Shown here piece by piece: positions 1-64,000 of a stretch of 64,000 nucleotides of DNA (within the stretch, counting starts at the first letter, position 1; each line of letters starts with the position of its first letter). Location of the stretch: NCBI RefSeq assembly GCF_000376845.1, contig NZ_AQXY01000021.1, positions 1-64,000 of the forward strand. The letters are read 5' to 3'. Made by a program: the position numbers and the translations under genes. A model generated the notes under the pieces. It did not search any database. It was not told the DNA's origin and saw nothing but the letters and a program-made list of their open reading frames with translations. Source of the stretch: Thioalkalivibrio sp. ALE14 (GTDB taxonomy: Bacteria > Pseudomonadota > Gammaproteobacteria > Ectothiorhodospirales > Ectothiorhodospiraceae).

Positions 1-1
1 A

Positions 2-244
<243 letters not shown>

Positions 245-249
245 AGGGG

Positions 250-274
250 TGTCCGTTCTCACTTGACCAGAACA
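250..274. repeat. Probable right terminal inverted repeat of the IS element
   Basis: An AT-richer segment directly after the transposase stop reads inward as TGTTCTGGTCAAGTGAGAAC. The position just outside the transposase gene and the TG start are as expected for an IS3-family end. The matching left repeat is not in the window. Confidence 0.5.
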
Positions 275-316
275 ACCCGACGTCACGAAGACGCAGAGCA
301 GCCGGTTCTCTTGGGC

Positions 317-1933
<1,617 letters not shown>

Positions 1934-1935
1934 GC

Positions 1936-3210
1936 TCAGCGCACCCCGCCGCTGGTCGCGCCGCTGGCGCCGGCGCCGGCTGCCGGGCGCGCCCCGGCGT
2001 CGCGATTGGCGGTGCGCGCCGCCGAGCGGGCATGCGGGTCCACCGCGTCGCGCAAGGCCTCGCCGATCAGGTTGTAGGCGAACACGGTCAGGAAGATCGC
2101 CCCGCCCGGGAAGGCCGCCATCCACCAGTTGAAGGTCGAGCTTTGCACGGCCTGGTTCAGCATCTGGCCCCAGGAGGGATCATCGACCAGGCCCAGGCCC
2201 AGGAACGAAAGCGTCGCCTCGGCGAGGATCGCGGAGGCGACGCCGAAACTGGCGGCGACCAGGATCGGCGCGATCCCGTTCGGCAGCATGTGGCGGAACA
2301 GGATCGACGGCAGTGACAGCCCCGAGGCGATCGCCCCCTGCACGAAGTCCTGCTGGCGCAGGCGCAGGAACTCCGCCCGCACGTAGCGCGCGTAGCCGGA
2401 CCACGACGTCAGGCCGATGATCAGCATCATCAGGTACAGCGAACGCCCGAAGAAGGCCACGAAGGTCAGCAGCAGGAACAGCGTCGGAATCGCCTCGAAG
2501 ATCTCCACCAGGCGCATGCCGATCATGTCGACGATGCCCGAGAAGTAGCCCATGAGCCCGCCCAGGATCACCCCGATCCCCAGCGCGATGCCGGTGGCGA
2601 TGAAGCCGATGGACAGCGCGATGCGCGAGGCATGGATCATGCGCGAGAGCACGTCCGCGCCGGTGTCGTCGGTGCCGAACCAGTGCACCCGGTCCGGGTC
2701 CTCGCGCGGGGCCTCCAGCCCGGTGTCGGCGTAGTCGCGCAGGTAGTCGCGCGGGGAATACGGGATCGGCGCGCGGATCACCGTCTGGTATTCGCCCATC
2801 CGCTCGGCCTCGCGGTACTGCTCGTGGATCACCAGCGACGGCGGCGAGACCGTCTGCCAGGCCACCACCGCCAGCACCGCACCGAGTACGGCCCACAGTC
2901 CGAAGCGCCGCCACGGGCGCCCGGGCAGCCGCCAGAAGACCAGCGCCAGCGCCAGCAGGCCGAACAGGGTCACGTCGGCCGCGGTCAGGTAGCGCAGGAA
3001 CGGCATGGACCACGTGCCATCGGCGGTCTGGATCAGCAGCGGGTGGGACGTGGCCAGCACCGGCGCGAGGATCGCCACCAGCGTCAGCAGCGCGATCCAG
3101 CCGATCCCCAGGCGCGCGCCCCAGCGCAGCAGGACCTCGCCCACCACGCGCCGCGCCCAGGAACGGCTGCGGCGCCCGCCGGTTTCCGGGTTGGATCGGG
3201 CCTCAGTCAT
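1936..3210 (-). CDS. yejE: Peptide ABC importer permease YejE
   Basis: This is the second permease of the importer. It has the binding-protein-dependent transport fold in its C-terminal half and the expected FGTDDTGADVLSRMIHASR block just before it, followed by a cytoplasmic EAA-like loop (EATLSFLGLGLVDDPSWGQML). At 424 residues it is clearly longer than E. coli YejE (341). The extra length lies in the N-terminal third, between the first membrane helix and the HWFGTDDTG block, and contains about two further hydrophobic segments (roughly residues 78-125). The start overlaps the yejB stop by 8 bases, so the genes are co-translated. The role follows from family and operon; the function of the insertion is unknown. 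Confidence 0.9.
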   Translation of the reverse strand: MTEARSNPETGGRRSRSWARRVVGEVLLRWGARLGIGWIALLTLVAILAPVLATSHPLLIQTADGTWSMPFLRYLTAADVTLFGLLALALVFWRLPGRPWRRFGLWAVLGAVLAVVAWQTVSPPSLVIHEQYREAERMGEYQTVIRAPIPYSPRDYLRDYADTGLEAPREDPDRVHWFGTDDTGADVLSRMIHASRIALSIGFIATGIALGIGVILGGLMGYFSGIVDMIGMRLVEIFEAIPTLFLLLTFVAFFGRSLYLMMLIIGLTSWSGYARYVRAEFLRLRQQDFVQGAIASGLSLPSILFRHMLPNGIAPILVAASFGVASAILAEATLSFLGLGLVDDPSWGQMLNQAVQSSTFNWWMAAFPGGAIFLTVFAYNLIGEALRDAVDPHARSAARTANRDAGARPAAGAGASGATSGGVR

Positions 3211-4582
3211 AGTTCACCCGCGGATCGACGATGGCATAGGCAAGATCGGCCAGAAGGTACCCCACCAGGGTGAGCAGGCCGGAGATCAGGGTGATCGACA
3301 GCACCAGTTCGCGATCGCGCGTCTGCACGGCCTCCACCGCCAGCTTGCCCATGCCGTCGATGGAAAAGATGGCCTCCACGATCACCGAGCCGGCCAGCAG
3401 CGAGGGCAGCAGGGTGGCCGACACGGTAATGAGCGGCAGCAGGGAGTTGCGGAACACGTGGCGCCACAGGACATCGTGCTCGGCGACGCCCTTGGCCCGC
3501 GCCGTGCGTGCATAGTCCGAGGTCAGGTTCTCCAGCACCGCCGAGCGCGACAGCTTGGCCAGGAACGCCAGCCCGCCGTAGGACAGACACAGCACCGGCA
3601 GCACCAGGTGCCAGGCACGGTCCAGCAGGAAGCCCGGCACGATCTCGCCCGGCGCCAGGCCCAGGGCCAGCGCCAGTCCCGCACCCAGCCCGAGGGTGCC
3701 CAGGTAGAAGCCGCGCAGCACGCCCCAGTCGCTGTGCGCCATCAGCCAGCCGACCGCGGCCCCGACGATCACGGCCACCCCGGTACTGACCATCCCGGCC
3801 ACCGCCAGGTCGCGGAACATCAGCCAGCCACACAGCGCCCCGAACGCGGCCCCGATCCCGCCACGGATCAAGGCCGGCAGGGTACGGGCCAGGTAGATCC
3901 CCAGCGCCGCCCCGAGAAACGGCAGGATCAGCAGAAGCGGCAATGCCCAGACCACCTCCACCGTTGGCAGGAACGTCATATCCAGTGCCGCGCGCTGGCT
4001 GATGCCCCCGGTCGGGAACCACTGCCAGAACTGGTCGGAGGCGAAGAAGCCGATCATCAGCACGCCGGCCAGCATGGTCGGCACCGACCACAGGGCCAGC
4101 AGGACCACGCCGGATTGCGAGTCGAAGGCCTGGCCGTGCCGGGTCGCCGCCCGCACCCCCACCGCGACCGCAACGATATAGATCAGCGGGATCGACAGCA
4201 CGTTCAGCAGCAGCGTGATCGGCAGACGCTCGGCGACCAGATCGGTCACCGGCCGCCCGTAGCGAAAACTGGTGCCCAGATCGGGGGCCTTGAAGTGCGG
4301 CCAGCCGGTCAGCGAGCCGTCCTCGTCCTGGGCAAAGCCGACCGGCGAGATATTGTTCAGCCAGCGTCCGAACTGCACCGGGGCCGGCTGATCCAGGCCA
4401 TAGAGACGGTTGTAGTACTCCTCCATCGCCTTCTGCGCCTGCGGCTCCAGGCCCTGCCCCTCCACCAGGGTCAGGGCGCTGATGCCGCCGGGCGCGGCCG
4501 CCATCACGGCGAACACCACCACGGTGATGCCGAACAGGGTCGGCACCATCAGGATCATGCGGCGCAGGATGTAGGTCAGCAT
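3203..4582 (-). CDS. yejB: Peptide ABC importer permease YejB
   Basis: This is the first permease of the importer. It opens with the family-typical [20 protein letters not shown] helix and ends with the permease core ([20 protein letters not shown], then [21 protein letters not shown]). At 459 residues it exceeds E. coli YejB (364). The surplus is a hydrophobic block around residues 205-320 that looks like four or so added membrane helices between the periplasmic domain and the transport core. It lies 47 bases downstream of the yejA-like gene and overlaps yejE by 8 bases. Subunit identity is clear from the ends; the insertion is unusual. Confidence 0.9.
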
Positions 4583-4629
4583 CGTGCGCGCCGGGTCCTT
4601 GTCGCTTCAGCTGCTGCGCGCATGAACCG

Positions 4630-6489
4630 CTACTGCCCGTGGCGCTGCTGTTCGAACGGGACGTAGATCTCCAGCGGCACCGCCCCGAGATTGAGCCCCA
4701 GCGCGGTCTGCTGCAGGTTCTGGATACGCCGGTCGATGAAGGCCAGCGTCTGGCGCCGCATCAGGAAGGTATACGGCTGGTCCTCGTGCAGGATGCGCTC
4801 GGCCTCGCGCCACAGCTCCATGCGCGCCGGCTCGTCGACCTCGCCGCGCGCCGCCTCGATGATCGCGTCCAGCTCGGGGTTCTGGTAGTGGATGAAGTTG
4901 TCGCCACCGGCGACGGTCTGGCTGGAGTGGAACATCTGGTAGATATCCACCTCGACGCCACTGGTCCAGCCGAGGGTAATCGCATCGAAGTCCTGGCGGC
5001 TGAGCTGCTCCAGCATCACCGACCACTCGGTCGGCGCCGGACGCATCTCGATCCCGGCCCGGGCATAGAGATCGCGCAGGAACAGCACGATGCGGCGGGT
5101 ATCCTCGTTGTCCTGGAAGTACGCAAGCTCGAAGGAGAACGGCTCGCCATCCTCGTTCACCAGCACGCCATCGCGGTTGCGTTCGCGATAGCCGGCCTCG
5201 GCCAGCAGTTCCAGGGCCCGCTCGACGTCATAGGGGATCGGATCGAGATCCGGGTTGTGCTGATCGCTGCGCGGCGAGAAGGGCGAGATCGCCCGCTCGG
5301 CATACCCCAGCATGACCTCCTCGATCAGCCGGTCGACGTCGGCAAGATGGCTCATCGCCTTGCGTACCCGGGGATCGGCGAAGCGCGTTGGCTCCCCATC
5401 GCGGCGCTGGTTCCACGCGATGTAGGAATAACCGGCGGTGGGGCTCATGTACTCGTGGGTATCCGCGCGCTCGCGCAGCGCCTCGTCGTCGCGCAGTCGG
5501 GCGTACTCGCGCGGACGCGCGCCGTAGACATCGATATCGCGGTTGCGGAAGGTGGTCAGGCGCGCGCTGTCGTTCTGGATCACGCGCCACACCAACCGGT
5601 CCAGGGGTGGCTCCACCGGGCCCCAGTAGCGCGGGTTGCGCTCCAGCTCGATGCGGCCGGCATCCGGCGTCCATCCGGTCGGGTCCTCCAGGCGATACGG
5701 CCCGGACCCGAGCAGGATGCCGCGCGACTCGTTGAAGGTCTCCGGGTCATCGAGATAGCGCTCGTAGAAGTGCTTCGGCAATACGTCGAGCCCCCCGGCC
5801 ACCCGCATCGCATCGAAGTACGGCTCCTCGAAGGTGAACCGGACCGTGCGCTCGTCCAGTGCTTCCACCGCCTCGACCTTCTCCAGGAAGGCACGCGCCC
5901 GCGGCACCGCGATGGCATCGGTCATCAGGAAATCAAAGGTGAATTCGATGTCGGCGGCCGTCAGCGGCTCCCCGTCGGAGAACTGTGGCCCGGAACGCAG
6001 GCGGAAGGTCAGCTCGGTCCCGCTGTCGTCGAACGCCCAGGACTCGGCCAGCAGGCCCTGCCATTCCAGGCTCTCCGGATCGCGCACCACCAGCGACTCC
6101 AGCACGTAGTTCTGCACCTCGGAGGCATAGGCATCCGAGGAGACATACGGCGTAATGGTGGCGAGCCCCGTGCCGAAAGCCTGCACCAGCCAGTCGCCCT
6201 CGGCGTAATCCTCCTGTTCCGCCGCCCGCGCCGCACGGCGGAAGGCCGACGGCACCTCGTCCGCCCGCGGGGCCTGACCGGCCTCCATGCCGGCGAAGCG
6301 CCCGGAGGCGAGATCCGCCTCCAGCCCCTGCAGGCTGCGCCGCAGAGCCCGCAGATCCCGGGCCTGCTCGCTCATGGTGTTCTGCATGGAGGCCATACGC
6401 TGCCACTGGCGGTCGATCTGGACCATCACCAGCAACAGCAGGATGCCCAGCACGATCAGGGTCACGATCCAACCAAAATGACGACTCAC
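4630..6489 (-). CDS. yejA: Peptide ABC importer binding protein (YejA/DppA-like), membrane-anchored form
   Basis: This family-5 solute-binding protein captures peptides for the YejBEF permease. The 619 residues include the ordered SBP_bac_5 blocks ([57 protein letters not shown]). The start is a GTG at 6489, with GGAGG seven bases upstream; a longer in-frame reading is ignored because it has no start signal and overlaps fabI on the other strand. Unlike a secreted binding protein, the N terminus is a single long hydrophobic helix (residues 8-26) with no clear cleavage site. A heptad-like stretch of about 40 residues follows, predicted coiled coil, before the binding domain. That suggests a tethered protein on a stalk, which is inference. 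Confidence 0.85.
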
Positions 6490-6521
6490 AAGGCCTCCGG
6501 GTTGTTGCGGTGGCGATCCGA

Positions 6522-6541
6522 CGGCCCCGTTTCCGGGGCCG
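6522..6541. other. GC-rich hairpin in the yejA-fabI divergent region
   Basis: A perfect 8-base stem (CGGCCCCG ... CGGGGCCG) with a four-base loop lies between the divergent yejA and fabI genes. The same core sequence recurs near 38363 and 43334 beside other genes. It has no T-tract here, so a terminator role is not supported. The rest of the 264-base intergenic region (6490-6753) shows only a TATAGT box on the minus strand near 6590 that could be a -10 for yejA. Confidence 0.4.
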
Positions 6542-6753
6542 CGATCGGACGGTCGCCGGGACCGCCCATCTCGGGGAAACACCGGCACTATAGCAAGCCA
6601 CCTGGCTCGGCTCATCGGGTGCTGGCCGCACTTGCGGCACATCGGTATGATCCGGGAGACAGTCGCGTCCGTCCCCGGTTCCGCCCGCGGCCGGACGCCG
6701 TCGAGACGACCCGCCCGGGTGCGTCGGCACGGATCCGAACCAAGGAGTTTCAA

Positions 6754-7554
6754 ATGGGTTTTCTGAAGGGCAAGCGCGCACTGATCGTCGGCGTTGCCAG
6801 CAACCGTTCCATCGCCTACGGCATTGCCGCGGCCATGCACCGCGAGGGCGCCGAACTCGCCTTCACCTACCAGAACGAACGGCTGCGCGATCGCGTCGAG
6901 AAGCTGGTCGCGGATTTCGATTCCGACATCCTCGTCCCCTGCAACGTGGAAGACGACCGCGAGATCGAACAGGTCTTCGAACACCTGGACAACTACTGGG
7001 ACGGCATCGACATCCTGGTGCACTCGGTGGCCTTCGCACCCAAGGAGCAACTGGAGGGCGACTTCCTCGACAACATGACCCGCGACGGCTTCCGCATCGC
7101 GCACGACGTCAGCTCCTACAGCCTTGCGGCCTTTGCCAAGGCCGGCCGCGCGATGATGAAGGATCGCGACGCCTCCATCCTTACCCTCAGCTATCTGGGT
7201 GCCGAACGCTCGATGCCCAACTACAACGTGATGGGCCTCGCCAAGGCGAGTCTGGAGGCGAACGTCCGCTATCTGGCCTATACGCTGGGGCCGGAGAGCA
7301 CCCGGGTGAACGCGATCTCCGCCGGCCCGATCCGCACCCTCGCGGCCTCCGGAATCGGCGAGTTCAAGCGCATCCTGGATCACGTGGAGGCGAATGCGCC
7401 GCTTCGGCGCAACGTGACCACCGAACAGGTCGGGAACGCCGGCGCCTTCCTCTGCTCCGATCTCGCCTCCGGCATCACCGGCGAGATCATGTATGTCGAC
7501 TCCGGCTACAACACGGTTGGCCTGGGCGCGGCCGAGATCGGCCTCGACAAGTAG
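6754..7554 (+). CDS. fabI: Enoyl-[acyl-carrier-protein] reductase (NADH) FabI
   Basis: FabI reduces trans-2-enoyl-ACP in the last step of each fatty-acid elongation cycle in the cytoplasm. The 266-residue length matches the family (E. coli 262). The NADH-binding motif [13 protein letters not shown] (residues 13-25) and the catalytic pattern Tyr147, Tyr157, Lys164 ([19 protein letters not shown], a Y-x6-K rather than the Y-x3-K of ordinary short-chain dehydrogenases) are both present. AAGGAG sits seven bases before the ATG, which fixes the start. The gene stands alone on the plus strand, divergent from the yej operon and convergent with ppiD, and ends in a strong terminator. Confidence 0.97.
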
Positions 7555-7590
7555 GTCGCCGGCTTCCCGCCCCGTCAGGGGCGAGAACGT

Positions 7591-7630
7591 AAAAAAGCCC
7601 GGCCCGCGCAAGCGGAGCCGGGCTTTTTTG
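7591..7630 (+). terminator. Rho-independent terminator after fabI
   Basis: A GCCCGGC/GCCGGGC stem is flanked by an A-run and a TTTTTT run. It lies 36 bases after the fabI stop. The A/T symmetry would let it act from both directions. Confidence 0.85.
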
Positions 7631-7714
7631 CCTGCGGGCCTCAATACCGTACACGCGAGCCCACGCCGGGGGTCACATCAGCCGTCGGACCACAGAAAGG
7701 CGCCTCGTCTGTGG

Positions 7715-7800
7715 TGAAAAGGCTGTTTGTCCTTCCCTTCTTCGTGCCTTCGTGTGCTTCGTGGTGCAAACGCCCTTGACCTTTACACTCGGCGCTTGAA
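7715..7800. repeat. Dispersed CACCACGAAG-type repeat between convergent fabI and ppiD
   Basis: The stretch contains CTTCGTGCCTTCGTGTGC followed by TTCGTGGTG and AACGCCCTTGACC. It matches the right-hand arm of copies near 10030-10115 and 54500-54557, and in reverse complement the left arms at 9787, 28303 and 35263. This is a single arm, not a full hairpin. A small separate hairpin (CCACAG ... CTGTGG) lies at about 7690-7713. Confidence 0.7.
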
Positions 7801-7801
7801 G

Positions 7802-9691
7802 CTAGTCGAGCGCCTCCGGGAAGCGCTTGATGTCGGCCTGGTCTTCCAGCCAGGCCAGATAGGCCCGGAACTCGGCACTCCCGTAGGCATTGCCAAGCTG
7901 GTCGCGCGCCTGCTGCCGGGCGGCGGCATCGGCGATGTCATCGCCCATGCGCACCTGTTCCAGCACGGTCACCGCGAAGTCGCCATCCCCGACCCGGGCG
8001 CCGGCGATCTCCACCGCATTCTCGCCCGGGGCCGGCAGACGGAACAGGTGATCCTGCAACCCGGTCGGCAGCTCGGTCGCACGTTCGCGTGTCACCTCGA
8101 CCGAACGACTCCAGTCGCCGTTCTCGTCCGCCTCCGCGGTCCAGTCGTCCGCTGCGTGCAGGCGCTCGATCAACGCCTCGCCGGCCTCGCGGGCGGCATC
8201 GGCGGCCGCCTGGCGCTGCAGGCGCTGGCGAATCTCGTCTGCCACCTCGGCCAGCGGGCGCACCTCGGAAGGCTCGTGTTCTTCGACGCGCAGGATCACG
8301 GTGGAGCCATCCTGCAGGTCGATTGCCTCGCTGTTATGGCCGTCCTCCAGCACCCGCGGATTGAAGGCCGCATTGCGAATCGCGCGGTGACGGGCGATGC
8401 CATCCCCGGAGCCGCGGGAGAACCAGCCACTGCTCTGGATCTCCAGTCCCGTCGCATCGGCGGCCGGTTCCAGGCTGTCCGGGAATTCGATCGCCAGGGC
8501 CATCAGGTCGTCCAGAGCGTCGATCTGCATCTGCTCGGCGGTGCGGTCACGCAGATCCTGCTCGACCTCGTCGCGGACCTCCTCGAATGGCTGCGGCTGG
8601 GCCTCCTGGATATCGGTGACCTCGAGGATGAACCAGCCGCGATCGGTGCGCACCGGCTGGCTGATCAGGTCCTGCGGCAAGGTAAAGATGATGGTCTCCA
8701 GCGTGGAGTCCAGGTCCCCGCGGGCGATCTCGCCCAGGCGCCCGCCACGGTCGGCGGTCAGGCTGTCCTCCGAGTGTTCCTCGGCCAGTTCGGCAAAGTC
8801 CTCGCCGGCATCCAGGCGCTCGCGCAGCTCGCGGATGCGGGCCTCGCCCTCCTCGCTCGTATCCTGGATACGGATCTGGCGCACCTCGCGCAGCTCCGGT
8901 TCCTCGTAGCGGCTGCGATTCACCCGATAGTGCTCGAGCACCTCTTCCTCGGTGACGTCGACCCCGGCCTCCAGCCCCGCCGGGTCCAGGCGCAGATAGT
9001 TCACGCGCACCCGTTCGGTCGTGGTGAACTCGCCCGGGTTGGCCTCGTAATAGTCCTGAATGGCGTCATCGTCGACCACATCCGGGCGGTCGAAGTCGTC
9101 CGCGGAGAAGATCGTCCAGCTTGCGACCCGGGTCTGGTTGCGCAGGCGGCTGTAGTCCTCCACCAGGGCCTCCGGGACCACGCCGGTGGCCTGGATACCA
9201 CGCTGGATCTGCGACATGACGATGCTGCGCGCGATGTCCTGCTCGAAGTCTGCCGGACTGATGCGCTGGGCATTCAGCAACTGACTGTACCGCTCACGGC
9301 TGAAGCGCCCCTCTTCCTGGAACACCGGCATGCCCCGAATCTCGCGCAGGACGCTGTCGCCGGCGGCCTTGAACCCGGCGGAGTCGGCAGCCTGGCGCAG
9401 CAGCTCCTGGCGGATCAGGGTCTCCATGGCCTGCAGCCGGATGCCCTGCTCGTCGAGCACATCGGCCGGGATCTCGCCGCCGAACATGCGGGCCATCTCG
9501 TCGCGCTGGGCGCGGGCCTCCTGGTGCACGTCGCGCACCGCGATATCCGTGCCGTTTACCTCGGCCGCCACCAGCGGCCCGGCACCGCCGAAGTACTCGC
9601 CCAGGCCCCACAGGGCAAAGGGGATGGTGATCAGGCCGATGATCACATAGGCGAGCCAGCCGCTCGCCCGGTCACGAATTGCTTGCAACAT
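7802..9691 (-). CDS. ppiD: Peptidyl-prolyl isomerase D (SurA-N/parvulin membrane-anchored chaperone)
   Basis: PpiD is a periplasmic chaperone tethered to the inner membrane that meets proteins leaving the Sec translocon. The 629 residues (E. coli 623) start with MLQAIRDRASGWLAYVIIGL, whose hydrophobic helix at about 12-31 is the anchor. A SurA-like N domain follows. One parvulin domain spans about residues 267-362 (LREVRQIRIQDTSEEGEARI through RTDRGWFILEV), and a second degenerate C domain comes last. The position after hupB and the two tRNAs is the classic gammaproteobacterial order lon-hupB-ppiD. The gene is downstream of a 466-base intergenic region, so it probably has its own promoter. 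Confidence 0.95.
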   Translation of the reverse strand: MLQAIRDRASGWLAYVIIGLITIPFALWGLGEYFGGAGPLVAAEVNGTDIAVRDVHQEARAQRDEMARMFGGEIPADVLDEQGIRLQAMETLIRQELLRQAADSAGFKAAGDSVLREIRGMPVFQEEGRFSRERYSQLLNAQRISPADFEQDIARSIVMSQIQRGIQATGVVPEALVEDYSRLRNQTRVASWTIFSADDFDRPDVVDDDAIQDYYEANPGEFTTTERVRVNYLRLDPAGLEAGVDVTEEEVLEHYRVNRSRYEEPELREVRQIRIQDTSEEGEARIRELRERLDAGEDFAELAEEHSEDSLTADRGGRLGEIARGDLDSTLETIIFTLPQDLISQPVRTDRGWFILEVTDIQEAQPQPFEEVRDEVEQDLRDRTAEQMQIDALDDLMALAIEFPDSLEPAADATGLEIQSSGWFSRGSGDGIARHRAIRNAAFNPRVLEDGHNSEAIDLQDGSTVILRVEEHEPSEVRPLAEVADEIRQRLQRQAAADAAREAGEALIERLHAADDWTAEADENGDWSRSVEVTRERATELPTGLQDHLFRLPAPGENAVEIAGARVGDGDFAVTVLEQVRMGDDIADAAARQQARDQLGNAYGSAEFRAYLAWLEDQADIKRFPEALD

Positions 9692-9781
9692 GATGGTCTC
9701 TGCTCACTCCGCCGTGGAGAGGAAATCGGGAATCAGCGGCCGATGGTAGCAGGCGCGCCCGCGCACGTCTGCGCCTGAACC

Positions 9782-10115
9782 ACCCACCACGAACCACACG
9801 AAGCAGGCCAAGGGCGTTTACAGGAAGATCAGAAGACTGGAAGGCGAGTTGGTGAAAACCTGAACTTCTGGACTGGCGTCCAGGTATGAAGCCGTGCGGA
9901 CTCGCGGGGCCGGGACCGCCTGGTGTGGGGGCCCGCCTCGTCGTGGCCGGCGCGGAGCCCGGGGCGCTGCGTCCGAAGCTCCGTCACGAGGACAGCGCCC
10001 GCCCCGCATTCCCAAGATTCCTTTTCAGGGGTTCTTCCGTCCTTCCCATCTTCCTGTCGATTGATCTTGACCTTGATCCGGCCCTCCTTCGTGTCTTCGT
10101 GTGCTTCGTGGTGGC
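9782..10115. repeat. Long imperfect inverted repeat (CACCACGAAG/CAGGAAGAT family), full copy
   Basis: The left arm (about 9782-9848) reads CCACCACGAACCACACGAAG, then a CAAGGGCGTTTACAGGAAGA block. The right arm (about 10029-10115) is its approximate reverse complement, ending TTCCTGT ... TTCGTGTGCTTCGTGGTGG. About 180 bases of GC-rich, apparently non-coding DNA separate the arms. With the terminator next to it this accounts for most of the gene-free 9692-10157. It is the only copy in the window that is not between convergent genes. Confidence 0.75.
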
Positions 10116-10117
10116 CC

Positions 10118-10149
10118 AAAAAAGAAAAAGGCGCCACAAGGGCGCCTTT
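10118..10149 (-). terminator. Terminator after the hupB-tRNA-Val-tRNA-Asp unit
   Basis: On the minus strand AAAGGCGCC pairs with GGCGCCTTT across a five-base loop and is followed by TTCTTTTTT. It begins 8 bases after the encoded CCA of tRNA-Asp. Confidence 0.85.
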
Positions 10150-10157
10150 CTCGGAGA

Positions 10158-10234
10158 TGGCGGAGCGGACGGGACTCGAACCCGCGACCCCCGGCGTGAC
10201 AGGCCGGTATTCTAACCAGCTGAACTACCGCTCC
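10158..10234 (-). tRNA. tRNA-Asp (anticodon GTC)
   Basis: The minus strand folds as a full cloverleaf. The acceptor stem GGAGCGG pairs with CCGCTCC, the T arm reads GGGTTCGAACCCG-like, and the anticodon loop is CTGTCAC. The discriminator is G73, as expected for Asp, and CCA is encoded at 10158-10160. It is 37 bases downstream of tRNA-Val and is followed by a strong terminator. Confidence 0.96.
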
Positions 10235-10270
10235 TAATTATTGCAGTGCAACCAGGGTCAGGGTTGCACT

Positions 10271-10346
10271 TGGTGGGTGCTGACGGGTTCGAACCGCCGA
10301 CATTCGCCTTGTAAGGGCGACGCTCTACCAACTGAGCTAAGCACCC
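10271..10346 (-). tRNA. tRNA-Val (anticodon TAC)
   Basis: The minus-strand cloverleaf has acceptor GGGTGCT/AGCACCC, anticodon loop CTTACAA, T loop GGTTCGAACC and encoded CCA. Its 5' end is only 11 bases after the hupB stop codon with no terminator between. It may therefore be processed from the hupB transcript. Confidence 0.96.
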
Positions 10347-10357
10347 GATAAAGCGCG

Positions 10358-10630
10358 CTAGTTTACTCGATCCTTGAGCGCTTTACCAGCCTTGAACGAA
10401 GGCGTTTTCGATGCGGCAATCTGAATGGTCTGGCCGGTACGCGGGTTGCGGCCGGTGCGGGCTTCGCGCTCGCGCACCAGGAAGGTACCAAAGCCAACCA
10501 GGGAGACCTGGTCACCCTTGGCCAGGGTATCGCCAACAACACTCACCATGGCATCCACGATCCGGCCGGCCTGGGCCTTGGGGACATCGGCTTCCGCCGC
10601 GATCGCGTCGATCAATTCGGATTTATTCAT
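10358..10630 (-). CDS. hupB: DNA-binding protein HU
   Basis: HU is the small histone-like protein that bends and compacts DNA. The 90-residue length is exact for the family. The signature [20 protein letters not shown] marks the DNA-clasping arm, and the N-terminal [20 protein letters not shown] is typical. Placement directly downstream of lon identifies it as the hupB copy. It has its own strong promoter-like boxes at 10759-10788, and no terminator separates it from tRNA-Val. Confidence 0.97.
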
Positions 10631-10758
10631 GAAGCGCTTCCTTATCTCAGTGGTGACTCAGGCTTTCTGCCGGACGGGGCCTAGCTTACACCAGCCCCGG
10701 GCCTTTTCTCCATGGCCCGGTGGCTACCCTCGGCGAGAAATCAGATGATGCGGTTGGG

Positions 10759-10788
10759 GTTATAGCAAGCCCCCCGAAAACGAGTCAA
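10759..10788 (-). promoter_or_regulatory. Sigma70-type promoter for hupB
   Basis: On the minus strand TTGACT and TATAAC are separated by 18 bases, each one mismatch from consensus. They lie about 130 bases before the hupB start. The leader in between contains a CCCGGGCC/GGCCCGG hairpin (about 10696-10722). Confidence 0.6.
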
Positions 10789-10831
10789 ACGCCGTTCGGC
10801 ACGGGCCCGCGAACGGGTGTGACGCGGCGCA

Positions 10832-10876
10832 CAAAAAAACCGCGGGAACCGGTCAACCCGGTGCCCGCGGTTTTCT
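10832..10876 (-). terminator. Terminator after lon
   Basis: The minus strand has an AAAACCGCGGGC ... CCGCGGTTTTTTT hairpin that begins 15 bases after the lon stop. The T-run makes it a standard intrinsic terminator. Confidence 0.85.
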
Positions 10877-10891
10877 GAGGATTACAACTGC

Positions 10892-13357
10892 TTAGTGATG
10901 CCGAACCCGCCGGCGACCGGATTCCTTGGCCGGCTTGACGACCTCCTCGACCTTCTCCGGGACCTCGCCCGCCTTGCCTTCCGGCATATGCGTCAGGGCC
11001 ACCTCGAGCACCTCGTCGATCCAGCGCACCGGACGAATATCGAGCTTCTGCTTGATGTTCTTCGGGATGTCGACCAGGTCCTTCTCGTTCTCTTCCGGGA
11101 TCAGGACCGTGCGGATGCCACCGCGATGGGCCGCCAGCAGCTTCTCCTTGAGCCCGCCAATCGGCAGGACCTGACCCCGCAGGGTGATCTCGCCGGTCAT
11201 GGCGACGTCCGCACGCACCGGGATCCCGGTCAGCGCCGAGACGATTGCCGTGCACATGCCGATCCCGGCCGAGGGACCGTCCTTGGGCGTAGCGCCTTCC
11301 GGCACGTGGATGTGCAGGTCCTTCTTCTCGTGGAAGTTCTCTTCCAGCCCCAGGGCCTCGGCGCGCGAGCGCACCACGGTCAGGGCGGCGTGGATGGACT
11401 CCTGCATCACGTCGCCAAGCTTGCCGGTCTGCTGGGTCTTGCCCTTGCCCGGGACCACGCTGGCCTCGATGGTCAGCAGCTCGCCACCGACCTCGGTCCA
11501 GGCCAGGCCAGTCACCTGCCCGATCTGGTCGTTCTCCTCGGCCAGGCCGAAGCGGAAACGGCGCACGCCCAGGTACTTCTCGAGCGTCTTCGGCGTGACC
11601 GAAGTGGTCCGTGCCCGCTCCTTCTCGCTGGCCAGGAGACGCTGCTTGGCCACCTTGCGGCAGACCTTGGCGATCTCGCGCTCCAGCGAGCGCACGCCGG
11701 CTTCGCGGGTGTAGTAGCGCACGATGTCGCGCACCGCGGCATCGGAGATCTGGATCTCCGATGCCTTCAGGCCGTTGGCCTTGATCTGCTTGTCCAGCAG
11801 ATAGTTGTGCGCGATATTGACCTTCTCGTCCTCGGTATAGCCGGACAGACGGATGACCTCCATCCGGTCCAGCAGCGGCCCGGGGATGTGCATGCTGTTG
11901 GCCGTGGCCACGAACATCACGTCGGACAGGTCGAAATCGACCTCCAGGTAGTGGTCGCTGAAGGTGTGGTTCTGTTCCGGGTCCAGCACCTCGAGCATCG
12001 CCGAAGCCGGATCACCACGGAAGTCCATCGCCATCTTGTCGATTTCGTCCAGAAGGAACAGCGGGTTGCGCACCCCGACCTTGGCCAGGTTCTGGATGAT
12101 CTTGCCCGGCAACGAGCCGATATAGGTACGGCGGTGGCCACGGATCTCGGCCTCGTCACGCACCCCGCCCAGCGCCATGCGCATGAACTTGCGATTGGTC
12201 GCACGCGCGATGGACTGCCCCAGGGAGGTCTTGCCGACCCCGGGCGGACCCACCAGGCACAGGATCGGTCCCTTCAGCTTGCGCACGCGGGACTGCACCG
12301 CGAGGTATTCGAGGATGCGTTCCTTGACCTCCTCCAGGCCGTAGTGGTCCTCGTTGAGGATCTTCTCGGCACGCGCCAGGTCCTTGCTGACCCGCGTCTT
12401 CTTCTTCCACGGGACATTGACCAGCCAGTCGATGTAGCTGCGCACGACGGTGGCCTCGGCCGACATCGGCGACATCATCTTCAGCTTGTTCAGCTCGGCG
12501 GTAGCCTTCTTCTTGGCCTCCTCCGGCATTCCTGCCTTCTCGATCTTCTCGGCCAGGTCTTCCTGTTCGTTCGGCGCGTCCTCGAGATCACCCAGCTCCT
12601 TCTGAATAGCCTTCATCTGCTCATTCAGGTAGTACTCGCGCTGGGACTTCTCCATCTGCTGCTTCACGCGGCCGCGGATCTTCTTCTCGATCTGCAGCAC
12701 GTCCATCTCGCCCTCGATCTTGGCGACCAGGTGCTCCAGGCGTTCGCGCACGTTGGCGATCTCGAGGACCTGCTGCTTCTCCTCGAGCTTCAGCGACATG
12801 TGCGCGGCGATGGTGTCGGCCAGACGCGAGGTATCGTCGATCCCGGCCAGCGAGGTCAGGATCTCCGGCGGGACCTTCTTGTTCAGCTTGATGTACTGCT
12901 CGAACTGGTTCAGCGCGGAACGGCCGAGGACCTCGAGTTCCTTGTCCTCGGTGTCGTATTCCTCGTCGATCAACCGGATGTCGGAGACAAAGTAGTCCTC
13001 CTCCTTCTCGGCATCGCCGGTGGTGGAAACATCCATCACGCGGGCGCGCTGAGCCCCCTCCACCAGCACCTTGATGGTGCCATCGGGCAGGCGCAGCAGC
13101 TGCAGGATATTGCCGAGGGTGCCGATCTCGTGCAGGTCGCCCGCCTCGGGCTCGTCGACCTCGGCGCTCTTCTGCGCGACCAGCAGGACCTGCTTGTTCT
13201 CGGCCATGGCCGAATCCAGCGCGCGGATCGACTTCTCGCGACCCACGAACAGCGGGATGACCATGTGCGGATAGACCACGACATCGCGCAGCGGCAGCAC
13301 CGCGACGCGCTTGACGGGGGGGTCCACCTCGTTCTGGGAGGAGTGAGTATCGGTCAT
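10892..13357 (-). CDS. lon: ATP-dependent protease Lon (LonA)
   Basis: Lon degrades misfolded and regulatory proteins in the cytoplasm. The 821 residues hold the LonA arrangement. There is an N-terminal substrate-binding domain ([20 protein letters not shown]) and a long helical segment. The AAA+ module has Walker A GPPGVGKT near residue 368 and LLDEIDKM. The C-terminal Ser-Lys protease has its catalytic serine at about 696 in [11 protein letters not shown] and its lysine in [14 protein letters not shown]. Length is close to E. coli Lon (784) with a short basic tail. It follows clpX after 82 bases that carry a heat-shock-type promoter (13393-13420). Confidence 0.98.
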
Positions 13358-13392
13358 GTTGCCCCCTCAGGGCTGGACGAATGTACAGGAGG

Positions 13393-13420
13393 AAGTGGGG
13401 GCGGCGGCGCCCATTTCAAG
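13393..13420 (-). promoter_or_regulatory. Heat-shock (sigma32) promoter for lon
   Basis: On the minus strand CTTGAAA is followed after 13 bases by CCCCACTT. The sigma32 consensus is CTTGAAA, 11-16 bases, CCCCATnT, so only one defined position differs. It lies 36 bases before the lon ATG, where a transcription start would be expected. Confidence 0.75.
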
Positions 13421-13439
13421 GGCGCCGCGACACTTCCGC

Positions 13440-14720
13440 TCAGGAATCCGCGGCCGCCTGCTTCTTGACGAACGAGTCGTTCTCGTACACCAGGTACGGC
13501 TCGGCATCGCCGCGGATCACCGCCTCGTCGATCACCACCTTGCTGACCCCTTCCATGGACGGCAGTTCGTACATGGTGTCGAGCAGGATGTTCTCCATAA
13601 TGGTGCGCAGGCCGCGGGCGCCGGTCTTGCGCTCCATCGCCTTGTGGGCAATCGCGGACAGTGCGTCGTCGCGGAATTCCAGCTCCACGCCTTCCATCTC
13701 GAACAGGCGGGCGTACTGCTTGACCAGGGCGTTCTTCGGCTGGGTCAGGATGGTGATCAGCGCATCCTCGTCCAGCTCGTCCAGGGTTGCCTGCACCGGC
13801 AGGCGACCCACGAACTCGGGGATCAGGCCGTAGCGCACCAGGTCGTCGGCCTCCAGCTGCTTGAGCCACTGACCACCGGACTTCGCCGCCTCGGTGGTAC
13901 GCAGCTCGGCGCCAAAGCCGATGCCGCCCTTCTCGGCGCGCTGCTGAATGACCTTCTCCAGCCCGGAGAAGGCCCCGCCGCAGATGAACAGGATATTGCT
14001 GGTGTCCACCTGCAGGAATTCCTGTTGCGGGTGCTTGCGCCCGCCCTGCGGCGGCACCGAGGCGGTGGTGCCCTCGATCAGCTTCAGCAGGGCCTGCTGC
14101 ACGCCCTCGCCCGAGACGTCACGGGTGATGGAGGGGTTGTCCGACTTGCGCGAAACCTTGTCGATCTCGTCGATATAGACGATGCCGTTCTCGGCCTTCT
14201 CGACGTCGTAATCGCACTTCTGCAGCAGCTTCTGGATGATGTTCTCGACATCCTCGCCCACGTAGCCGGCCTCGGTCAGGGTCGTGGCGTCGGCGATCGT
14301 GAACGGGACATTGAGTACCCGCGCCAGGGTCTCGGCCAGCAGCGTCTTCCCGGACCCGGTGGGGCCGATCAGCATGATGTTCGACTTGGACAGCTCGACT
14401 TCGTCCTTGCCGGCCTTGGCCTGCAGGCGCTTGTAGTGGTTGTACACCGCCACCGAGAGGATCTTCTTGGCGGAGTTCTGCCCGATCACGTAATCGTCCA
14501 GGATCGCGCGGATCTCGTGCGGGGTCGGCAGGGAATCGCGTTCGGCGTGGCCGGCCTCCTGCATCTCTTCGCGGATGATGTCGTTGCACAGCTCGACGCA
14601 CTCGTCGCAGATGAATACGGATGGCCCGGCGATCAGCTTGCGCACCTCGTGCTGGCTCTTTCCGCAGAAAGAACAGTACAGGAGCTTGCCGTCGGCGGAA
14701 GGGGTGGTTTCGTCGCTCAT
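13440..14720 (-). CDS. clpX: ATP-dependent Clp protease ATP-binding subunit ClpX
   Basis: ClpX unfolds tagged proteins and feeds them to ClpP. The 426 residues (E. coli 424) begin with the C4 zinc-binding domain (Cys16, Cys19, Cys38, Cys41) that dimerises and recruits substrates. They continue with the AAA+ domain: Walker [13 protein letters not shown] near 120, Walker [10 protein letters not shown], and the pore and ClpP-contact loop regions of the family. It lies 140 bases downstream of clpP. No clear terminator was found between the two. Confidence 0.98.
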
Positions 14721-14860
14721 CCGTTTGCCTCGGTTGCGATTTCAGTGTTCTTCAGAACATGCCCCGTTTGCCTGCGGGATGCAAACGAGCCAAGCAGAAG
14801 TCCGGTCTTGAGGCCCCACCCCGGAGTGGGTTCCGGGGCGCGGTTGCGAACGATGCGGAC

Positions 14861-15502
14861 TCAATCGTTCGCGGAGTCGCGATGGGTCAGCACGTGGTCG
14901 ATCAGCCCGTATTCCTTGGCATCGGTCGCGGTCAGGAAACGGTCGCGATCGGTGTCCTGCTCGATCTTCTCGATCGGCTGGCCGGTGTGGTGGGCCAGCA
15001 CGCGGTTCAGCTCATCGCGGATCTTCAGGATCTCGCGGGCGTGGATATCAATATCCGACGCCTGACCCTGGAAGCCGCCCAGGGGCTGGTGGATCATCAC
15101 CCGCGAGTGCGGCAGCGAATGCCGCTTGCCGGGGGCACCACCCGCCAGCAGCACGGCACCCATGCTGGCCGCCTGGCCCACGCAAAGGGTGCTGACCTCG
15201 GGCTTGATGAACTGCATGGTGTCGTAGATCGCCATGCCGGCGGTGACCGCACCACCCGGGGAATTGATGTACAGGCTGATCTCCTTGTCCGGGTTTTCCG
15301 ACTCGAGGAACAGCAGCTGGGCCACGATGACGTTGGCCATGTAGTCCTCGACCGGACCCACGCAGAAGATGACCCGGTCCTTCAGCAGGCGGGAGTAGAT
15401 GTCGTAGGCGCGCTCGCCGCGGGCGGTCTGCTCGACCACCATCGGGACGAGGTTCAGGCCCTGGGCATGCTGCGCGCCCTGGTCGGCCATGTCGTGGCTC
15501 AT
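14861..15502 (-). CDS. clpP: ATP-dependent Clp protease proteolytic subunit ClpP
   Basis: ClpP is the serine protease barrel that partners ClpX. The 213 residues show the catalytic triad in order: Ser at about 113 in [11 protein letters not shown], His at about 138 in [11 protein letters not shown], and Asp near the C-terminal [19 protein letters not shown] short N-terminal propeptide precedes the conserved [20 protein letters not shown]. The ATG overlaps the tig stop by four bases (ATGA), so translation of the two is coupled. Confidence 0.98.
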
Positions 15503-16806
15503 TCAGTCGACTCCTTGTTCGGATTCATCACGTCCTGGAAGCTGGTTTCCTTCTCGGTAACCTTGGCTTGATCGACCACCCAGTCGACCACCTGGTCTTC
15601 CAGCACCAGTGACTCCAGGTTGCTCTTGGCCTGGGGATTGGAGCGGTAGTAGTTCTTCACCTCTTCCGGGTCCTCGTAGGTCGCGGCCATCTCCTCGAGA
15701 TCGCGCTCGACCCGCTCGGCGTCCACCTCGAAGCCCTTCTGCTCGATGATGGCCCGCAGTGCCAGGCCCAGACGGACACGGCGCTTGGCCTCGTCCTCGA
15801 ACAGGCTGTCCGGCAGCGGCTGGGTCTGTTCGGCCCCGCCAAAGCGCTTTTCGGCCTCTTCGCGCAGACGGTTGATCTCCGACTTCACCAGGGCGTCCGG
15901 CAGATCGAAGCCGTGCTTCTCGACCACGGCCTCCAGCACCTGCTGCTTGACGCGGCCCTTCAGGGCCTGGCGCAGTTCCCGTTCCATATTGGACCGCACA
16001 TCGGCGCGAAGTTTCTCGACCGAGCCGTCCTCGATGCCGAATTTCTTCGCGAATTCCTCGTCCACCTCCGGCAGCTTGGGCCCCTCGACCTGCTTGATGG
16101 TCAGGGCGAACTGCGCGGTCTGGCCCTTCAGGTTCTCCGCCGGATAGTCCTCGGGGAAGGTGACGTCGATGGTCGGTTCCTCGCCGGCCTTCACGCCCTT
16201 GAGCTGCTTCTCGAAGTCCTCGATCAGACGCCCGGCGCCCACTTCGACCTGAAAGTCCTCGGCCTTGCCGCCCTCGAACTCCTCGCCGTTCAGGCTACCA
16301 ACGAAGTCCAGGGTTACCCGGTCGCCCTTCTTGGCCTTGCGCTTGACCTCGGCCCACTCCTTGTTCTGCTCGCGCAGGGAATCGATCACGCGATCGATGT
16401 CCTCGTCGCCCACCTCGGCCTTCGGGCGCTCGATCTCGACGTCGGAGAAATCGGCCACCTCGACCTCCGGGAACACCTGGAAGCTGGCGGTGAACTCGAT
16501 GGCGTCGCCGCCCTCCAGGTTGGTCGGCTCGATACTCGGGTTGCCGGCCGGCTCCAGACCTTCCTGCTGCACCGCCTCGCGGTAGCTCTCCTGCAGGACC
16601 TCGCTCAGCACTTCCTGGTAGACACCGGTGCCATAGCGCTGGCGCACCACCTTCAGCGGGACCTTGCCCGGGCGGAAACCGTCCAGCTTGACCCTCTTGG
16701 CCAGGGACTTCAGGCGATTGTCGACCTCGGTGTCGACCCGCTCGGAGGGGACCTGGATGGTCATCTTGCGTTCCAGGTTGCCGGTGGCTTCAACAGAAAC
16801 TTGCAT
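15499..16806 (-). CDS. tig: Trigger factor (ribosome-associated chaperone and PPIase)
   Basis: Trigger factor binds at the ribosome exit tunnel and shields nascent chains. The chosen start at 16806 gives 435 residues (E. coli 432), with [20 protein letters not shown] at the N terminus and GAGG six bases upstream. An in-frame ATG 33 bases earlier is possible but lacks a better site. The ribosome-binding signature [12 protein letters not shown] lies near residue 45. The FKBP-like PPIase domain ([20 protein letters not shown]) is central, and a helical C domain follows. The gene heads tig-clpP and sits 82 bases downstream of tRNA-Leu. Confidence 0.97.
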
Positions 16807-16888
16807 GGAGGGCCTCGTCATAGTTCGGATATCGGTCATCCCTGCCGATCGCAGTGGTAACCTTCATGGCTTTTCGAAATGCGGACAG

Positions 16889-16975
16889 TGGTGCGAAAGG
16901 AGAGACTCGAACTCTCACGGGTTTTACCCCACTGGGACCTAAACCCAGCGCGTCTACCAGTTCCGCCACTTTCGC
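16889..16975 (-). tRNA. tRNA-Leu (anticodon TAG)
   Basis: An 87-base class II tRNA on the minus strand. The acceptor GCGAAAG pairs with CTTTCGC, the anticodon loop is TTTAGGT, there is a long variable arm, the T loop is GTTCGAGTC, and CCA is encoded. No obvious terminator separates it from tig downstream. Confidence 0.96.
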
Positions 16976-17046
16976 GATCTTGCAGAAAACTCTTGTTGCG
17001 TTCGCGCGTTAGCCGCGCATTCTAGCGTGTTCCCCGCCCACAAACA

Positions 17047-17071
17047 CAAAAGGCCCGCATGAACGGGCCCA
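17047..17071 (-). terminator. Terminator after tRNA-Lys
   Basis: On the minus strand GGCCCG pairs with CGGGCC around TTCATG and is followed by TTTTGTGTTTG. It lies 28 bases after the 3' end of tRNA-Lys. Confidence 0.8.
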
Positions 17072-17098
17072 TGTGCCGGCGCGGGGACCGGAGAATAA

Positions 17099-17174
17099 TG
17101 GTGGGTCGTGTAGGATTCGAACCTACGACCAATTGGTTAAAAGCCAACTGCTCTACCAACTGAGCTAACGACCC
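17099..17174 (-). tRNA. tRNA-Lys (anticodon TTT)
   Basis: The minus-strand cloverleaf has acceptor GGGTCGT/ACGACCC, anticodon loop CTTTTAA, T loop GGTTCGAATCC and encoded CCA. It lies between the TsuA-like gene and tRNA-Leu and has its own terminator. Confidence 0.97.
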
Positions 17175-17227
17175 TTTTCGGTTCGGCCCGGAGCGAACAC
17201 CTGGATCGCCCTGGCCGTTGCAAAGTC

Positions 17228-17252
17228 GAAGGCCCGGGATCGCCGGGCCTCC
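17228..17252 (-). terminator. Putative terminator after the TsuA-like gene
   Basis: On the minus strand AGGCCCGG pairs with CCGGGCCT, followed by TCGACTTTGC. The stem is strong but the T-tract is poor. Confidence 0.5.
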
Positions 17253-17313
17253 AGTGCCGCGTAGTTTACGGCGCGACGGGGAAAACGCAAGACGCGCCCC
17301 CGTCGCTACGCCA

Positions 17314-18579
17314 TCAGATGGCTTCCAGCTTGCGCATGCCACCCGGCAGCAGCTTCATGTCCACCAGTGAGGTAATCAGCGCCTTGCCGAAGCTGGCCTC
17401 GTCTTCGTAGACCATCTTGTAGTACTGGATCTTCATGGTCAGTGCGGCGCCAAAGACGATCATGATGAACGTCAGGAAGCCGCCCAGCGCGAGGGTGGAG
17501 ATCCCGGTGATGCCCTGACCGATGGTGCAGCCCATCGCCAGCACGCCGCCGAACCCCATCAGGATCGCGCCGATGAAGTGGTTGACGAAGTCACGCACGG
17601 AGGCGAACCACTCGAAACGGAACGCACGGGTGACCAGCGCCCAGAACAGGGAACCGAGGATTACGCCGGCCAGCGCCATCACGCCGAAGTACAGAACGGT
17701 GTTGTCAAACCCGGTCGACACGTAGCGCAGGCTCTGACCCATCGGGTTGATGAAGGTGAACGACTGGTTGGCCCAGGGGCCGCCCTCGGCCGGACGTTCG
17801 GCATCCGCCGGCGCCACGAAGTCCCAGTCGGACACATAGGCCTGCGGGGTGTAGGTGTCCATGCCGTCGTCGATCTGGATGTTGCTGGTCAGCCACCAGG
17901 CGCCCAGCACCATCAGGCCGATTACCAGCCCGCCGAGGATGTTGTCGAAGCTCTTGCGGAAGTCGGCGGCCTTGAAGATCAGGGCCAGCAGCAGCACGCC
18001 GATCACCAGACCCAGCACCAGGCGCGCGGTCAGGCCGTTCTCTTCACCGGCCACGAGCGTGCCCAGATCCTGGCCCGCCGGGGTGGAGATCGCCAGCGCG
18101 GTGGTCCAGTCCATGAACAGCAGGGAGTACAGGGTGTCGGAGGTGCCCGGCAGCGGGCGCACCATGTAGAAGGCGATGATCGCGATCACGATCAGCACCA
18201 TCAGCGACTTGATGTTGCCGCCGCCCACGCGGACCAGGGTCTTGTTCCCGCAGCCGGAGGCGTAGGTCATGCCGATCCCGAACAGGAAGCCGCCCAGGGC
18301 GTGCTCGACCCACTGGAACTCGCTCATGCGGTAGTTCGGGAAGGAGCCGTCGGCGCTCAGCACCCCGAAGAACTCGAGGATGGCCACACCCAGCATGGCC
18401 ACGGCGATCGCCAGCAGCCAGGAGCGCATACGCCCGGTATCACCCATGTTCACCCAATCGGAGACGGCGCCCATGGTGCAGAAGTTGGTCTTGTTCGCCA
18501 CGGCCCCCATGATGAAGGCGAGGATGAACGCCCCACCGAGGAACGCCATCGCGGCAGTTGAAAAACTGGAGAATTCCAT
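17314..18579 (-). CDS. YeeE/YedE (TsuA-type) sulfur-compound transporter
   Basis: This is an integral membrane protein of the YeeE/YedE family, whose characterised member TsuA takes up thiosulfate. The 421 residues form about ten hydrophobic segments. The conserved cysteine motifs thought to relay the sulfur substrate are present: NKTNFCTMG near residue 34, YASGCGNK near 107, and AMGCTIGQG near 350. The ATG at 18579 follows a GTG and is preferred because AGAGG sits 8 bases upstream. No TsuB/TusA-like gene adjoins it, so it works alone or with a distant partner. Uptake of thiosulfate or another sulfane-sulfur compound would fit a sulfur oxidiser; the substrate is inference. Confidence 0.88.
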   Translation of the reverse strand: MEFSSFSTAAMAFLGGAFILAFIMGAVANKTNFCTMGAVSDWVNMGDTGRMRSWLLAIAVAMLGVAILEFFGVLSADGSFPNYRMSEFQWVEHALGGFLFGIGMTYASGCGNKTLVRVGGGNIKSLMVLIVIAIIAFYMVRPLPGTSDTLYSLLFMDWTTALAISTPAGQDLGTLVAGEENGLTARLVLGLVIGVLLLALIFKAADFRKSFDNILGGLVIGLMVLGAWWLTSNIQIDDGMDTYTPQAYVSDWDFVAPADAERPAEGGPWANQSFTFINPMGQSLRYVSTGFDNTVLYFGVMALAGVILGSLFWALVTRAFRFEWFASVRDFVNHFIGAILMGFGGVLAMGCTIGQGITGISTLALGGFLTFIMIVFGAALTMKIQYYKMVYEDEASFGKALITSLVDMKLLPGGMRKLEAI

Positions 18580-18728
18580 CACGTATCCTCTCGACGAAAG
18601 ATTTCAGGGCAGGCCTGCACCCACGGGGTGCGCAGCATACATCGGACGACTAGACGATATCGACCCCATTTTAATTCCGGGCTCGCGAATACCCGCCTCC
18701 GGGGCACCGCGCATGCGCCGGCACGGCG

Positions 18729-19415
18729 TCAGGACGGGGCGTAGCGGGTGGGATCCGGCACACCGGCGGCGGCAAAGCCCTCGCGCCGGATACGGCAACT
18801 GTCGCAGCGCCCGCAGGCCCGGCCGTCCGCATCGGCCTGGTAGCAGCTGACGGTCCGGCTGTAGCCCACCCCCAGACGGCTGCCCGCCTGGATGATCTCG
18901 GCCTTGGACAGGTGCATCAGCGGCGCCCGCACCTCCCACGGCGCGCCCTCCACACCACTGCGGGTCGCCACCCGGGCGAGATTCTGGAAGGCGTCGATGA
19001 AGGCCGGCCGGCAGTCGGGATACCCGGAATAGTCCACCGCATTGGCACCGACATACAGCAGACGCGCGTCCAGGGTCTCGGCCAGCCCCAGCGCCAGCGA
19101 GAGGAACACCGTGTTGCGCGCGGGTACGTAGGTTACCGGGATACCCTCGGTCGGGGCCGTGGGCACCTCGATCGCGGTGTCCGTCAGCGCGGAACCGCCG
19201 ATGGCGCTCAGGTCCACCGGCACCACGCGGTGGTCGGTCACGCCCTGGTCCGCGGCGACCCGCCGCGCGGCCTCCAGCTCGGTCCGGTGGCGCTGTCCAT
19301 AGTCGATGGACAGGGCGTGGCACTCCAGGCCCTCGGCACGTGCCATCGCCAGGCAGGTCGCCGAGTCGAGCCCGCCCGAGAGCAGCACTACAGCCTTCTC
19401 CGCACGCCCGTCCAT
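18729..19415 (-). CDS. queC: 7-cyano-7-deazaguanine synthase QueC
   Basis: QueC converts 7-carboxy-7-deazaguanine to preQ0 with ATP and ammonia, in queuosine biosynthesis. The 228 residues show the PP-loop ATP motif [15 protein letters not shown] at about 9-23. The C-terminal zinc site has cysteines in [18 protein letters not shown]. The start at 19415 lies one base after the queE stop, and a longer in-frame reading runs into queE without similarity. QueD and QueF are not in the window. Confidence 0.96.
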
Positions 19416-19416
19416 G

Positions 19417-20112
19417 TCAGCGCCCCGGCTGATCGCCCCAGAGGAGCTTGTGCAACTGGACCTGGAAGCGCACCGGGACGCGTTCGGCCACGATCCAGTC
19501 CGCGAGGGTTCGCGGCTCCAGTTCGCCAAATACCGGCGAGAACAGGACCTCGACCTCCGGGTCCAGGCCCAGGCGGTCCAGCTCGGCCCGGGCCCAGTCG
19601 AAGTCCTCGCGCCCGGCCAGCACGAACTTCAGCTGATCGCCGGCCTTCAGCCGGGGGATGTTCGCGGCGAGATTACGCGCGGATTCGCCGGACGCCGGCG
19701 CCTTCCAGTCCATCACGATGGCCACCCGGGGGTCGACCCCGGCCACCTCCATGGCCCCGCTGGTCTCCAGCGAGACCGCGAACCCGGCATCGCACAGGGC
19801 CTCCATTAGCGGCAGACAGCCCGGTTGCGCCAACGGCTCGCCACCGGTCACGCAGACATGCCGGACGGCGGTGCGCCCGACCCAGTCCAGGACGGTCGGC
19901 AGCATCAGTGCCTCGCCGCCCTCGAAGGCGTATTCGCTGTCACACCAGCGACAGCGCAGGGGACAGCCGGTCAGGCGGACAAAGGCGGTGGGCCAGCCGA
20001 CCTGCGCCGCCTCCCCCTGAAGGGAGACGAACATCTCGCTGATCCGGAGCCGCACGGATGCCGGGTCGGCCACCCCCGTGCCCCGGGCGTCACGCAACGG
20101 GGCGGTGGTCAT
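19417..20112 (-). CDS. queE: 7-carboxy-7-deazaguanine synthase QueE (radical SAM)
   Basis: QueE is the radical-SAM enzyme that contracts 6-carboxytetrahydropterin to 7-carboxy-7-deazaguanine, the step before QueC. The 231 residues contain the cluster-binding triad CPLRCRWC (C-x3-C-x2-C), the substrate-side opening [10 protein letters not shown], and the SAM-binding VCVTGGEPL. The ATG overlaps the cpoB stop by four bases, so the two que genes form the tail of the tol-pal operon, a common gammaproteobacterial arrangement. Confidence 0.95.
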
Positions 20113-20951
20113 TGGGCGCGGTCGATCCGCTGCAGGCGCTCGCGGGCCAGGCGGTCGAGCGTGGTACCGCCATAGTCGGCACGCACCGCTTCCAGCGCCT
20201 CGCGGGCCGCGTCGAAGTTCTCCAGCTCGTACTGGGAATACCCGATCTTCAGCAGGGCATCGCCACTCTTGTCGCTTTCGGGGAAGTCCTCGCGCAGACG
20301 CTGGAAGTCCTCCAGCGCGGCCTCGAATTCCCCGCTGGCGTACTTGGCCTCGGCCAGCCAGTACCAGGCGTTCGCGGTAAAGCTCCCGTCCGGGTAGTCC
20401 TCGATGAACCGCTCCAGCTTGCGCATCGCGGTGGTGTAGTCCCCCGCCATCAGATTATCGAAGGCGTCCTGGTAGGCGGCCTGTTCGTCGGCCTCCGGCA
20501 GATCCAGGTCGACGACCTCCTCGCGCGGGGCCGCCTCCGGCGCCGCCGCCCCGCCCTCGACGGCGGCCACCCGCTCGTCCAGGTGGCGAAACTGGTCGCG
20601 CTGGCGGGTGCTCAGGCGGTTCACCTCGTGGCGCAGGGTCTCCACCTCGCCGCGCAGCTCGCGCAGGTCCCGGTTCAGTGACTCGGAGACCTGCAGCAGC
20701 TCGTTCATCGCGCTGGAATCCAGCACGCGCTCGATGCGCTCCAGACGACGATCCAGCTGGCGGATCTGCGACTGGGTCGCGAACACCGTGTCGTCCTGGG
20801 CCCCGGCCGTCCCCGGCATCAGGGCCAGCGGGATCAGGATCATGGTCGCGGCCAGCATGGCTGCGGGGAGAAGGCCCGAAGGTCCCGGGCACCGAAACAG
20901 AAATGCCCCCGAGGGGGCATTTCCGCAAGACGTGTCGAACTGTGATGGCAT
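20109..20951 (-). CDS. cpoB: Cell division coordinator CpoB (YbgF)
   Basis: CpoB is a periplasmic protein that links Tol-Pal constriction to peptidoglycan synthesis by PBP1b. A coiled-coil N domain (TQSQIRQLDRRLERIERVLD) is followed by an acidic linker and about three C-terminal tetratricopeptide repeats (YQDAFDNLMAGDYTTAMRKL, WYWLAEAKYASGEFEAALED, LLKIGYSQYELENFDAAREA). The start is uncertain. The ATG at 20951 leaves 15 bases after pal but puts a terminator-like hairpin inside the coding frame. The ATG at 20858 starts directly on the hydrophobic signal segment ending ALMPGTAGA. Length is 280 or 249 residues respectively (E. coli 263). Confidence 0.88.
   Translation of the reverse strand: MPSQFDTSCGNAPSGAFLFRCPGPSGLLPAAMLAATMILIPLALMPGTAGAQDDTVFATQSQIRQLDRRLERIERVLDSSAMNELLQVSESLNRDLRELRGEVETLRHEVNRLSTRQRDQFRHLDERVAAVEGGAAAPEAAPREEVVDLDLPEADEQAAYQDAFDNLMAGDYTTAMRKLERFIEDYPDGSFTANAWYWLAEAKYASGEFEAALEDFQRLREDFPESDKSGDALLKIGYSQYELENFDAAREALEAVRADYGGTTLDRLARERLQRIDRAQ
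20899..20923 (-). other. Perfect hairpin at the pal-cpoB junction
   Basis: On the minus strand GAAATGCCCC pairs with GGGGCATTTC around a short loop, and TGTTTC follows. It lies 43 bases after the pal stop and overlaps the N-terminal extension of the longer cpoB reading. It may attenuate transcription or be an mRNA processing site. Confidence 0.55.
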
Positions 20952-20966
20952 CTCGTGTCCCGTCGC

Positions 20967-21521
20967 TCAGCGCCGGGATTCGTAGACCAGCTCGACCCGG
21001 CGATTCTTGGCCCAGGCCTCCTCGTTCTGCTGGAAGGCCACCGGCATCTCCTCACCATAACTGATGACCTCGAGCTGGTCATCCGAGGCGCCGTTGAGAT
21101 TCAGCACCCGGCGCACCGACTGCGCGCGGCGTTCGCCCAGAGCCAGGTTGTACTCGCGCGTGCCGCGCTCGTCGGTATGCCCCTCCAGGCGCATGCGCGC
21201 GCCCGGGTTCTGCGACAGGTAGGCGGCATGCGCCTCCAGCATCGGCATGAATTCGGACTTCACCTCGTCACGGTCAAAGTCGAAGTACACCAGACGCTCG
21301 GCCAGCGGGCTGTCCGGGTCGTCCAGGGCGGCGGCATCGAACTCCCGGTCGCGGCCGATGCCGCGGGCCTCGGCGGCCTCGCGTTCGGCCCGCTCCTGCT
21401 CGGCGGCGGCCTCGCGTTCGGCGGCGCGCTCGGCATCCTCGGCATCGCGGGTCGGCGTGGCACAGGCCGACAGGGCCGCGATCACCACGGCGGCAAGGGT
21501 CAGACGAAACAGGTTGTTCAT
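20967..21521 (-). CDS. pal: Peptidoglycan-associated lipoprotein Pal
   Basis: Pal anchors the outer membrane to peptidoglycan and is the outer-membrane end of the Tol-Pal machine. The 184-residue precursor has a lipoprotein signal with lipobox LSAC (Cys20). An unusually charged Glu/Ala/Arg linker spans about 25-60. An OmpA-like domain follows, with the peptidoglycan-binding run LEGHTDERGTREYNLALGER. The start at 21521 is supported by GAGGA upstream; an in-frame ATG 33 bases earlier would spoil the signal peptide. Confidence 0.96.
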   Translation of the reverse strand: MNNLFRLTLAAVVIAALSACATPTRDAEDAERAAEREAAAEQERAEREAAEARGIGRDREFDAAALDDPDSPLAERLVYFDFDRDEVKSEFMPMLEAHAAYLSQNPGARMRLEGHTDERGTREYNLALGERRAQSVRRVLNLNGASDDQLEVISYGEEMPVAFQQNEEAWAKNRRVELVYESRR

Positions 21522-21566
21522 GATGTTGGTTCCTCGCGAGAAGGTGATAGTCAAAGGGTCCGAAAA

Positions 21567-22853
21567 TCAGTTCAGGGGTGACCAGGCCGGCTCGCGCACC
21601 TCGCCTTCGCGGGCCGCCAGTCGCTGGTGCACCTGGCCGTCGCGGCTGACGGAACCGAGCACGCCTCGCCCCCCATCCGTCATGGCATAAAGAATCATGC
21701 TGCCATTGGGTGCAAAGCTTGGCGATTCTGCATCGCGTCCGTCCGTGAGCTGCGTCACACGGCGGTCATCCAGATCGAGACGGGCCAGCTGAAATCCGCC
21801 ATCACCCCCGTGTACGTACACAAGCGAACGTCCATCCGGGGAGATCGTGGCGGCCGCCGCATAACCACTCTCGAAGGTGAGCCGGCGCGCGCTGCCACCC
21901 CCGACCGGCTGGGCATAGATCTGCGGGGCACCCGCACGATCCGAGGTGAAATAGATCGTCTGGCCGTCGGGCGACCAGACCGGCTCGGTCTCAATAGCGC
22001 TGGAACGCGTGACCTGGCGCAGATCCCCGGAGGCCAGGTCCATCACATAGATATTCGGCGAACCGTCCCGCGACAGGCTGAGCGCCAACTGGCGACCGTC
22101 CGGCGACCAGGCCGGCGCACTGTTGATGCCGGTAAAACTGGCGATGCGACTGCGCTCGCCGGTCTCCACGTTCTGGCGAAAGACCTCGGAGCGGCGGTTC
22201 TCGAACGAGACGTACACGAGCTCGCGCCCGTCCGGGGACCACTCCGGCGACATGATCGGATCCTCGGAACGGAACAGCGTGCGCGGGTTGGCGCCATCGG
22301 AGTCCGCAACCTCCAGACGGAACACGCGCGAGTCGTTCCGGCGTTCGACGCTCACGAAGGCAATGCGCGCGCTGAAGGCGCCCGGGTCACCGGTAATCTG
22401 CTCGTAGACGATATCCGACACGCGATGGGCGCCACGCCGGAGCATGTCCGCCGGCACCGGGATGCGCCAGCCGCCCAGGCGCTCCTCCGCCAGCACATCG
22501 AAGACGTGGAATTCCACGATCACGTTGTCGCCGTCCCGGCGCTTGGAGCCCACCACCAGGTACTCCATGCCGGCGTCGGCCCAGGGCTGCGCGATGAAGT
22601 CGGCCGGGCCCGAGGGGGCCCGCGGCAGCCCCTCGCGCTCGACGTCGAACAGCCCGCTGCGGGTCAGGTTCGCCGCCAGGATCCGGCTGACGTCCTCGTC
22701 CGGGCGCCCCTCACCTTCCCAGGTGAATGGGGCCACGGCCACCGGAATGGCCCCGGTCACCCCCTCGGTCACCGTCACTTCCAGCACCGCGTGGGCCTGC
22801 GCCGACCACAGCAGTGCCAGTCCCAGCAGCATCGCGTGAATCATTCGTTGCAT
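21567..22853 (-). CDS. tolB: Tol-Pal system periplasmic protein TolB
   Basis: TolB is the periplasmic beta-propeller that shuttles between Pal and TolA. The start at 22853 is preferred because GAGG lies six bases upstream; an ATG 12 bases earlier lacks such a site. The signal peptide is MQRMIHAMLLGLALLWSAQA. An alpha/beta N domain comes next, then repeated propeller blades recognisable by SPDGRELVYVS, SPDGRQLALSL, SPDGQTIYFTS and SPDGRSLVYVH. The 428 residues match the family (E. coli 430). Confidence 0.97.
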   Translation of the reverse strand: MQRMIHAMLLGLALLWSAQAHAVLEVTVTEGVTGAIPVAVAPFTWEGEGRPDEDVSRILAANLTRSGLFDVEREGLPRAPSGPADFIAQPWADAGMEYLVVGSKRRDGDNVIVEFHVFDVLAEERLGGWRIPVPADMLRRGAHRVSDIVYEQITGDPGAFSARIAFVSVERRNDSRVFRLEVADSDGANPRTLFRSEDPIMSPEWSPDGRELVYVSFENRRSEVFRQNVETGERSRIASFTGINSAPAWSPDGRQLALSLSRDGSPNIYVMDLASGDLRQVTRSSAIETEPVWSPDGQTIYFTSDRAGAPQIYAQPVGGGSARRLTFESGYAAAATISPDGRSLVYVHGGDGGFQLARLDLDDRRVTQLTDGRDAESPSFAPNGSMILYAMTDGGRGVLGSVSRDGQVHQRLAAREGEVREPAWSPLN

Positions 22854-22887
22854 GGTATTCCTCATGGGCCGGTTGGCAGCGGGCCGG

Positions 22888-23739
22888 TCAGTCAGGCTCG
22901 AAACGGATGCGCATTCCGCCACGCACGGCATCCGCATCCGGCGGGCGCGGCAGCGAGGACAGGCGGTCCATGGTCTGGCGAACCGATTCGCAGAAGGCGG
23001 CCCCGCCCGAGCAGCTCTCGATATCGAAATTGATGATACGCCCGGTCTCGTTGACGCGCACGAGAACGATGGCACGATCCGAGGCATCCAGCCCCGACGG
23101 CTGGCGCCAGCGTCGCTGCACCACGGACTGCACCTGGGCACGCCATTCATTCAGATCCCGGTCCAGTTGGGCCTGACGCTCCGCGGCCTCGCGCCGGGCC
23201 TGCGCCTCGGCCATGCGCTCCTGTTCGCGCTCCATCGCCTCGCGCCGTCGCTGTTCTTCCAGTTCGCGCTCCTGCTCGGCGCGGCGCTCCGCCTCCTCCC
23301 GCGCGCGGCGTTCGGCCTCCTCGCGCGCCCGCCGGCGCTCTTCCTCCGCCTCCCGGCGGGCCTGCTCGGCCTCTTCCAGCGCCCGCTGGCGCGCGCGTTC
23401 CTCTTCCTCGCGGCGGCGCTGTTCCTCGGCCTGACGACGCTCTTCCTCGCGCCGGGCCTGTTCCTCGGCGCGGCGGCGTTCCTCTTCGGCGCGCAGCTGC
23501 TCGGCGATCTGCTCCTGTTCGGCGACCTCGCGCTCGTGCTCGATGCGGTCGAAGGTCTCGGCATCCACCGCGACCGCGTCGATCACCTCGATATCCTCCT
23601 GCACCGCAATCTCCACCGCCGCCCGGGTGGAGGTCGGCGACATCAGGCTCACGTTCAGCAGCAAGGCCGCGAACAGCACCCCGTGCAGGAGCAGGACGAG
23701 GAGCAGGCTGAGGGGGTGACGGCGCAGGAGCTCGAACAC
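22888..23739 (-). CDS. tolA: Tol-Pal system protein TolA
   Basis: TolA spans the periplasm and couples the TolQR motor to Pal. It starts with GTG (MFELLRRHPLSLL) and has one membrane helix at about residues 11-30. Domain II is a long Glu/Arg/Ala helix over about 65-195, full of REEAERRAREEAERR-type repeats. The C-terminal domain (WRAQVQSVVQRRWRQPSGL to the end) adopts the TonB-like fold and includes the paired cysteines in IESCSGGAAFCESV. At 283 residues it is shorter than E. coli TolA (421) because domain II is shorter. Confidence 0.96.
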   Translation of the reverse strand: MFELLRRHPLSLLLVLLLHGVLFAALLLNVSLMSPTSTRAAVEIAVQEDIEVIDAVAVDAETFDRIEHEREVAEQEQIAEQLRAEEERRRAEEQARREEERRQAEEQRRREEEERARQRALEEAEQARREAEEERRRAREEAERRAREEAERRAEQERELEEQRRREAMEREQERMAEAQARREAAERQAQLDRDLNEWRAQVQSVVQRRWRQPSGLDASDRAIVLVRVNETGRIINFDIESCSGGAAFCESVRQTMDRLSSLPRPPDADAVRGGMRIRFEPD

Positions 23740-23749
23740 GGCGTGTGGC

Positions 23750-24202
23750 TCAGTCCTGGTTGTTACGTGGCGGTTCGGTTATCAGGCCGACACGACCGCC
23801 CCCTGCGCGCTGCAGGGCGACCATTGCATCAATCACCCGGCCGTAGTCCACGTTGCGGTCCCCGCGCACGAAGGTCTGGGTGCCGGGGTTCTCGGCGAGG
23901 AACTCGCGCACGATCTCGGTCATCTCCTGCGGCGCCAGGGGCTCGTTCACGTACGGGCCCTGGTTCAGGCTCATGGCCCCGGACGCATCCACGGTGACCA
24001 CCAACGGCTCGGCTGCGGATGGGTCCTCGTCCATGGCCTCGGCATCGGCCTCCGGCAGATCGACCTCCACGCCCTGCTGCAGCATGGGTGCGGTGATCAT
24101 GAAGATGATCAGCAGGACCAGCATCACGTCGATAAACGGCACGACGTTGATCTGCGACATGGGCCGCCGCAGGCGGCGGCTGTTACGACGCGACTCGGCC
24201 AT
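23750..24202 (-). CDS. tolR: Tol-Pal system protein TolR
   Basis: TolR is the ExbD-like partner of TolQ in the proton-driven motor. The 150 residues have one membrane helix (NVVPFIDVMLVLLIIFMITA), whose conserved aspartate (FIDVML) is the family's proton-path residue, and a periplasmic domain. The ATG lies four bases upstream of the tolQ stop and tolA begins ten bases after its own stop, so tolQRA is tightly coupled. Confidence 0.96.
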   Translation of the reverse strand: MAESRRNSRRLRRPMSQINVVPFIDVMLVLLIIFMITAPMLQQGVEVDLPEADAEAMDEDPSAAEPLVVTVDASGAMSLNQGPYVNEPLAPQEMTEIVREFLAENPGTQTFVRGDRNVDYGRVIDAMVALQRAGGGRVGLITEPPRNNQD

Positions 24203-24205
24203 GGC

Positions 24206-24898
24206 TCAGGCCGGCGCCCCGGCGGCGCCCTCGGCCGGCTTGCCCGCGCCCTGGCGGTTCAGCAGGGCCACGAACTCGTCGCTGAAGTTCTCCAGCCGGA
24301 CCGCCACACGATCGACGTCCCCCGCAAAGCGGTTGTAGGCGATCACCGCCGGGATGGCCGCGAACAGCCCCAGCGCGGTGGCGATCAGTGCCTCGGCGAT
24401 CCCCGGTGCAACCATCGCCAGCGTGGCCTGCTGCACCCCGGACAGCCCGAGAAAGGCGTGCATGATGCCCCACACCGTCCCGAACAGACCGATGTACGGG
24501 CTGGTGGAACCGACCGTGGCCAGGAACTGCAGGTAGCGTTCCATCTCGTCGGTCTCGCGCGCGATGGCCACCCGCATCGCGCGGTGGGCGGGCTCGCCCG
24601 GCGTCATGCCGTGCTGCCGAGCACGCAGGAACTCCTTGAAGCCGGAGGAGAACACATGCTCCATGCCGGACATCTCGGCCTTGCGGCGCACCCCCTCGTA
24701 CAGGTGCGAGAGGTCCGCACCCGACCAGAAACGCTCCTCGAACTCGTCACTGGCGCGCTGCGCCGCGTTCAGCGAGCGTGCCTTGATGATGATCACCAGC
24801 CAGGAGAGCACCGAGGCGATCACCAGGATCACCATGACCAGCTGCACGATCAGACTGGCGTCCATGATCAGCTGGTACATCGAAAAGTCGACTGTCAC
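24206..24898 (-). CDS. tolQ: Tol-Pal system protein TolQ
   Basis: TolQ is the MotA/ExbB-family proton-channel subunit. The 230 residues have three membrane helices: VIASVLSWLVIIIKA near residues 26-40, VGSTSPYIGLFGTVWGIMHAF near 135-155, and EALIATALGLFAAIPAVIAY near 168-188. The GTVWG and ATALGLFAAIPA blocks are the family signatures. It heads the tolQRAB core, 14 bases downstream of ybgC. Confidence 0.97.
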   Translation of the reverse strand: MTVDFSMYQLIMDASLIVQLVMVILVIASVLSWLVIIIKARSLNAAQRASDEFEERFWSGADLSHLYEGVRRKAEMSGMEHVFSSGFKEFLRARQHGMTPGEPAHRAMRVAIARETDEMERYLQFLATVGSTSPYIGLFGTVWGIMHAFLGLSGVQQATLAMVAPGIAEALIATALGLFAAIPAVIAYNRFAGDVDRVAVRLENFSDEFVALLNRQGAGKPAEGAAGAPA

Positions 24899-24912
24899 TT
24901 GTCCATCTCCCG

Positions 24913-25332
24913 TTATGCCTCTGTTCCTTCCGCCGCACGCATCGCGCGCGCCACTTCACTGGGGATCGCCACCGGCGCCTGCCGGGCCACGTCGACGCAG
25001 GCAATGGCGACCTCGCCGGTGGCCAGCGCCGTCGCCTCGCGCTGCACCACCTGCTCGAACTCGATGCTGGCGCGGCGCATGCGCTGTACCCGACAGGTGA
25101 CCGTCAGGGCCTCGTTGAAGTGCGCGGGGCGCTGCATCTCCACAGCCAGACGCCGCACGGCGAACACAATTCCATATTCGGCCCGCAGCCGATCCTGCTC
25201 GAAGCCCAGGGCGCGCAGCCATTCGGTCCGCGCGCGCTCCATGAACTTCAGGTAATTCGCGTGGTAGACCACGCCGCCGGCATCGGTATCCTCGTAATAC
25301 ACCCGCACCGGCCATTCGAACGTCGCGGTCAT
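24913..25332 (-). CDS. ybgC: Acyl-CoA thioesterase YbgC
   Basis: YbgC is a hotdog-fold thioesterase acting on short acyl-CoA or acyl-ACP, encoded with tol-pal in most proteobacteria. The 139 residues contain the 4-hydroxybenzoyl-CoA-thioesterase active-site run [19 protein letters not shown], with the catalytic Asp. The ATG overlaps the ruvB stop by four bases. Its part in envelope function is not established. Confidence 0.95.
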
Positions 25333-26372
25333 GGCTGGCGCGAATCCTCCGCCGCGGGCATCAGCAGGTCGCCCTCGTCCATCCGGGTCAGGCCGAACAT
25401 CGCCAGCGTGCGCCGGGTCGCCTGGCGCCCGCGCGGGGTGCGCTGCAGGTAGCCCTGCTGGATCAGGAAGGGCTCGACCACATCCTCCAGCGTGCCGCGC
25501 TCCTCGTTCATCGCCGTGGCCAGGCTCTCGACCCCGACCGGGCCGCCGTCGAATTTCTCCACCAGCACCTCTAGCAGGCGGCGGTCCTGGGCATCCAGCC
25601 CCGAGGCGTCGATCGCCAGCAGGTCCAGCGCCTGCGCCGCTACCTCGTGGGTCACCACGCCATCGGCCCGTACCTGGGCGAAATCCCGCACCCGCCGTAG
25701 CAGGCGATTGGCCAGCCGCGGCGTCCCGCGCCCGCGGCGCGCGATCTCCGCCGCGCCCTCGGCCTCGATCCCCACGCCCAGCAGCCCGGCCGCGCGATCC
25801 ACAATATGCGCGAGGTCGGTGACAGTGTAATGATCGAGGCGCTGCACGATACCGAACCGGTCACGTAACGGGGCCGAGAGCAGCCCGGCGCGGGTGGTCG
25901 CGCCCACCAGCGTGAACGGCGGCAGGTCCACCTTGATCGAACGCGCCGCCGGGCCCTCGCCGATCACGATGTCCAGCTGGCCATCCTCCAGCGCCGGATA
26001 CAGGATCTCCTCCACCACCGTCGGCAGGCGGTGGATCTCGTCGACGAACAGGACATCGCGCGGCTCCAGCGCGGTCAGGATGGCGGCGAGATCGCCGGCG
26101 CGTTCCAGCACCGGACCGGAGGTCTGGCGCAGGCCCACGCCCAGCTCGTTGGCCACGATGTGCGCGAGGGTGGTCTTGCCCAGCCCGGGCGGCCCGGCGA
26201 CCAGGGTGTGGTCCAGGGCCTCGTCGCGCCGGCGGGCGGCCTCGATGAACAGCCCCAGCTGCTCGACCACGCGGGGCTGGCCGGTGTAGTCCGCGAGCCG
26301 CTTCGGGCGCAGGCTGACCTCCGCCCGATCTTCCTCGGACCGACTCTGCATATCCACCAGACGTGATTCCAT
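25329..26372 (-). CDS. ruvB: Holliday junction branch-migration ATPase RuvB
   Basis: RuvB is the hexameric motor that drives branch migration with RuvA before RuvC cuts. The 347 residues show Walker [14 protein letters not shown] near 59-71, Walker [11 protein letters not shown], sensor [20 protein letters not shown], and the C-terminal winged helix [20 protein letters not shown]. It overlaps ybgC, so it leads the ruvB-ybgC-tol unit. RuvA and RuvC usually lie directly upstream; here that place is taken by prmB, so they must be elsewhere. Confidence 0.97.
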
Positions 26373-26468
26373 AGCCCCGCAGTATGCATGGCCGCCGGTG
26401 CCGTTTACAGGGCCAACCGGCGGGTTCAGGGATTCACGCGCGCGCGGGCGCCGCGACCCGCTCCGGCC

Positions 26469-27362
26469 TCAGGCTGCGGGCAGGTCGCGGGCGTGGACCA
26501 GGAACACCCCGTGCCCGCCGGCCTCGAACTCCAGCCAGATCAACGGCAGGTCCGGGAAGGCCGCCTCCACCGCGGCCTGGCTGTTGCCGACCTCGACGAG
26601 CAACACGCCGTCTTCCGTCAGGTGCCCGCGGGCGCCGGCCAGGATGCGCCGCACGATATCCAGGCCGTCGCCACCGGCGGCCAGCCCCAGCGCGGGTTCG
26701 TGACGGTATTCGTCCGGCAGGGCCGCCATGTCCTCGGCATCGACGTACGGCGGGTTGGACACAATCAGTTCATAGCGATCCCCGGGCTCCAGCCCGTCGA
26801 ACACGTCGGACTGCACGGCGCGCACCTGATCGCCCACCTGGTGGCGCTCGATATTGATTGCCGCCACCGCCAGCGCATCCGTCGAGACATCCGCCAGGTC
26901 CACTCGCGCCTGCGGCAGCGCCAGCGCCAGCGCGATCCCGATGCACCCGCCGCCGGTGCACAGGTCCAGCGCGCGGGTCACGGCATCGGGGTTGACCCAG
27001 GGCTCGAAGCCCGCGGCAATCAGTTCCGCCAGCGGCGAGCGCGGCACCAGAACCCGCTCGTCGACATAGAATGACAACCCGGCGAACCAGGCCTCGCGGG
27101 TCAGATAGGCGGCTGGCTTGCGGGTCGCGACGCGCTCGCGCAGCACCGCCACCACGCGCGTGCGCTCGGCCTCGCTCAGGCGCGAATCCCACCACGACTC
27201 GGGCAGATCCAGCGGCAGATGCAGGGTGTGCAGCACCAGCCAGGCGGCCTCGTCGAAGGCGTTGTCGGTGCCATGCCCGAAACTCAGGCCGGCCGCGCGA
27301 AACTGGCTGGCGCCGAAGCGAATGAAGTCGCGCAGGGTGCGCAATCCGGTGGTCGAATCCAT
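26469..27362 (-). CDS. prmB: Ribosomal protein uL3 glutamine methyltransferase PrmB
   Basis: PrmB methylates a glutamine of ribosomal protein L3. The 297 residues contain the SAM-binding motif [19 protein letters not shown] and the NPPY catalytic signature ([19 protein letters not shown]). The PrmB-specific N-terminal [19 protein letters not shown] separates it from release-factor methylase PrmC. The start at 27362 is chosen over in-frame ATGs 33-36 bases earlier by comparison with E. coli; the difference is about 12 residues. It is divergent from psd with 77 bases between. Confidence 0.93.
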
Positions 27363-27439
27363 TCCGGTCTTTCCGTTGCGTGCGAGGGCGGTCATCATAC
27401 CGCCTCGGCCTCAACGCCACCCACCCCATCGGACACCGC

Positions 27440-28294
27440 ATGAGCAAGATCGACCCCTGGCTGGCGCGCTTGTCGCACCTGCTGCCCCAGCACGCCCTTT
27501 CGCGCGTCGTGCACCGACTGGCGCGCATCGAGTCGCCGCACCTGCAACCGCTGCTGCGCGCCTTCGTACGCCGCTTCGGCCTGAACCTGGACGAGGCCGC
27601 CGAGCCGGATCTGGCCGCCTACCCCAGCTTCAACGCCCTGTTCACCCGGGCCCTGCGCGACGACGCGCGACCACTGGAGGGAGACGCAAATACATTGGTC
27701 AGCCCGGCCGATTCCCGGGTCAGCGCCGCCGGGCGCATCGAGGCTGGCCAGATCTTCCAGGCCAAGGGGCATCACTACACGGTCCGGGAGCTGCTGGGCG
27801 GGGAGGACGAGCTGGCGGAGGCCTTCCGCCATGGGCACTTCGTGACCCTGTACCTGTCACCGCGCCATTACCACCGGCTGCATATGCCGCTGGCCGGCAC
27901 CCTGACCCACATGATTCACGTACCCGGCCGGCTGTTCTCGGTGGCCCCACGTATCGTGCGCCACGTGCCGCGGCTGTATGCCCGCAACGAACGGGTCATC
28001 GCCTGCTTCGACACCCCGGTGGGGCCGATGGCCATGGCCCTGATCGGCGCCCAGAACGTCGGTTCCATCGAGACCGTCTGGGCCGGGGAGGTCACCCCGC
28101 CGCGCGGGCGCGAAATCAGCGTGAGCGAATACCCCGACCGGGCCATCACGCTGGAGCGCGGCGCGGAGATGGGGCGCTTCAACCTGGGCTCGTCGGTCGT
28201 GCTGCTGCTGCCGGAACACCCGCTGAAGCTTGCGGACCACCTGACGCCCGAGACCGAGGTCCAGGTCCGCTCCGCACTCGGCCAGTTCTACTGA
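27440..28294 (+). CDS. psd: Phosphatidylserine decarboxylase, proenzyme
   Basis: Psd makes phosphatidylethanolamine from phosphatidylserine at the inner membrane. The 284 residues match the E. coli type. FVTLYLSPRHYHRLHMPLAG carries the conserved histidines, and the C-terminal self-cleavage site is FNLGSSVVLLL, where cleavage between Gly and Ser gives the pyruvoyl prosthetic group. It is a single plus-strand gene, divergent from prmB and convergent with the DUF3581-like gene. A second, odd Psd-like protein is encoded beside pssA at 41546-42220. Confidence 0.96.
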   Translation: MSKIDPWLARLSHLLPQHALSRVVHRLARIESPHLQPLLRAFVRRFGLNLDEAAEPDLAAYPSFNALFTRALRDDARPLEGDANTLVSPADSRVSAAGRIEAGQIFQAKGHHYTVRELLGGEDELAEAFRHGHFVTLYLSPRHYHRLHMPLAGTLTHMIHVPGRLFSVAPRIVRHVPRLYARNERVIACFDTPVGPMAMALIGAQNVGSIETVWAGEVTPPRGREISVSEYPDRAITLERGAEMGRFNLGSSVVLLLPEHPLKLADHLTPETEVQVRSALGQFY

Positions 28295-28298
28295 CTTG

Positions 28299-28496
28299 AC
28301 TCACCACGAAGCCCACAAAGGGATGCAAGGGCGTTTCACAGGAAGATAGGAAGTTCGGAAGGTTTTCGGGCTGGACGCCCGGGTTACCCGGGGGTGATCG
28401 GTTCACACCATCTTCCGGGTTATTCCCGCCGCCGTGTAACTGCAACTTCCCGTCTTCCCCTCTTCCTGTAAAAGCCCTTGAACTGGCTTTCGGGAC
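28299..28496. repeat. Inverted repeat of the CACCACGAAG/CAGGAAGAT family between psd and the DUF3581-like gene
   Basis: The left arm (28303-28365) reads CACCACGAAGCCCACAAAGG, then AAGGGCGTTTCACAGGAAGA. The right arm (about 28447-28490) is CTTCCCGTCTTCCCCTCTTC, then CTGTAAAAGCCCTTGAA, the approximate reverse complement of the inner half. The pair fills the 213-base convergent junction. Confidence 0.75.
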
Positions 28497-28507
28497 GGGC
28501 GGGGAAT

Positions 28508-29263
28508 TCAGGCGTGGGCGCGGGTCCCGGCGGGCGGGTTGAAGTAGGCGGCCTTCCAGCTTTCGTAGTCGGCGACCAGCTGTTCGACGTCGGCGGCATC
28601 GAACGGGCGCAGGCCGCTCAGCACCAGGTGCTTGCTGCCGTCGGCGACCACGGACTGGCCGATGACCAGCTCGTAGTCCAGGCGGATCTCGCCGCGCTTG
28701 CCGTTGACCGTCATCACCGCGTCCTTCAGGCGTGGCTCCGGCAGCCCGGCGCTCGCCGCCAGCGGCTCGGGCAGGCGAAAGCCCATGCGCTCGTACATCA
28801 CCAGCGGCCGCTTCGGGTTCACCATCACGCCATGCTCCTCCATCAGCGGCACCAGCACGTGCGGGAAGTTTTGCCCGGAAAAGCCGACATAGCTGCGGAT
28901 CAGGGACTCGATGGCATTGGGCTCGTCAATCACCGGCCCGGAGCGCTCCACCTCGATCACGCTCTTGCCACCCTCGTCGGTAATGGCAAAGGCCTCGCCC
29001 GGGTTGGCCGGGAAGACCAGTGGCACGTTGCCACCCACCATGCCGGTAAAGCGGAAGTGCATGTTCGCGCTGGCGCCGTAGGTATCCAGCACCAGTGCGA
29101 ACAACAGGTCACCCGGCACGCAAAAGCGCCGGTTGTCGGCGTCATGGATCGGATTGAAGTCACCGGCGAGCGTCTTGGCAAAGTCGCTGCCCTGCTCCGG
29201 GGTCACGACCAGCTGCCCGTCGCGATGGCGGTAGAAGTCCTCAAGGAAGCTTTTTTCGGTCAC
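28508..29263 (-). CDS. DUF3581-like protein with a MaoC/hotdog-type motif
   Basis: I recognise this as resembling the uncharacterised DUF3581 family of gammaproteobacteria. The 251 residues contain DFAKTLAGDFNPIHDADNRR, then RFCVPGDLLFALVL, which looks like the D-x4-H hydratase pattern of MaoC-type hotdog proteins. That would suggest binding of an acyl thioester, but no activity is known to me. GGGGAG lies seven bases before the GTG start. No signal peptide or membrane helix is visible. It is 49 bases downstream of recQ on the same strand and may be its second gene. Function unknown. Confidence 0.7.
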   Translation of the reverse strand: MTEKSFLEDFYRHRDGQLVVTPEQGSDFAKTLAGDFNPIHDADNRRFCVPGDLLFALVLDTYGASANMHFRFTGMVGGNVPLVFPANPGEAFAITDEGGKSVIEVERSGPVIDEPNAIESLIRSYVGFSGQNFPHVLVPLMEEHGVMVNPKRPLVMYERMGFRLPEPLAASAGLPEPRLKDAVMTVNGKRGEIRLDYELVIGQSVVADGSKHLVLSGLRPFDAADVEQLVADYESWKAAYFNPPAGTRAHA

Positions 29264-29312
29264 GCGGTCTCCCCGAAATCATCGTTCAATGTGCAACTTG
29301 GTTCTTCCGCCA

Positions 29313-31202
<1,890 letters not shown>

Positions 31203-31378
31203 TGGACGTACTCCAGACGGGAAGACAAGCCACGAAGACTGCCGAATGCCCGCCACCGCTGCAAGCCACCAGCGCCACAACCGCCCCGCGCCGGCCGCAA
31301 TCCCTCCCGGTGCGCAGTCGCCCGCCGTGACCCGCCGCGATAAACTCCCCACCTGAATACCAAAATCCAGGACGCCCG

Positions 31379-31843
31379 ATGCCGACAACCGCCCGCCTCC
31401 TGCCCGCCGCCTTGCTGGCCCTGTTCGCGTTGACCGCCTGTTCCGACGCCCCGGAACCGGACACCGCCGCCGAGCCGCCTGCGCAGGCATCCAGCGAAGA
31501 CTCGAGCGCGGCCTCCGGCTCCACCGCGCAGCTCGACTACAGCCTGCCGCCAGAGGACTTCGCCGCCGACCCCGAGGCCGGGCGCTCGCTGTTCCGCGCC
31601 AACTGCATGCAGTGCCACGGCGAGGACGCCCGCGGCACCGACCAGGGCCCGCCCCTGATCCACCGCATCTACGAGCCTTCGCACCACCCGGACATCACCT
31701 TCCATCGCGCCGTGGCCCTGGGCGTGCACGCGCACCACTGGGACTTTGGCGACATGCCGCCGGTGGCCGGCGTCACCGGCGAGGAGACCGCCCACATCAT
31801 CGCCTGGATCCGCCAGGAGCAGCGCGCCGTCGGCATCGACTGA
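31379..31843 (+). CDS. Monohaem cytochrome c lipoprotein
   Basis: This is a small c-type cytochrome held to a membrane by a lipid. The 154-residue precursor has a signal peptide with lipobox LTAC (Cys21), a Ser/Ala/Glu-rich linker of about 40 residues, then a class I haem domain. The haem-binding motif is CMQCH at 76-80 and a likely distal ligand is Met126 in [10 protein letters not shown]. It should sit on the periplasmic side. It is followed 13 bases later by a diguanylate cyclase gene on the same strand, which suggests a common transcript. The electron partner is unknown. Confidence 0.88.
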
Positions 31844-31856
31844 ACTCAACCCGTAC

Positions 31857-32855
31857 ATGACAGATCCACGCACGGAGGCGATCCGCGGCACGGTCCACGC
31901 CTACCTGGACGCCTGGCTGCGCCAGCGCGATCTCGCGGCCCTGCTGCGCCTTCACACCCCCGCGGTCAGCGGCTTTGGCACTGGTGCCGACGAGGCCGCC
32001 TTCACTCCGGAAGAGGTCGAACGCATCGCCGGGCGCGACATCGAACAGGTACCGGAGCCCTTCGACTTCGCGATCCACCGCGAGGACATCCGACTGCTGA
32101 CGGATGACGTGGCGCTGGTCATGCTGATCTTCGACATGATGCTGGACACCCGTGGGCAGCGGGTCCGACTGAACGGCCTGCGCGCCAGCCTGGTGCTGCA
32201 CGCGACCGCCGACGGCTGGCGCCTAACGCACCTGCATGGCTCCTTCCCCGCGAGCGTCCATGGAGACGACGAGCCCTACCCGGTGAAAGAGCTGGAGGAG
32301 CGCGCACAGGTGCTGGAACGCCTGGTACGGGAACGCACGCACTCCCTGGAGGCCGCCCAGCAACACCTGGAACACCTCGCCACCACCGACCCGCTGACCG
32401 GATTGAACAACCGCATGAAGGCCAGTCAGGCCCTGGCCGAAGAGATCCTGAGGGCCGAGCGTCACGCGAGCCCGCTCAGCGTGATCCTGCTGGACCTTGA
32501 TCACTTCAAGCCGATTAACGATACCCTGGGACATGGCCGCGGCGACGCGGTACTGACCGCGGTCGGGCGGCTGATCACGGGCCGTATCCGCGCCACCGAT
32601 CGGGCCGCGCGCTGGGGTGGCGAGGAGTTCCTCATTCTCTGTCCGCAAGACGACATCGCCGCCACAGCCCGGCTGGCCGAGGACCTGCGCCAGTGCCTGG
32701 AGATCCACGACTTCCAGACCGGACAGCCACTGACCGCCAGCTTCGGCGTGGCCCAGCTGGAGCCCGGCGAGAGCGCGGAATCCCTGGTGGACCGGGCCGA
32801 CCGCGCCCTGTACGCAGCCAAGCACGCCGGGCGCAACCGGGTCCAGAGCGCGTGA
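31857..32855 (+). CDS. Diguanylate cyclase with N-terminal SnoaL-like domain
   Basis: This enzyme probably makes c-di-GMP from GTP. The 332 residues fall into three parts. An N-terminal NTF2/SnoaL-like domain covers about 5-135 (TEAIRGTVHAYLDAWLRQRD, and RLTHLHGSF at its end). A short coiled-coil linker spans about 144-172 (VKELEERAQVLERLVRERTH). A GGDEF domain makes up the rest. The active-site loop is GGEEF at 254-258, an active variant, and the inhibitory site RATD lies five residues before it, so product inhibition is expected. There are no membrane segments. The start ATG is 13 bases after the cytochrome stop. The SnoaL-like domain may bind a small ligand; that is inference. Confidence 0.88.
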   Translation: MTDPRTEAIRGTVHAYLDAWLRQRDLAALLRLHTPAVSGFGTGADEAAFTPEEVERIAGRDIEQVPEPFDFAIHREDIRLLTDDVALVMLIFDMMLDTRGQRVRLNGLRASLVLHATADGWRLTHLHGSFPASVHGDDEPYPVKELEERAQVLERLVRERTHSLEAAQQHLEHLATTDPLTGLNNRMKASQALAEEILRAERHASPLSVILLDLDHFKPINDTLGHGRGDAVLTAVGRLITGRIRATDRAARWGGEEFLILCPQDDIAATARLAEDLRQCLEIHDFQTGQPLTASFGVAQLEPGESAESLVDRADRALYAAKHAGRNRVQSA

Positions 32856-32933
32856 AATAAATCCGGCGCCTGGGCGTCCCGTCCATGAACCACAGGAAAG
32901 CATTCACTCCTAACCGGCAAACGGAGCATTGCC

Positions 32934-33332
32934 ATGTGCACAAAAAGCCTGACCCTCGCCGCCCTGCTGGGCCTTCTGGCCCTGCCCGCCCAGGCAGACC
33001 CGGTCGACATCCTGGAGGCTCAGCTGCATGCCAGCGGGCCGGACCAGTGGCGGGTCGCCGTCACCGTGGAGCACCCCGACACCGGCTGGGATCACTATGC
33101 CGATGCCTGGCGTGTGCTCGATGCCGACGGCAACGTCCTCGGTGAACGCATCCTGCACCACCCGCATGTAAACGAGCAGCCGTTTACCCGCAGCCTGCGC
33201 CGGCTGTCGATCCCCGATGGCGCGCGCTTCCTGCAAATCGAGGCCCGCTGCTCGCAGGACGGCTGGAGTCACCAGCGCCTGCGGATCGACCTCGAACAGG
33301 ACCGGGGCGAGGGCTACCGCATTCACCGCTGA
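32934..33332 (+). CDS. Small exported protein of unknown function
   Basis: I do not recognise this family with certainty. The 132-residue product starts with a clear signal peptide (MCTKSLTLAALLGLLALPAQ, cleavage likely after AQA). The mature part is rich in His, Trp and charged residues (VEHPDTGWDHYADAWRVLDA, ILHHPHVNEQPFTRSLRRL) with a single conserved-looking cysteine. It resembles small beta-sandwich periplasmic proteins. GGAG lies eight bases before the ATG. It lies between the cyclase and the Atm1-type exporter, both on the same strand. The histidines might bind metal, but no motif proves it. Confidence 0.7.
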   Translation: MCTKSLTLAALLGLLALPAQADPVDILEAQLHASGPDQWRVAVTVEHPDTGWDHYADAWRVLDADGNVLGERILHHPHVNEQPFTRSLRRLSIPDGARFLQIEARCSQDGWSHQRLRIDLEQDRGEGYRIHR

Positions 33333-33436
33333 CCTTCCGCGAACGCCGGGGAGGAGCCGCTACTGAACGCGCGCCCATGTGCGAATTCCGCCGCGCCTCT
33401 CTAAAGTAAGCGACCTACCCAGCCCCGGACTCCCCC

Positions 33437-35257
33437 ATGCGCGGTCATTCCAGCGTGCACGATGCGCCCGACGAGGCGATCAACTGGCGCATCGTTCGCT
33501 CCCTGTTCCCCTATCTCGCGGAATTCCGCGGGCGACTGTTCCTCGCCCTCGGGCTGATGGGTCTGGCCAAGCTGGCGACCGTGCTGGTCCCGCTGGCACT
33601 GAAATACATCGTCGACCACTTCGAGGATTCCGGCACCGACGCGCTGGTCACGGTCCCGGTGGCGCTGGTCGTCGCCTACGGCCTGCTGCGCTTTGGCGGC
33701 ACCCTGTTCGGCGAGCTGCGTGACGCGGTCTTCGTGCGGGTGGCCGAGCGCGCCATGCGGCGGGCGGCCCTGCGCGTGTTCGAACATCTGCATCGACTGG
33801 AGCTGAGCTTTCATCTGGCACGCGAGACCGGCGGGCTGGCGCGGGACATCGAGCGCGGAACCAGCGGTATCAGCTTCCTGCTGCGCTTCATGGTGTTCAA
33901 CATCCTGCCGACGATCATCGAGATCGCGATGGTGGCGGTCATCCTGCTGGTGGCGGTGGGCCCGGTATTCACCCTGACGGTGATCATCGCGGTGGCGGCC
34001 TACATCGCCTGGTCAGTGTGGATTACCGAGTGGCGCACCCGCTTCGTGCGCGAGGCCAACCAGCGCGACAACGAGTCCAACACCCGCGCGATCGATAGCC
34101 TGCTGAACTACGAGACAGTGAAGTACTTCGGCAACGAGGGCTTCGAGGCCCGGCGCTACGACGAGGGCCTGGCCACCTGGGAGCAGGCGCGCACCAAGAA
34201 CGTGCTGTCGCTGGTGCTGCTGAACTCCGGTCAGGCCCTGATCATCGCCGGGGCGATCACCGTGATGATGCTGCTGGCCGCCAGCCGCGTCGCCTCGGGT
34301 CAGATGTCGCTGGGCGACCTGGTGATGGTCAACGCCTACATGATCCAGCTGTTCATGCCACTGAACTTCCTCGGTTTCGTCTACCGCGAGATCCGCCAGT
34401 CGCTGGCGAACATCGAACGCCTGTTCGGGCTGCTGGAAAAACCGGTTCAGGTCGAGGACCGGCCGGACGCACCGGACCTCGAGGTCACGGGCGGACATGT
34501 ACGCTTCGAACAGGTCGCGTTCCACTACCAGCCGGAACGACCGATCCTCGAGGACGTGTCGCTCGAGATCCCCGCCGGGCACAAGCTCGCGGTGGTCGGC
34601 CCCAGCGGGGCCGGGAAGTCCACGCTCGCACGCCTGCTGTTCCGGTTCTTCGACGTGACCGACGGGCGCATCACTATCGACGGCCAGGATATCCGCGAGG
34701 TGACCCAGCAAAGCCTGCGCCGTGCGATCGGCGTGGTCCCGCAGGATACCGTGCTGTTCAACGCGAGCATTCGCTACAACATCGCCTATGGGGATCCGGA
34801 GGCCTCCGAGGAGGCGATCCGGCGCGCGGTCCATCTGGCGCACCTGGACGATTTCATCCAGCGCCTGCCCGACGGCCTGGATACGGTCGTCGGCGAACGC
34901 GGCCTCAAGGTCTCCGGCGGCGAGAAGCAACGCATCGCCATCGCCCGCATGCTGCTGAAGGACCCGCCGATCCTGGTCTTCGACGAGGCCACCTCGTCCC
35001 TGGACTCGGGCTCGGAGAAGGCCATCCTGCAGGCGCTGAACGAGGTCTCGGCCCGGCGCACCACGCTGGTCATCGCGCATCGCCTGTCGACCGTGAAGGA
35101 CGCCGAGCAGATCGTCGTGTTGGACCAGGGCCGCGTGGTCGAACGCGGCACCCACCGCGAACTCCTCGCCAGGAACGGCGCCTACGCCCGCCTGTGGCAA
35201 CACCAGCAGGAACACGAACCAACCACCTCTAGCTCGAACCCGACCGCCAGCGGCTGA
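33437..35257 (+). CDS. Atm1/ABCB7-type ABC exporter (fused permease-ATPase)
   Basis: This is a half-transporter that dimerises in the inner membrane. The 606 residues begin with a six-helix permease carrying the Atm1-specific run LLNYETVKYFGNEGFEARRY and QLFMPLNFLGFVYREIRQSL. An ATPase domain follows, with Walker A GPSGAGKST near 388, signature KVSGGEKQRIAIARMLL and Walker B ILVFDEATSSLD. Characterised bacterial Atm1 exports glutathione-linked compounds and relates to metal and thiol stress or Fe-S biology; the substrate here is inferred. No obvious Shine-Dalgarno precedes the ATG. It ends at a convergent junction with arfB. Confidence 0.9.
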   Translation: MRGHSSVHDAPDEAINWRIVRSLFPYLAEFRGRLFLALGLMGLAKLATVLVPLALKYIVDHFEDSGTDALVTVPVALVVAYGLLRFGGTLFGELRDAVFVRVAERAMRRAALRVFEHLHRLELSFHLARETGGLARDIERGTSGISFLLRFMVFNILPTIIEIAMVAVILLVAVGPVFTLTVIIAVAAYIAWSVWITEWRTRFVREANQRDNESNTRAIDSLLNYETVKYFGNEGFEARRYDEGLATWEQARTKNVLSLVLLNSGQALIIAGAITVMMLLAASRVASGQMSLGDLVMVNAYMIQLFMPLNFLGFVYREIRQSLANIERLFGLLEKPVQVEDRPDAPDLEVTGGHVRFEQVAFHYQPERPILEDVSLEIPAGHKLAVVGPSGAGKSTLARLLFRFFDVTDGRITIDGQDIREVTQQSLRRAIGVVPQDTVLFNASIRYNIAYGDPEASEEAIRRAVHLAHLDDFIQRLPDGLDTVVGERGLKVSGGEKQRIAIARMLLKDPPILVFDEATSSLDSGSEKAILQALNEVSARRTTLVIAHRLSTVKDAEQIVVLDQGRVVERGTHRELLARNGAYARLWQHQQEHEPTTSSSNPTASG

Positions 35258-35261
35258 CGTC

Positions 35262-35480
35262 ATTCACCACGAAACGCACGAGAAAGGGCCAGGTCAACAG
35301 CGATTCACAGGAAGATGGGAAGGCTGGAAGAAACAATTATTGGATAAAAGGGCTCGGGGACGCCCCGGTGGTTTGGATCATTTTGCGCATGGCCCGCGAT
35401 TAGCTCGAGCGCCAGCTGTTCTTCCAATCTTCCCGTCTTCCTGTCCGCTTTTGGCTATTGACCTGGGCCCTCTGCGCGCG
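35262..35480. repeat. Inverted repeat of the CACCACGAAG/CAGGAAGAT family between the exporter and arfB
   Basis: The left arm (about 35262-35335) has CACCACGAAACGCACGAGAA, CCAGGTCAACAGC, then CACAGGAAGATGGGAAGGC. The right arm (about 35408-35475) is its reverse complement, including CTTCCCGTCTTCCTGTCCGC, then GCTATTGACCTGGGCCCT. About 75 bases lie between. The pairing is long enough to form a large cruciform or RNA hairpin. Confidence 0.8.
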
Positions 35481-35494
35481 CCACGGGGAACAAA

Positions 35495-35911
35495 TCAGTC
35501 AGGGTCGACGCGGCCGCGCAGGGCCTTCTTGCGGCCGCGCTGGGTCTTGCCCTCCAGGCGGCGCAGCTTGGAGGCCCGCGTCGGGCGCGTCGGCTTGCGC
35601 GTCTTGATCGGGCGCCCAGCCTCGCGCAGGAGCTCCGCCAGACGCTCCAGCGCATCCTCGCGGTTGGCCTCCTGGGTGCGGTACTGCTGTGCTTTGAGGA
35701 CGATCACGCCATCCTTGGTGATGCGCTGGTCCCGGCGGCGCAGCAGGCGCTCCTTGTAGACGTCGGGCAGGCTGGAGGCGCGGATGTCGAAGCGCAGATG
35801 AATGGCCGAGGCCACCTTGTTCACGTTCTGCCCGCCCGCCCCCTGGGCACGGATCGGGGTCAGCTCAATCTCGTGCTCGGGGACACTCACGCTGTTGGAG
35901 ATGCGCAGCAT
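35495..35911 (-). CDS. arfB: Alternative ribosome-rescue factor ArfB (YaeJ)
   Basis: ArfB frees ribosomes stalled on broken mRNA by hydrolysing peptidyl-tRNA. The 138 residues have the catalytic GGQ at 26-28 inside [20 protein letters not shown]. The C-terminal basic tail ([20 protein letters not shown]) enters the empty mRNA channel. The start at 35911 matches E. coli ArfB; in-frame codons 39 bases earlier overlap the neighbouring lipoprotein gene and were not used. It lies seven bases after that gene's stop. Confidence 0.94.
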
Positions 35912-35918
35912 CGCTCGA

Positions 35919-36233
35919 TCAGCGGAACTCGCCATCGTGGATACGGCCATCCGCGTCCAGCTCGGCGAAGAAGCGGCTGTTATCCGTGCGGTATTCCTGG
36001 GTCACGATATCGCCCGGGAGGACCAGCATCACGTCGGGGTAGACACGCTTGAACTCCTCGGGCGTCGGCCGGCTCTCGAGGAAATGCAGGAACGGGTTCA
36101 TCTGCTCCACCGTACCCGGGCGCGGCTCGGGCCCGTCGGCCTGGGTTTCAGCCTTGTACGCCGAACAGGCACCAACGCCCAGCGCCAGCACTACAACCAC
36201 AAGGGCCGGGGTCCATCGGAAATTCAACTCCAT
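35919..36233 (-). CDS. Small lipoprotein of unknown function
   Basis: I do not recognise a family. The 104-residue product has a hydrophobic leader (residues 10-22) ending in a lipobox-like GVGAC, so Cys23 is a likely lipid site. The mature part is charged ([20 protein letters not shown], then [19 protein letters not shown]) with one predicted alpha/beta domain. AGGAGG stands six bases before the ATG at 36233, which fixes the start. It is upstream of and probably co-transcribed with arfB, seven bases apart. Confidence 0.75.
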
Positions 36234-36262
36234 GCAAACCTCCTGCGCACGCAAGATGCAAC

Positions 36263-36370
36263 GTCATTGCGAGGCGCCGAAGGCGCCGCGGCAACCTCCA
36301 GAAGCTCGCACTCCAGCTAGATCCGATGGCCCACGGGAGATTGCTTCGTCGCTTCGTTCCTCGCAATGAC
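36263..36370. repeat. GTCATTGCGAG-type inverted repeat
   Basis: The left arm GTCATTGCGAGGCGCCGAAG and the right arm GAGATTGCTTCGTC ... CCTCGCAATGAC form a 108-base inverted repeat. It sits between the prfC stop and the start of the lipoprotein gene, both on the minus strand. A related, more degraded copy lies at 45738-45965. Repeats of this type are scattered in many proteobacterial genomes. Confidence 0.75.
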
Positions 36371-36418
36371 AGGCGCGTACGCCGCGCACCGGGAAAGATC
36401 TGTTCGGAGCCCGGCGAC

Positions 36419-38011
<1,593 letters not shown>

Positions 38012-38042
38012 GCATTCGGGCCGCTGGGAACAGCCCGCAAGT

Positions 38043-38316
38043 TTAAGGAAACACCGATCAATGTACACCCTCGCGTTGGCACCCCAGGTTTTCCGAGACA
38101 AGGCGCGGTGCGCAGCCGGTAGTGGATCTACCGGCAAAGGCCGCAACGCAGGATCGGGGAACCTGGGGGGCCAACCCCGAAGGGGCTCGGCCGCTTTTGC
38201 ATGCGCACGGCGTTGCGGCTCCCTTGTGCAGAATGACTGCACGGCAGTCACCGCGCCTTGTTCGCACGCAAAAGCGACTCGAGCGCGAGCGTGTACATTG
38301 ATCAGTGTTTCCTTAA
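38043..38316. repeat. MITE-like element with 26-bp terminal inverted repeats
   Basis: The left end TTAAGGAAACACCGATCAAT (38043 on) and the right end (38291-38316) are reverse complements over 26 bases with one mismatch. Inside are further nested inverted pairs: ACAAGGCGCGGTG near 38098 with CACCGCGCCTTGT near 38250, GGCCGCAACGC near 38140 with GCGTTGCGG near 38210, and hairpins CCGGTAGTGGATCTACCGG (38116-38134) and GGCCAACCCC/GGGGCTCGGCC (38170-38193). There is no open frame with recognisable similarity. It fills most of the gene-free 38012-38414. Confidence 0.75.
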
Positions 38317-38359
38317 CGCGAAACCGGGGCTCCGGTTCAGGGTGGCAGCCCCTGACACG

Positions 38360-38386
38360 AAAACGGCCCCGGAAACCGGGGCCGTC
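38360..38386 (-). terminator. GC-rich hairpin after the Sel1-repeat gene
   Basis: CGGCCCCGG pairs with CCGGGGCCG around AAA, and on the minus strand TTTTCGTG follows. It lies 29 bases past the stop of the Sel1 gene. Confidence 0.7.
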
Positions 38387-38414
38387 GTGCGGCGCCAGAC
38401 TGGCGGCTGCAGGC

Positions 38415-39221
38415 TCAGCGCGCGGCGGCCGCCTGGATCGCCGCGTTCTGCTCTTCCAGACGCCCGCGGGCGGTCACCAGATCGCGGTTGTTCATGCGGG
38501 CCTCGAGGCTGGCGATGCGCTCCTCGTCCTGGGCCAGGCTGTACCAGACGTGGGCCTGGACCAGGTCGCGTTCGACCCCGCGTCCGTTCTGGTGCAGGCG
38601 GCCCAGTCCGATCTGGGCATGCCGGTAGCCTTGCTCCGCCGCGGCGGTGTACCAGCGAGCGGCCGCGGCCGCATCGCGCGTGGTGCCCTGGCCATTCTCG
38701 TGCAGCAGGCCGACGTAATACTGCGCGGCGGGCATGCCCTGGTCCGCGGCCCTGGTCAGCCATTCGAGGCCGGCCACCGGATCCTGTTCGCCATTGGCCA
38801 GGTGGCTCCCCAGCCAGTACTGGGCGTCGGCATGTCCCAGTTCGGCGGCGCGGGTGTAGTGCTCGCGACTGCGGTCGGCATCCGCCGCGGCCCCCTTGCC
38901 GGTGGCGAAGAGATAGCCCAGATAGTAGTGCGCGCCGGCATGATCGGCGTCCGCGGCGCGGGCAAACCAGCGCACGGCCTGATCGTGATCCACCGCCGTG
39001 CCGCGACCGGAGTAGTTGGCCATGCCCACGTCGAACATCGCGGCCGGATCGCCCTTCTGCGCATTGCTTTCGCGGATTTCGTACCAGACGCCCAGCAGTT
39101 CCTGCTGGCGCTCGGCCTCGTCGTAGCCAAAGGCTTGCTGGGCCTGCACGGCACCGGCGGAAACCAGCAGCGGGAGGGCCAGCGGAAGCGAGAAGAACAT
39201 TGCACGCAGGGATCGGGACAT
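38415..39221 (-). CDS. Exported Sel1-repeat (SEL1-like) protein
   Basis: This is a secreted or periplasmic scaffold-type protein. The start at 39221 has GAGG seven bases upstream. The signal peptide ([19 protein letters not shown]) precedes about five Sel1-like repeats of roughly 36 residues, seen as [73 protein letters not shown] and [20 protein letters not shown]. Such solenoids bind partner proteins. The target here is unknown. It is 174 bases downstream of rimI on the same strand. Confidence 0.85.
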
Positions 39222-39395
39222 GGGAAACCTCATCCGGTGTCGGGGCGAATACCGGTCTTGATCATAGACCGGGGGGCGAACCGCCACAACGCGAAGCCCT
39301 CGGGACGAGAACCGAGGGCGACAAAACGTGGCCAAATCCCGGAAACCGTCGCATAACCTGTGAACGGGTTCACGACCCGCGCGGGAACCCGGGGT

Positions 39396-39875
39396 TCAGG
39401 CGCCGGCGGGTGCGGCGCAGCGACGCGTCAGCACCCAGGCATCCTCGCGGCCGCTGGGAAGCGGGTAATAGCGGGGCCGCGTACCGATATGCTCGAAGCC
39501 CTCGGAGCGGTACAGCTGGACCGCGGCCACATTGGACGGGCGCACCTCGAGAAACAGGGCCTCGGCATCCTGATCGCAGACATAGTCGAACAGGCGCCGG
39601 ACCATGAATCGGCCGAGCCCGTTACCCTGCCAGCGCGGATCCACGGTCAGGTTGAGCAAATGCGCCTCGCCAGCGGCGACGGTGAGCACGCTGTGACCCA
39701 CCTGGCGCCCGTCCACCTCGAGGATCCAGCAGTCATAGCCCACGCGGATGCAGTCCTCGAAGATCCGGGCGGTCCACGGGTAGTCATAGGCCTCGCGCTC
39801 GATACGCATCACGCCCTCCACATCGACCGACTCCATGCGGCGCAACTCGGGCTGGACGCGGGGTTCGGCACTCAT
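39396..39875 (-). CDS. rimI: Ribosomal-protein-S18-alanine N-acetyltransferase RimI
   Basis: RimI acetylates the N terminus of ribosomal protein S18. The 159 residues carry the GNAT core: acetyl-CoA loop DPRWQGNGLGRFMVRRL and C-terminal EVRPSNVAAVQLYRSEGFEH. These and the opening REAYDYPWTARIFEDCIRVG match RimI well. In many gammaproteobacteria rimI is linked to tsaB or a uracil-DNA glycosylase; here the glycosylase gene is 107 bases downstream in the order of transcription reversed (upstream on the map). Confidence 0.9.
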   Translation of the reverse strand: MSAEPRVQPELRRMESVDVEGVMRIEREAYDYPWTARIFEDCIRVGYDCWILEVDGRQVGHSVLTVAAGEAHLLNLTVDPRWQGNGLGRFMVRRLFDYVCDQDAEALFLEVRPSNVAAVQLYRSEGFEHIGTRPRYYPLPSGREDAWVLTRRCAAPAGA

Positions 39876-39982
39876 GACGCGGGCTTCTCCGGCAGCAGTG
39901 AAGGGACGAGGGACGAACGGTTCCTGTGGTGTGGGAGCCCGCCGATGCCGCGCGGGTTCCCATTTCCACAGTATTTTTCAGG

Positions 39983-40720
39983 CTATGTCAGGCAGGCACG
40001 GGCCCGTTGCAGATCCTGCCAGGCCCGCGCCTTGTCGGCCGGCTTTCGCAGCAGGTAGGCCGGATGGTAGGTCACGACCAGCGGCACGCCCTGATAGCGA
40101 TGATCCCCACCGCGCATGCGCCCGAGTGGCTCATCCGAGGCAAGCAGGCTCTGGGCCGCGACCCGCCCCAGGGCGACGATCACCTCCGGCTGGATCAGGG
40201 CAATCTGGCGGTCGAGGTAGGCGCGGCAGGCTGCCGATTCCTCCGGTTTCGGATCGCGGTTCCCCGGGGGGCGGCACTTCAGCACGTTGGCAATAAATAC
40301 GTCGTGATGGCGGTCCAGGCCCAGTGCCAGCAGCATGTTGTCCAGCAACTGCCCGGCCCGGCCGACGAAGGGCTCCCCACGCCGATCCTCCTCCGCACCC
40401 GGAGCCTCGCCGATGAACAGCCAGCGGGCCTTGCGATCCCCGACGCCAAACACGGTCTGCGTGCGCTCGCACGCCAGTTCGGCGCAGGCCTGGCAGCCGC
40501 GTACGCGCGTCTCCAGGGCCTCCCAGTCCAGTGTCTCGACCGCAACACCCTGCGCCCCACTGCCGGCATCCACCCACTCGGCCACCGCTTCGGGGGCTGG
40601 CGCGGCGGCCCCGGTTTCGCTAAAGGACGTTTCGGCATCCGGGGCGGGCGCGAGGCGCGACCGCCATACCGGTATGCCCATGTCCGCGAGGATGCGGCGC
40701 TGGCGCACCGACAGCGTCAC
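39983..40720 (-). CDS. Family 4 uracil-DNA glycosylase (Fe-S)
   Basis: This enzyme removes uracil from DNA. The 245 residues have the family-4 features: [20 protein letters not shown] (active-site and uracil-binding loop), GNRDPKP, and YHPAYLLR near the end. Four cysteines suit a 4Fe-4S cluster: C-x2-C in GCQACAEL, then [10 protein letters not shown] and, 15 residues on, AACR. The preferred start is the GTG at 40720, just after the pssA stop, giving [24 protein letters not shown] 24 bases earlier overlaps pssA and is possible. Confidence 0.9.
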
Positions 40721-40724
40721 GCGG

Positions 40725-41549
40725 CTATTCCCCGGTGGGCGCACGGCGACGATGGCGGCGCCAGCGCTCCAGTGTCAGCAGCGGGCCGGACAGGGCATAG
40801 ATCACGAAGCCCGCCAGCAGGACCTTGGGCGGGTCCAGCGCCAGCAGCATCAGCGCCACCACCACCCCGACAATCGCCAGGAAAGGTACCCGGTGCTTGA
40901 AGTCCATGTCCTTGAAGCTGAAGTAGGTCAGGTTGCTGACCATCGCCGCACCCGAGAGCACGGTCACCACCAGGATGCCAACCACGTACGGATCGGCGAG
41001 CTCCGTGGGGATCCCCCAGTCCTCCAGCACCCAGACCATGCCCACCAGGATCGCGGCGCTGGCGGGGCTCGGCAGCCCCTGGAAGAAGCGCTTGTCGCTA
41101 ACCGCGAGGCGGCTGTTGAAGCGCGCCAGGCGCAGCGCGGCGGCAGTGGCGAAGAAGAAGGCCGCCACCCAGCCGAAATTGCCCAGGTCGTGCAGTTGCC
41201 ACAGGTAGACGATCAGCGCTGGCGCGACACCGAACGAGACCAGGTCCGACAGCGAATCGTACTGCGCGCCGAACTCGCTCTGGGTATCGGTCATGCGGGC
41301 GACTCGCCCGTCCAGGGTATCCAGCACCATGGCCACGAAGATCGCGATGGCGGCGGTGATGTATTCGCCGTTGATCGCGGAGACGATGGCGAAGAACCCG
41401 GAGAACAGCACCCCGGTGGTGAACAGGTTGGGCAGCAGGAACACACCACGCCGGCGGCGGCGATGCGGTGGCTGGTCGTCCGCCACGGTATCCTCGCCCT
41501 CGATGTAGTCCGGCTCGGACGGCCGGTCGCCTTCGTCCCCTGCGCTCAT
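40725..41549 (-). CDS. pssA: CDP-diacylglycerol-serine O-phosphatidyltransferase PssA (membrane type)
   Basis: PssA makes phosphatidylserine from CDP-diacylglycerol and serine, the step before Psd. The 274 residues have about seven hydrophobic segments and the CDP-alcohol transferase motif [20 protein letters not shown] with its spaced aspartates (D-G-x2-A-R-x8-G-x3-D-x3-D). An acidic then arginine-rich N-terminal tail precedes the first helix. The start at 41549 overlaps the stop of the psd-like gene by four bases. This is the Bacillus/archaeal-type integral membrane enzyme, not the E. coli phospholipase-D-type PssA. Confidence 0.93.
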
Positions 41550-42220
41550 TGCAGCATCTCCACGGTCCCCTCGCTTTCCCCGGTGGCTTCGGACTCCGGC
41601 AACCCGCCCAGCAGGGCAGATCCGGCCAGCACGCGCTGGCCCGGCTCGACCATGACCTGCGAGCCCGCCGGAAGCCACACCTCGAAGGTACCACCAAAGC
41701 CGGCGAACCCCATGCGCTTGCCGCGTCCGAGACGGTTGCCCGGAACGTTGTTCTGCATGCGGATCATGCGCGGCCAGTGATCGACACTGAGGGCCAGCGT
41801 CAGCCGCGTGCCCTCGTCGGTCTCCAGCGCATAGGCCAGGCGGCCCGCCAGCTGGGCGTCCGGGGGTTCGTCGGTCTCCTTGCCGGGCCAGACCCGTTCG
41901 TGGATCTCGGCCTCCTGCGGGGCATGCACGTTGTATTCGCCCAGCCGCCGCTGGCGCAGGCGGATGCAGACCGCCGGCTTCTGCGTGAACGGGTCACGGG
42001 CCTCGGAGATCGACTCGATGGTGCCATCGGCCGGGGCGATCACGCCCAGGGCTGGTGCCGGGGCCTTGCGCCGCATATCGCGGAACAGCGCCATCAGGAA
42101 CACGGTGAGGATCACCATGAACAGGCCCAGCTCCGCCTCCCCGACCAGCAAGGTGACGACCGCCATCCACGCGGCGATGATCACGAACAGGCGACCCTCG
42201 GGGGCTAGCGGAAACAGCAT
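41546..42220 (-). CDS. Psd2-type phosphatidylserine decarboxylase homologue lacking the cleavage serine
   Basis: The 224-residue product resembles the short phosphatidylserine decarboxylases often paired with pssA. It has an N-terminal membrane region of two helices (about 10-45), PADGTIESI, then [20 protein letters not shown] and [20 protein letters not shown]. In the family the last block is normally FGS, where Gly-Ser cleavage creates the pyruvoyl cofactor. Here the Ser is Gly177 (codon GGT), so self-processing should not occur. The gene is translationally coupled to pssA. It could be inactive, regulatory, or use another mechanism. A canonical psd lies at 27440-28294. Confidence 0.78.
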
Positions 42221-42229
42221 CGGACGCTC

Positions 42230-42272
42230 GGCAGGAAAGAAAGGCCGCGGCGGGCCGGAACGCCCGCCGCGG
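42230..42272 (-). terminator. Terminator after ilvC
   Basis: On the minus strand CCGCGGCGGGC pairs with GCCCGCCGCGG around a short loop and is followed by CCTTTCTTTCC. It starts 10 bases after the ilvC stop and separates the ilv operon from the psd-like gene. Confidence 0.75.
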
Positions 42273-42281
42273 GGAGCCGCA

Positions 42282-43860
<1,579 letters not shown>

Positions 43861-43882
43861 ACGGCTCTTCCCTGTACCCGGC

Positions 43883-45601
43883 TCAGACCAGGATCATTTC
43901 GTTCTGGCCGGCACCGGCCGGGATCATCGGATAGACGTTCTCGGACTGGTCGGTGATGAAGTCCAGGAAGACCAGGCGCTCCTTCTGCGCCAGGGCCTCC
44001 TTGATCGCACCCTCGACATCCCCGGGCTGGGTAACCTGGATACCGACGTGGCCGTAGGCCTCGGCCAGCTTCACGAAGTCCGGCAGGGCGTCCATGTAGG
44101 ACATGGCGTAGCGGCCCTGGTAGAAGAACTCCTGCCACTGGCGGACCATGCCCAGATAGCGGTTGTTCAGGTTCAGGATCTTCAGCGGCAGCTGGTACTG
44201 GAAGCAGGTGGACAGCTCCTGGATACACATCTGGATACTGGCCTCGCCGGTGATGCAGCCCACGGTCGCGTCCGGATGCGCGAACTGCACGCCCATCGCG
44301 AACGGCAGACCGACGCCCATCGTGCCCAGGCCACCGGAATTGATCCAGCGGTTGGGCTTGTCGAAGCGATAGAACTGCGCGGCCCACATCTGGTGCTGGC
44401 CGACATCGGAAGTCACGTAGGCATCGCCCTCGGTCAGCTCCCAGAACTTCTGTACCACGTACTGCGGCTTGATCAGTTCGGAGGTCTGGTCGTACTTCAG
44501 GCAGTCCTGCGCCTGCCATTCCTCGATTTGCTTCCACCAGGTCGCCAGGGCCTCGGCATCCGGCTTGCCGCCGTTCTCGTTGAGCCCCTTGATCAACTCG
44601 CGCAGTACCGGCTCCACCTCGCCGACGATCGGCACGTCCACCTTCACGTTCTTGGAGATGGAGGACGGATCCACGTCCACATGCACGATCTTCGCGTGCG
44701 GGCAGAACTTCTCGATGTTGCCGGTCACCCGGTCATCGAAGCGCGCGCCGATGGCGATCAGCACGTCGGCGTGGTGCATGGCCATGTTGGCCTCGTAGGT
44801 CCCGTGCATGCCCAGCATGCCGAGGTACTGCTTGTCCGACGCCGGATAGCCGCCCAGCCCCATCAGGGTATTGGTGATCGGATAGCCCAGCTGGCGGGTG
44901 AACTCGGTCAGCGCCTCGGAGCCCCTGCCCAGGATTACGCCACCACCGGTGTAGATCATCGGCTGCTTGGCCGACAGGATCAGCTCCACCGCCTTGCGAA
45001 TCTGGCCGGTGTGTCCCTTCGTGGTCGGGTTGTAGGAGCGCATGTGGATGCTCTCCGGGTACTCGAACTCGCAGCTGTCGGCGGTCACGTCCTTCGGGAT
45101 GTCCACCACCACCGGGCCGGGGCGCCCGGTGGTCGCCACGTAGAAGGCCTTCTTGATCGTGGTCGCCAGGTCCTTCACGTCCTTGACCAGGAAGTTGTGC
45201 TTCACGCAGGGACGGGTGATCCCCACGGTATCAACCTCCTGGAAGGCATCGTTGCCGATCAGGCTGGTCGGCACCTGGCCGGTGAACACCACCAGCGGCA
45301 CCGAATCCATGTAGGCGTCGGCAATGCCGGTGATCGCGTTGGTCGCGCCGGGACCGGAGGTCACCAGCGCCACGCCGGGCTTGTCCGAGGACTTTGCGTA
45401 GCCCTCGGCCGCGTGTACCGCGCCCTGCTCGTGACGCACCAGTACGTGGGAGACCTTGTCCTGCCGGTACAGCGCATCGTAGATGTGCAGTACCGCGCCG
45501 CCGGGATAACCGAATACGACCTCGACACCCTCGGCCTGCAGGCTGCGGCAGAAGATTTCGGCGCCGGTGATGGCGGTGGAGGAACTTGCGGTCTCGGACA
45601 T
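43883..45601 (-). CDS. ilvB: Acetolactate synthase large subunit (biosynthetic, AHAS III-like)
   Basis: This thiamine-diphosphate enzyme condenses pyruvate with pyruvate or 2-ketobutyrate, starting branched-chain amino-acid synthesis. The 572 residues include the ThDP glutamate region VFGYPGGAVLHIYDALYRQD, RHEQGAVHAAEGYAKSS and the C-terminal Mg-ThDP motif ITGEASIQM ... NLNNRYLGM, where the usual Asp of GDGS is Glu, a variant seen in other gammaproteobacteria. The start at 45601 has AAGGA upstream. It leads the operon; a possible -10 (TATTTT) lies near 45665. Confidence 0.97.
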   Translation of the reverse strand: MSETASSSTAITGAEIFCRSLQAEGVEVVFGYPGGAVLHIYDALYRQDKVSHVLVRHEQGAVHAAEGYAKSSDKPGVALVTSGPGATNAITGIADAYMDSVPLVVFTGQVPTSLIGNDAFQEVDTVGITRPCVKHNFLVKDVKDLATTIKKAFYVATTGRPGPVVVDIPKDVTADSCEFEYPESIHMRSYNPTTKGHTGQIRKAVELILSAKQPMIYTGGGVILGRGSEALTEFTRQLGYPITNTLMGLGGYPASDKQYLGMLGMHGTYEANMAMHHADVLIAIGARFDDRVTGNIEKFCPHAKIVHVDVDPSSISKNVKVDVPIVGEVEPVLRELIKGLNENGGKPDAEALATWWKQIEEWQAQDCLKYDQTSELIKPQYVVQKFWELTEGDAYVTSDVGQHQMWAAQFYRFDKPNRWINSGGLGTMGVGLPFAMGVQFAHPDATVGCITGEASIQMCIQELSTCFQYQLPLKILNLNNRYLGMVRQWQEFFYQGRYAMSYMDALPDFVKLAEAYGHVGIQVTQPGDVEGAIKEALAQKERLVFLDFITDQSENVYPMIPAGAGQNEMILV

Positions 45602-45737
45602 GATGGTCGACTTCCTTACCGGGGGCTTGTGCACGATCGTCAGGCGATCACACACCACGAATCAAAATAGCCCACCATCCTAATATGAAATCGCCCCCAT
45701 TTCACGCCATAAAGCGGATGGGCACGCGGCAGACGTC

Positions 45738-45965
45738 GCGAGGAGCCAGCGATTTAGCCACCTGCCAACGAAGCTGGCCAAGCCCGCCGGCCTGCCGGTC
45801 CCGCGAGATTGCCACGGCCCCTGCGGGGCCTCGCAATGACGGGGTTGCGAGCACCGTCATCGCGTGGCGCGCAGCGGCGTGGCACAAAAGCGCGGAGCGC
45901 GTTGAACGGCCGCAGGCCGGCCCGCAGGGCGAGTGCAGCGAGTAATCTCCCTGGGTGCCCTCTGA
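45738..45965. repeat. Degraded GTCATTGCGAG-type repeats upstream of ilvB
   Basis: The clearest part is GAGATTGCCACGG ... CCTCGCAATGAC (45805-45840), the right-arm form of the repeat at 36263-36370. Flanking segments (CGCGAGGAGCCAGCGA near 45738; GTCATCGCGTGGCGCGCAGC near 45857; AGTAATCTCC near 45944) look like decayed copies in both directions. They fill most of the gene-free 45660-45966. Confidence 0.6.
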
Positions 45966-45966
45966 G

Positions 45967-47556
45967 TCAGCTGCGGTCTGCGTCGACGCCTGCCTGCGCG
46001 GTGGGCAGCTCGGCGAAGTGCTCGCGGGCCCGCGCCACCAGTTGCGGCGGCAGGCCGTTCTTCTCGGCGATGGTCAGGCCGAAGGAGACCCCCGGTTCGC
46101 CGATCAGCAACCGGTAGGTAGGGGACAGGGTCGCGGCGTCGAACTGCATCGAGGCGTTGACGATGCCCGCATGCTGCGCGGCGTAGTCCTTCAGCGGCGC
46201 CAGGTGGGTGTTGACGATCCCGCGCGTGCCGCGGGCCCGCAGCTCGTCCAGCATCGCCATCGCCAGGGCCGCGCCCTCGTCCGGGTCGGTCCCGGTACCC
46301 AGCTCGTCCAGCAGGATCAGGCTCTCGGGGCCGGCGTGGTCGAGGATGCGTTTGAGGACCTCGACGTGTCCGGCAAAGGTCGACAGGTGGTGGAACAGGC
46401 TCTGGTTGTCGCCCACGTCCACCATCACCTGGTCGAAACGCCCGATGCGGCAGTCCTGCTCCGCCGGGATGTGCAGCCCGCACCAGGCCATGGTGACCAG
46501 CAGGCCGAGGGTCTTCAGCGCGACCGTCTTGCCGCCAGTGTTCGGCCCGGTGATGAGCAGCAGCGGCTGCTCGCCGTCCAGACGAATCGACAGCGGCACC
46601 GGCTGGGGGCCGTTGCCCTCGGCGAACTGCAACAGCAGCAGCGGGTGATAGGCCTCGACCAGTTCCACGCCGGCCTCGGCCTCCAGCCGCGGGGCATGGG
46701 CATTCATCTGCGCCGAGAGTTGCGCCGCCGCCGAGGCGAGATCGATCCAGGTCAGCGCGGTCAGCATCAGGTCCAGCGGTTCGCCGTACTGGCGCACCAC
46801 GTCGGTCAGCTCGCGCAGAAGGCGTTGCTGCTCGGTGTTGATCTGGTTATTGACCGTATCCAGCTGGTTGTTGAGCGGCACGGCCTCGATCGGCTCGACG
46901 ATCTGGTCGCGCCCGCCCATGGCCGTGCCCCGGCGTACGCCCTTGACCGCATTGGCCGCCTCGCCGCGCAGCACCATCACCGCGCGCTCCTGGTGCCACT
47001 GCACCTTCAGCGCGTCCTCGCCCTTCTGCGCGAGATCGGAAGCGGCCAGGCGCTTTTTCACCACCGCCTCGACCTCGTCGCGCAGCCGCCCGCGCTGTCC
47101 GAAGGCCTCGACCAGCGACGCACTGGCATCCTCGCGCAGCGAGCCGCCGGGGTTCAGGCAGGCGGACAGGCGCTCTTCCAGCGCCTCGGGCGGATACAGC
47201 TTGTTCAGGTCGGCCGGGTAGATCTCCGGGGTGTCAGCAAGTTGATCCGCCAGCTCGCGGGCATGGCGCATGATGGTCTGCAGATTATGCAACGCCTGCA
47301 CCGGCAGGGCCGAGCCGGGGTTGCCCGCCTGGCGCAGCGCCGCGCGCACGTCCGGCAACTGTCCCAACCGCGGCAGCGTGCCGGCATCCAGACGCTGGCG
47401 CGCGACCGTCACCGCCTTCTGCAGGGCCCGGGCCGCATCCAGGTTCGGCGCGGGCTCGAGCCCGCGCGCGGCGTCGGCGCCATAGGGCGTGGCGGTCAGG
47501 CGCTCCAGCAGGCGCTGGATCGCGGGGAATTCGAGGGCCTTCAGATCAACCTGCAT
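45967..47556 (-). CDS. MutS2-like DNA-binding ATPase without the Smr domain
   Basis: The 529 residues follow MutS2 rather than MutS. They start with VDLKALEFPAIQRLLERLTA and have a MutS core and clamp. The ATPase has Walker A ITGPNTGGKTVALKTLGLLV and ILLDELGTGTDPDEGAALAM. MutS2 proteins usually run to about 780 residues with a C-terminal linker and Smr nuclease domain; this one stops just after the ATPase (ARAREHFAELPTAQ). It could be a shortened family branch or the result of a lost 3' end. Ribosome-rescue and recombination roles are known for full-length MutS2; the role here is uncertain. Confidence 0.82.
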   Translation of the reverse strand: MQVDLKALEFPAIQRLLERLTATPYGADAARGLEPAPNLDAARALQKAVTVARQRLDAGTLPRLGQLPDVRAALRQAGNPGSALPVQALHNLQTIMRHARELADQLADTPEIYPADLNKLYPPEALEERLSACLNPGGSLREDASASLVEAFGQRGRLRDEVEAVVKKRLAASDLAQKGEDALKVQWHQERAVMVLRGEAANAVKGVRRGTAMGGRDQIVEPIEAVPLNNQLDTVNNQINTEQQRLLRELTDVVRQYGEPLDLMLTALTWIDLASAAAQLSAQMNAHAPRLEAEAGVELVEAYHPLLLLQFAEGNGPQPVPLSIRLDGEQPLLLITGPNTGGKTVALKTLGLLVTMAWCGLHIPAEQDCRIGRFDQVMVDVGDNQSLFHHLSTFAGHVEVLKRILDHAGPESLILLDELGTGTDPDEGAALAMAMLDELRARGTRGIVNTHLAPLKDYAAQHAGIVNASMQFDAATLSPTYRLLIGEPGVSFGLTIAEKNGLPPQLVARAREHFAELPTAQAGVDADRS

Positions 47557-47589
47557 GGCATACCCTTGTGTGAAATCTCTACCAGAACC

Positions 47590-47671
47590 TTGTAGGAGCC
47601 GGCTGGCCGGCGAAGCCTCTGCCCGCATCCAGCTTTGGCAGGGGCTTCGCGTGCAAGCACGCTCCTACACG
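47590..47671. repeat. REP-like inverted repeat (TGTAGGAGC type)
   Basis: TTGTAGGAGCCGGCTGGCCG and its partner CGTGCAAGCACGCTCCTACA flank an 82-base unit with GGCGAAGCC/GGCTTCGCG inner arms. It is very like the REP/REPIN sequences of Pseudomonas. It lies between the aldo/keto reductase stop and the MutS2-like start. Confidence 0.75.
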
Positions 47672-47688
47672 AAGGGCGAGGATCCTGG

Positions 47689-48855
47689 TTACTCCTCGGC
47701 CTTCTTGAACATGCCGAGATAGGCCTTCTTGTCCATCATCGGCTCGCGCATCACCGCCAGCATGTCGTCCAGGTGCTCCGGCGTGCTCATGCCCACCAGC
47801 GAGGTGCCCAGACCCGGCGTAGACCGGTTGAACTGCATGGCGCGCTGGGCCGGATTGGGCAGACTGCCAAGTTGCTGCTCGACCACCTCCACCGACTGCT
47901 TCGCCAGGTGCCCCTTCAGCATGGAGTGCGAGGCGATCATGTACACCTCCAGCTGGTGCGCGGCCTGCAGCGGGCTCGCCACATTGCCCTGCCCGGTCGC
48001 CGTGTTGAAGCGTGTAAAGCCTTCCAGCATCACCTGGTTGAACGGGAGCATCCCGATCTTGAAGTGATGCCGCGCATGGTCGTCACCGGTTGCCGTCTGT
48101 GCGGCGCGCTCGGCCAGCCCCTGCATGGACGTAAGCGACTGGAACACGGCCGCGTCGGTCTCCTCGCGGAAGCCCTCGAAGGTGGAGATACCGTAGGTCC
48201 GGATTTTCTTCTCGCGCACCGCCCGCTCCAGCATCTCGAATACCGGCTCCAGCTTGCGGTTGGTCGGTTCCTTGCCGATCTCGTGGATATGTACCTCCGG
48301 CTGGTCGATCAGGAACGCGTCCAGCGTCTCCACTCCCATCAGCGAGCGCGACAGCTCCATCTGGTAGTGGAGGTACTCCGGCGTCAGCAGATGCGCGCCC
48401 TTGGCCAGGTCCTCCTTCGTACCCATGCCCTGGGCCTCGATCTCGCGCTGGAACCAGGCCTCCATGTCCTCCGGCGGTCCGCCACGCAGGGTCAGGAACC
48501 CGCCCTTGGAGATCAGGAACATCGCCTCGCGCGGGACCCCGGCCTCCAGCGCCGTGCGCACGCCGGCCCCAACCGCGGCCAGCGACCGGCCGTAGCGGTA
48601 GTGGGCGCCGGTATCCACCACGTTGACGCCCTCGGCCAGCCCGCGCGCGACGATCGCGGAGATCTGCGCATCCACCTCCGCGGTGGCCGCCCCGCCAAAG
48701 GTGCCGATACCCAGGCTCGACAGGCGCATCTTGGCGCGCGAGAACTCGCTGTAATGCCCCTCGGCGGCCTTGCCCTCGGACACGAACTGCTCCGCATAGC
48801 GACGCGTCGCCTTGGCATTGGCATATCCGGGTATCAGTTTCTGCACGGGCTCCAT
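47689..48855 (-). CDS. Aldo/keto reductase family protein
   Basis: The 388 residues belong to the aldo/keto reductase TIM-barrel superfamily. Seen are LGIGTFGGAATAEVDAQI, the active-site region VNVVDTGAHYRYGRSLAAVG (Asp and Tyr of the usual tetrad), ISKGGF with the lysine, and YGISTFEGFRE. The stretch of about 50 residues before the barrel is charged and not typical. The histidine position reads FLIDQPEVHIHE and is harder to align. An NAD(P)H-dependent reductase is probable, but the substrate is unknown. It stands alone between a REP-like repeat and the deacetylase gene. Confidence 0.8.
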   Translation of the reverse strand: MEPVQKLIPGYANAKATRRYAEQFVSEGKAAEGHYSEFSRAKMRLSSLGIGTFGGAATAEVDAQISAIVARGLAEGVNVVDTGAHYRYGRSLAAVGAGVRTALEAGVPREAMFLISKGGFLTLRGGPPEDMEAWFQREIEAQGMGTKEDLAKGAHLLTPEYLHYQMELSRSLMGVETLDAFLIDQPEVHIHEIGKEPTNRKLEPVFEMLERAVREKKIRTYGISTFEGFREETDAAVFQSLTSMQGLAERAAQTATGDDHARHHFKIGMLPFNQVMLEGFTRFNTATGQGNVASPLQAAHQLEVYMIASHSMLKGHLAKQSVEVVEQQLGSLPNPAQRAMQFNRSTPGLGTSLVGMSTPEHLDDMLAVMREPMMDKKAYLGMFKKAEE

Positions 48856-48990
48856 GCGTCTCCTCGATCAGTCGCGGGTCGAACGTGCCGGGTCCGTTGG
48901 CCCGGGAAGCCTGCGAATCCTACGTCAGCGGACGGGATTTGCGAAAAACCGCAACGGGAGCGGCAACTCCTCCGCCGTCCCCAACCCGCC

Positions 48991-50205
48991 TCACCCCAGG
49001 AGCGGATGAGTCCCGAACAATCGCTCCAGACACTCGGTCAGTTCGGGGCGTACGGGGCCTGAACGGTTCGCGTCGAGGCGGGAGACGAACAGGTTGTCGT
49101 ACCACTCCTCTTCCTCGTCCATGTCCCAATCGACGTCGCGCAGCAGGGCCTGGCCCGTCGCGGGGATCTCGGCGGGGAGTTCGCGCCCGGTCAGCAGGGC
49201 CCAGACGCCGGTCCAGCAGCGGGCGAGCGCCAGCGGATGGTAGCCGCCACCGCCGAGGACCAGGAGCTTCGGCGTGCCATCGGCGTGGCGCGGGCTGGTT
49301 TCGATCACGTCGTCGATGCAGGCGAGGAAGCACTGGGTGGAGATGCCGAACTTGCCGAGCGGATCCGGCAGCAGGGCATCGGTGCCGGCCTGGACCACGA
49401 TCACGTCCGGCTGCCAGCGATCCCGCACCGCACCCCAGACCCGGGTGAAGGCGGCGCGGAATTCGGTGTCGTTGGTCTCCTTCGGCAGCGGCACATTCAC
49501 CGCGTTGCCGAGCGGGCCGGTGTCCTCGATGCGGCCGCCCTCGAAGGGATAGCCGTATTCGGTATCCATGTGCAGGGAGACGGTGAGGACATCCGCGTCA
49601 TCGACGAACGCGGCCTCGACGCCGTCGCCGTGGTGGGCGTCGATATCGAGATAGAGCACCCGCTGGCCGGCCTGGCGCAGGCGCAGGATCGCGAGCGCCG
49701 GGTCGTTGAAGTAGCAGAACCCGCGTGCCTGGTCGGGTGCGGCGTGGTGCATGCCGCCGGCCGGATTGAAGGCCATCCGACCGCCCAGCACGACCTCGGC
49801 GCCCTGGATGGAGCCGAAGGTCGCGGTGGCCGGGGTGGCGAAGAAACCGGCGAAGAACGGGTTTTCGAAGTTGCCAATGTTGTGGCGGTCGCGGTAGCGC
49901 TGGAACACCTTGCCCAGCGCCTCGGCGCGCTGCATCGCGGAGACATACTCGCGAGTGTGGAACCATTCGAGCTCGGCCGGCTGCGCACGGCGGGTGACGG
50001 CCATCTCCCCGGGGGTGATTGCGTCATAGGCCTCGATCAGGTCAATGGTCAGCGAGACACGCGGGATACCCAGTGGATGATTGTCACCGTAGCTGTGCCC
50101 ACGATAGCGCGGCGCATGCAGCAGGGTCGCGTGGCGCCGGGCCGGGGCGCGCCCGGACCCTTGTACCGTGGCGTCCGGGTCGATCGCTTCGGGAGTAGCA
50201 CTCAC
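48991..50205 (-). CDS. Histone-deacetylase-family (AcuC/AphA-like) zinc amidohydrolase
   Basis: The family removes acetyl groups from lysines or polyamines using zinc. The 404 residues hold the active-site histidines AGGMHHAAPDQARGFCYFND, the zinc-binding DIDAHHGDGVEAAF, the second zinc ligand region VVQAGTDALLPDPLGKF, and LGGGGYHPLALARCW. The start overlaps the cbbO stop by four bases, so it is the third gene of a cbbQ-cbbO-deacetylase operon. Acetoin-utilisation AcuC is a homologue. In this setting it might control acetylation of an operon product, which is speculation. Confidence 0.88.
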   Translation of the reverse strand: MSATPEAIDPDATVQGSGRAPARRHATLLHAPRYRGHSYGDNHPLGIPRVSLTIDLIEAYDAITPGEMAVTRRAQPAELEWFHTREYVSAMQRAEALGKVFQRYRDRHNIGNFENPFFAGFFATPATATFGSIQGAEVVLGGRMAFNPAGGMHHAAPDQARGFCYFNDPALAILRLRQAGQRVLYLDIDAHHGDGVEAAFVDDADVLTVSLHMDTEYGYPFEGGRIEDTGPLGNAVNVPLPKETNDTEFRAAFTRVWGAVRDRWQPDVIVVQAGTDALLPDPLGKFGISTQCFLACIDDVIETSPRHADGTPKLLVLGGGGYHPLALARCWTGVWALLTGRELPAEIPATGQALLRDVDWDMDEEEEWYDNLFVSRLDANRSGPVRPELTECLERLFGTHPLLG

Positions 50206-52757
50206 TGGCGCAGCCTCAGGTAGATCTCGGGCAGACGGCGCGGCAGCTCGTCCACGTGGTCGATGATGGTGTAGTGGCCGGGACCGAAGATCGCCGGCAG
50301 GTACTCGGAGCCGGACGGGTCCAGGGTGATGCAGAAGGGGTGTACGCCGGCATCCACCGCCTCCTTCATCGCCATGCGCGTGTCCTCGTGCAGGTAGCGC
50401 TGGTCGCCGCCGTCGTCGTAGTCGGCCGGACGACCGTCGGACAGGATCAGCAGCAGACGGCGCTGGCTGGAGTTGCGCCGGAACGCCTCCAGCGAATGGC
50501 GGATGCCCGCGCCCATGCGTGATGCCAGACGCCCGGACACCCCGGCGATGCGCCCGCGCACAGTGTCGTTCAGGTCCTCGTTGAAGTCCTTCAGCCAGTA
50601 GTAGTTGACCTGGTCGCGCTGCTTGGAGGCGAACCCGGCGATCGCGTAGGGGTCGCCGACCTTCGCGATCGCCTCGGCGAACAACATCATCCCCTCGCGC
50701 ACGCGGTCGACGATCTTGCCCTGCCCGCCCGGATGGCGCGCCATGATGCTGGTGGACATGTCCGCCAGCATCAGCACCGAGGTATCACGGTGCTGCACGG
50801 CACGCCGGCGGTAGATGAAGGCCTTCGGCGACAGCCCCGCCTTCTTGTCGGCGATGTAGTCGATCACCGCCTCGGTATCCAGCTCGTCACCGTCCAGTTG
50901 TTTCCTGAGCGGCGCCAGGCGCATCGGGCGCTGCATCTCCAGGCCGCGGGTCAGGCGCTTCAGGGTGTCGGCATTCTCGGACAGGATGGTTGCGGCCCGC
51001 TCCGGGTCCTCGTCGTCAAACACGCGTTCGTAGAGGTTGACCCAGTCGGAGACGTAGCGCTGCTCGCGGTAGTCCCATTCCGGATACGGGATGCCGTCCT
51101 TCTTCGGTGTGTAGGGGGCGGCGCGCTTGGCCACCTGGGCCGGCTGCGGGATGCCGGTGCCGATGCGGCCGCCGGTGCCGGAGGTCTCCTGCTGCGGGGT
51201 CTGGATGTCGGCGTCCGGATCCTTCTGCGCCTGCTCCGGGGCCTGCTGCGGCTGCTCTTCCTGCTTCTGGTGCTCGAACTTGTGTTCGTCGTGCGCCTCG
51301 TGGTCGCGGAAGTCGGCCAGGCTGCCGTCGCGCTTGCGCTGGGGGTAGACCGGCAGCGACTGGTTCAGCGACAGCCCCGGGAGGTAGGCCTCGGCGCGCT
51401 CCTCGATGGTGATCTCCGGGAAGGCCTCGTCGGCGAACAGTTCCTCGCCCACGGCCCAGGCGGTCACAACATCCGCATCCGGCTCCAGCACACGTGCCAG
51501 ACGCGGGTCCTGTGCTTCGCCGCGCAGCAGGGCCTGCTGGGCCTTCAACGCAAAATCGAAGTACACGCCGGCGGCACCCTCCGGGCGCTCGTGGGCTTGT
51601 GCCAGCTCCACCAGGCGCGACAGGAAGTTCGGAATGCGCGGGGCCAGGCGCGCGTTCACGCGCAGGTCCTCGGCCAGGTCGAACAGCACCTGGAAGCGGA
51701 ACATGCGTCCCTCGAACGGGGCGAACAGCGGACGCCAGGTGATACGCGACTTGTCGTCCAGCGGTGGATGCTCGGCGCCCGCGCGCTCGAACAGCCGCTC
51801 GACATCGCTCTGTGCATAGGTGTCGAAGGCGAGATGGGCGGCCGCATGCTGGGTGGCGACAATCGCCTCCTCTCGGGAATCCATCACCGCCGGCATGAAC
51901 AGGCGCCGGCCATCGGTCTCGAGCATCGGGCGGCCCTCGCCCGGCTTCCAGCTGGAATCGGCCAGCGGGATGTCGGCATCCAGCCAGGCCATCAGCACCA
52001 GGCGCAGGAAGCGCCCGTTCATACGCGGGCGAAAACCCGGCAACGCCTCCAGCAGGAGCTTGAGGCTCTCGTCGCTCTCCAGGCGGAAGTACGCCTCGCC
52101 GCGCGAGCGTCCGGCCTTCAGCAGGTCCGCGCCGCGACGGGCCCAGGACAGCAGGCCCTCGTCGCCGACCAGGTTGCGCGCGATCGGAGCACCCTCGAGG
52201 TAGGCATCCAGGGTCAGGCCACGCTCGTCGAACAGCTGCTCGGCCGGCTCGATCAGGGCGCGCAGGCCCTCGATCCCGCGCCCGCCGGCGAGCTTCTCGA
52301 AGTCGGTCTCGAAATAGGCCCGGGCATCCGGCAGGCTGCGCGCGCACCAGCGCAGGCCGATCTCGGCCCACTCGCGCTCGCCGGCCTCGCCCCAGGCGTC
52401 GTACACGCGATCGGCCTGGGCCATGAAGCCTTCCAGGGCGTAGTTCGAGTTCACCCACTCCTGGAAGCGCGCGGCCTGCTCCAGCCACAGCTCCACCGTC
52501 TGCATGTGCTCGGCCAGCCGGGCCGAGTGGCGCATGAAGCTCTTGCCGGACTCGCGGTCATGGAAGAACAGGTCACGCGCGGTCTCGATCCAGCGCCGCG
52601 CGATGGTGGCGCCGAACGGACGGATCGCCGGCAGCGCCTCCTTCGTGTCGCGGTGGGCAACGAAGCTGATGTCCTCCAGGTGCTGGAGGATCTCCTCGAT
52701 CTCGACGAGTTCTTCCGCCTCCGGTTTCGCGCCGCCGTTGGTCGCGGTGTCGCTCAC
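50202..52757 (-). CDS. cbbO: CbbO/NorD-type von Willebrand A protein
   Basis: CbbO partners CbbQ to reactivate RuBisCO, while the related NorD serves nitric-oxide reductase. The 851 residues have a long helical N-terminal half and a Gln/Glu-rich linker near 500-545 ([20 protein letters not shown]). The C-terminal VWA domain has the MIDAS motif DMSTS near residue 665 and later [16 protein letters not shown]. It overlaps cbbQ and the deacetylase gene by four bases each. RuBisCO and nor genes are absent from the window, so either assignment is possible; CbbO is favoured by the autotrophic context. Confidence 0.78.
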
Positions 52758-53614
52758 GCCGCTGCGGACTCGGGGAAGTGGGCGTCGAAGATCTCCTCCA
52801 GCGCCTGGATCAGCTCGGGGTCATCGGTGATCGGGGCGATCATCGCCGCGCGGCAGGCCACACGCGGGCTCAAGCCCGCCTGCATCAGCTCGCCGGCATA
52901 GGCGAGCGCGCGGGTGGAAGTGGCCTCTTCCAGGCCATGGTCCTTGAGGGCACGCGCCTTGCGCCCGGCGGCCACAAGCTTCTCGACGCGGTCGGCGTCG
53001 AGGCCACCGGATTCCTTGGCCACAATCTCGCGCTCGACGTCTTCCGCCGGGTAGTCGAAATGGATGCCGACGAAACGCTGCTTGGTGGACGGCTTCAGGT
53101 CCTTCAGCACGGTCTGGTAACCGGGGTTGTAGGAGATCACCAGCATGAAGTCCTCGTGCGCGTCGATGATCTGCGCCTTCTTGTCCAGCGGAAGCTGGCG
53201 GCGGTGGTCAGTCAGCGGGTGGATGACCACGGTGGTATCGGTACGCGCCTCGACGATCTCGTCGAGGTAGCAGATCGCGCCTTCCTTGACCGAACGGGTC
53301 AGCGGGCCGTCCTGCCAGACGGTCTCCTCTCCCTCCAGCAGGAAACGGCCGACCAGATCGGAGCTGGTCAGGTCCTCGTGGCAGGACACGGTCACCAGCG
53401 GCTGGCCAATGGTGTGGGCCACATGCTCCAGGAACCGGGTCTTGCCGCAGCCTGTCGGTCCCTTGAGCATCACCGGAAGGCGTTTGGAGTAGGCGGCCCG
53501 GAAGATCTCGATCTCGTCGCCCTGGGGCTTGTAGAACGGGGCGTCGCCCGCGTCCCCCGGCTTTTCGATGACGTCGCGTTCCACACCGCGGATGCGGTTG
53601 ATCAGGTTCTTCAT
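52754..53614 (-). CDS. cbbQ: CbbQ/NorQ-type AAA+ ATPase
   Basis: This MoxR-related AAA+ motor pairs with CbbO to remodel its target, typically RuBisCO. The 286 residues show Walker [11 protein letters not shown] at 52-61, [40 protein letters not shown], Walker [21 protein letters not shown] and sensor [20 protein letters not shown], all hallmarks of the CbbQ/NirQ/NorQ group. An N-terminal extension of about 28 residues precedes the family start [16 protein letters not shown]. It overlaps cbbO by four bases. It is divergent from the small gene at 53834 with 219 bases between. Confidence 0.82.
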
Positions 53615-53702
53615 GGGATCTCCGGGCAGGACTGGTGTATGCGCGGGTGTAGCGTTACCCTCCAGCGCGCTGGGCGGGCTGCCAATCGTGTTCGCGCAGG
53701 CT

Positions 53703-53730
53703 TTGTTGTATCATTTGCTGTTTATATTCT
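53703..53730 (+). promoter_or_regulatory. Candidate promoter for the small gene at 53834
   Basis: TTGTTG and TATTCT are separated by 16 bases in the only AT-rich patch of the cbbQ-53834 divergent region. A leader of about 100 bases would result. Both boxes have two mismatches, so support is moderate. Confidence 0.4.
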
Positions 53731-53833
53731 ATCGAACCTGCGCACTTGCATGAACCAAATGCCCCATCACTGCGGGGTTGGGCTTGCGAAGGCGCCCGTC
53801 ACTCGGATTCAGCGCTTCAATAGAGGACCCGGT

Positions 53834-54151
53834 ATGAAACTTGTCAAACTCGTCAAGCTGAACAATCTGCAGTACAACCCGAACCGTGACCCGGAGGTGT
53901 ACCGCCGTCCGATCAACGAGGAATTCCGGGTTCAGGCCTCGCTCAATGGTTCCGGCACCGCCCAGTGCAAGTTCTCGGTGGAAGGCGAGACCCTGTGCGA
54001 AGGCAGTGTGTCCCTGCCGGGCACCTTTGACTGCAAGTTCAGCTACGACACCGCCGGCACCCGCATTGGCGACCTGGTAATCGAGGGCAACGGCGAGACC
54101 TTCCACGAGAAGATCCGCATCGACGTGCTGGAACACGCCTGGATCGGCTGA
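53834..54151 (+). CDS. Small cysteine-containing protein of unknown function
   Basis: I do not recognise this protein. The 105 residues (MKLVKLVKLNNLQYNPNRDP...) have no signal peptide or membrane helix. They look all-beta, with evenly spaced strands and three cysteines in AQCKFSVEGETLCEG and GTFDCKFSYD. GAGG lies seven bases before the ATG. An in-frame ATG at 53750 would add 28 residues but has no ribosome site. A terminator follows. It is divergent from cbbQ-cbbO-deacetylase, which makes a functional link possible. Codon use looks like its neighbours, so nothing points to recent transfer. Confidence 0.7.
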   Translation: MKLVKLVKLNNLQYNPNRDPEVYRRPINEEFRVQASLNGSGTAQCKFSVEGETLCEGSVSLPGTFDCKFSYDTAGTRIGDLVIEGNGETFHEKIRIDVLEHAWIG

Positions 54152-54194
54152 GTCCGGCTCGACCCACCCCGGCTTGGTTCCGGGGCGCGTCACT

Positions 54195-54232
54195 CAAAGG
54201 CCCCGCGGCAACCTGCCCGGGGCCTTTCGCGT
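54195..54232 (+). terminator. Terminator after the small unknown gene
   Basis: AAAGGCCCC pairs with GGGGCCTTT across a 14-base loop that includes a CGGCAACCTGCC mini-arm. CGCGTTTC follows. It lies 44 bases after the stop. Confidence 0.7.
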
Positions 54233-54259
54233 TTCAGGTCCAGCCACACCTCTCTTCTC

Positions 54260-54557
54260 GTCTGCCCGACCGCATGCCCCCTCGCAATCCCGGCCGCAGC
54301 GAAGCCGAGCGCCGGGATCTCCCGGGCGAGCCCCCTGACGTCCGGGTTATCTCCAGCGGTGGAGATCCCGGATAACCGCTGCAGGGTTTCCGGGATGACG
54401 AGGGGGAGAACGTCATGGTGACCGGAGAAGGCCGACAACGTGTTCCGATCGACCCGTCGCGCGTCCCCGAATCGGGTTTCTCCGTGCTCTCCGTGTCCTC
54501 CGGGGTGCAACCGCCCTTGCCCTTCTTCGTATCTTCGTGCGCTTCGTGGTGAAAAAT
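54260..54557. repeat. Two repeat types between the convergent unknown gene and proX
   Basis: The first (about 54280-54420) contains CCGGGATCTCC, GGTTATCTCCAGCGG, GATCCCGGATAACCGCTGC and TTTCCGGGATGACG in mutually inverted order, resembling CGTCATCCCGG-type dispersed repeats. The second (about 54500-54557) has AACCGCCCTTGCCCTTCTTC, then GTATCTTCGTGCGCTTCGTG, a single arm of the CACCACGAAG family. No gene was found in 54152-54627. Confidence 0.65.
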
Positions 54558-54575
54558 GGAGACGGCCCCCAGACG

Positions 54576-54606
54576 AAGAAAGCCCCGCCGGAGCGGGGCT
54601 TTCGGG
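54576..54606 (-). terminator. Terminator after proX
   Basis: On the minus strand GAAAGCCCCGC pairs with GCGGGGCTTTC and TTCGTC follows. It starts 22 bases after the proX stop. Confidence 0.8.
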
Positions 54607-54627
54607 CGTTACGGATGCCTGCCGTGA

Positions 54628-55497
54628 TCAGTCGATCACGCCGGTCACCCAGTACTGCACGTACTTCGGGTTGTCCTCGATAAAGCGGTCCACCGCCTCC
54701 TCGTAGGAGTTCTCCTGGGCGTAGAACATCGCGTCTTCCAGCACCTCCAGATCCAGGTGCATGCGCGAGATCATCATCGCCACGTCGTGGTACTCCTCGG
54801 CGAAGCCCTCACGCGCCAGGGCGTGGATACGCTCGAACCCGCCCAGAGCGCCTTCCGGGTCCTCCAGGTAGCGCAGGTCGTAGGCCCCGAACTTCCAGTG
54901 CGGGCTCCAGCCGGTCACCACGATCCATTCATCGCGGCGGATCGCCCGATCCAGCGCGGAGGTCATGCCCGCCCCGGAGGAGATCTGCAGGTCGTAGCCA
55001 TCCAGCCCGTAGGTCTCGATGGCCTCTTCCGACAGCCGGGTCAGGCCCGCGCCCGGATCGATGCCGGTGATGCGGCCATTCAGCTGGTCACGCACGGAGT
55101 CCTTCTTCAGGTCTTCGATGGAGCCGAGTTCATCCTCGGGCACGTAGTCCGGCACGACCCAGCCGAGGCGGGCATTGCCATACAGGGGACCGAGATTCAC
55201 CACGTCCTGACCGACGCGGTCCATGTAGTCCGCGTGGGTGCCTGGCAGCCAGGCCATCAGCATCATGTCGATGTCACCGGACGCGAGGCCCTGGTACTGC
55301 GGGGCAATGTCGGTCTGGATCAGTTCGACCGAATAGCCCATCTCGTCCTCGATGACGCGCTCGGCCAGTTTGGTCACGAACTCGGCATCGGACCACGCGG
55401 TCCAGCCGATCTGGATATCGTCGGCCTGGGCCGTCGCGAGGCCCATGGAGGCGGCCAGGACGCCGCCCAGAAGGGTTGAGGTCAGTGTCTTGTTCAT
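54628..55497 (-). CDS. proX: Glycine betaine/proline ABC transporter substrate-binding protein
   Basis: This OpuAC-type binding protein delivers glycine betaine or a related osmolyte to ProVW. The 289-residue precursor has a signal peptide (LLGGVLAASMGLATAQA). The mature part starts with DDIQIGWTAWSDAEFVTKLA. Trp and Tyr residues for a betaine cage occur in MAWLPGTHADYMDR, VVTGWSPHWKFGAYDL and LRYLEDPEGALGG. It is the last gene of a proV-proW-proX operon and ends in a terminator. Confidence 0.92.
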   Translation of the reverse strand: MNKTLTSTLLGGVLAASMGLATAQADDIQIGWTAWSDAEFVTKLAERVIEDEMGYSVELIQTDIAPQYQGLASGDIDMMLMAWLPGTHADYMDRVGQDVVNLGPLYGNARLGWVVPDYVPEDELGSIEDLKKDSVRDQLNGRITGIDPGAGLTRLSEEAIETYGLDGYDLQISSGAGMTSALDRAIRRDEWIVVTGWSPHWKFGAYDLRYLEDPEGALGGFERIHALAREGFAEEYHDVAMMISRMHLDLEVLEDAMFYAQENSYEEAVDRFIEDNPKYVQYWVTGVID

Positions 55498-55549
55498 CGC
55501 GCTACTCCTTCCTTCGTGTGAAACGGATGGCGCGACGCACGGAACGGCC

Positions 55550-56392
55550 CTAGCCGCTTGCCTTGCGCCGCAGCCCTACGCTCTGAGTGATCCGGTCGAG
55601 CAGGATGGCGAGGATCACGACCCCCAGGCCGCCCTCGAAACCCAACCCGACATCGAGCCGCTGGATACCGGTCAGCACGGTGTTGCCGAGGCCGCCGGCA
55701 CCGATCATCGACGCGATCACCACCATGGAGAGTGCCAGCATGATGGTCTGGTTGATGCCCGCCATGATCGACGGCATCGCCAGAGGTAACTGAATCTTGG
55801 TCAGAAGCTGGCGTCGATTGCAACCGAAGGCCAGCCCGGCCTCGATCTGCTCTCGATTCACCTGGCGAATGCCGAGGTTGGTCAGGCGCACCACCGGCGG
55901 CATGCAGAAAACCACCGTGGCGATCGCGCCCGGCACCGTACCCAGCCCGAAGAAGATCGCCGCCGGGATCAGGTAGACGAACGGCGGCATGGTCTGCATC
56001 AGGTCCAGCACCGGACGAATCGACGCCTCGACCCAGTCGCTGCGCGCCATCGCGACCCCGACCGGCATACCAATCGCCAGTGCCACGGCCGTGGCCGCCA
56101 GCACCAGCGACAGGGTCTTGATGGTGGGTTCCCACAGGTCCATCCCGAGGATCAGGCCCAGCGCGACAATGGCGAAGATGCCGAAACGCCAGCTGACCCG
56201 CCACCAGCTCAGACCCACCAGGGCCAGCACCAGCAGCCAGGCCGGGATCGCCAGCAGCGCGCCCTCGAAGGAGTTGGTCAGGAGCCCGAGGAACCAGGCG
56301 ATGCCATCCAGGGCCGGTTCCAGATTGGCGAGGATCCAGTCGACTGCGGCCTCGATCCAGTCGCCCACGGGGATATTGATGCGGTCTTCCAT
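55550..56392 (-). CDS. proW: Glycine betaine/proline ABC transporter permease
   Basis: This is the permease of the osmolyte importer. The 280 residues form about six to seven helices. The ABC permease loop is LTNLGIRQVNREQIEAGLAF, then GCNRRQLLTKIQLPLAMPSI, a family signature. The C-terminal GGLGNTVLTGIQRLDVG block is also typical. It begins one base after the proV stop, and proX starts 52 bases further on. A soluble N-terminal region of about 45 residues precedes the helices, as in ProW. Confidence 0.93.
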   Translation of the reverse strand: MEDRINIPVGDWIEAAVDWILANLEPALDGIAWFLGLLTNSFEGALLAIPAWLLVLALVGLSWWRVSWRFGIFAIVALGLILGMDLWEPTIKTLSLVLAATAVALAIGMPVGVAMARSDWVEASIRPVLDLMQTMPPFVYLIPAAIFFGLGTVPGAIATVVFCMPPVVRLTNLGIRQVNREQIEAGLAFGCNRRQLLTKIQLPLAMPSIMAGINQTIMLALSMVVIASMIGAGGLGNTVLTGIQRLDVGLGFEGGLGVVILAILLDRITQSVGLRRKASG

Positions 56393-56393
56393 G

Positions 56394-57599
56394 TCAGTGA
56401 TCTCCGTTGGCGACGGCCACGTTCCGGCTGCGGTCCAGGGCCTCGACCAGCCGCGGCAGAGTCACCAGCCCACGGAACGCCCCATCGGCGTCCACCACCG
56501 GGATGGACACCGGGCTCTTCGCGGCGCGCCCCGGCAGATCCGCCAGTGCCACATCCTCGGTGACCGGCTCCACCTCGACCGCGACCTCGCTTGCCGGGCG
56601 GTCCACGGTCAGCTCGCCGAGGCGCTTGGCCTGGACGACCGACCGGAACCGGCCCTCGGCGTCGACAATCACGGCCTCGTTGCCCGGCACATGGGCGATG
56701 CGGTTGCGCGCCTCGCCGGCCGTGGTGTCGGCATCCAGCACCGGGATATTCTCGCTGTCCATGATGTCACAGGCCTGAAATACCTGGGTGATGTCCACGC
56801 CGTGGAAGAACGAGCGAACATATTCGTTGGCCGGATCGACAATGATCTCTTTTGGCGTCCCCACCTGCACCACTTCGCCGCCCTGCATGATGGCGATGCG
56901 ATCGCCAATGCGGATGGCCTCGTCCAGGTCATGGGAGATAAAGACCACGGTGCGTCGGCGCTCGTGCTGCAGGTCCAGCAGTCGATCCTGCATCTCGGTG
57001 CGGATGAGCGGGTCCAGCGCCGAGAAGGCCTCGTCCATCAGCATGATGGAGGGATCAGTCGCCAGCGCCCGCGCCAGACCCACGCGCTGCTGCATCCCGC
57101 CGGAGAGTTCATCGGGGTAACTGCGGGCATGGGCCTTCAGACCCACTTGGTCGAGCGCCTCCAGCGCCCTTTCACGACGCCGGGCGCGGCCGACGCCGGC
57201 AATCTCCAGCCCGAACGCGGCGTTGTCGATCACAGTCTTGTGCGGCATCAGGGCGAAGGACTGGAACACCATGGCCATGTCCTCGCTGCGGAGCCGGATC
57301 AGTTCGCGCTGGTTCATCCGCGTCACATCGCGCCCGCGGACCTCCACGGTGCCGGCAGTGGGCTCGATCAGCCGGTTGAGCAGGCGCACCAGGGTGGACT
57401 TGCCCGAGCCGGACAAGCCCATGACCACAAAGATCTCGCCCTCGGCGATATCCAGGTTGCAGTCCTTCACGCCCACCGTGTTGCCGGTGCGCTCGAAGAT
57501 GGTGTCCTTGTCCAGCCCGTCCTGGATCAGCCGCAGACCCTCCTGGGGGTTCGGACCAAACACCTTGAACAGATCGCGCACCCGGATGATGGGTTCCAT
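56394..57599 (-). CDS. proV: Glycine betaine/proline ABC transporter ATPase with CBS domains
   Basis: ProV powers uptake of osmolytes. The 401 residues hold an ABC domain with Walker A GLSGSGKST at 61-69, signature LSGGMQQRVGLARAL and Walker B IMLMDEAFSALDPLIR. A pair of CBS domains spans about 285-395 (NIPVLDADTTAGEARNRIAH, SIPVVDADGAFRGLVTLPRL) that in related transporters sense ionic strength. It leads proVWX. It lies 53 bases after the receiver-like gene on the same strand, so read-through from the lipoate operon is possible. Confidence 0.94.
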   Translation of the reverse strand: MEPIIRVRDLFKVFGPNPQEGLRLIQDGLDKDTIFERTGNTVGVKDCNLDIAEGEIFVVMGLSGSGKSTLVRLLNRLIEPTAGTVEVRGRDVTRMNQRELIRLRSEDMAMVFQSFALMPHKTVIDNAAFGLEIAGVGRARRRERALEALDQVGLKAHARSYPDELSGGMQQRVGLARALATDPSIMLMDEAFSALDPLIRTEMQDRLLDLQHERRRTVVFISHDLDEAIRIGDRIAIMQGGEVVQVGTPKEIIVDPANEYVRSFFHGVDITQVFQACDIMDSENIPVLDADTTAGEARNRIAHVPGNEAVIVDAEGRFRSVVQAKRLGELTVDRPASEVAVEVEPVTEDVALADLPGRAAKSPVSIPVVDADGAFRGLVTLPRLVEALDRSRNVAVANGDH

Positions 57600-57652
57600 G
57601 CCACGCTCTCCCTGCCAGTAACGTCGCGATGCCGAGCCCGGCTGGCAGCGGA

Positions 57653-58036
57653 CTACCAGTCGTACTGGCGAATGAATTCGGGCAGCTTGTCGATCATCTC
57701 GTCACGCCCGAAGAAGCGGTCGGCGCGGGCCAGGCGCATTTCGTCCTGGATGTCCTGATCGCCGCCAAAGCAGAATACCGGAAGATTGATCTGGTATTCC
57801 ATGCGCAGCATACGGATCACGTCGAGCGGGTCGAAGACCTCGATCTCGTCCAGATCCAGCAACAGGAACCTGTATAACAGGATCTCGTTCCATGGCCCAA
57901 GTTCATCGAGATCGGTGACCCGGTGCAACTGCCAGTCTGACGGTAACTGGGCCTGCAGGCGTTCGGTCATCCCGGCATCCTGGGTCATCAGGATCAGGCG
58001 TTTCTCGAGGCGGCGCTCGATTGTCGGTTCGGACAT
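57653..58036 (-). CDS. Atypical receiver-like protein in the lipoate-ligase operon
   Basis: The 127 residues fold most plausibly like a response-regulator receiver: RLILMTQDAGMTERLQAQLP, then FLLLDLDEIEVFDPLDVIRM, then NLPVFCFGGDQDIQDE and ADRFFGRDEMIDKLPEFIRQ. The central LLLDLD could offer an aspartate, but the usual Thr/Ser and Lys positions appear as Gly and Arg, so phosphorylation is doubtful. There is no output domain. It starts 46 bases after the lipoate-ligase stop and is likely in the same operon. I know no function. A protein-interaction role with the ligase or its target is one guess. Confidence 0.68.
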   Translation of the reverse strand: MSEPTIERRLEKRLILMTQDAGMTERLQAQLPSDWQLHRVTDLDELGPWNEILLYRFLLLDLDEIEVFDPLDVIRMLRMEYQINLPVFCFGGDQDIQDEMRLARADRFFGRDEMIDKLPEFIRQYDW

Positions 58037-58082
58037 GAGGCGACTCCGGCGTTTGGGGGTCGTGGGGCGCGAAACGGGCGGT

Positions 58083-59126
58083 TCAGGCCGCCACAATCCC
58101 GCGATAAAGCCCGTCGATTCGGGCACTGATCTCATCGACCATATTGGGCTGAAGCTGGCCGTTGAGCCGCGAGCGCACGCGCAGGCGCTCCGGCGACTCG
58201 CCCACCAGCCGTTCTTCGAGGATCGCCGTGGTCGCCGGATCCTCGCACCAGATGCGCGCGATGTGCGAGCCCTGCACGTGGAGCCGCAGGCGCCCGCAAG
58301 CCCCGCGGGTCTCGAACACATGGTTGTCGCGATTCACGCGGATGCCGTCGCGCACGGACGGCGAACCCTGCCCGTCGGCCAGGTCCTCCAGTTCCTCGAG
58401 CCCGACGGTCAGCCATTGCTCGATCGTCTCCGGATCCGGATCGACGGCACGCACGGGACCCCCGAAACGACGTTCCAGGACCGCCCGCAGTGCTGCCTCC
58501 ACCTGCGCGGGCTCCGGGGGGTGCAGGCACTGGCGGGCGCAGTCGGTCATGCCCGTCTCCAGGGCCGGACGCAGCCAGTCGCGGTAACCCTCGCTGGGCG
58601 CGTGCACGCAGGCCAGAAAGCGCTCGACCGGGAAATGCCGCAGGAAGCTAGCGCCGAAGACGCAGCCCTCGTCCAGCGTTGCCGCGCCGGTGCCCATGAT
58701 CTTGCGCCCCTGCACCCAGACGTCCTGCCCCCGGGCCTCAACGCCTTCCAGCCCGAGTTCGCGCAGGACATCCATCGCGATCCCGAGGCCCATGGCGAAC
58801 AGGTGCCGATGGCCCCGCGCGAGGACATGGCGCGGCTGGATCAGGAAAAAGCAGGCCTGGTCGGCATCCACCCAGACCGAACCGCCCCCCAGGGGGCGGC
58901 GTACCACGGGCACCCCTTGCTCGGCGCAGGCCGCCAGGTCGAGATCGGTCCCGGCATCCTGGCTGGCCCCGACCGAGATATGCGGCTCGTGCGCGTGCGC
59001 CCACAACAGGCGCGGCGGCGCGTCCGGTGCGGTGGAGGCCGCCAGACCCGTGTAAAGCGCGTGGAGTTCTTCGGCGGACCGGGCCCCGGCGTCGATCCAC
59101 TCCGGGGTTACCGTGGATGCGACCAA
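58083..59126 (-). CDS. Lipoate-protein ligase A, sLpl(AB)-type
   Basis: The enzyme activates lipoate or octanoate with ATP and attaches it to a lysine of a carrier protein. The 347 residues contain the LplA motifs RRPLGGGSVWVDADQACFFL (about 76-95) and the catalytic lysine in GRKIMGTGAATLDEG (Lys142). An accessory C-terminal domain of about 90 residues is also present (VRDGIRVNRDNHVFETRGAC), as in two-domain ligases. TTG is the start, with GAGG nine bases upstream and the previous gene's stop three bases away. Closeness to lipS/lipT suggests it serves the lipoate-binding proteins of the sHdr sulfur-oxidation pathway rather than only pyruvate dehydrogenase. Confidence 0.88.
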   Translation of the reverse strand: MVASTVTPEWIDAGARSAEELHALYTGLAASTAPDAPPRLLWAHAHEPHISVGASQDAGTDLDLAACAEQGVPVVRRPLGGGSVWVDADQACFFLIQPRHVLARGHRHLFAMGLGIAMDVLRELGLEGVEARGQDVWVQGRKIMGTGAATLDEGCVFGASFLRHFPVERFLACVHAPSEGYRDWLRPALETGMTDCARQCLHPPEPAQVEAALRAVLERRFGGPVRAVDPDPETIEQWLTVGLEELEDLADGQGSPSVRDGIRVNRDNHVFETRGACGRLRLHVQGSHIARIWCEDPATTAILEERLVGESPERLRVRSRLNGQLQPNMVDEISARIDGLYRGIVAA

Positions 59127-59129
59127 GTG

Positions 59130-59558
59130 TCAGCCCTCGGTCTTGCCCTGCCCGGCGCCGGGGTCGTCGGCCTTGTCCTCCTCACCGGGCTGATAGAAGT
59201 AACGGAAATAGAAGTCACTGCGCGAGAGGTCCTCGTACAGCTTGGCGCGCTCCTCAACCCCGCTGCGCATGATCTCGACCATGGCCATGGCCTGCTCGCC
59301 ATCGATGATGTGGATGCCGCCGGTCAGTTCCTGATCGGTGTCGAGGAAGTGCGCGGCCAGCTCCTCCGGCTCCTGGATGTAGACCAGGAAGGACTTGCAG
59401 TCGGGATCCTCAAGATCCAGGGGCTGCATCACGATCTTGCCCAGCCAGGCCAGACGCGCCACCTGGTTAAACTGGTGGATATCGAGCTTCTTGCCCTTCT
59501 TGTACTTGTTGAGTTCGTTACGGATCTCGCCAATGTTGGCGATCTTCATCGATTTCAT
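59130..59558 (-). CDS. Protein of unknown function heading the lipoate-ligase operon
   Basis: I do not recognise a family. The 142 residues are soluble and mostly helical: KIANIGEIRNELNKYKKGKK, HQFNQVARLAWLGKIVMQPL, FLVYIQEPEELAAHFLDTDQ, EQAMAMVEIMRSGVEERAKL, then an acidic, Gly/Pro-rich tail. AGGA lies nine bases before the ATG at 59558; another in-frame ATG is nine bases further. Its stop is three bases before the ligase start, so the two are translationally coupled. The coupling makes a role in lipoylation or in binding the carrier protein likely, but this is inference. Confidence 0.72.
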   Translation of the reverse strand: MKSMKIANIGEIRNELNKYKKGKKLDIHQFNQVARLAWLGKIVMQPLDLEDPDCKSFLVYIQEPEELAAHFLDTDQELTGGIHIIDGEQAMAMVEIMRSGVEERAKLYEDLSRSDFYFRYFYQPGEEDKADDPGAGQGKTEG

Positions 59559-59617
59559 GGATGTGCATCCTGCCGCGAGTGTTGCGGGAGCATAAAACAA
59601 CTGCCTGCCGCGAACGT

Positions 59618-59646
59618 AAAAAAACCCCGGCAGACCGGGGTTCTTG
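59618..59646 (-). terminator. Terminator after the exported unknown gene at 59713
   Basis: On the minus strand AACCCCGG pairs with CCGGGGTT around TCTG and is followed by TTTTTTACG. It lies 67 bases past that gene's stop and separates it from the lipoate-ligase operon. Confidence 0.85.
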
Positions 59647-59712
59647 AGTGGGGCACACGGGAATTCCGCACCCCCTTGCGCCATTCCATGGCGCAGGCGG
59701 TCTCCAACGGTC

Positions 59713-60666
59713 TTACCACTGGAAACCGGTATCCTCTTCTTCGTAACCCGCGACTTCCTTCAGGGTCTCCTCCAGGGCGCCGGGCGAGCTGCGCAGCCGC
59801 ATGAAGCTGTTGTCACCCAGCATGCGCAGATCCGGGAAGTGCAGGGCCTTGCGGAAACGCATGTGCAGGGCCTCGACCTCGCCGCCGCGGACCAGGATCT
59901 CGATCGGCACCGTCGCGGTATGGCGGAACTCGCCCACGTCCACGATGCCAAGCTGGTGCAGATCGGCCGAGTCCTGGGCCGCCCCGTCGGACTCGCGCAC
60001 GGCCACACCGATCACGGTCACGTCCTGGCCCGGAATATCCACCCGGTAGATCTCGCTGACCCCCGCGACCCGGTTGCCCAGGTTGCTGTCCAGCTCGCTC
60101 AACGCGCCCCTCCGGTTGCCATGACTGGCCAGCTCGTAGGGCGCATCGAAGCGCTCCATGCCGAAGGTGTAGCGATAGCGATTCAGGTCGCGGTCGCTCA
60201 TCCCGTCTTCGGAACCGAACTCCCGCTCGGCACCCAGGGTGCTGGCCAGACGGCTGGCGACGCCCGTTACCGGACGGTCCAGACGATAGGCGTGACGGAA
60301 ATACTCCAGGTTGTTGTAGCTCACCTGAAGCTCGCCATCGACCGCCGTAACGGCCACCCGGATCGGGGCGATATACCCGCCGCGCTCCTCGGAACCGGCG
60401 ACGGACAGCAGGTCATCGTGGGTGACCACGACCACATGCCGGTCGTCACTGACCGGGTACTCGCCCAGGAACCGGAAATCTGCTTCCTCCAGGCGTTCCC
60501 GCACACTGGCGGCCTCGGCGGAGACATCCGTCCCCGCTTCAGTGTAGGCCAGCACGAACGGACGGTAGTTGTCCGCCGCCACGGTCTGGCTCGCCGCGAA
60601 CAGCGCAACCGCCGCGAACATGCCGACGGCACGGACACTCCGGCGCAATGCGTGGATTGCTCGCAT
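59713..60666 (-). CDS. Exported protein of unknown function
   Basis: I do not recognise this protein with confidence. The 317-residue precursor has a signal peptide (VGMFAAVALFAASQTVAA). The mature part opens with NYRPFVLAYTEAGTDVSAEA, continues with VRERLEEADFRFLGEYPVSD and VSYNNLEYFRHAYRLDRPVT, and closes with LHFPDLRMLGDNSFMRLRSS. No membrane anchor, cysteine pair or cofactor motif is seen. A DUF302-like fold is a weak possibility. AAAGGAGG lies five bases before the ATG. It stands 206 bases downstream of the FadL-type porin and ends in a strong terminator. A role in handling a substrate that enters through the porin is speculative. Confidence 0.7.
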   Translation of the reverse strand: MRAIHALRRSVRAVGMFAAVALFAASQTVAADNYRPFVLAYTEAGTDVSAEAASVRERLEEADFRFLGEYPVSDDRHVVVVTHDDLLSVAGSEERGGYIAPIRVAVTAVDGELQVSYNNLEYFRHAYRLDRPVTGVASRLASTLGAEREFGSEDGMSDRDLNRYRYTFGMERFDAPYELASHGNRRGALSELDSNLGNRVAGVSEIYRVDIPGQDVTVIGVAVRESDGAAQDSADLHQLGIVDVGEFRHTATVPIEILVRGGEVEALHMRFRKALHFPDLRMLGDNSFMRLRSSPGALEETLKEVAGYEEEDTGFQW

Positions 60667-60872
60667 GGCATCCTCCTTTGAATTCTCTAATAAGTTCGAG
60701 CGGAACGCTCGGCAGGAAAAAGGGCCCGGAACGCACCCCCCGGTGCGTCACGAACTTCAGAATCACCCGCCCTCCTTGGCGGATCCGGCCTTCCCCTCAA
60801 GACCGGCGCGCCCCTCCCGGACGCGCAATACCGAAGCCCGCGGCGGTCAGGCGACCGCCCCGGACCTCCCCA

Positions 60873-62138
60873 TCAGAACCGGTACGCGTACCCGATCTCG
60901 AGCTCGTACTGCTCCATCTCGATCTTCACGTCCGTTCCCTGCTGCATCATATGCGCACCGGATACACTCTTGCTCGGTGCATACATGGCCGCGAAATTCA
61001 GCTCATGCTGGCCGAATGCCTTGGTGAATCCGGCGGTGAAGTGATCTTCCATCACGGCCGGCGCCAGGATATTGAGCGTTACGTCACGTGCATGGATCGG
61101 GTTCTGTCCCCGGTTGTAGCCCACACGCCAAGTCCAGTCGTTGGCCGTTTCGAACTGGGCACCAAGCTTGAATACCCCGATGTCGCGCCAGCCGAAACCG
61201 GGGCCACCTTCGGCGCCGAAGGGCATACCGGTCATGCTCGGGTTGGAGATCGAATCAATCTCGGAATAATTGATACGCGTGTAATCGGCGGAAACCGTAA
61301 TGCTCGGCGTCACGTCAACGGCAATACCCAGACCCAGGGTCGATGGGATGTCGAAGCTCCCTCCGTCTGCAAAGAGCCCGCTGTAGTCATCAAATTCACT
61401 GTTCCGGATTTTGGTTCGGTAACTCCCGCCCAAGGTCACGGACTCGGCAAGTTCAGCCTGGAAACCGATCTGCGCCCCGTACCCCCAAGTGGTATCAGTG
61501 CCATTGTTAGTGAGGTTCTCGGGGTCGCTGCTCATCCCCTGAAACGCGCCCAACCCCTTCGCGCTGAAACGCTGGTAACTGATAATCGGACTAAAGCCGA
61601 CGCTGAAACCGCCGTTCGCCGATTGCTGAGCGTAGGTCGGAATAATCGCCAACTGCTCCAGGTCCACACCAGCCGGCCCTCCGCAGAAGATCCCGCCTCC
61701 CCCTTGGTCACAGTTCGAATCACCGGTCATGTAGCCGGGATAATCGGTATTCATGCCACCGTTGCCCAGCAGTGCGATACCCCAAGAACGGTTGCTATCA
61801 ATCTGCTGCACGTAGCCGAACGAGGGAATGAAGAAGTCTTCACTGCCGGAATCAACCGTCATCGACCCCATCTGGTTCTCGAAGGTCACGGAACGTTCGG
61901 GGCGGAAGTAGGCGAGGGAACCGTCGATACGGCTTTCCATGCCGGCGATGCCGGCGGGGTTGATGCCCGGGGCGTAGGCGTCCTGGGAGATCGCCATGCC
62001 GACGCCCCCCATGCCCTTGGCCTTGGTGCCGTAACCGTGGGCGAAGTAACCGTTGGTGGCGTGGGCGACGCCGGCGGAGCCCATGGCCAGGCCGACCGCG
62101 ATCGTCACCAGGCTGCGGCGAATAATGCGTGCTTCCAT
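60873..62138 (-). CDS. OmpP1/FadL-family outer-membrane protein
   Basis: This is a long-chain-fatty-acid or hydrophobic-compound porin of the FadL type. The 421-residue precursor has a signal peptide (SLVTIAVGLAMGSAGVAHA). The mature start NGYFAHGYGTKAKGMGGVGM and DAYAPGINPAGIAGMESRID contain the N-terminal hatch and NPA motif. Alternating amphipathic strands fill the rest, and the last residues YELEIGYAYRF end in an aromatic, as BAM substrates do. AAAGGAG precedes the ATG at 62138. In sulfur oxidisers FadL-type porins have been suggested for hydrophobic sulfur compounds; that is inference here. Confidence 0.88.
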   Translation of the reverse strand: MEARIIRRSLVTIAVGLAMGSAGVAHATNGYFAHGYGTKAKGMGGVGMAISQDAYAPGINPAGIAGMESRIDGSLAYFRPERSVTFENQMGSMTVDSGSEDFFIPSFGYVQQIDSNRSWGIALLGNGGMNTDYPGYMTGDSNCDQGGGGIFCGGPAGVDLEQLAIIPTYAQQSANGGFSVGFSPIISYQRFSAKGLGAFQGMSSDPENLTNNGTDTTWGYGAQIGFQAELAESVTLGGSYRTKIRNSEFDDYSGLFADGGSFDIPSTLGLGIAVDVTPSITVSADYTRINYSEIDSISNPSMTGMPFGAEGGPGFGWRDIGVFKLGAQFETANDWTWRVGYNRGQNPIHARDVTLNILAPAVMEDHFTAGFTKAFGQHELNFAAMYAPSKSVSGAHMMQQGTDVKIEMEQYELEIGYAYRF

Positions 62139-62370
62139 TTTGTATCTCCTTTGGTGGTCTTCTTGTTGTCTTGTACGAACACCCCGGTTCCGCGCGGCCC
62201 CCTTGTATCGCCGCCGGTCCGGTCTTGGTGGTGTTCCCACGGCCCGCGCCACGGTGACCGACCGTGCCGCGAGTTTTTCGGCAGGAGTGTTCAAGGGCAC
62301 TCACACGAATGGCCTTGATAACCCTGCTCGAAACCTGAATATTCAAAAAACCTTATTGACCCCCTAACGT

Positions 62371-62401
62371 GCGAAAGCCCCGGGGGTGCCGGGGCTTTCG
62401 C
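62371..62401 (-). terminator. Terminator after the LipS-type gene
   Basis: On the minus strand GCGAAAGCCCCGG pairs with CCGGGGCTTTCGC. It starts 22 bases after the stop at 62423. The rest of 62139-62422 shows only weak promoter-like boxes (TTGAAT near 62335) for the porin gene. Confidence 0.7.
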
Positions 62402-62422
62402 TGGATACTACCACTATCAATT

Positions 62423-63595
62423 TCAGGCTGTCTTCTCGTCTTCCGCCTCGTCGGCGTCGAAGTCGAAGGTCCCGACATCCTCCCCGGCCATCTGCCGCTG
62501 GACGAACCCGACATCGGTCGAGTTCAGCGCAAACGGGAAGGACAGGATGTCGGTCGGGCTGGAATCGCCGTACGGGCGGTTGCAGGCCGAGACTTCCTCG
62601 TCCGACTTGCCGGGGCAGCCGGAGGTCTGGAACGGCTTGCCGGAGGCGATCAGCTCCTCGACCTCGGACTGCGGCAGACCGAAGTCCACCACCTGGCCGT
62701 CGGCATTGAACTTCATGTCGTCGATGCGGCCACCGGCATAGTCGATGACGAAGCGACCCAGCTGCACGCGGCGCCACTGGTCACGCGGGACCGGGTTCCA
62801 GTCTTCCATCAGCGAGCCCTCTTCCGGGAAGAAGGCAAACATGTGGTTGTGGCCACCCAGGTCACGGATGCGCTGGCAGACCTGCAGGATCTCTTCCTCG
62901 GTCTCGCCCATGCCGCAGATCAGGTGCGCGCCGAACTTCTCGGGACCGAAGATCTCGGCGGCCCACTCGATGGACTGCCAATACTTGTCCCAGGTGTGCG
63001 GGCTCTCCACCGATTTGCCGCGGGTGCGCTCGAAGATCTCCGGGGTCACCGCGTCCAGTGCGACGGTGAAGATGTCCGCACCCTTGTCGCGCAGGAGCTG
63101 GAGGTCTTCATAGCTCATGGTAGTCGGGTTCGACAGGATCGACACCGGGATATGATTGACCTCGGCGACCCAGCGCTCCAGCAACTCGACGGTGTCGGCA
63201 TCGGAGTTCGGGTGCGTGATCATGGAGATACACATGCGCTCGAACTGGCCGGCGTCGGCGTGGTTCTTCACGCGTTCGATCACCTCGTCGTACTTGGCCG
63301 TGGGCCAGTCGACGCGGATGAAGTTGCGATCGGCGTAGTCGCGCGATTCCTCACGATGGCGGGCCAGGCCGCAGTAGGAGCAGTTGGCGCGGCAGCCTTC
63401 CGGATAGGTCACCAGGAGGTTCAGGCAGTGCGTGCAGGACGTGCGATGCATGGTGCCCGGCACCAGGCCCAGCGTGATCGCGGCCGCGGTGGACATCTGC
63501 ACGTACTCCGGCGAACGCATGTCCGGGGTCTTGATGTGATAGTCGGGCCGGTAAAAGTTGATCGGCGCGACCATCTCCTCTGCACTTGCACTCAT
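62423..63595 (-). CDS. lipS2: Radical SAM lipoyl synthase component, LipS2-like
   Basis: The 390-residue protein is a radical-SAM enzyme with cluster motif CRANCSYC (Cys68, Cys72, Cys75) and a second cysteine pair CTHC near 54-57 that could bind another cluster. GLARHREESRDYADRNFIRV and LICGMGETEEEILQVCQRIR are typical of BioB-like radical SAM folds. Its position directly after a geranylgeranyl-reductase-like FAD protein fits the lipS1-lipT-lipS2 group that makes lipoate in two sulfur insertions for sHdr carrier proteins. LipS2 rather than LipS1 is chosen from gene order. The stop is followed by a terminator. Confidence 0.75.
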   Translation of the reverse strand: MSASAEEMVAPINFYRPDYHIKTPDMRSPEYVQMSTAAAITLGLVPGTMHRTSCTHCLNLLVTYPEGCRANCSYCGLARHREESRDYADRNFIRVDWPTAKYDEVIERVKNHADAGQFERMCISMITHPNSDADTVELLERWVAEVNHIPVSILSNPTTMSYEDLQLLRDKGADIFTVALDAVTPEIFERTRGKSVESPHTWDKYWQSIEWAAEIFGPEKFGAHLICGMGETEEEILQVCQRIRDLGGHNHMFAFFPEEGSLMEDWNPVPRDQWRRVQLGRFVIDYAGGRIDDMKFNADGQVVDFGLPQSEVEELIASGKPFQTSGCPGKSDEEVSACNRPYGDSSPTDILSFPFALNSTDVGFVQRQMAGEDVGTFDFDADEAEDEKTA

Positions 63596-63649
63596 GGGGT
63601 TCCTCCAGCGTTGTCTCGGGGATGCCAGGCATCCGTCGACCGGGGCCGA

Positions 63650-64000
63650 TTACGCGGCCCGGTCACCATCGTTGAAATACTCGGAAAATGCAATCCATCC
63701 GCGGCGCTGGGTGGCATCTTCCTGCGCCCGCGGGGTTCGCCAGTGTTCGTTGAGAAAGGCACGCCGCTCGCAGGCTCGGTCCAGCGCCGGCCCGTACTGG
63801 TCGCGCATCTCCTCGTCATAGTCGGCGAAGGCCTCGTCGTCGCCTTCCAGGTGGCCACTCGCGGCCTCGCCCGCAGCCTCGCCCGACACCACGGCTGCGG
63901 CGATCCCCGCCCCGGTGATCGGGTGGGTCAGGCCGGCGGCGTCGCCGACAAACAGCACGTCGCCCGCCACCAGCGAGTCGCGCAGTCCGCCGACCGGGAT
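63650..64000 (-). CDS. lipT: LipT-like FAD-dependent oxidoreductase (C-terminal part, cut by window edge)
   Basis: The visible 116 residues are the end of a geranylgeranyl-reductase-like flavoprotein. They begin IPVGGLRDSLVAGDVLFVGD and continue AAGLTHPITGAGIAAAVVSG, the classic FAD-binding C-terminal motif, and end with an acidic tail. The gene runs off the right side, so the N-terminal GxGxxG is not seen. It lies 54 bases upstream of the LipS-type gene on the same strand. In the known lipS1-lipT-lipS2 arrangement LipT is thought to supply electrons to the LipS enzymes. Confidence 0.75.
   Translation of the reverse strand: MPVGGLRDSLVAGDVLFVGDAAGLTHPITGAGIAAAVVSGEAAGEAASGHLEGDDEAFADYDEEMRDQYGPALDRACERRAFLNEHWRTPRAQEDATQRRGWIAFSEYFNDGDRAA

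Follow-up and report, generated by a model that had tools for sequence, protein, structure and literature searches.

The gene under study lies on the reverse strand of the window, by which we mean the whole 64,000-nucleotide stretch of Thioalkalivibrio sp. ALE14 DNA that was analysed, at 41,546-42,220. Its open reading frame, Pfam and NCBIfam matches and structure model mark the product as an apparent pseudoenzyme, a degenerate homologue of the short-type phosphatidylserine (PS) decarboxylase (Psd) with a predicted N-terminal membrane hairpin (helices 7-25 and 29-45) followed by a beta domain. Upstream on the same strand, and identified by family matches, are ilvB/ilvI for the large subunit of acetolactate synthase (43,883-45,658), ilvN/ilvH for its small subunit (43,366-43,860) and ilvC (42,282-43,463 as a listed open reading frame, the true start being probably more internal). 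Downstream is pssA (40,725-41,549), of the CDP-alcohol phosphatidyltransferase type by sequence and by its Pfam and NCBIfam matches. The psd-like frame is intact, as the original prediction had it, running without interruption for 224 residues from an ATG at 42,220 to a TGA at 41,548-41,546, and this stop shares a four-base ATGA overlap with the pssA start codon at 41,549. The overlap behind the translational coupling to pssA that had been pointed out is genuine in this genome, but since such an overlap occurs in only 14 of the 86 class-level loci having a pssA match, it is lineage-specific and no feature of the family. Following pssA on the same strand, uracil-DNA-glycosylase-like and rimI-like genes (39,396-40,744) are found in Thioalkalivibrio and at many other surveyed loci.

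The genome has one other Psd, the canonical E. coli-type enzyme already noted at 27,440, which occupies 27,440-28,294 of the forward strand, reads NLGSSVV at its cleavage site, scores above the TIGR00163 cut-off and is likely the working decarboxylase. It belongs to the same superfamily as the psd-like protein and shares the position of E. coli Asp90 with it, but it has a working LGSS site and an HxxH motif and is distant in sequence. The closer kinship is with the short-type bacterial Psd (PRK05305/TIGR00164 group, PF02666) of ilvC-psd-pssA operons in other Pseudomonadota, with which the psd-like protein shares its fold, the predicted hairpin, the FRDPxR that follows it, the Asp of PxDG and the gene's place between ilvC and pssA. 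A PF02666 match of 39.3 bits (cut-off 22) reflects this kinship in sequence, whereas the best NCBIfam short-Psd model, NF003680, gives 81.5 bits and misses by far its equivalog cut-off of 262. The protein is 94% identical to its counterpart in Thioalkalivibrio strain ALE31.

What had drawn attention to this protein was a Gly in place of the pyruvoyl-forming Ser, and both alignment and structure comparison bear this out. An eleven-residue stretch of the window protein aligns to FIRFGSRVDVY of intact short Psds, placing Gly177 at the Ser site (Ser254 in E. coli); its GGT codon is at 41,692-41,690, and not at about 41,698-41,700 as was first given. In the structure comparison, the alignment to the beta chain of E. 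coli Psd runs as far as its residue 252, which faces model residue 175; extending it would bring model residues 176 and 177 opposite E. coli Gly253 and Ser254. A sequencing error as the source of Gly177 was rejected because the identical Gly recurs at eleven other loci, giving 12 of the 30 order-level loci with the window included. The remaining order-level loci have Leu (7), Ala (5), His (2), Arg (2) or Ser (2), and eight further loci of the order all have Arg. Across the 92 members of the degenerate clade described below, the site is occupied by Gly in 25, Arg in 23, Ala in 20, Ser in 12, Cys in 6 and other residues in 6. Thus the alignment check that had been proposed, whether Gly is fixed among relatives, came out negative; the trait that relatives have in common is freedom from Ser. 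The twelve clade members that keep the Ser have lost the triad His, and could conceivably still self-cleave.

The second catalytic element is altered as well. The VHxNRxP of intact short Psds reads EYNVHAP in the window protein, with Tyr96 (computed codon position 41,933-41,935) at the site of the conserved His and His99 at the next Arg, which match E. coli His144 and His147 respectively on the strength of the motif rather than of a residue-level structural alignment. In E. coli Psd, Ser254 is activated mainly by His144, a member of the triad (PMC7952604), while for Plasmodium Psd the triad role is assigned to the second His of the pair and decarboxylation to the first (PMC10172927). The original prediction of a retained histidine region is consequently half right at best: the triad His is lost, and a His is present at the second position, where most clade members have Arg, like intact short Psds. 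The His site is Tyr or Phe in 80 of the 92 degenerate members and remains His in 2; the His is present in all 36 intact members, for the 14 gammaproteobacterial ones by definition and for the 22 outgroup ones independently. The triad Asp (E. coli Asp90) is retained as Asp65 in APADG.

To the loss of the cleavage Ser and triad His is added the loss of most of the substrate signature. Scored over 66 substrate/core positions drawn from the 22 non-gammaproteobacterial Psds, the 14 intact gammaproteobacterial members reach 0.80-0.92 and the 92 degenerate members 0.27-0.55, without overlap, the window protein scoring 0.44. Among the elements lost are the YxxGxFxNAA...NER stretch and QxAGLxARRI. A simple PS-binding or sensor role is less likely because this signature has gone too. 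The clade has its own constant residues, set apart from those of the short-type Psd. Glu103 (41,912-41,914) and Asp135-Glu136 (41,813-41,818; both positions computed) are present in 92/92 degenerate members and occur all three together in 3 of 36 intact members. Also gained were Arg163 and Gly165 (91/92 each) and Leu58 (88/92), along with three residues at which the window protein differs: Asp138 (83/92; Thr in the window), Gln166 (81/92; Arg) and His209 (74/92; Glu). Plain decay does not leave a pattern of this kind. We conclude that members of the clade are very probably unable to decarboxylate PS. Because they match Psd family models, their genes can readily be taken for a second Psd, but to annotate the protein as a phosphatidylserine decarboxylase would be wrong, the defining Ser and triad His having both been looked for and found absent.

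An AlphaFold2 model built from 38 sequences (mean pLDDT 85.9, falling below 50 at residues 212-224) gave Z-scores of 8.0-9.2 against the E. coli Psd chains, all alignments stopping at model residue 175. PTS EIIA-Glc ranked above these (Z 11.9-13.8 over residues 43-209); the probable reason is that in the solved structures Psd is split into chains at its cleavage site, and we took the EIIA-Glc match as mere likeness of fold and not as identity. A Foldseek search of the PDB returned no match at E ≤ 0.001, with LytM domains as its top rows, and the A2 profile found chance matches only among PDB sequences. The Psd fold thus appears in the model to be kept as a single chain, and a new domain is not indicated.

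We used surveys of the order, the class and the phylum to place the gene. In the order it is found in 39 of 47 genomes, and in 37 of 38 good ones; 38 of the 39 matches (all save that of genome G001) entered the order-level reading. A profile of 21 order-level sequences matched 96 of 276 gammaproteobacterial genomes, intact members included, of which 94 were tabulated; the other two are G210, a partial match, and G151, where a contig end truncates a gene of intact type (FGS, VHSNR) and an E. coli-type Psd is lacking. The 94 class loci comprise 14 intact genes (Ser and His both present) and 80 degenerate ones (67 with neither, 11 with Ser only, 2 with His only). A 'quick' tree of 128 proteins, built after removal of the three trait columns and supported by SH-aLRT only, has a branch of SH-aLRT 100 that separates all 92 degenerate rows, 80 of them from the class sample and 12 from the order and from named loci, from the rest. 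A minimum of 12 changes in the presence of Ser is counted on this tree, along with 36 in the residue at its site and 3 in the His. The degenerate form is spread over 45 family codes and the intact form over 8, with none common to both. We infer that the degenerate genes form one ancient, class-wide lineage of a single origin. The original picture of a non-catalytic Psd paralogue beside pssA is therefore supported, and its neighbourhood proves conserved, but it describes no local paralogue.

The state of the short-type gene is strongly associated with the E. coli-type Psd. A TIGR00163 search found the latter in 241 of the 276 class genomes, absence meaning that a genome is missing from the list of matching genomes. 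It occurs in 0 of 14 genomes with an intact gene and 76 of 80 with a degenerate one (Fisher p = 1.8e-13, calculated with shared ancestry ignored), an association that amounts to few independent events because a single split in the tree accounts for both labels. The four genomes with a degenerate gene and no E. coli-type Psd are drafts of 150 to 410 contigs, with no further Psd to be found by a PF02666 search; either contigs are missing or phosphatidylethanolamine (PE) is not made this way.

The operon ilvB-ilvN-ilvC-psd-pssA is common to intact and degenerate members. Among the 80 degenerate loci, ilvC lies upstream in 77, pssA downstream in 76 and both flank the gene in 74, as they do in 10 of the 14 intact loci; since intact genes are found in this place too, the position is inherited, and adjacency to pssA is by itself no proof of a new tie. 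Purifying selection, which had been presumed from the state of the gene, is evident across 13 Thioalkalivibrio genomes in a median dN/dS of 0.154 (78 of 78 pairs, 222 codons), and of 0.119 among the eight closest. Untrimmed frames from the same 13 genomes gave 0.113 for PssA, 0.074 for IlvC and 0.160 for the uracil-DNA-glycosylase gene. We also examined covariation of evolutionary rates over 72 loci, finding a partial distance correlation of 0.40 between the degenerate protein and PssA, given IlvC and IlvN (0 of 500 permutations reached this value), compared with 0.28 for IlvN and 0.16 for IlvC. This covariation is modest, and shared ancestry is handled solely through the two control genes. 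Of 202 fetched loci, 192 have a pssA match, and none of these shows a psd-pssA fusion; the fusions suggested by some long open frames were rejected as stop-to-stop spans. PssA in general does not depend on the psd-like gene, since 247 of the 276 class genomes have a TIGR00473 match above the cut-off and the degenerate gene was read in only 80.

One clade, with invariant residues of its own and a dN/dS of about 0.15, marks an ancient pseudoenzyme lineage under selection. Judged from its sequence, the psd-like protein is very probably dead as a pyruvoyl decarboxylase, and we are nearly as confident that its gene is selected for another function. Whether that function is exercised on PssA is finely balanced, position, inheritance and rate covariation being what points to it, and we give the same even weighting to the explanation as a whole: an ancient clade of dead Psd paralogues in Gammaproteobacteria, serving as a non-catalytic subunit or regulator of PssA. 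In the sequences of the degenerate clade the triad His has given way to Tyr or Phe, the Ser site has been released from constraint and the substrate signature has worn away, with other positions becoming invariant. Under this explanation, catalysis would have been lost where PS decarboxylation was already the task of an E. coli-type Psd. The protein would remain an uncleaved single chain, anchored in the inner membrane through the helical hairpin at its N-terminus, and could stabilise or place the co-expressed PssA, or tune its PS output for the separate Psd, through contacts at a putative surface around Glu103, Asp135-Glu136 and Arg163. A bolder form, in which a class-wide pseudo-Psd of single origin is a dedicated regulator of PS and PE synthesis, controlling PssA through a putative new acidic site formed by these same residues of the uncleaved chain, is more tentative still.

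The conserved acidic residues lend themselves to another reading, namely that the protein was neofunctionalised around a ligand or catalytic site of its own (Glu103, Asp135, Glu136 and Arg163), with no direct link to PssA and a place in the operon owed to inheritance. Invariance in every degenerate member of residues rarely found together in intact Psds is more like a site than a scaffold, and the old substrate signature is gone; however, no metal or cofactor motif is recognised in the protein, the place between ilvC and pssA has been kept at 74 of 80 loci, and rates covary most with PssA, which leaves this reading rather unlikely. Less probable again is a partnership with the E. coli-type Psd, in which the dead paralogue binds that enzyme or hands PS over to it and so regulates decarboxylation. 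Such a role would account for the co-occurrence in 76 of 80 genomes and has a precedent in the dead paralogue of another pyruvoyl enzyme (PMC5201418), but the two Psds are only distantly related in sequence, their genes are unlinked (lying some 13 kb from each other on opposite strands of the window), four of the 80 genomes lack the supposed partner, and the paralogue is missing from most genomes that have it (241 of 276 with TIGR00163 against 80 degenerate genes).

A functionless, decaying relic kept for polarity or translation of pssA could explain free drift at the cleavage site and the gene's absence from many lineages (with intact members counted, 96 of 276 genomes have a match). It sits poorly with the low dN/dS, with residues invariant in 92/92 yet foreign to intact Psds, with the spread over 45 family codes and 37/38 retention in the order, and with an ATGA overlap confined to some lineages, and we consider it very improbable. 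Least credible is a still-active pyruvoyl-type enzyme with a different nucleophile, or an artefactual Gly. Thr178 does directly follow Gly177, as Thr follows Ser in LGST, but it is found at 15 of the 30 order-level loci, close relatives having Ile or Arg instead, so we rejected it as the nucleophile. A cleavage Ser at another position, which would have undone the original prediction, was likewise rejected, there being past residue 50 no Ser common to more than 21 of the 30 loci; the recurrence of the Gly and the loss of the triad His tell against this reading too.

A regulator or subunit of PssA thus remains our preferred reading, and it has a parallel in the trypanosome AdoMetDC prozyme, a dead, uncleaved paralogue, retained in the genome, that activates the pyruvoyl enzyme AdoMetDC (PMC5201418). 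The prozyme belongs to an unrelated family, is known only in trypanosomatids and has a proven partner (PMC5201418), whereas the loss of activity and of cleavage here is predicted from sequence and the partnership with PssA is deduced. We found no earlier description of a degenerate psd clade in the open-access papers searched. The replacement pattern, an intact short Psd alone as against a degenerate short Psd together with a long one, offers a clean natural record of an enzyme freed from catalysis and yet kept. To our knowledge, how PE levels are set in bacteria with the integral-membrane type of PssA is an open question, and the degenerate clade is a testable candidate for such control. For a large share of Gammaproteobacteria this would, if true, add a new regulator of PssA, at which lipid is committed to PE.

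Outside Gammaproteobacteria, 29 further loci of the phylum sample all retain both Ser and His; this reading took in, of another 121 matching genomes, only G385 and those within L206-L225. In the homologue of G385, which is of another class of the same phylum, the cleavage site is RLGGWCDLYIP and Gly occupies the Ser column, perhaps marking an independent degenerate lineage; three other genomes of the same family code (f182) gave weak matches too. In another class, three genomes that also have an intact short Psd carry second, weaker Psd-like matches. Finally, an intact short Psd-PssA-methyltransferase set is plasmid-borne in two marine alphaproteobacteria, on the megaplasmid of Ruegeria sp. 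TM1040 and on pMaD2 of Marinovum algicola.
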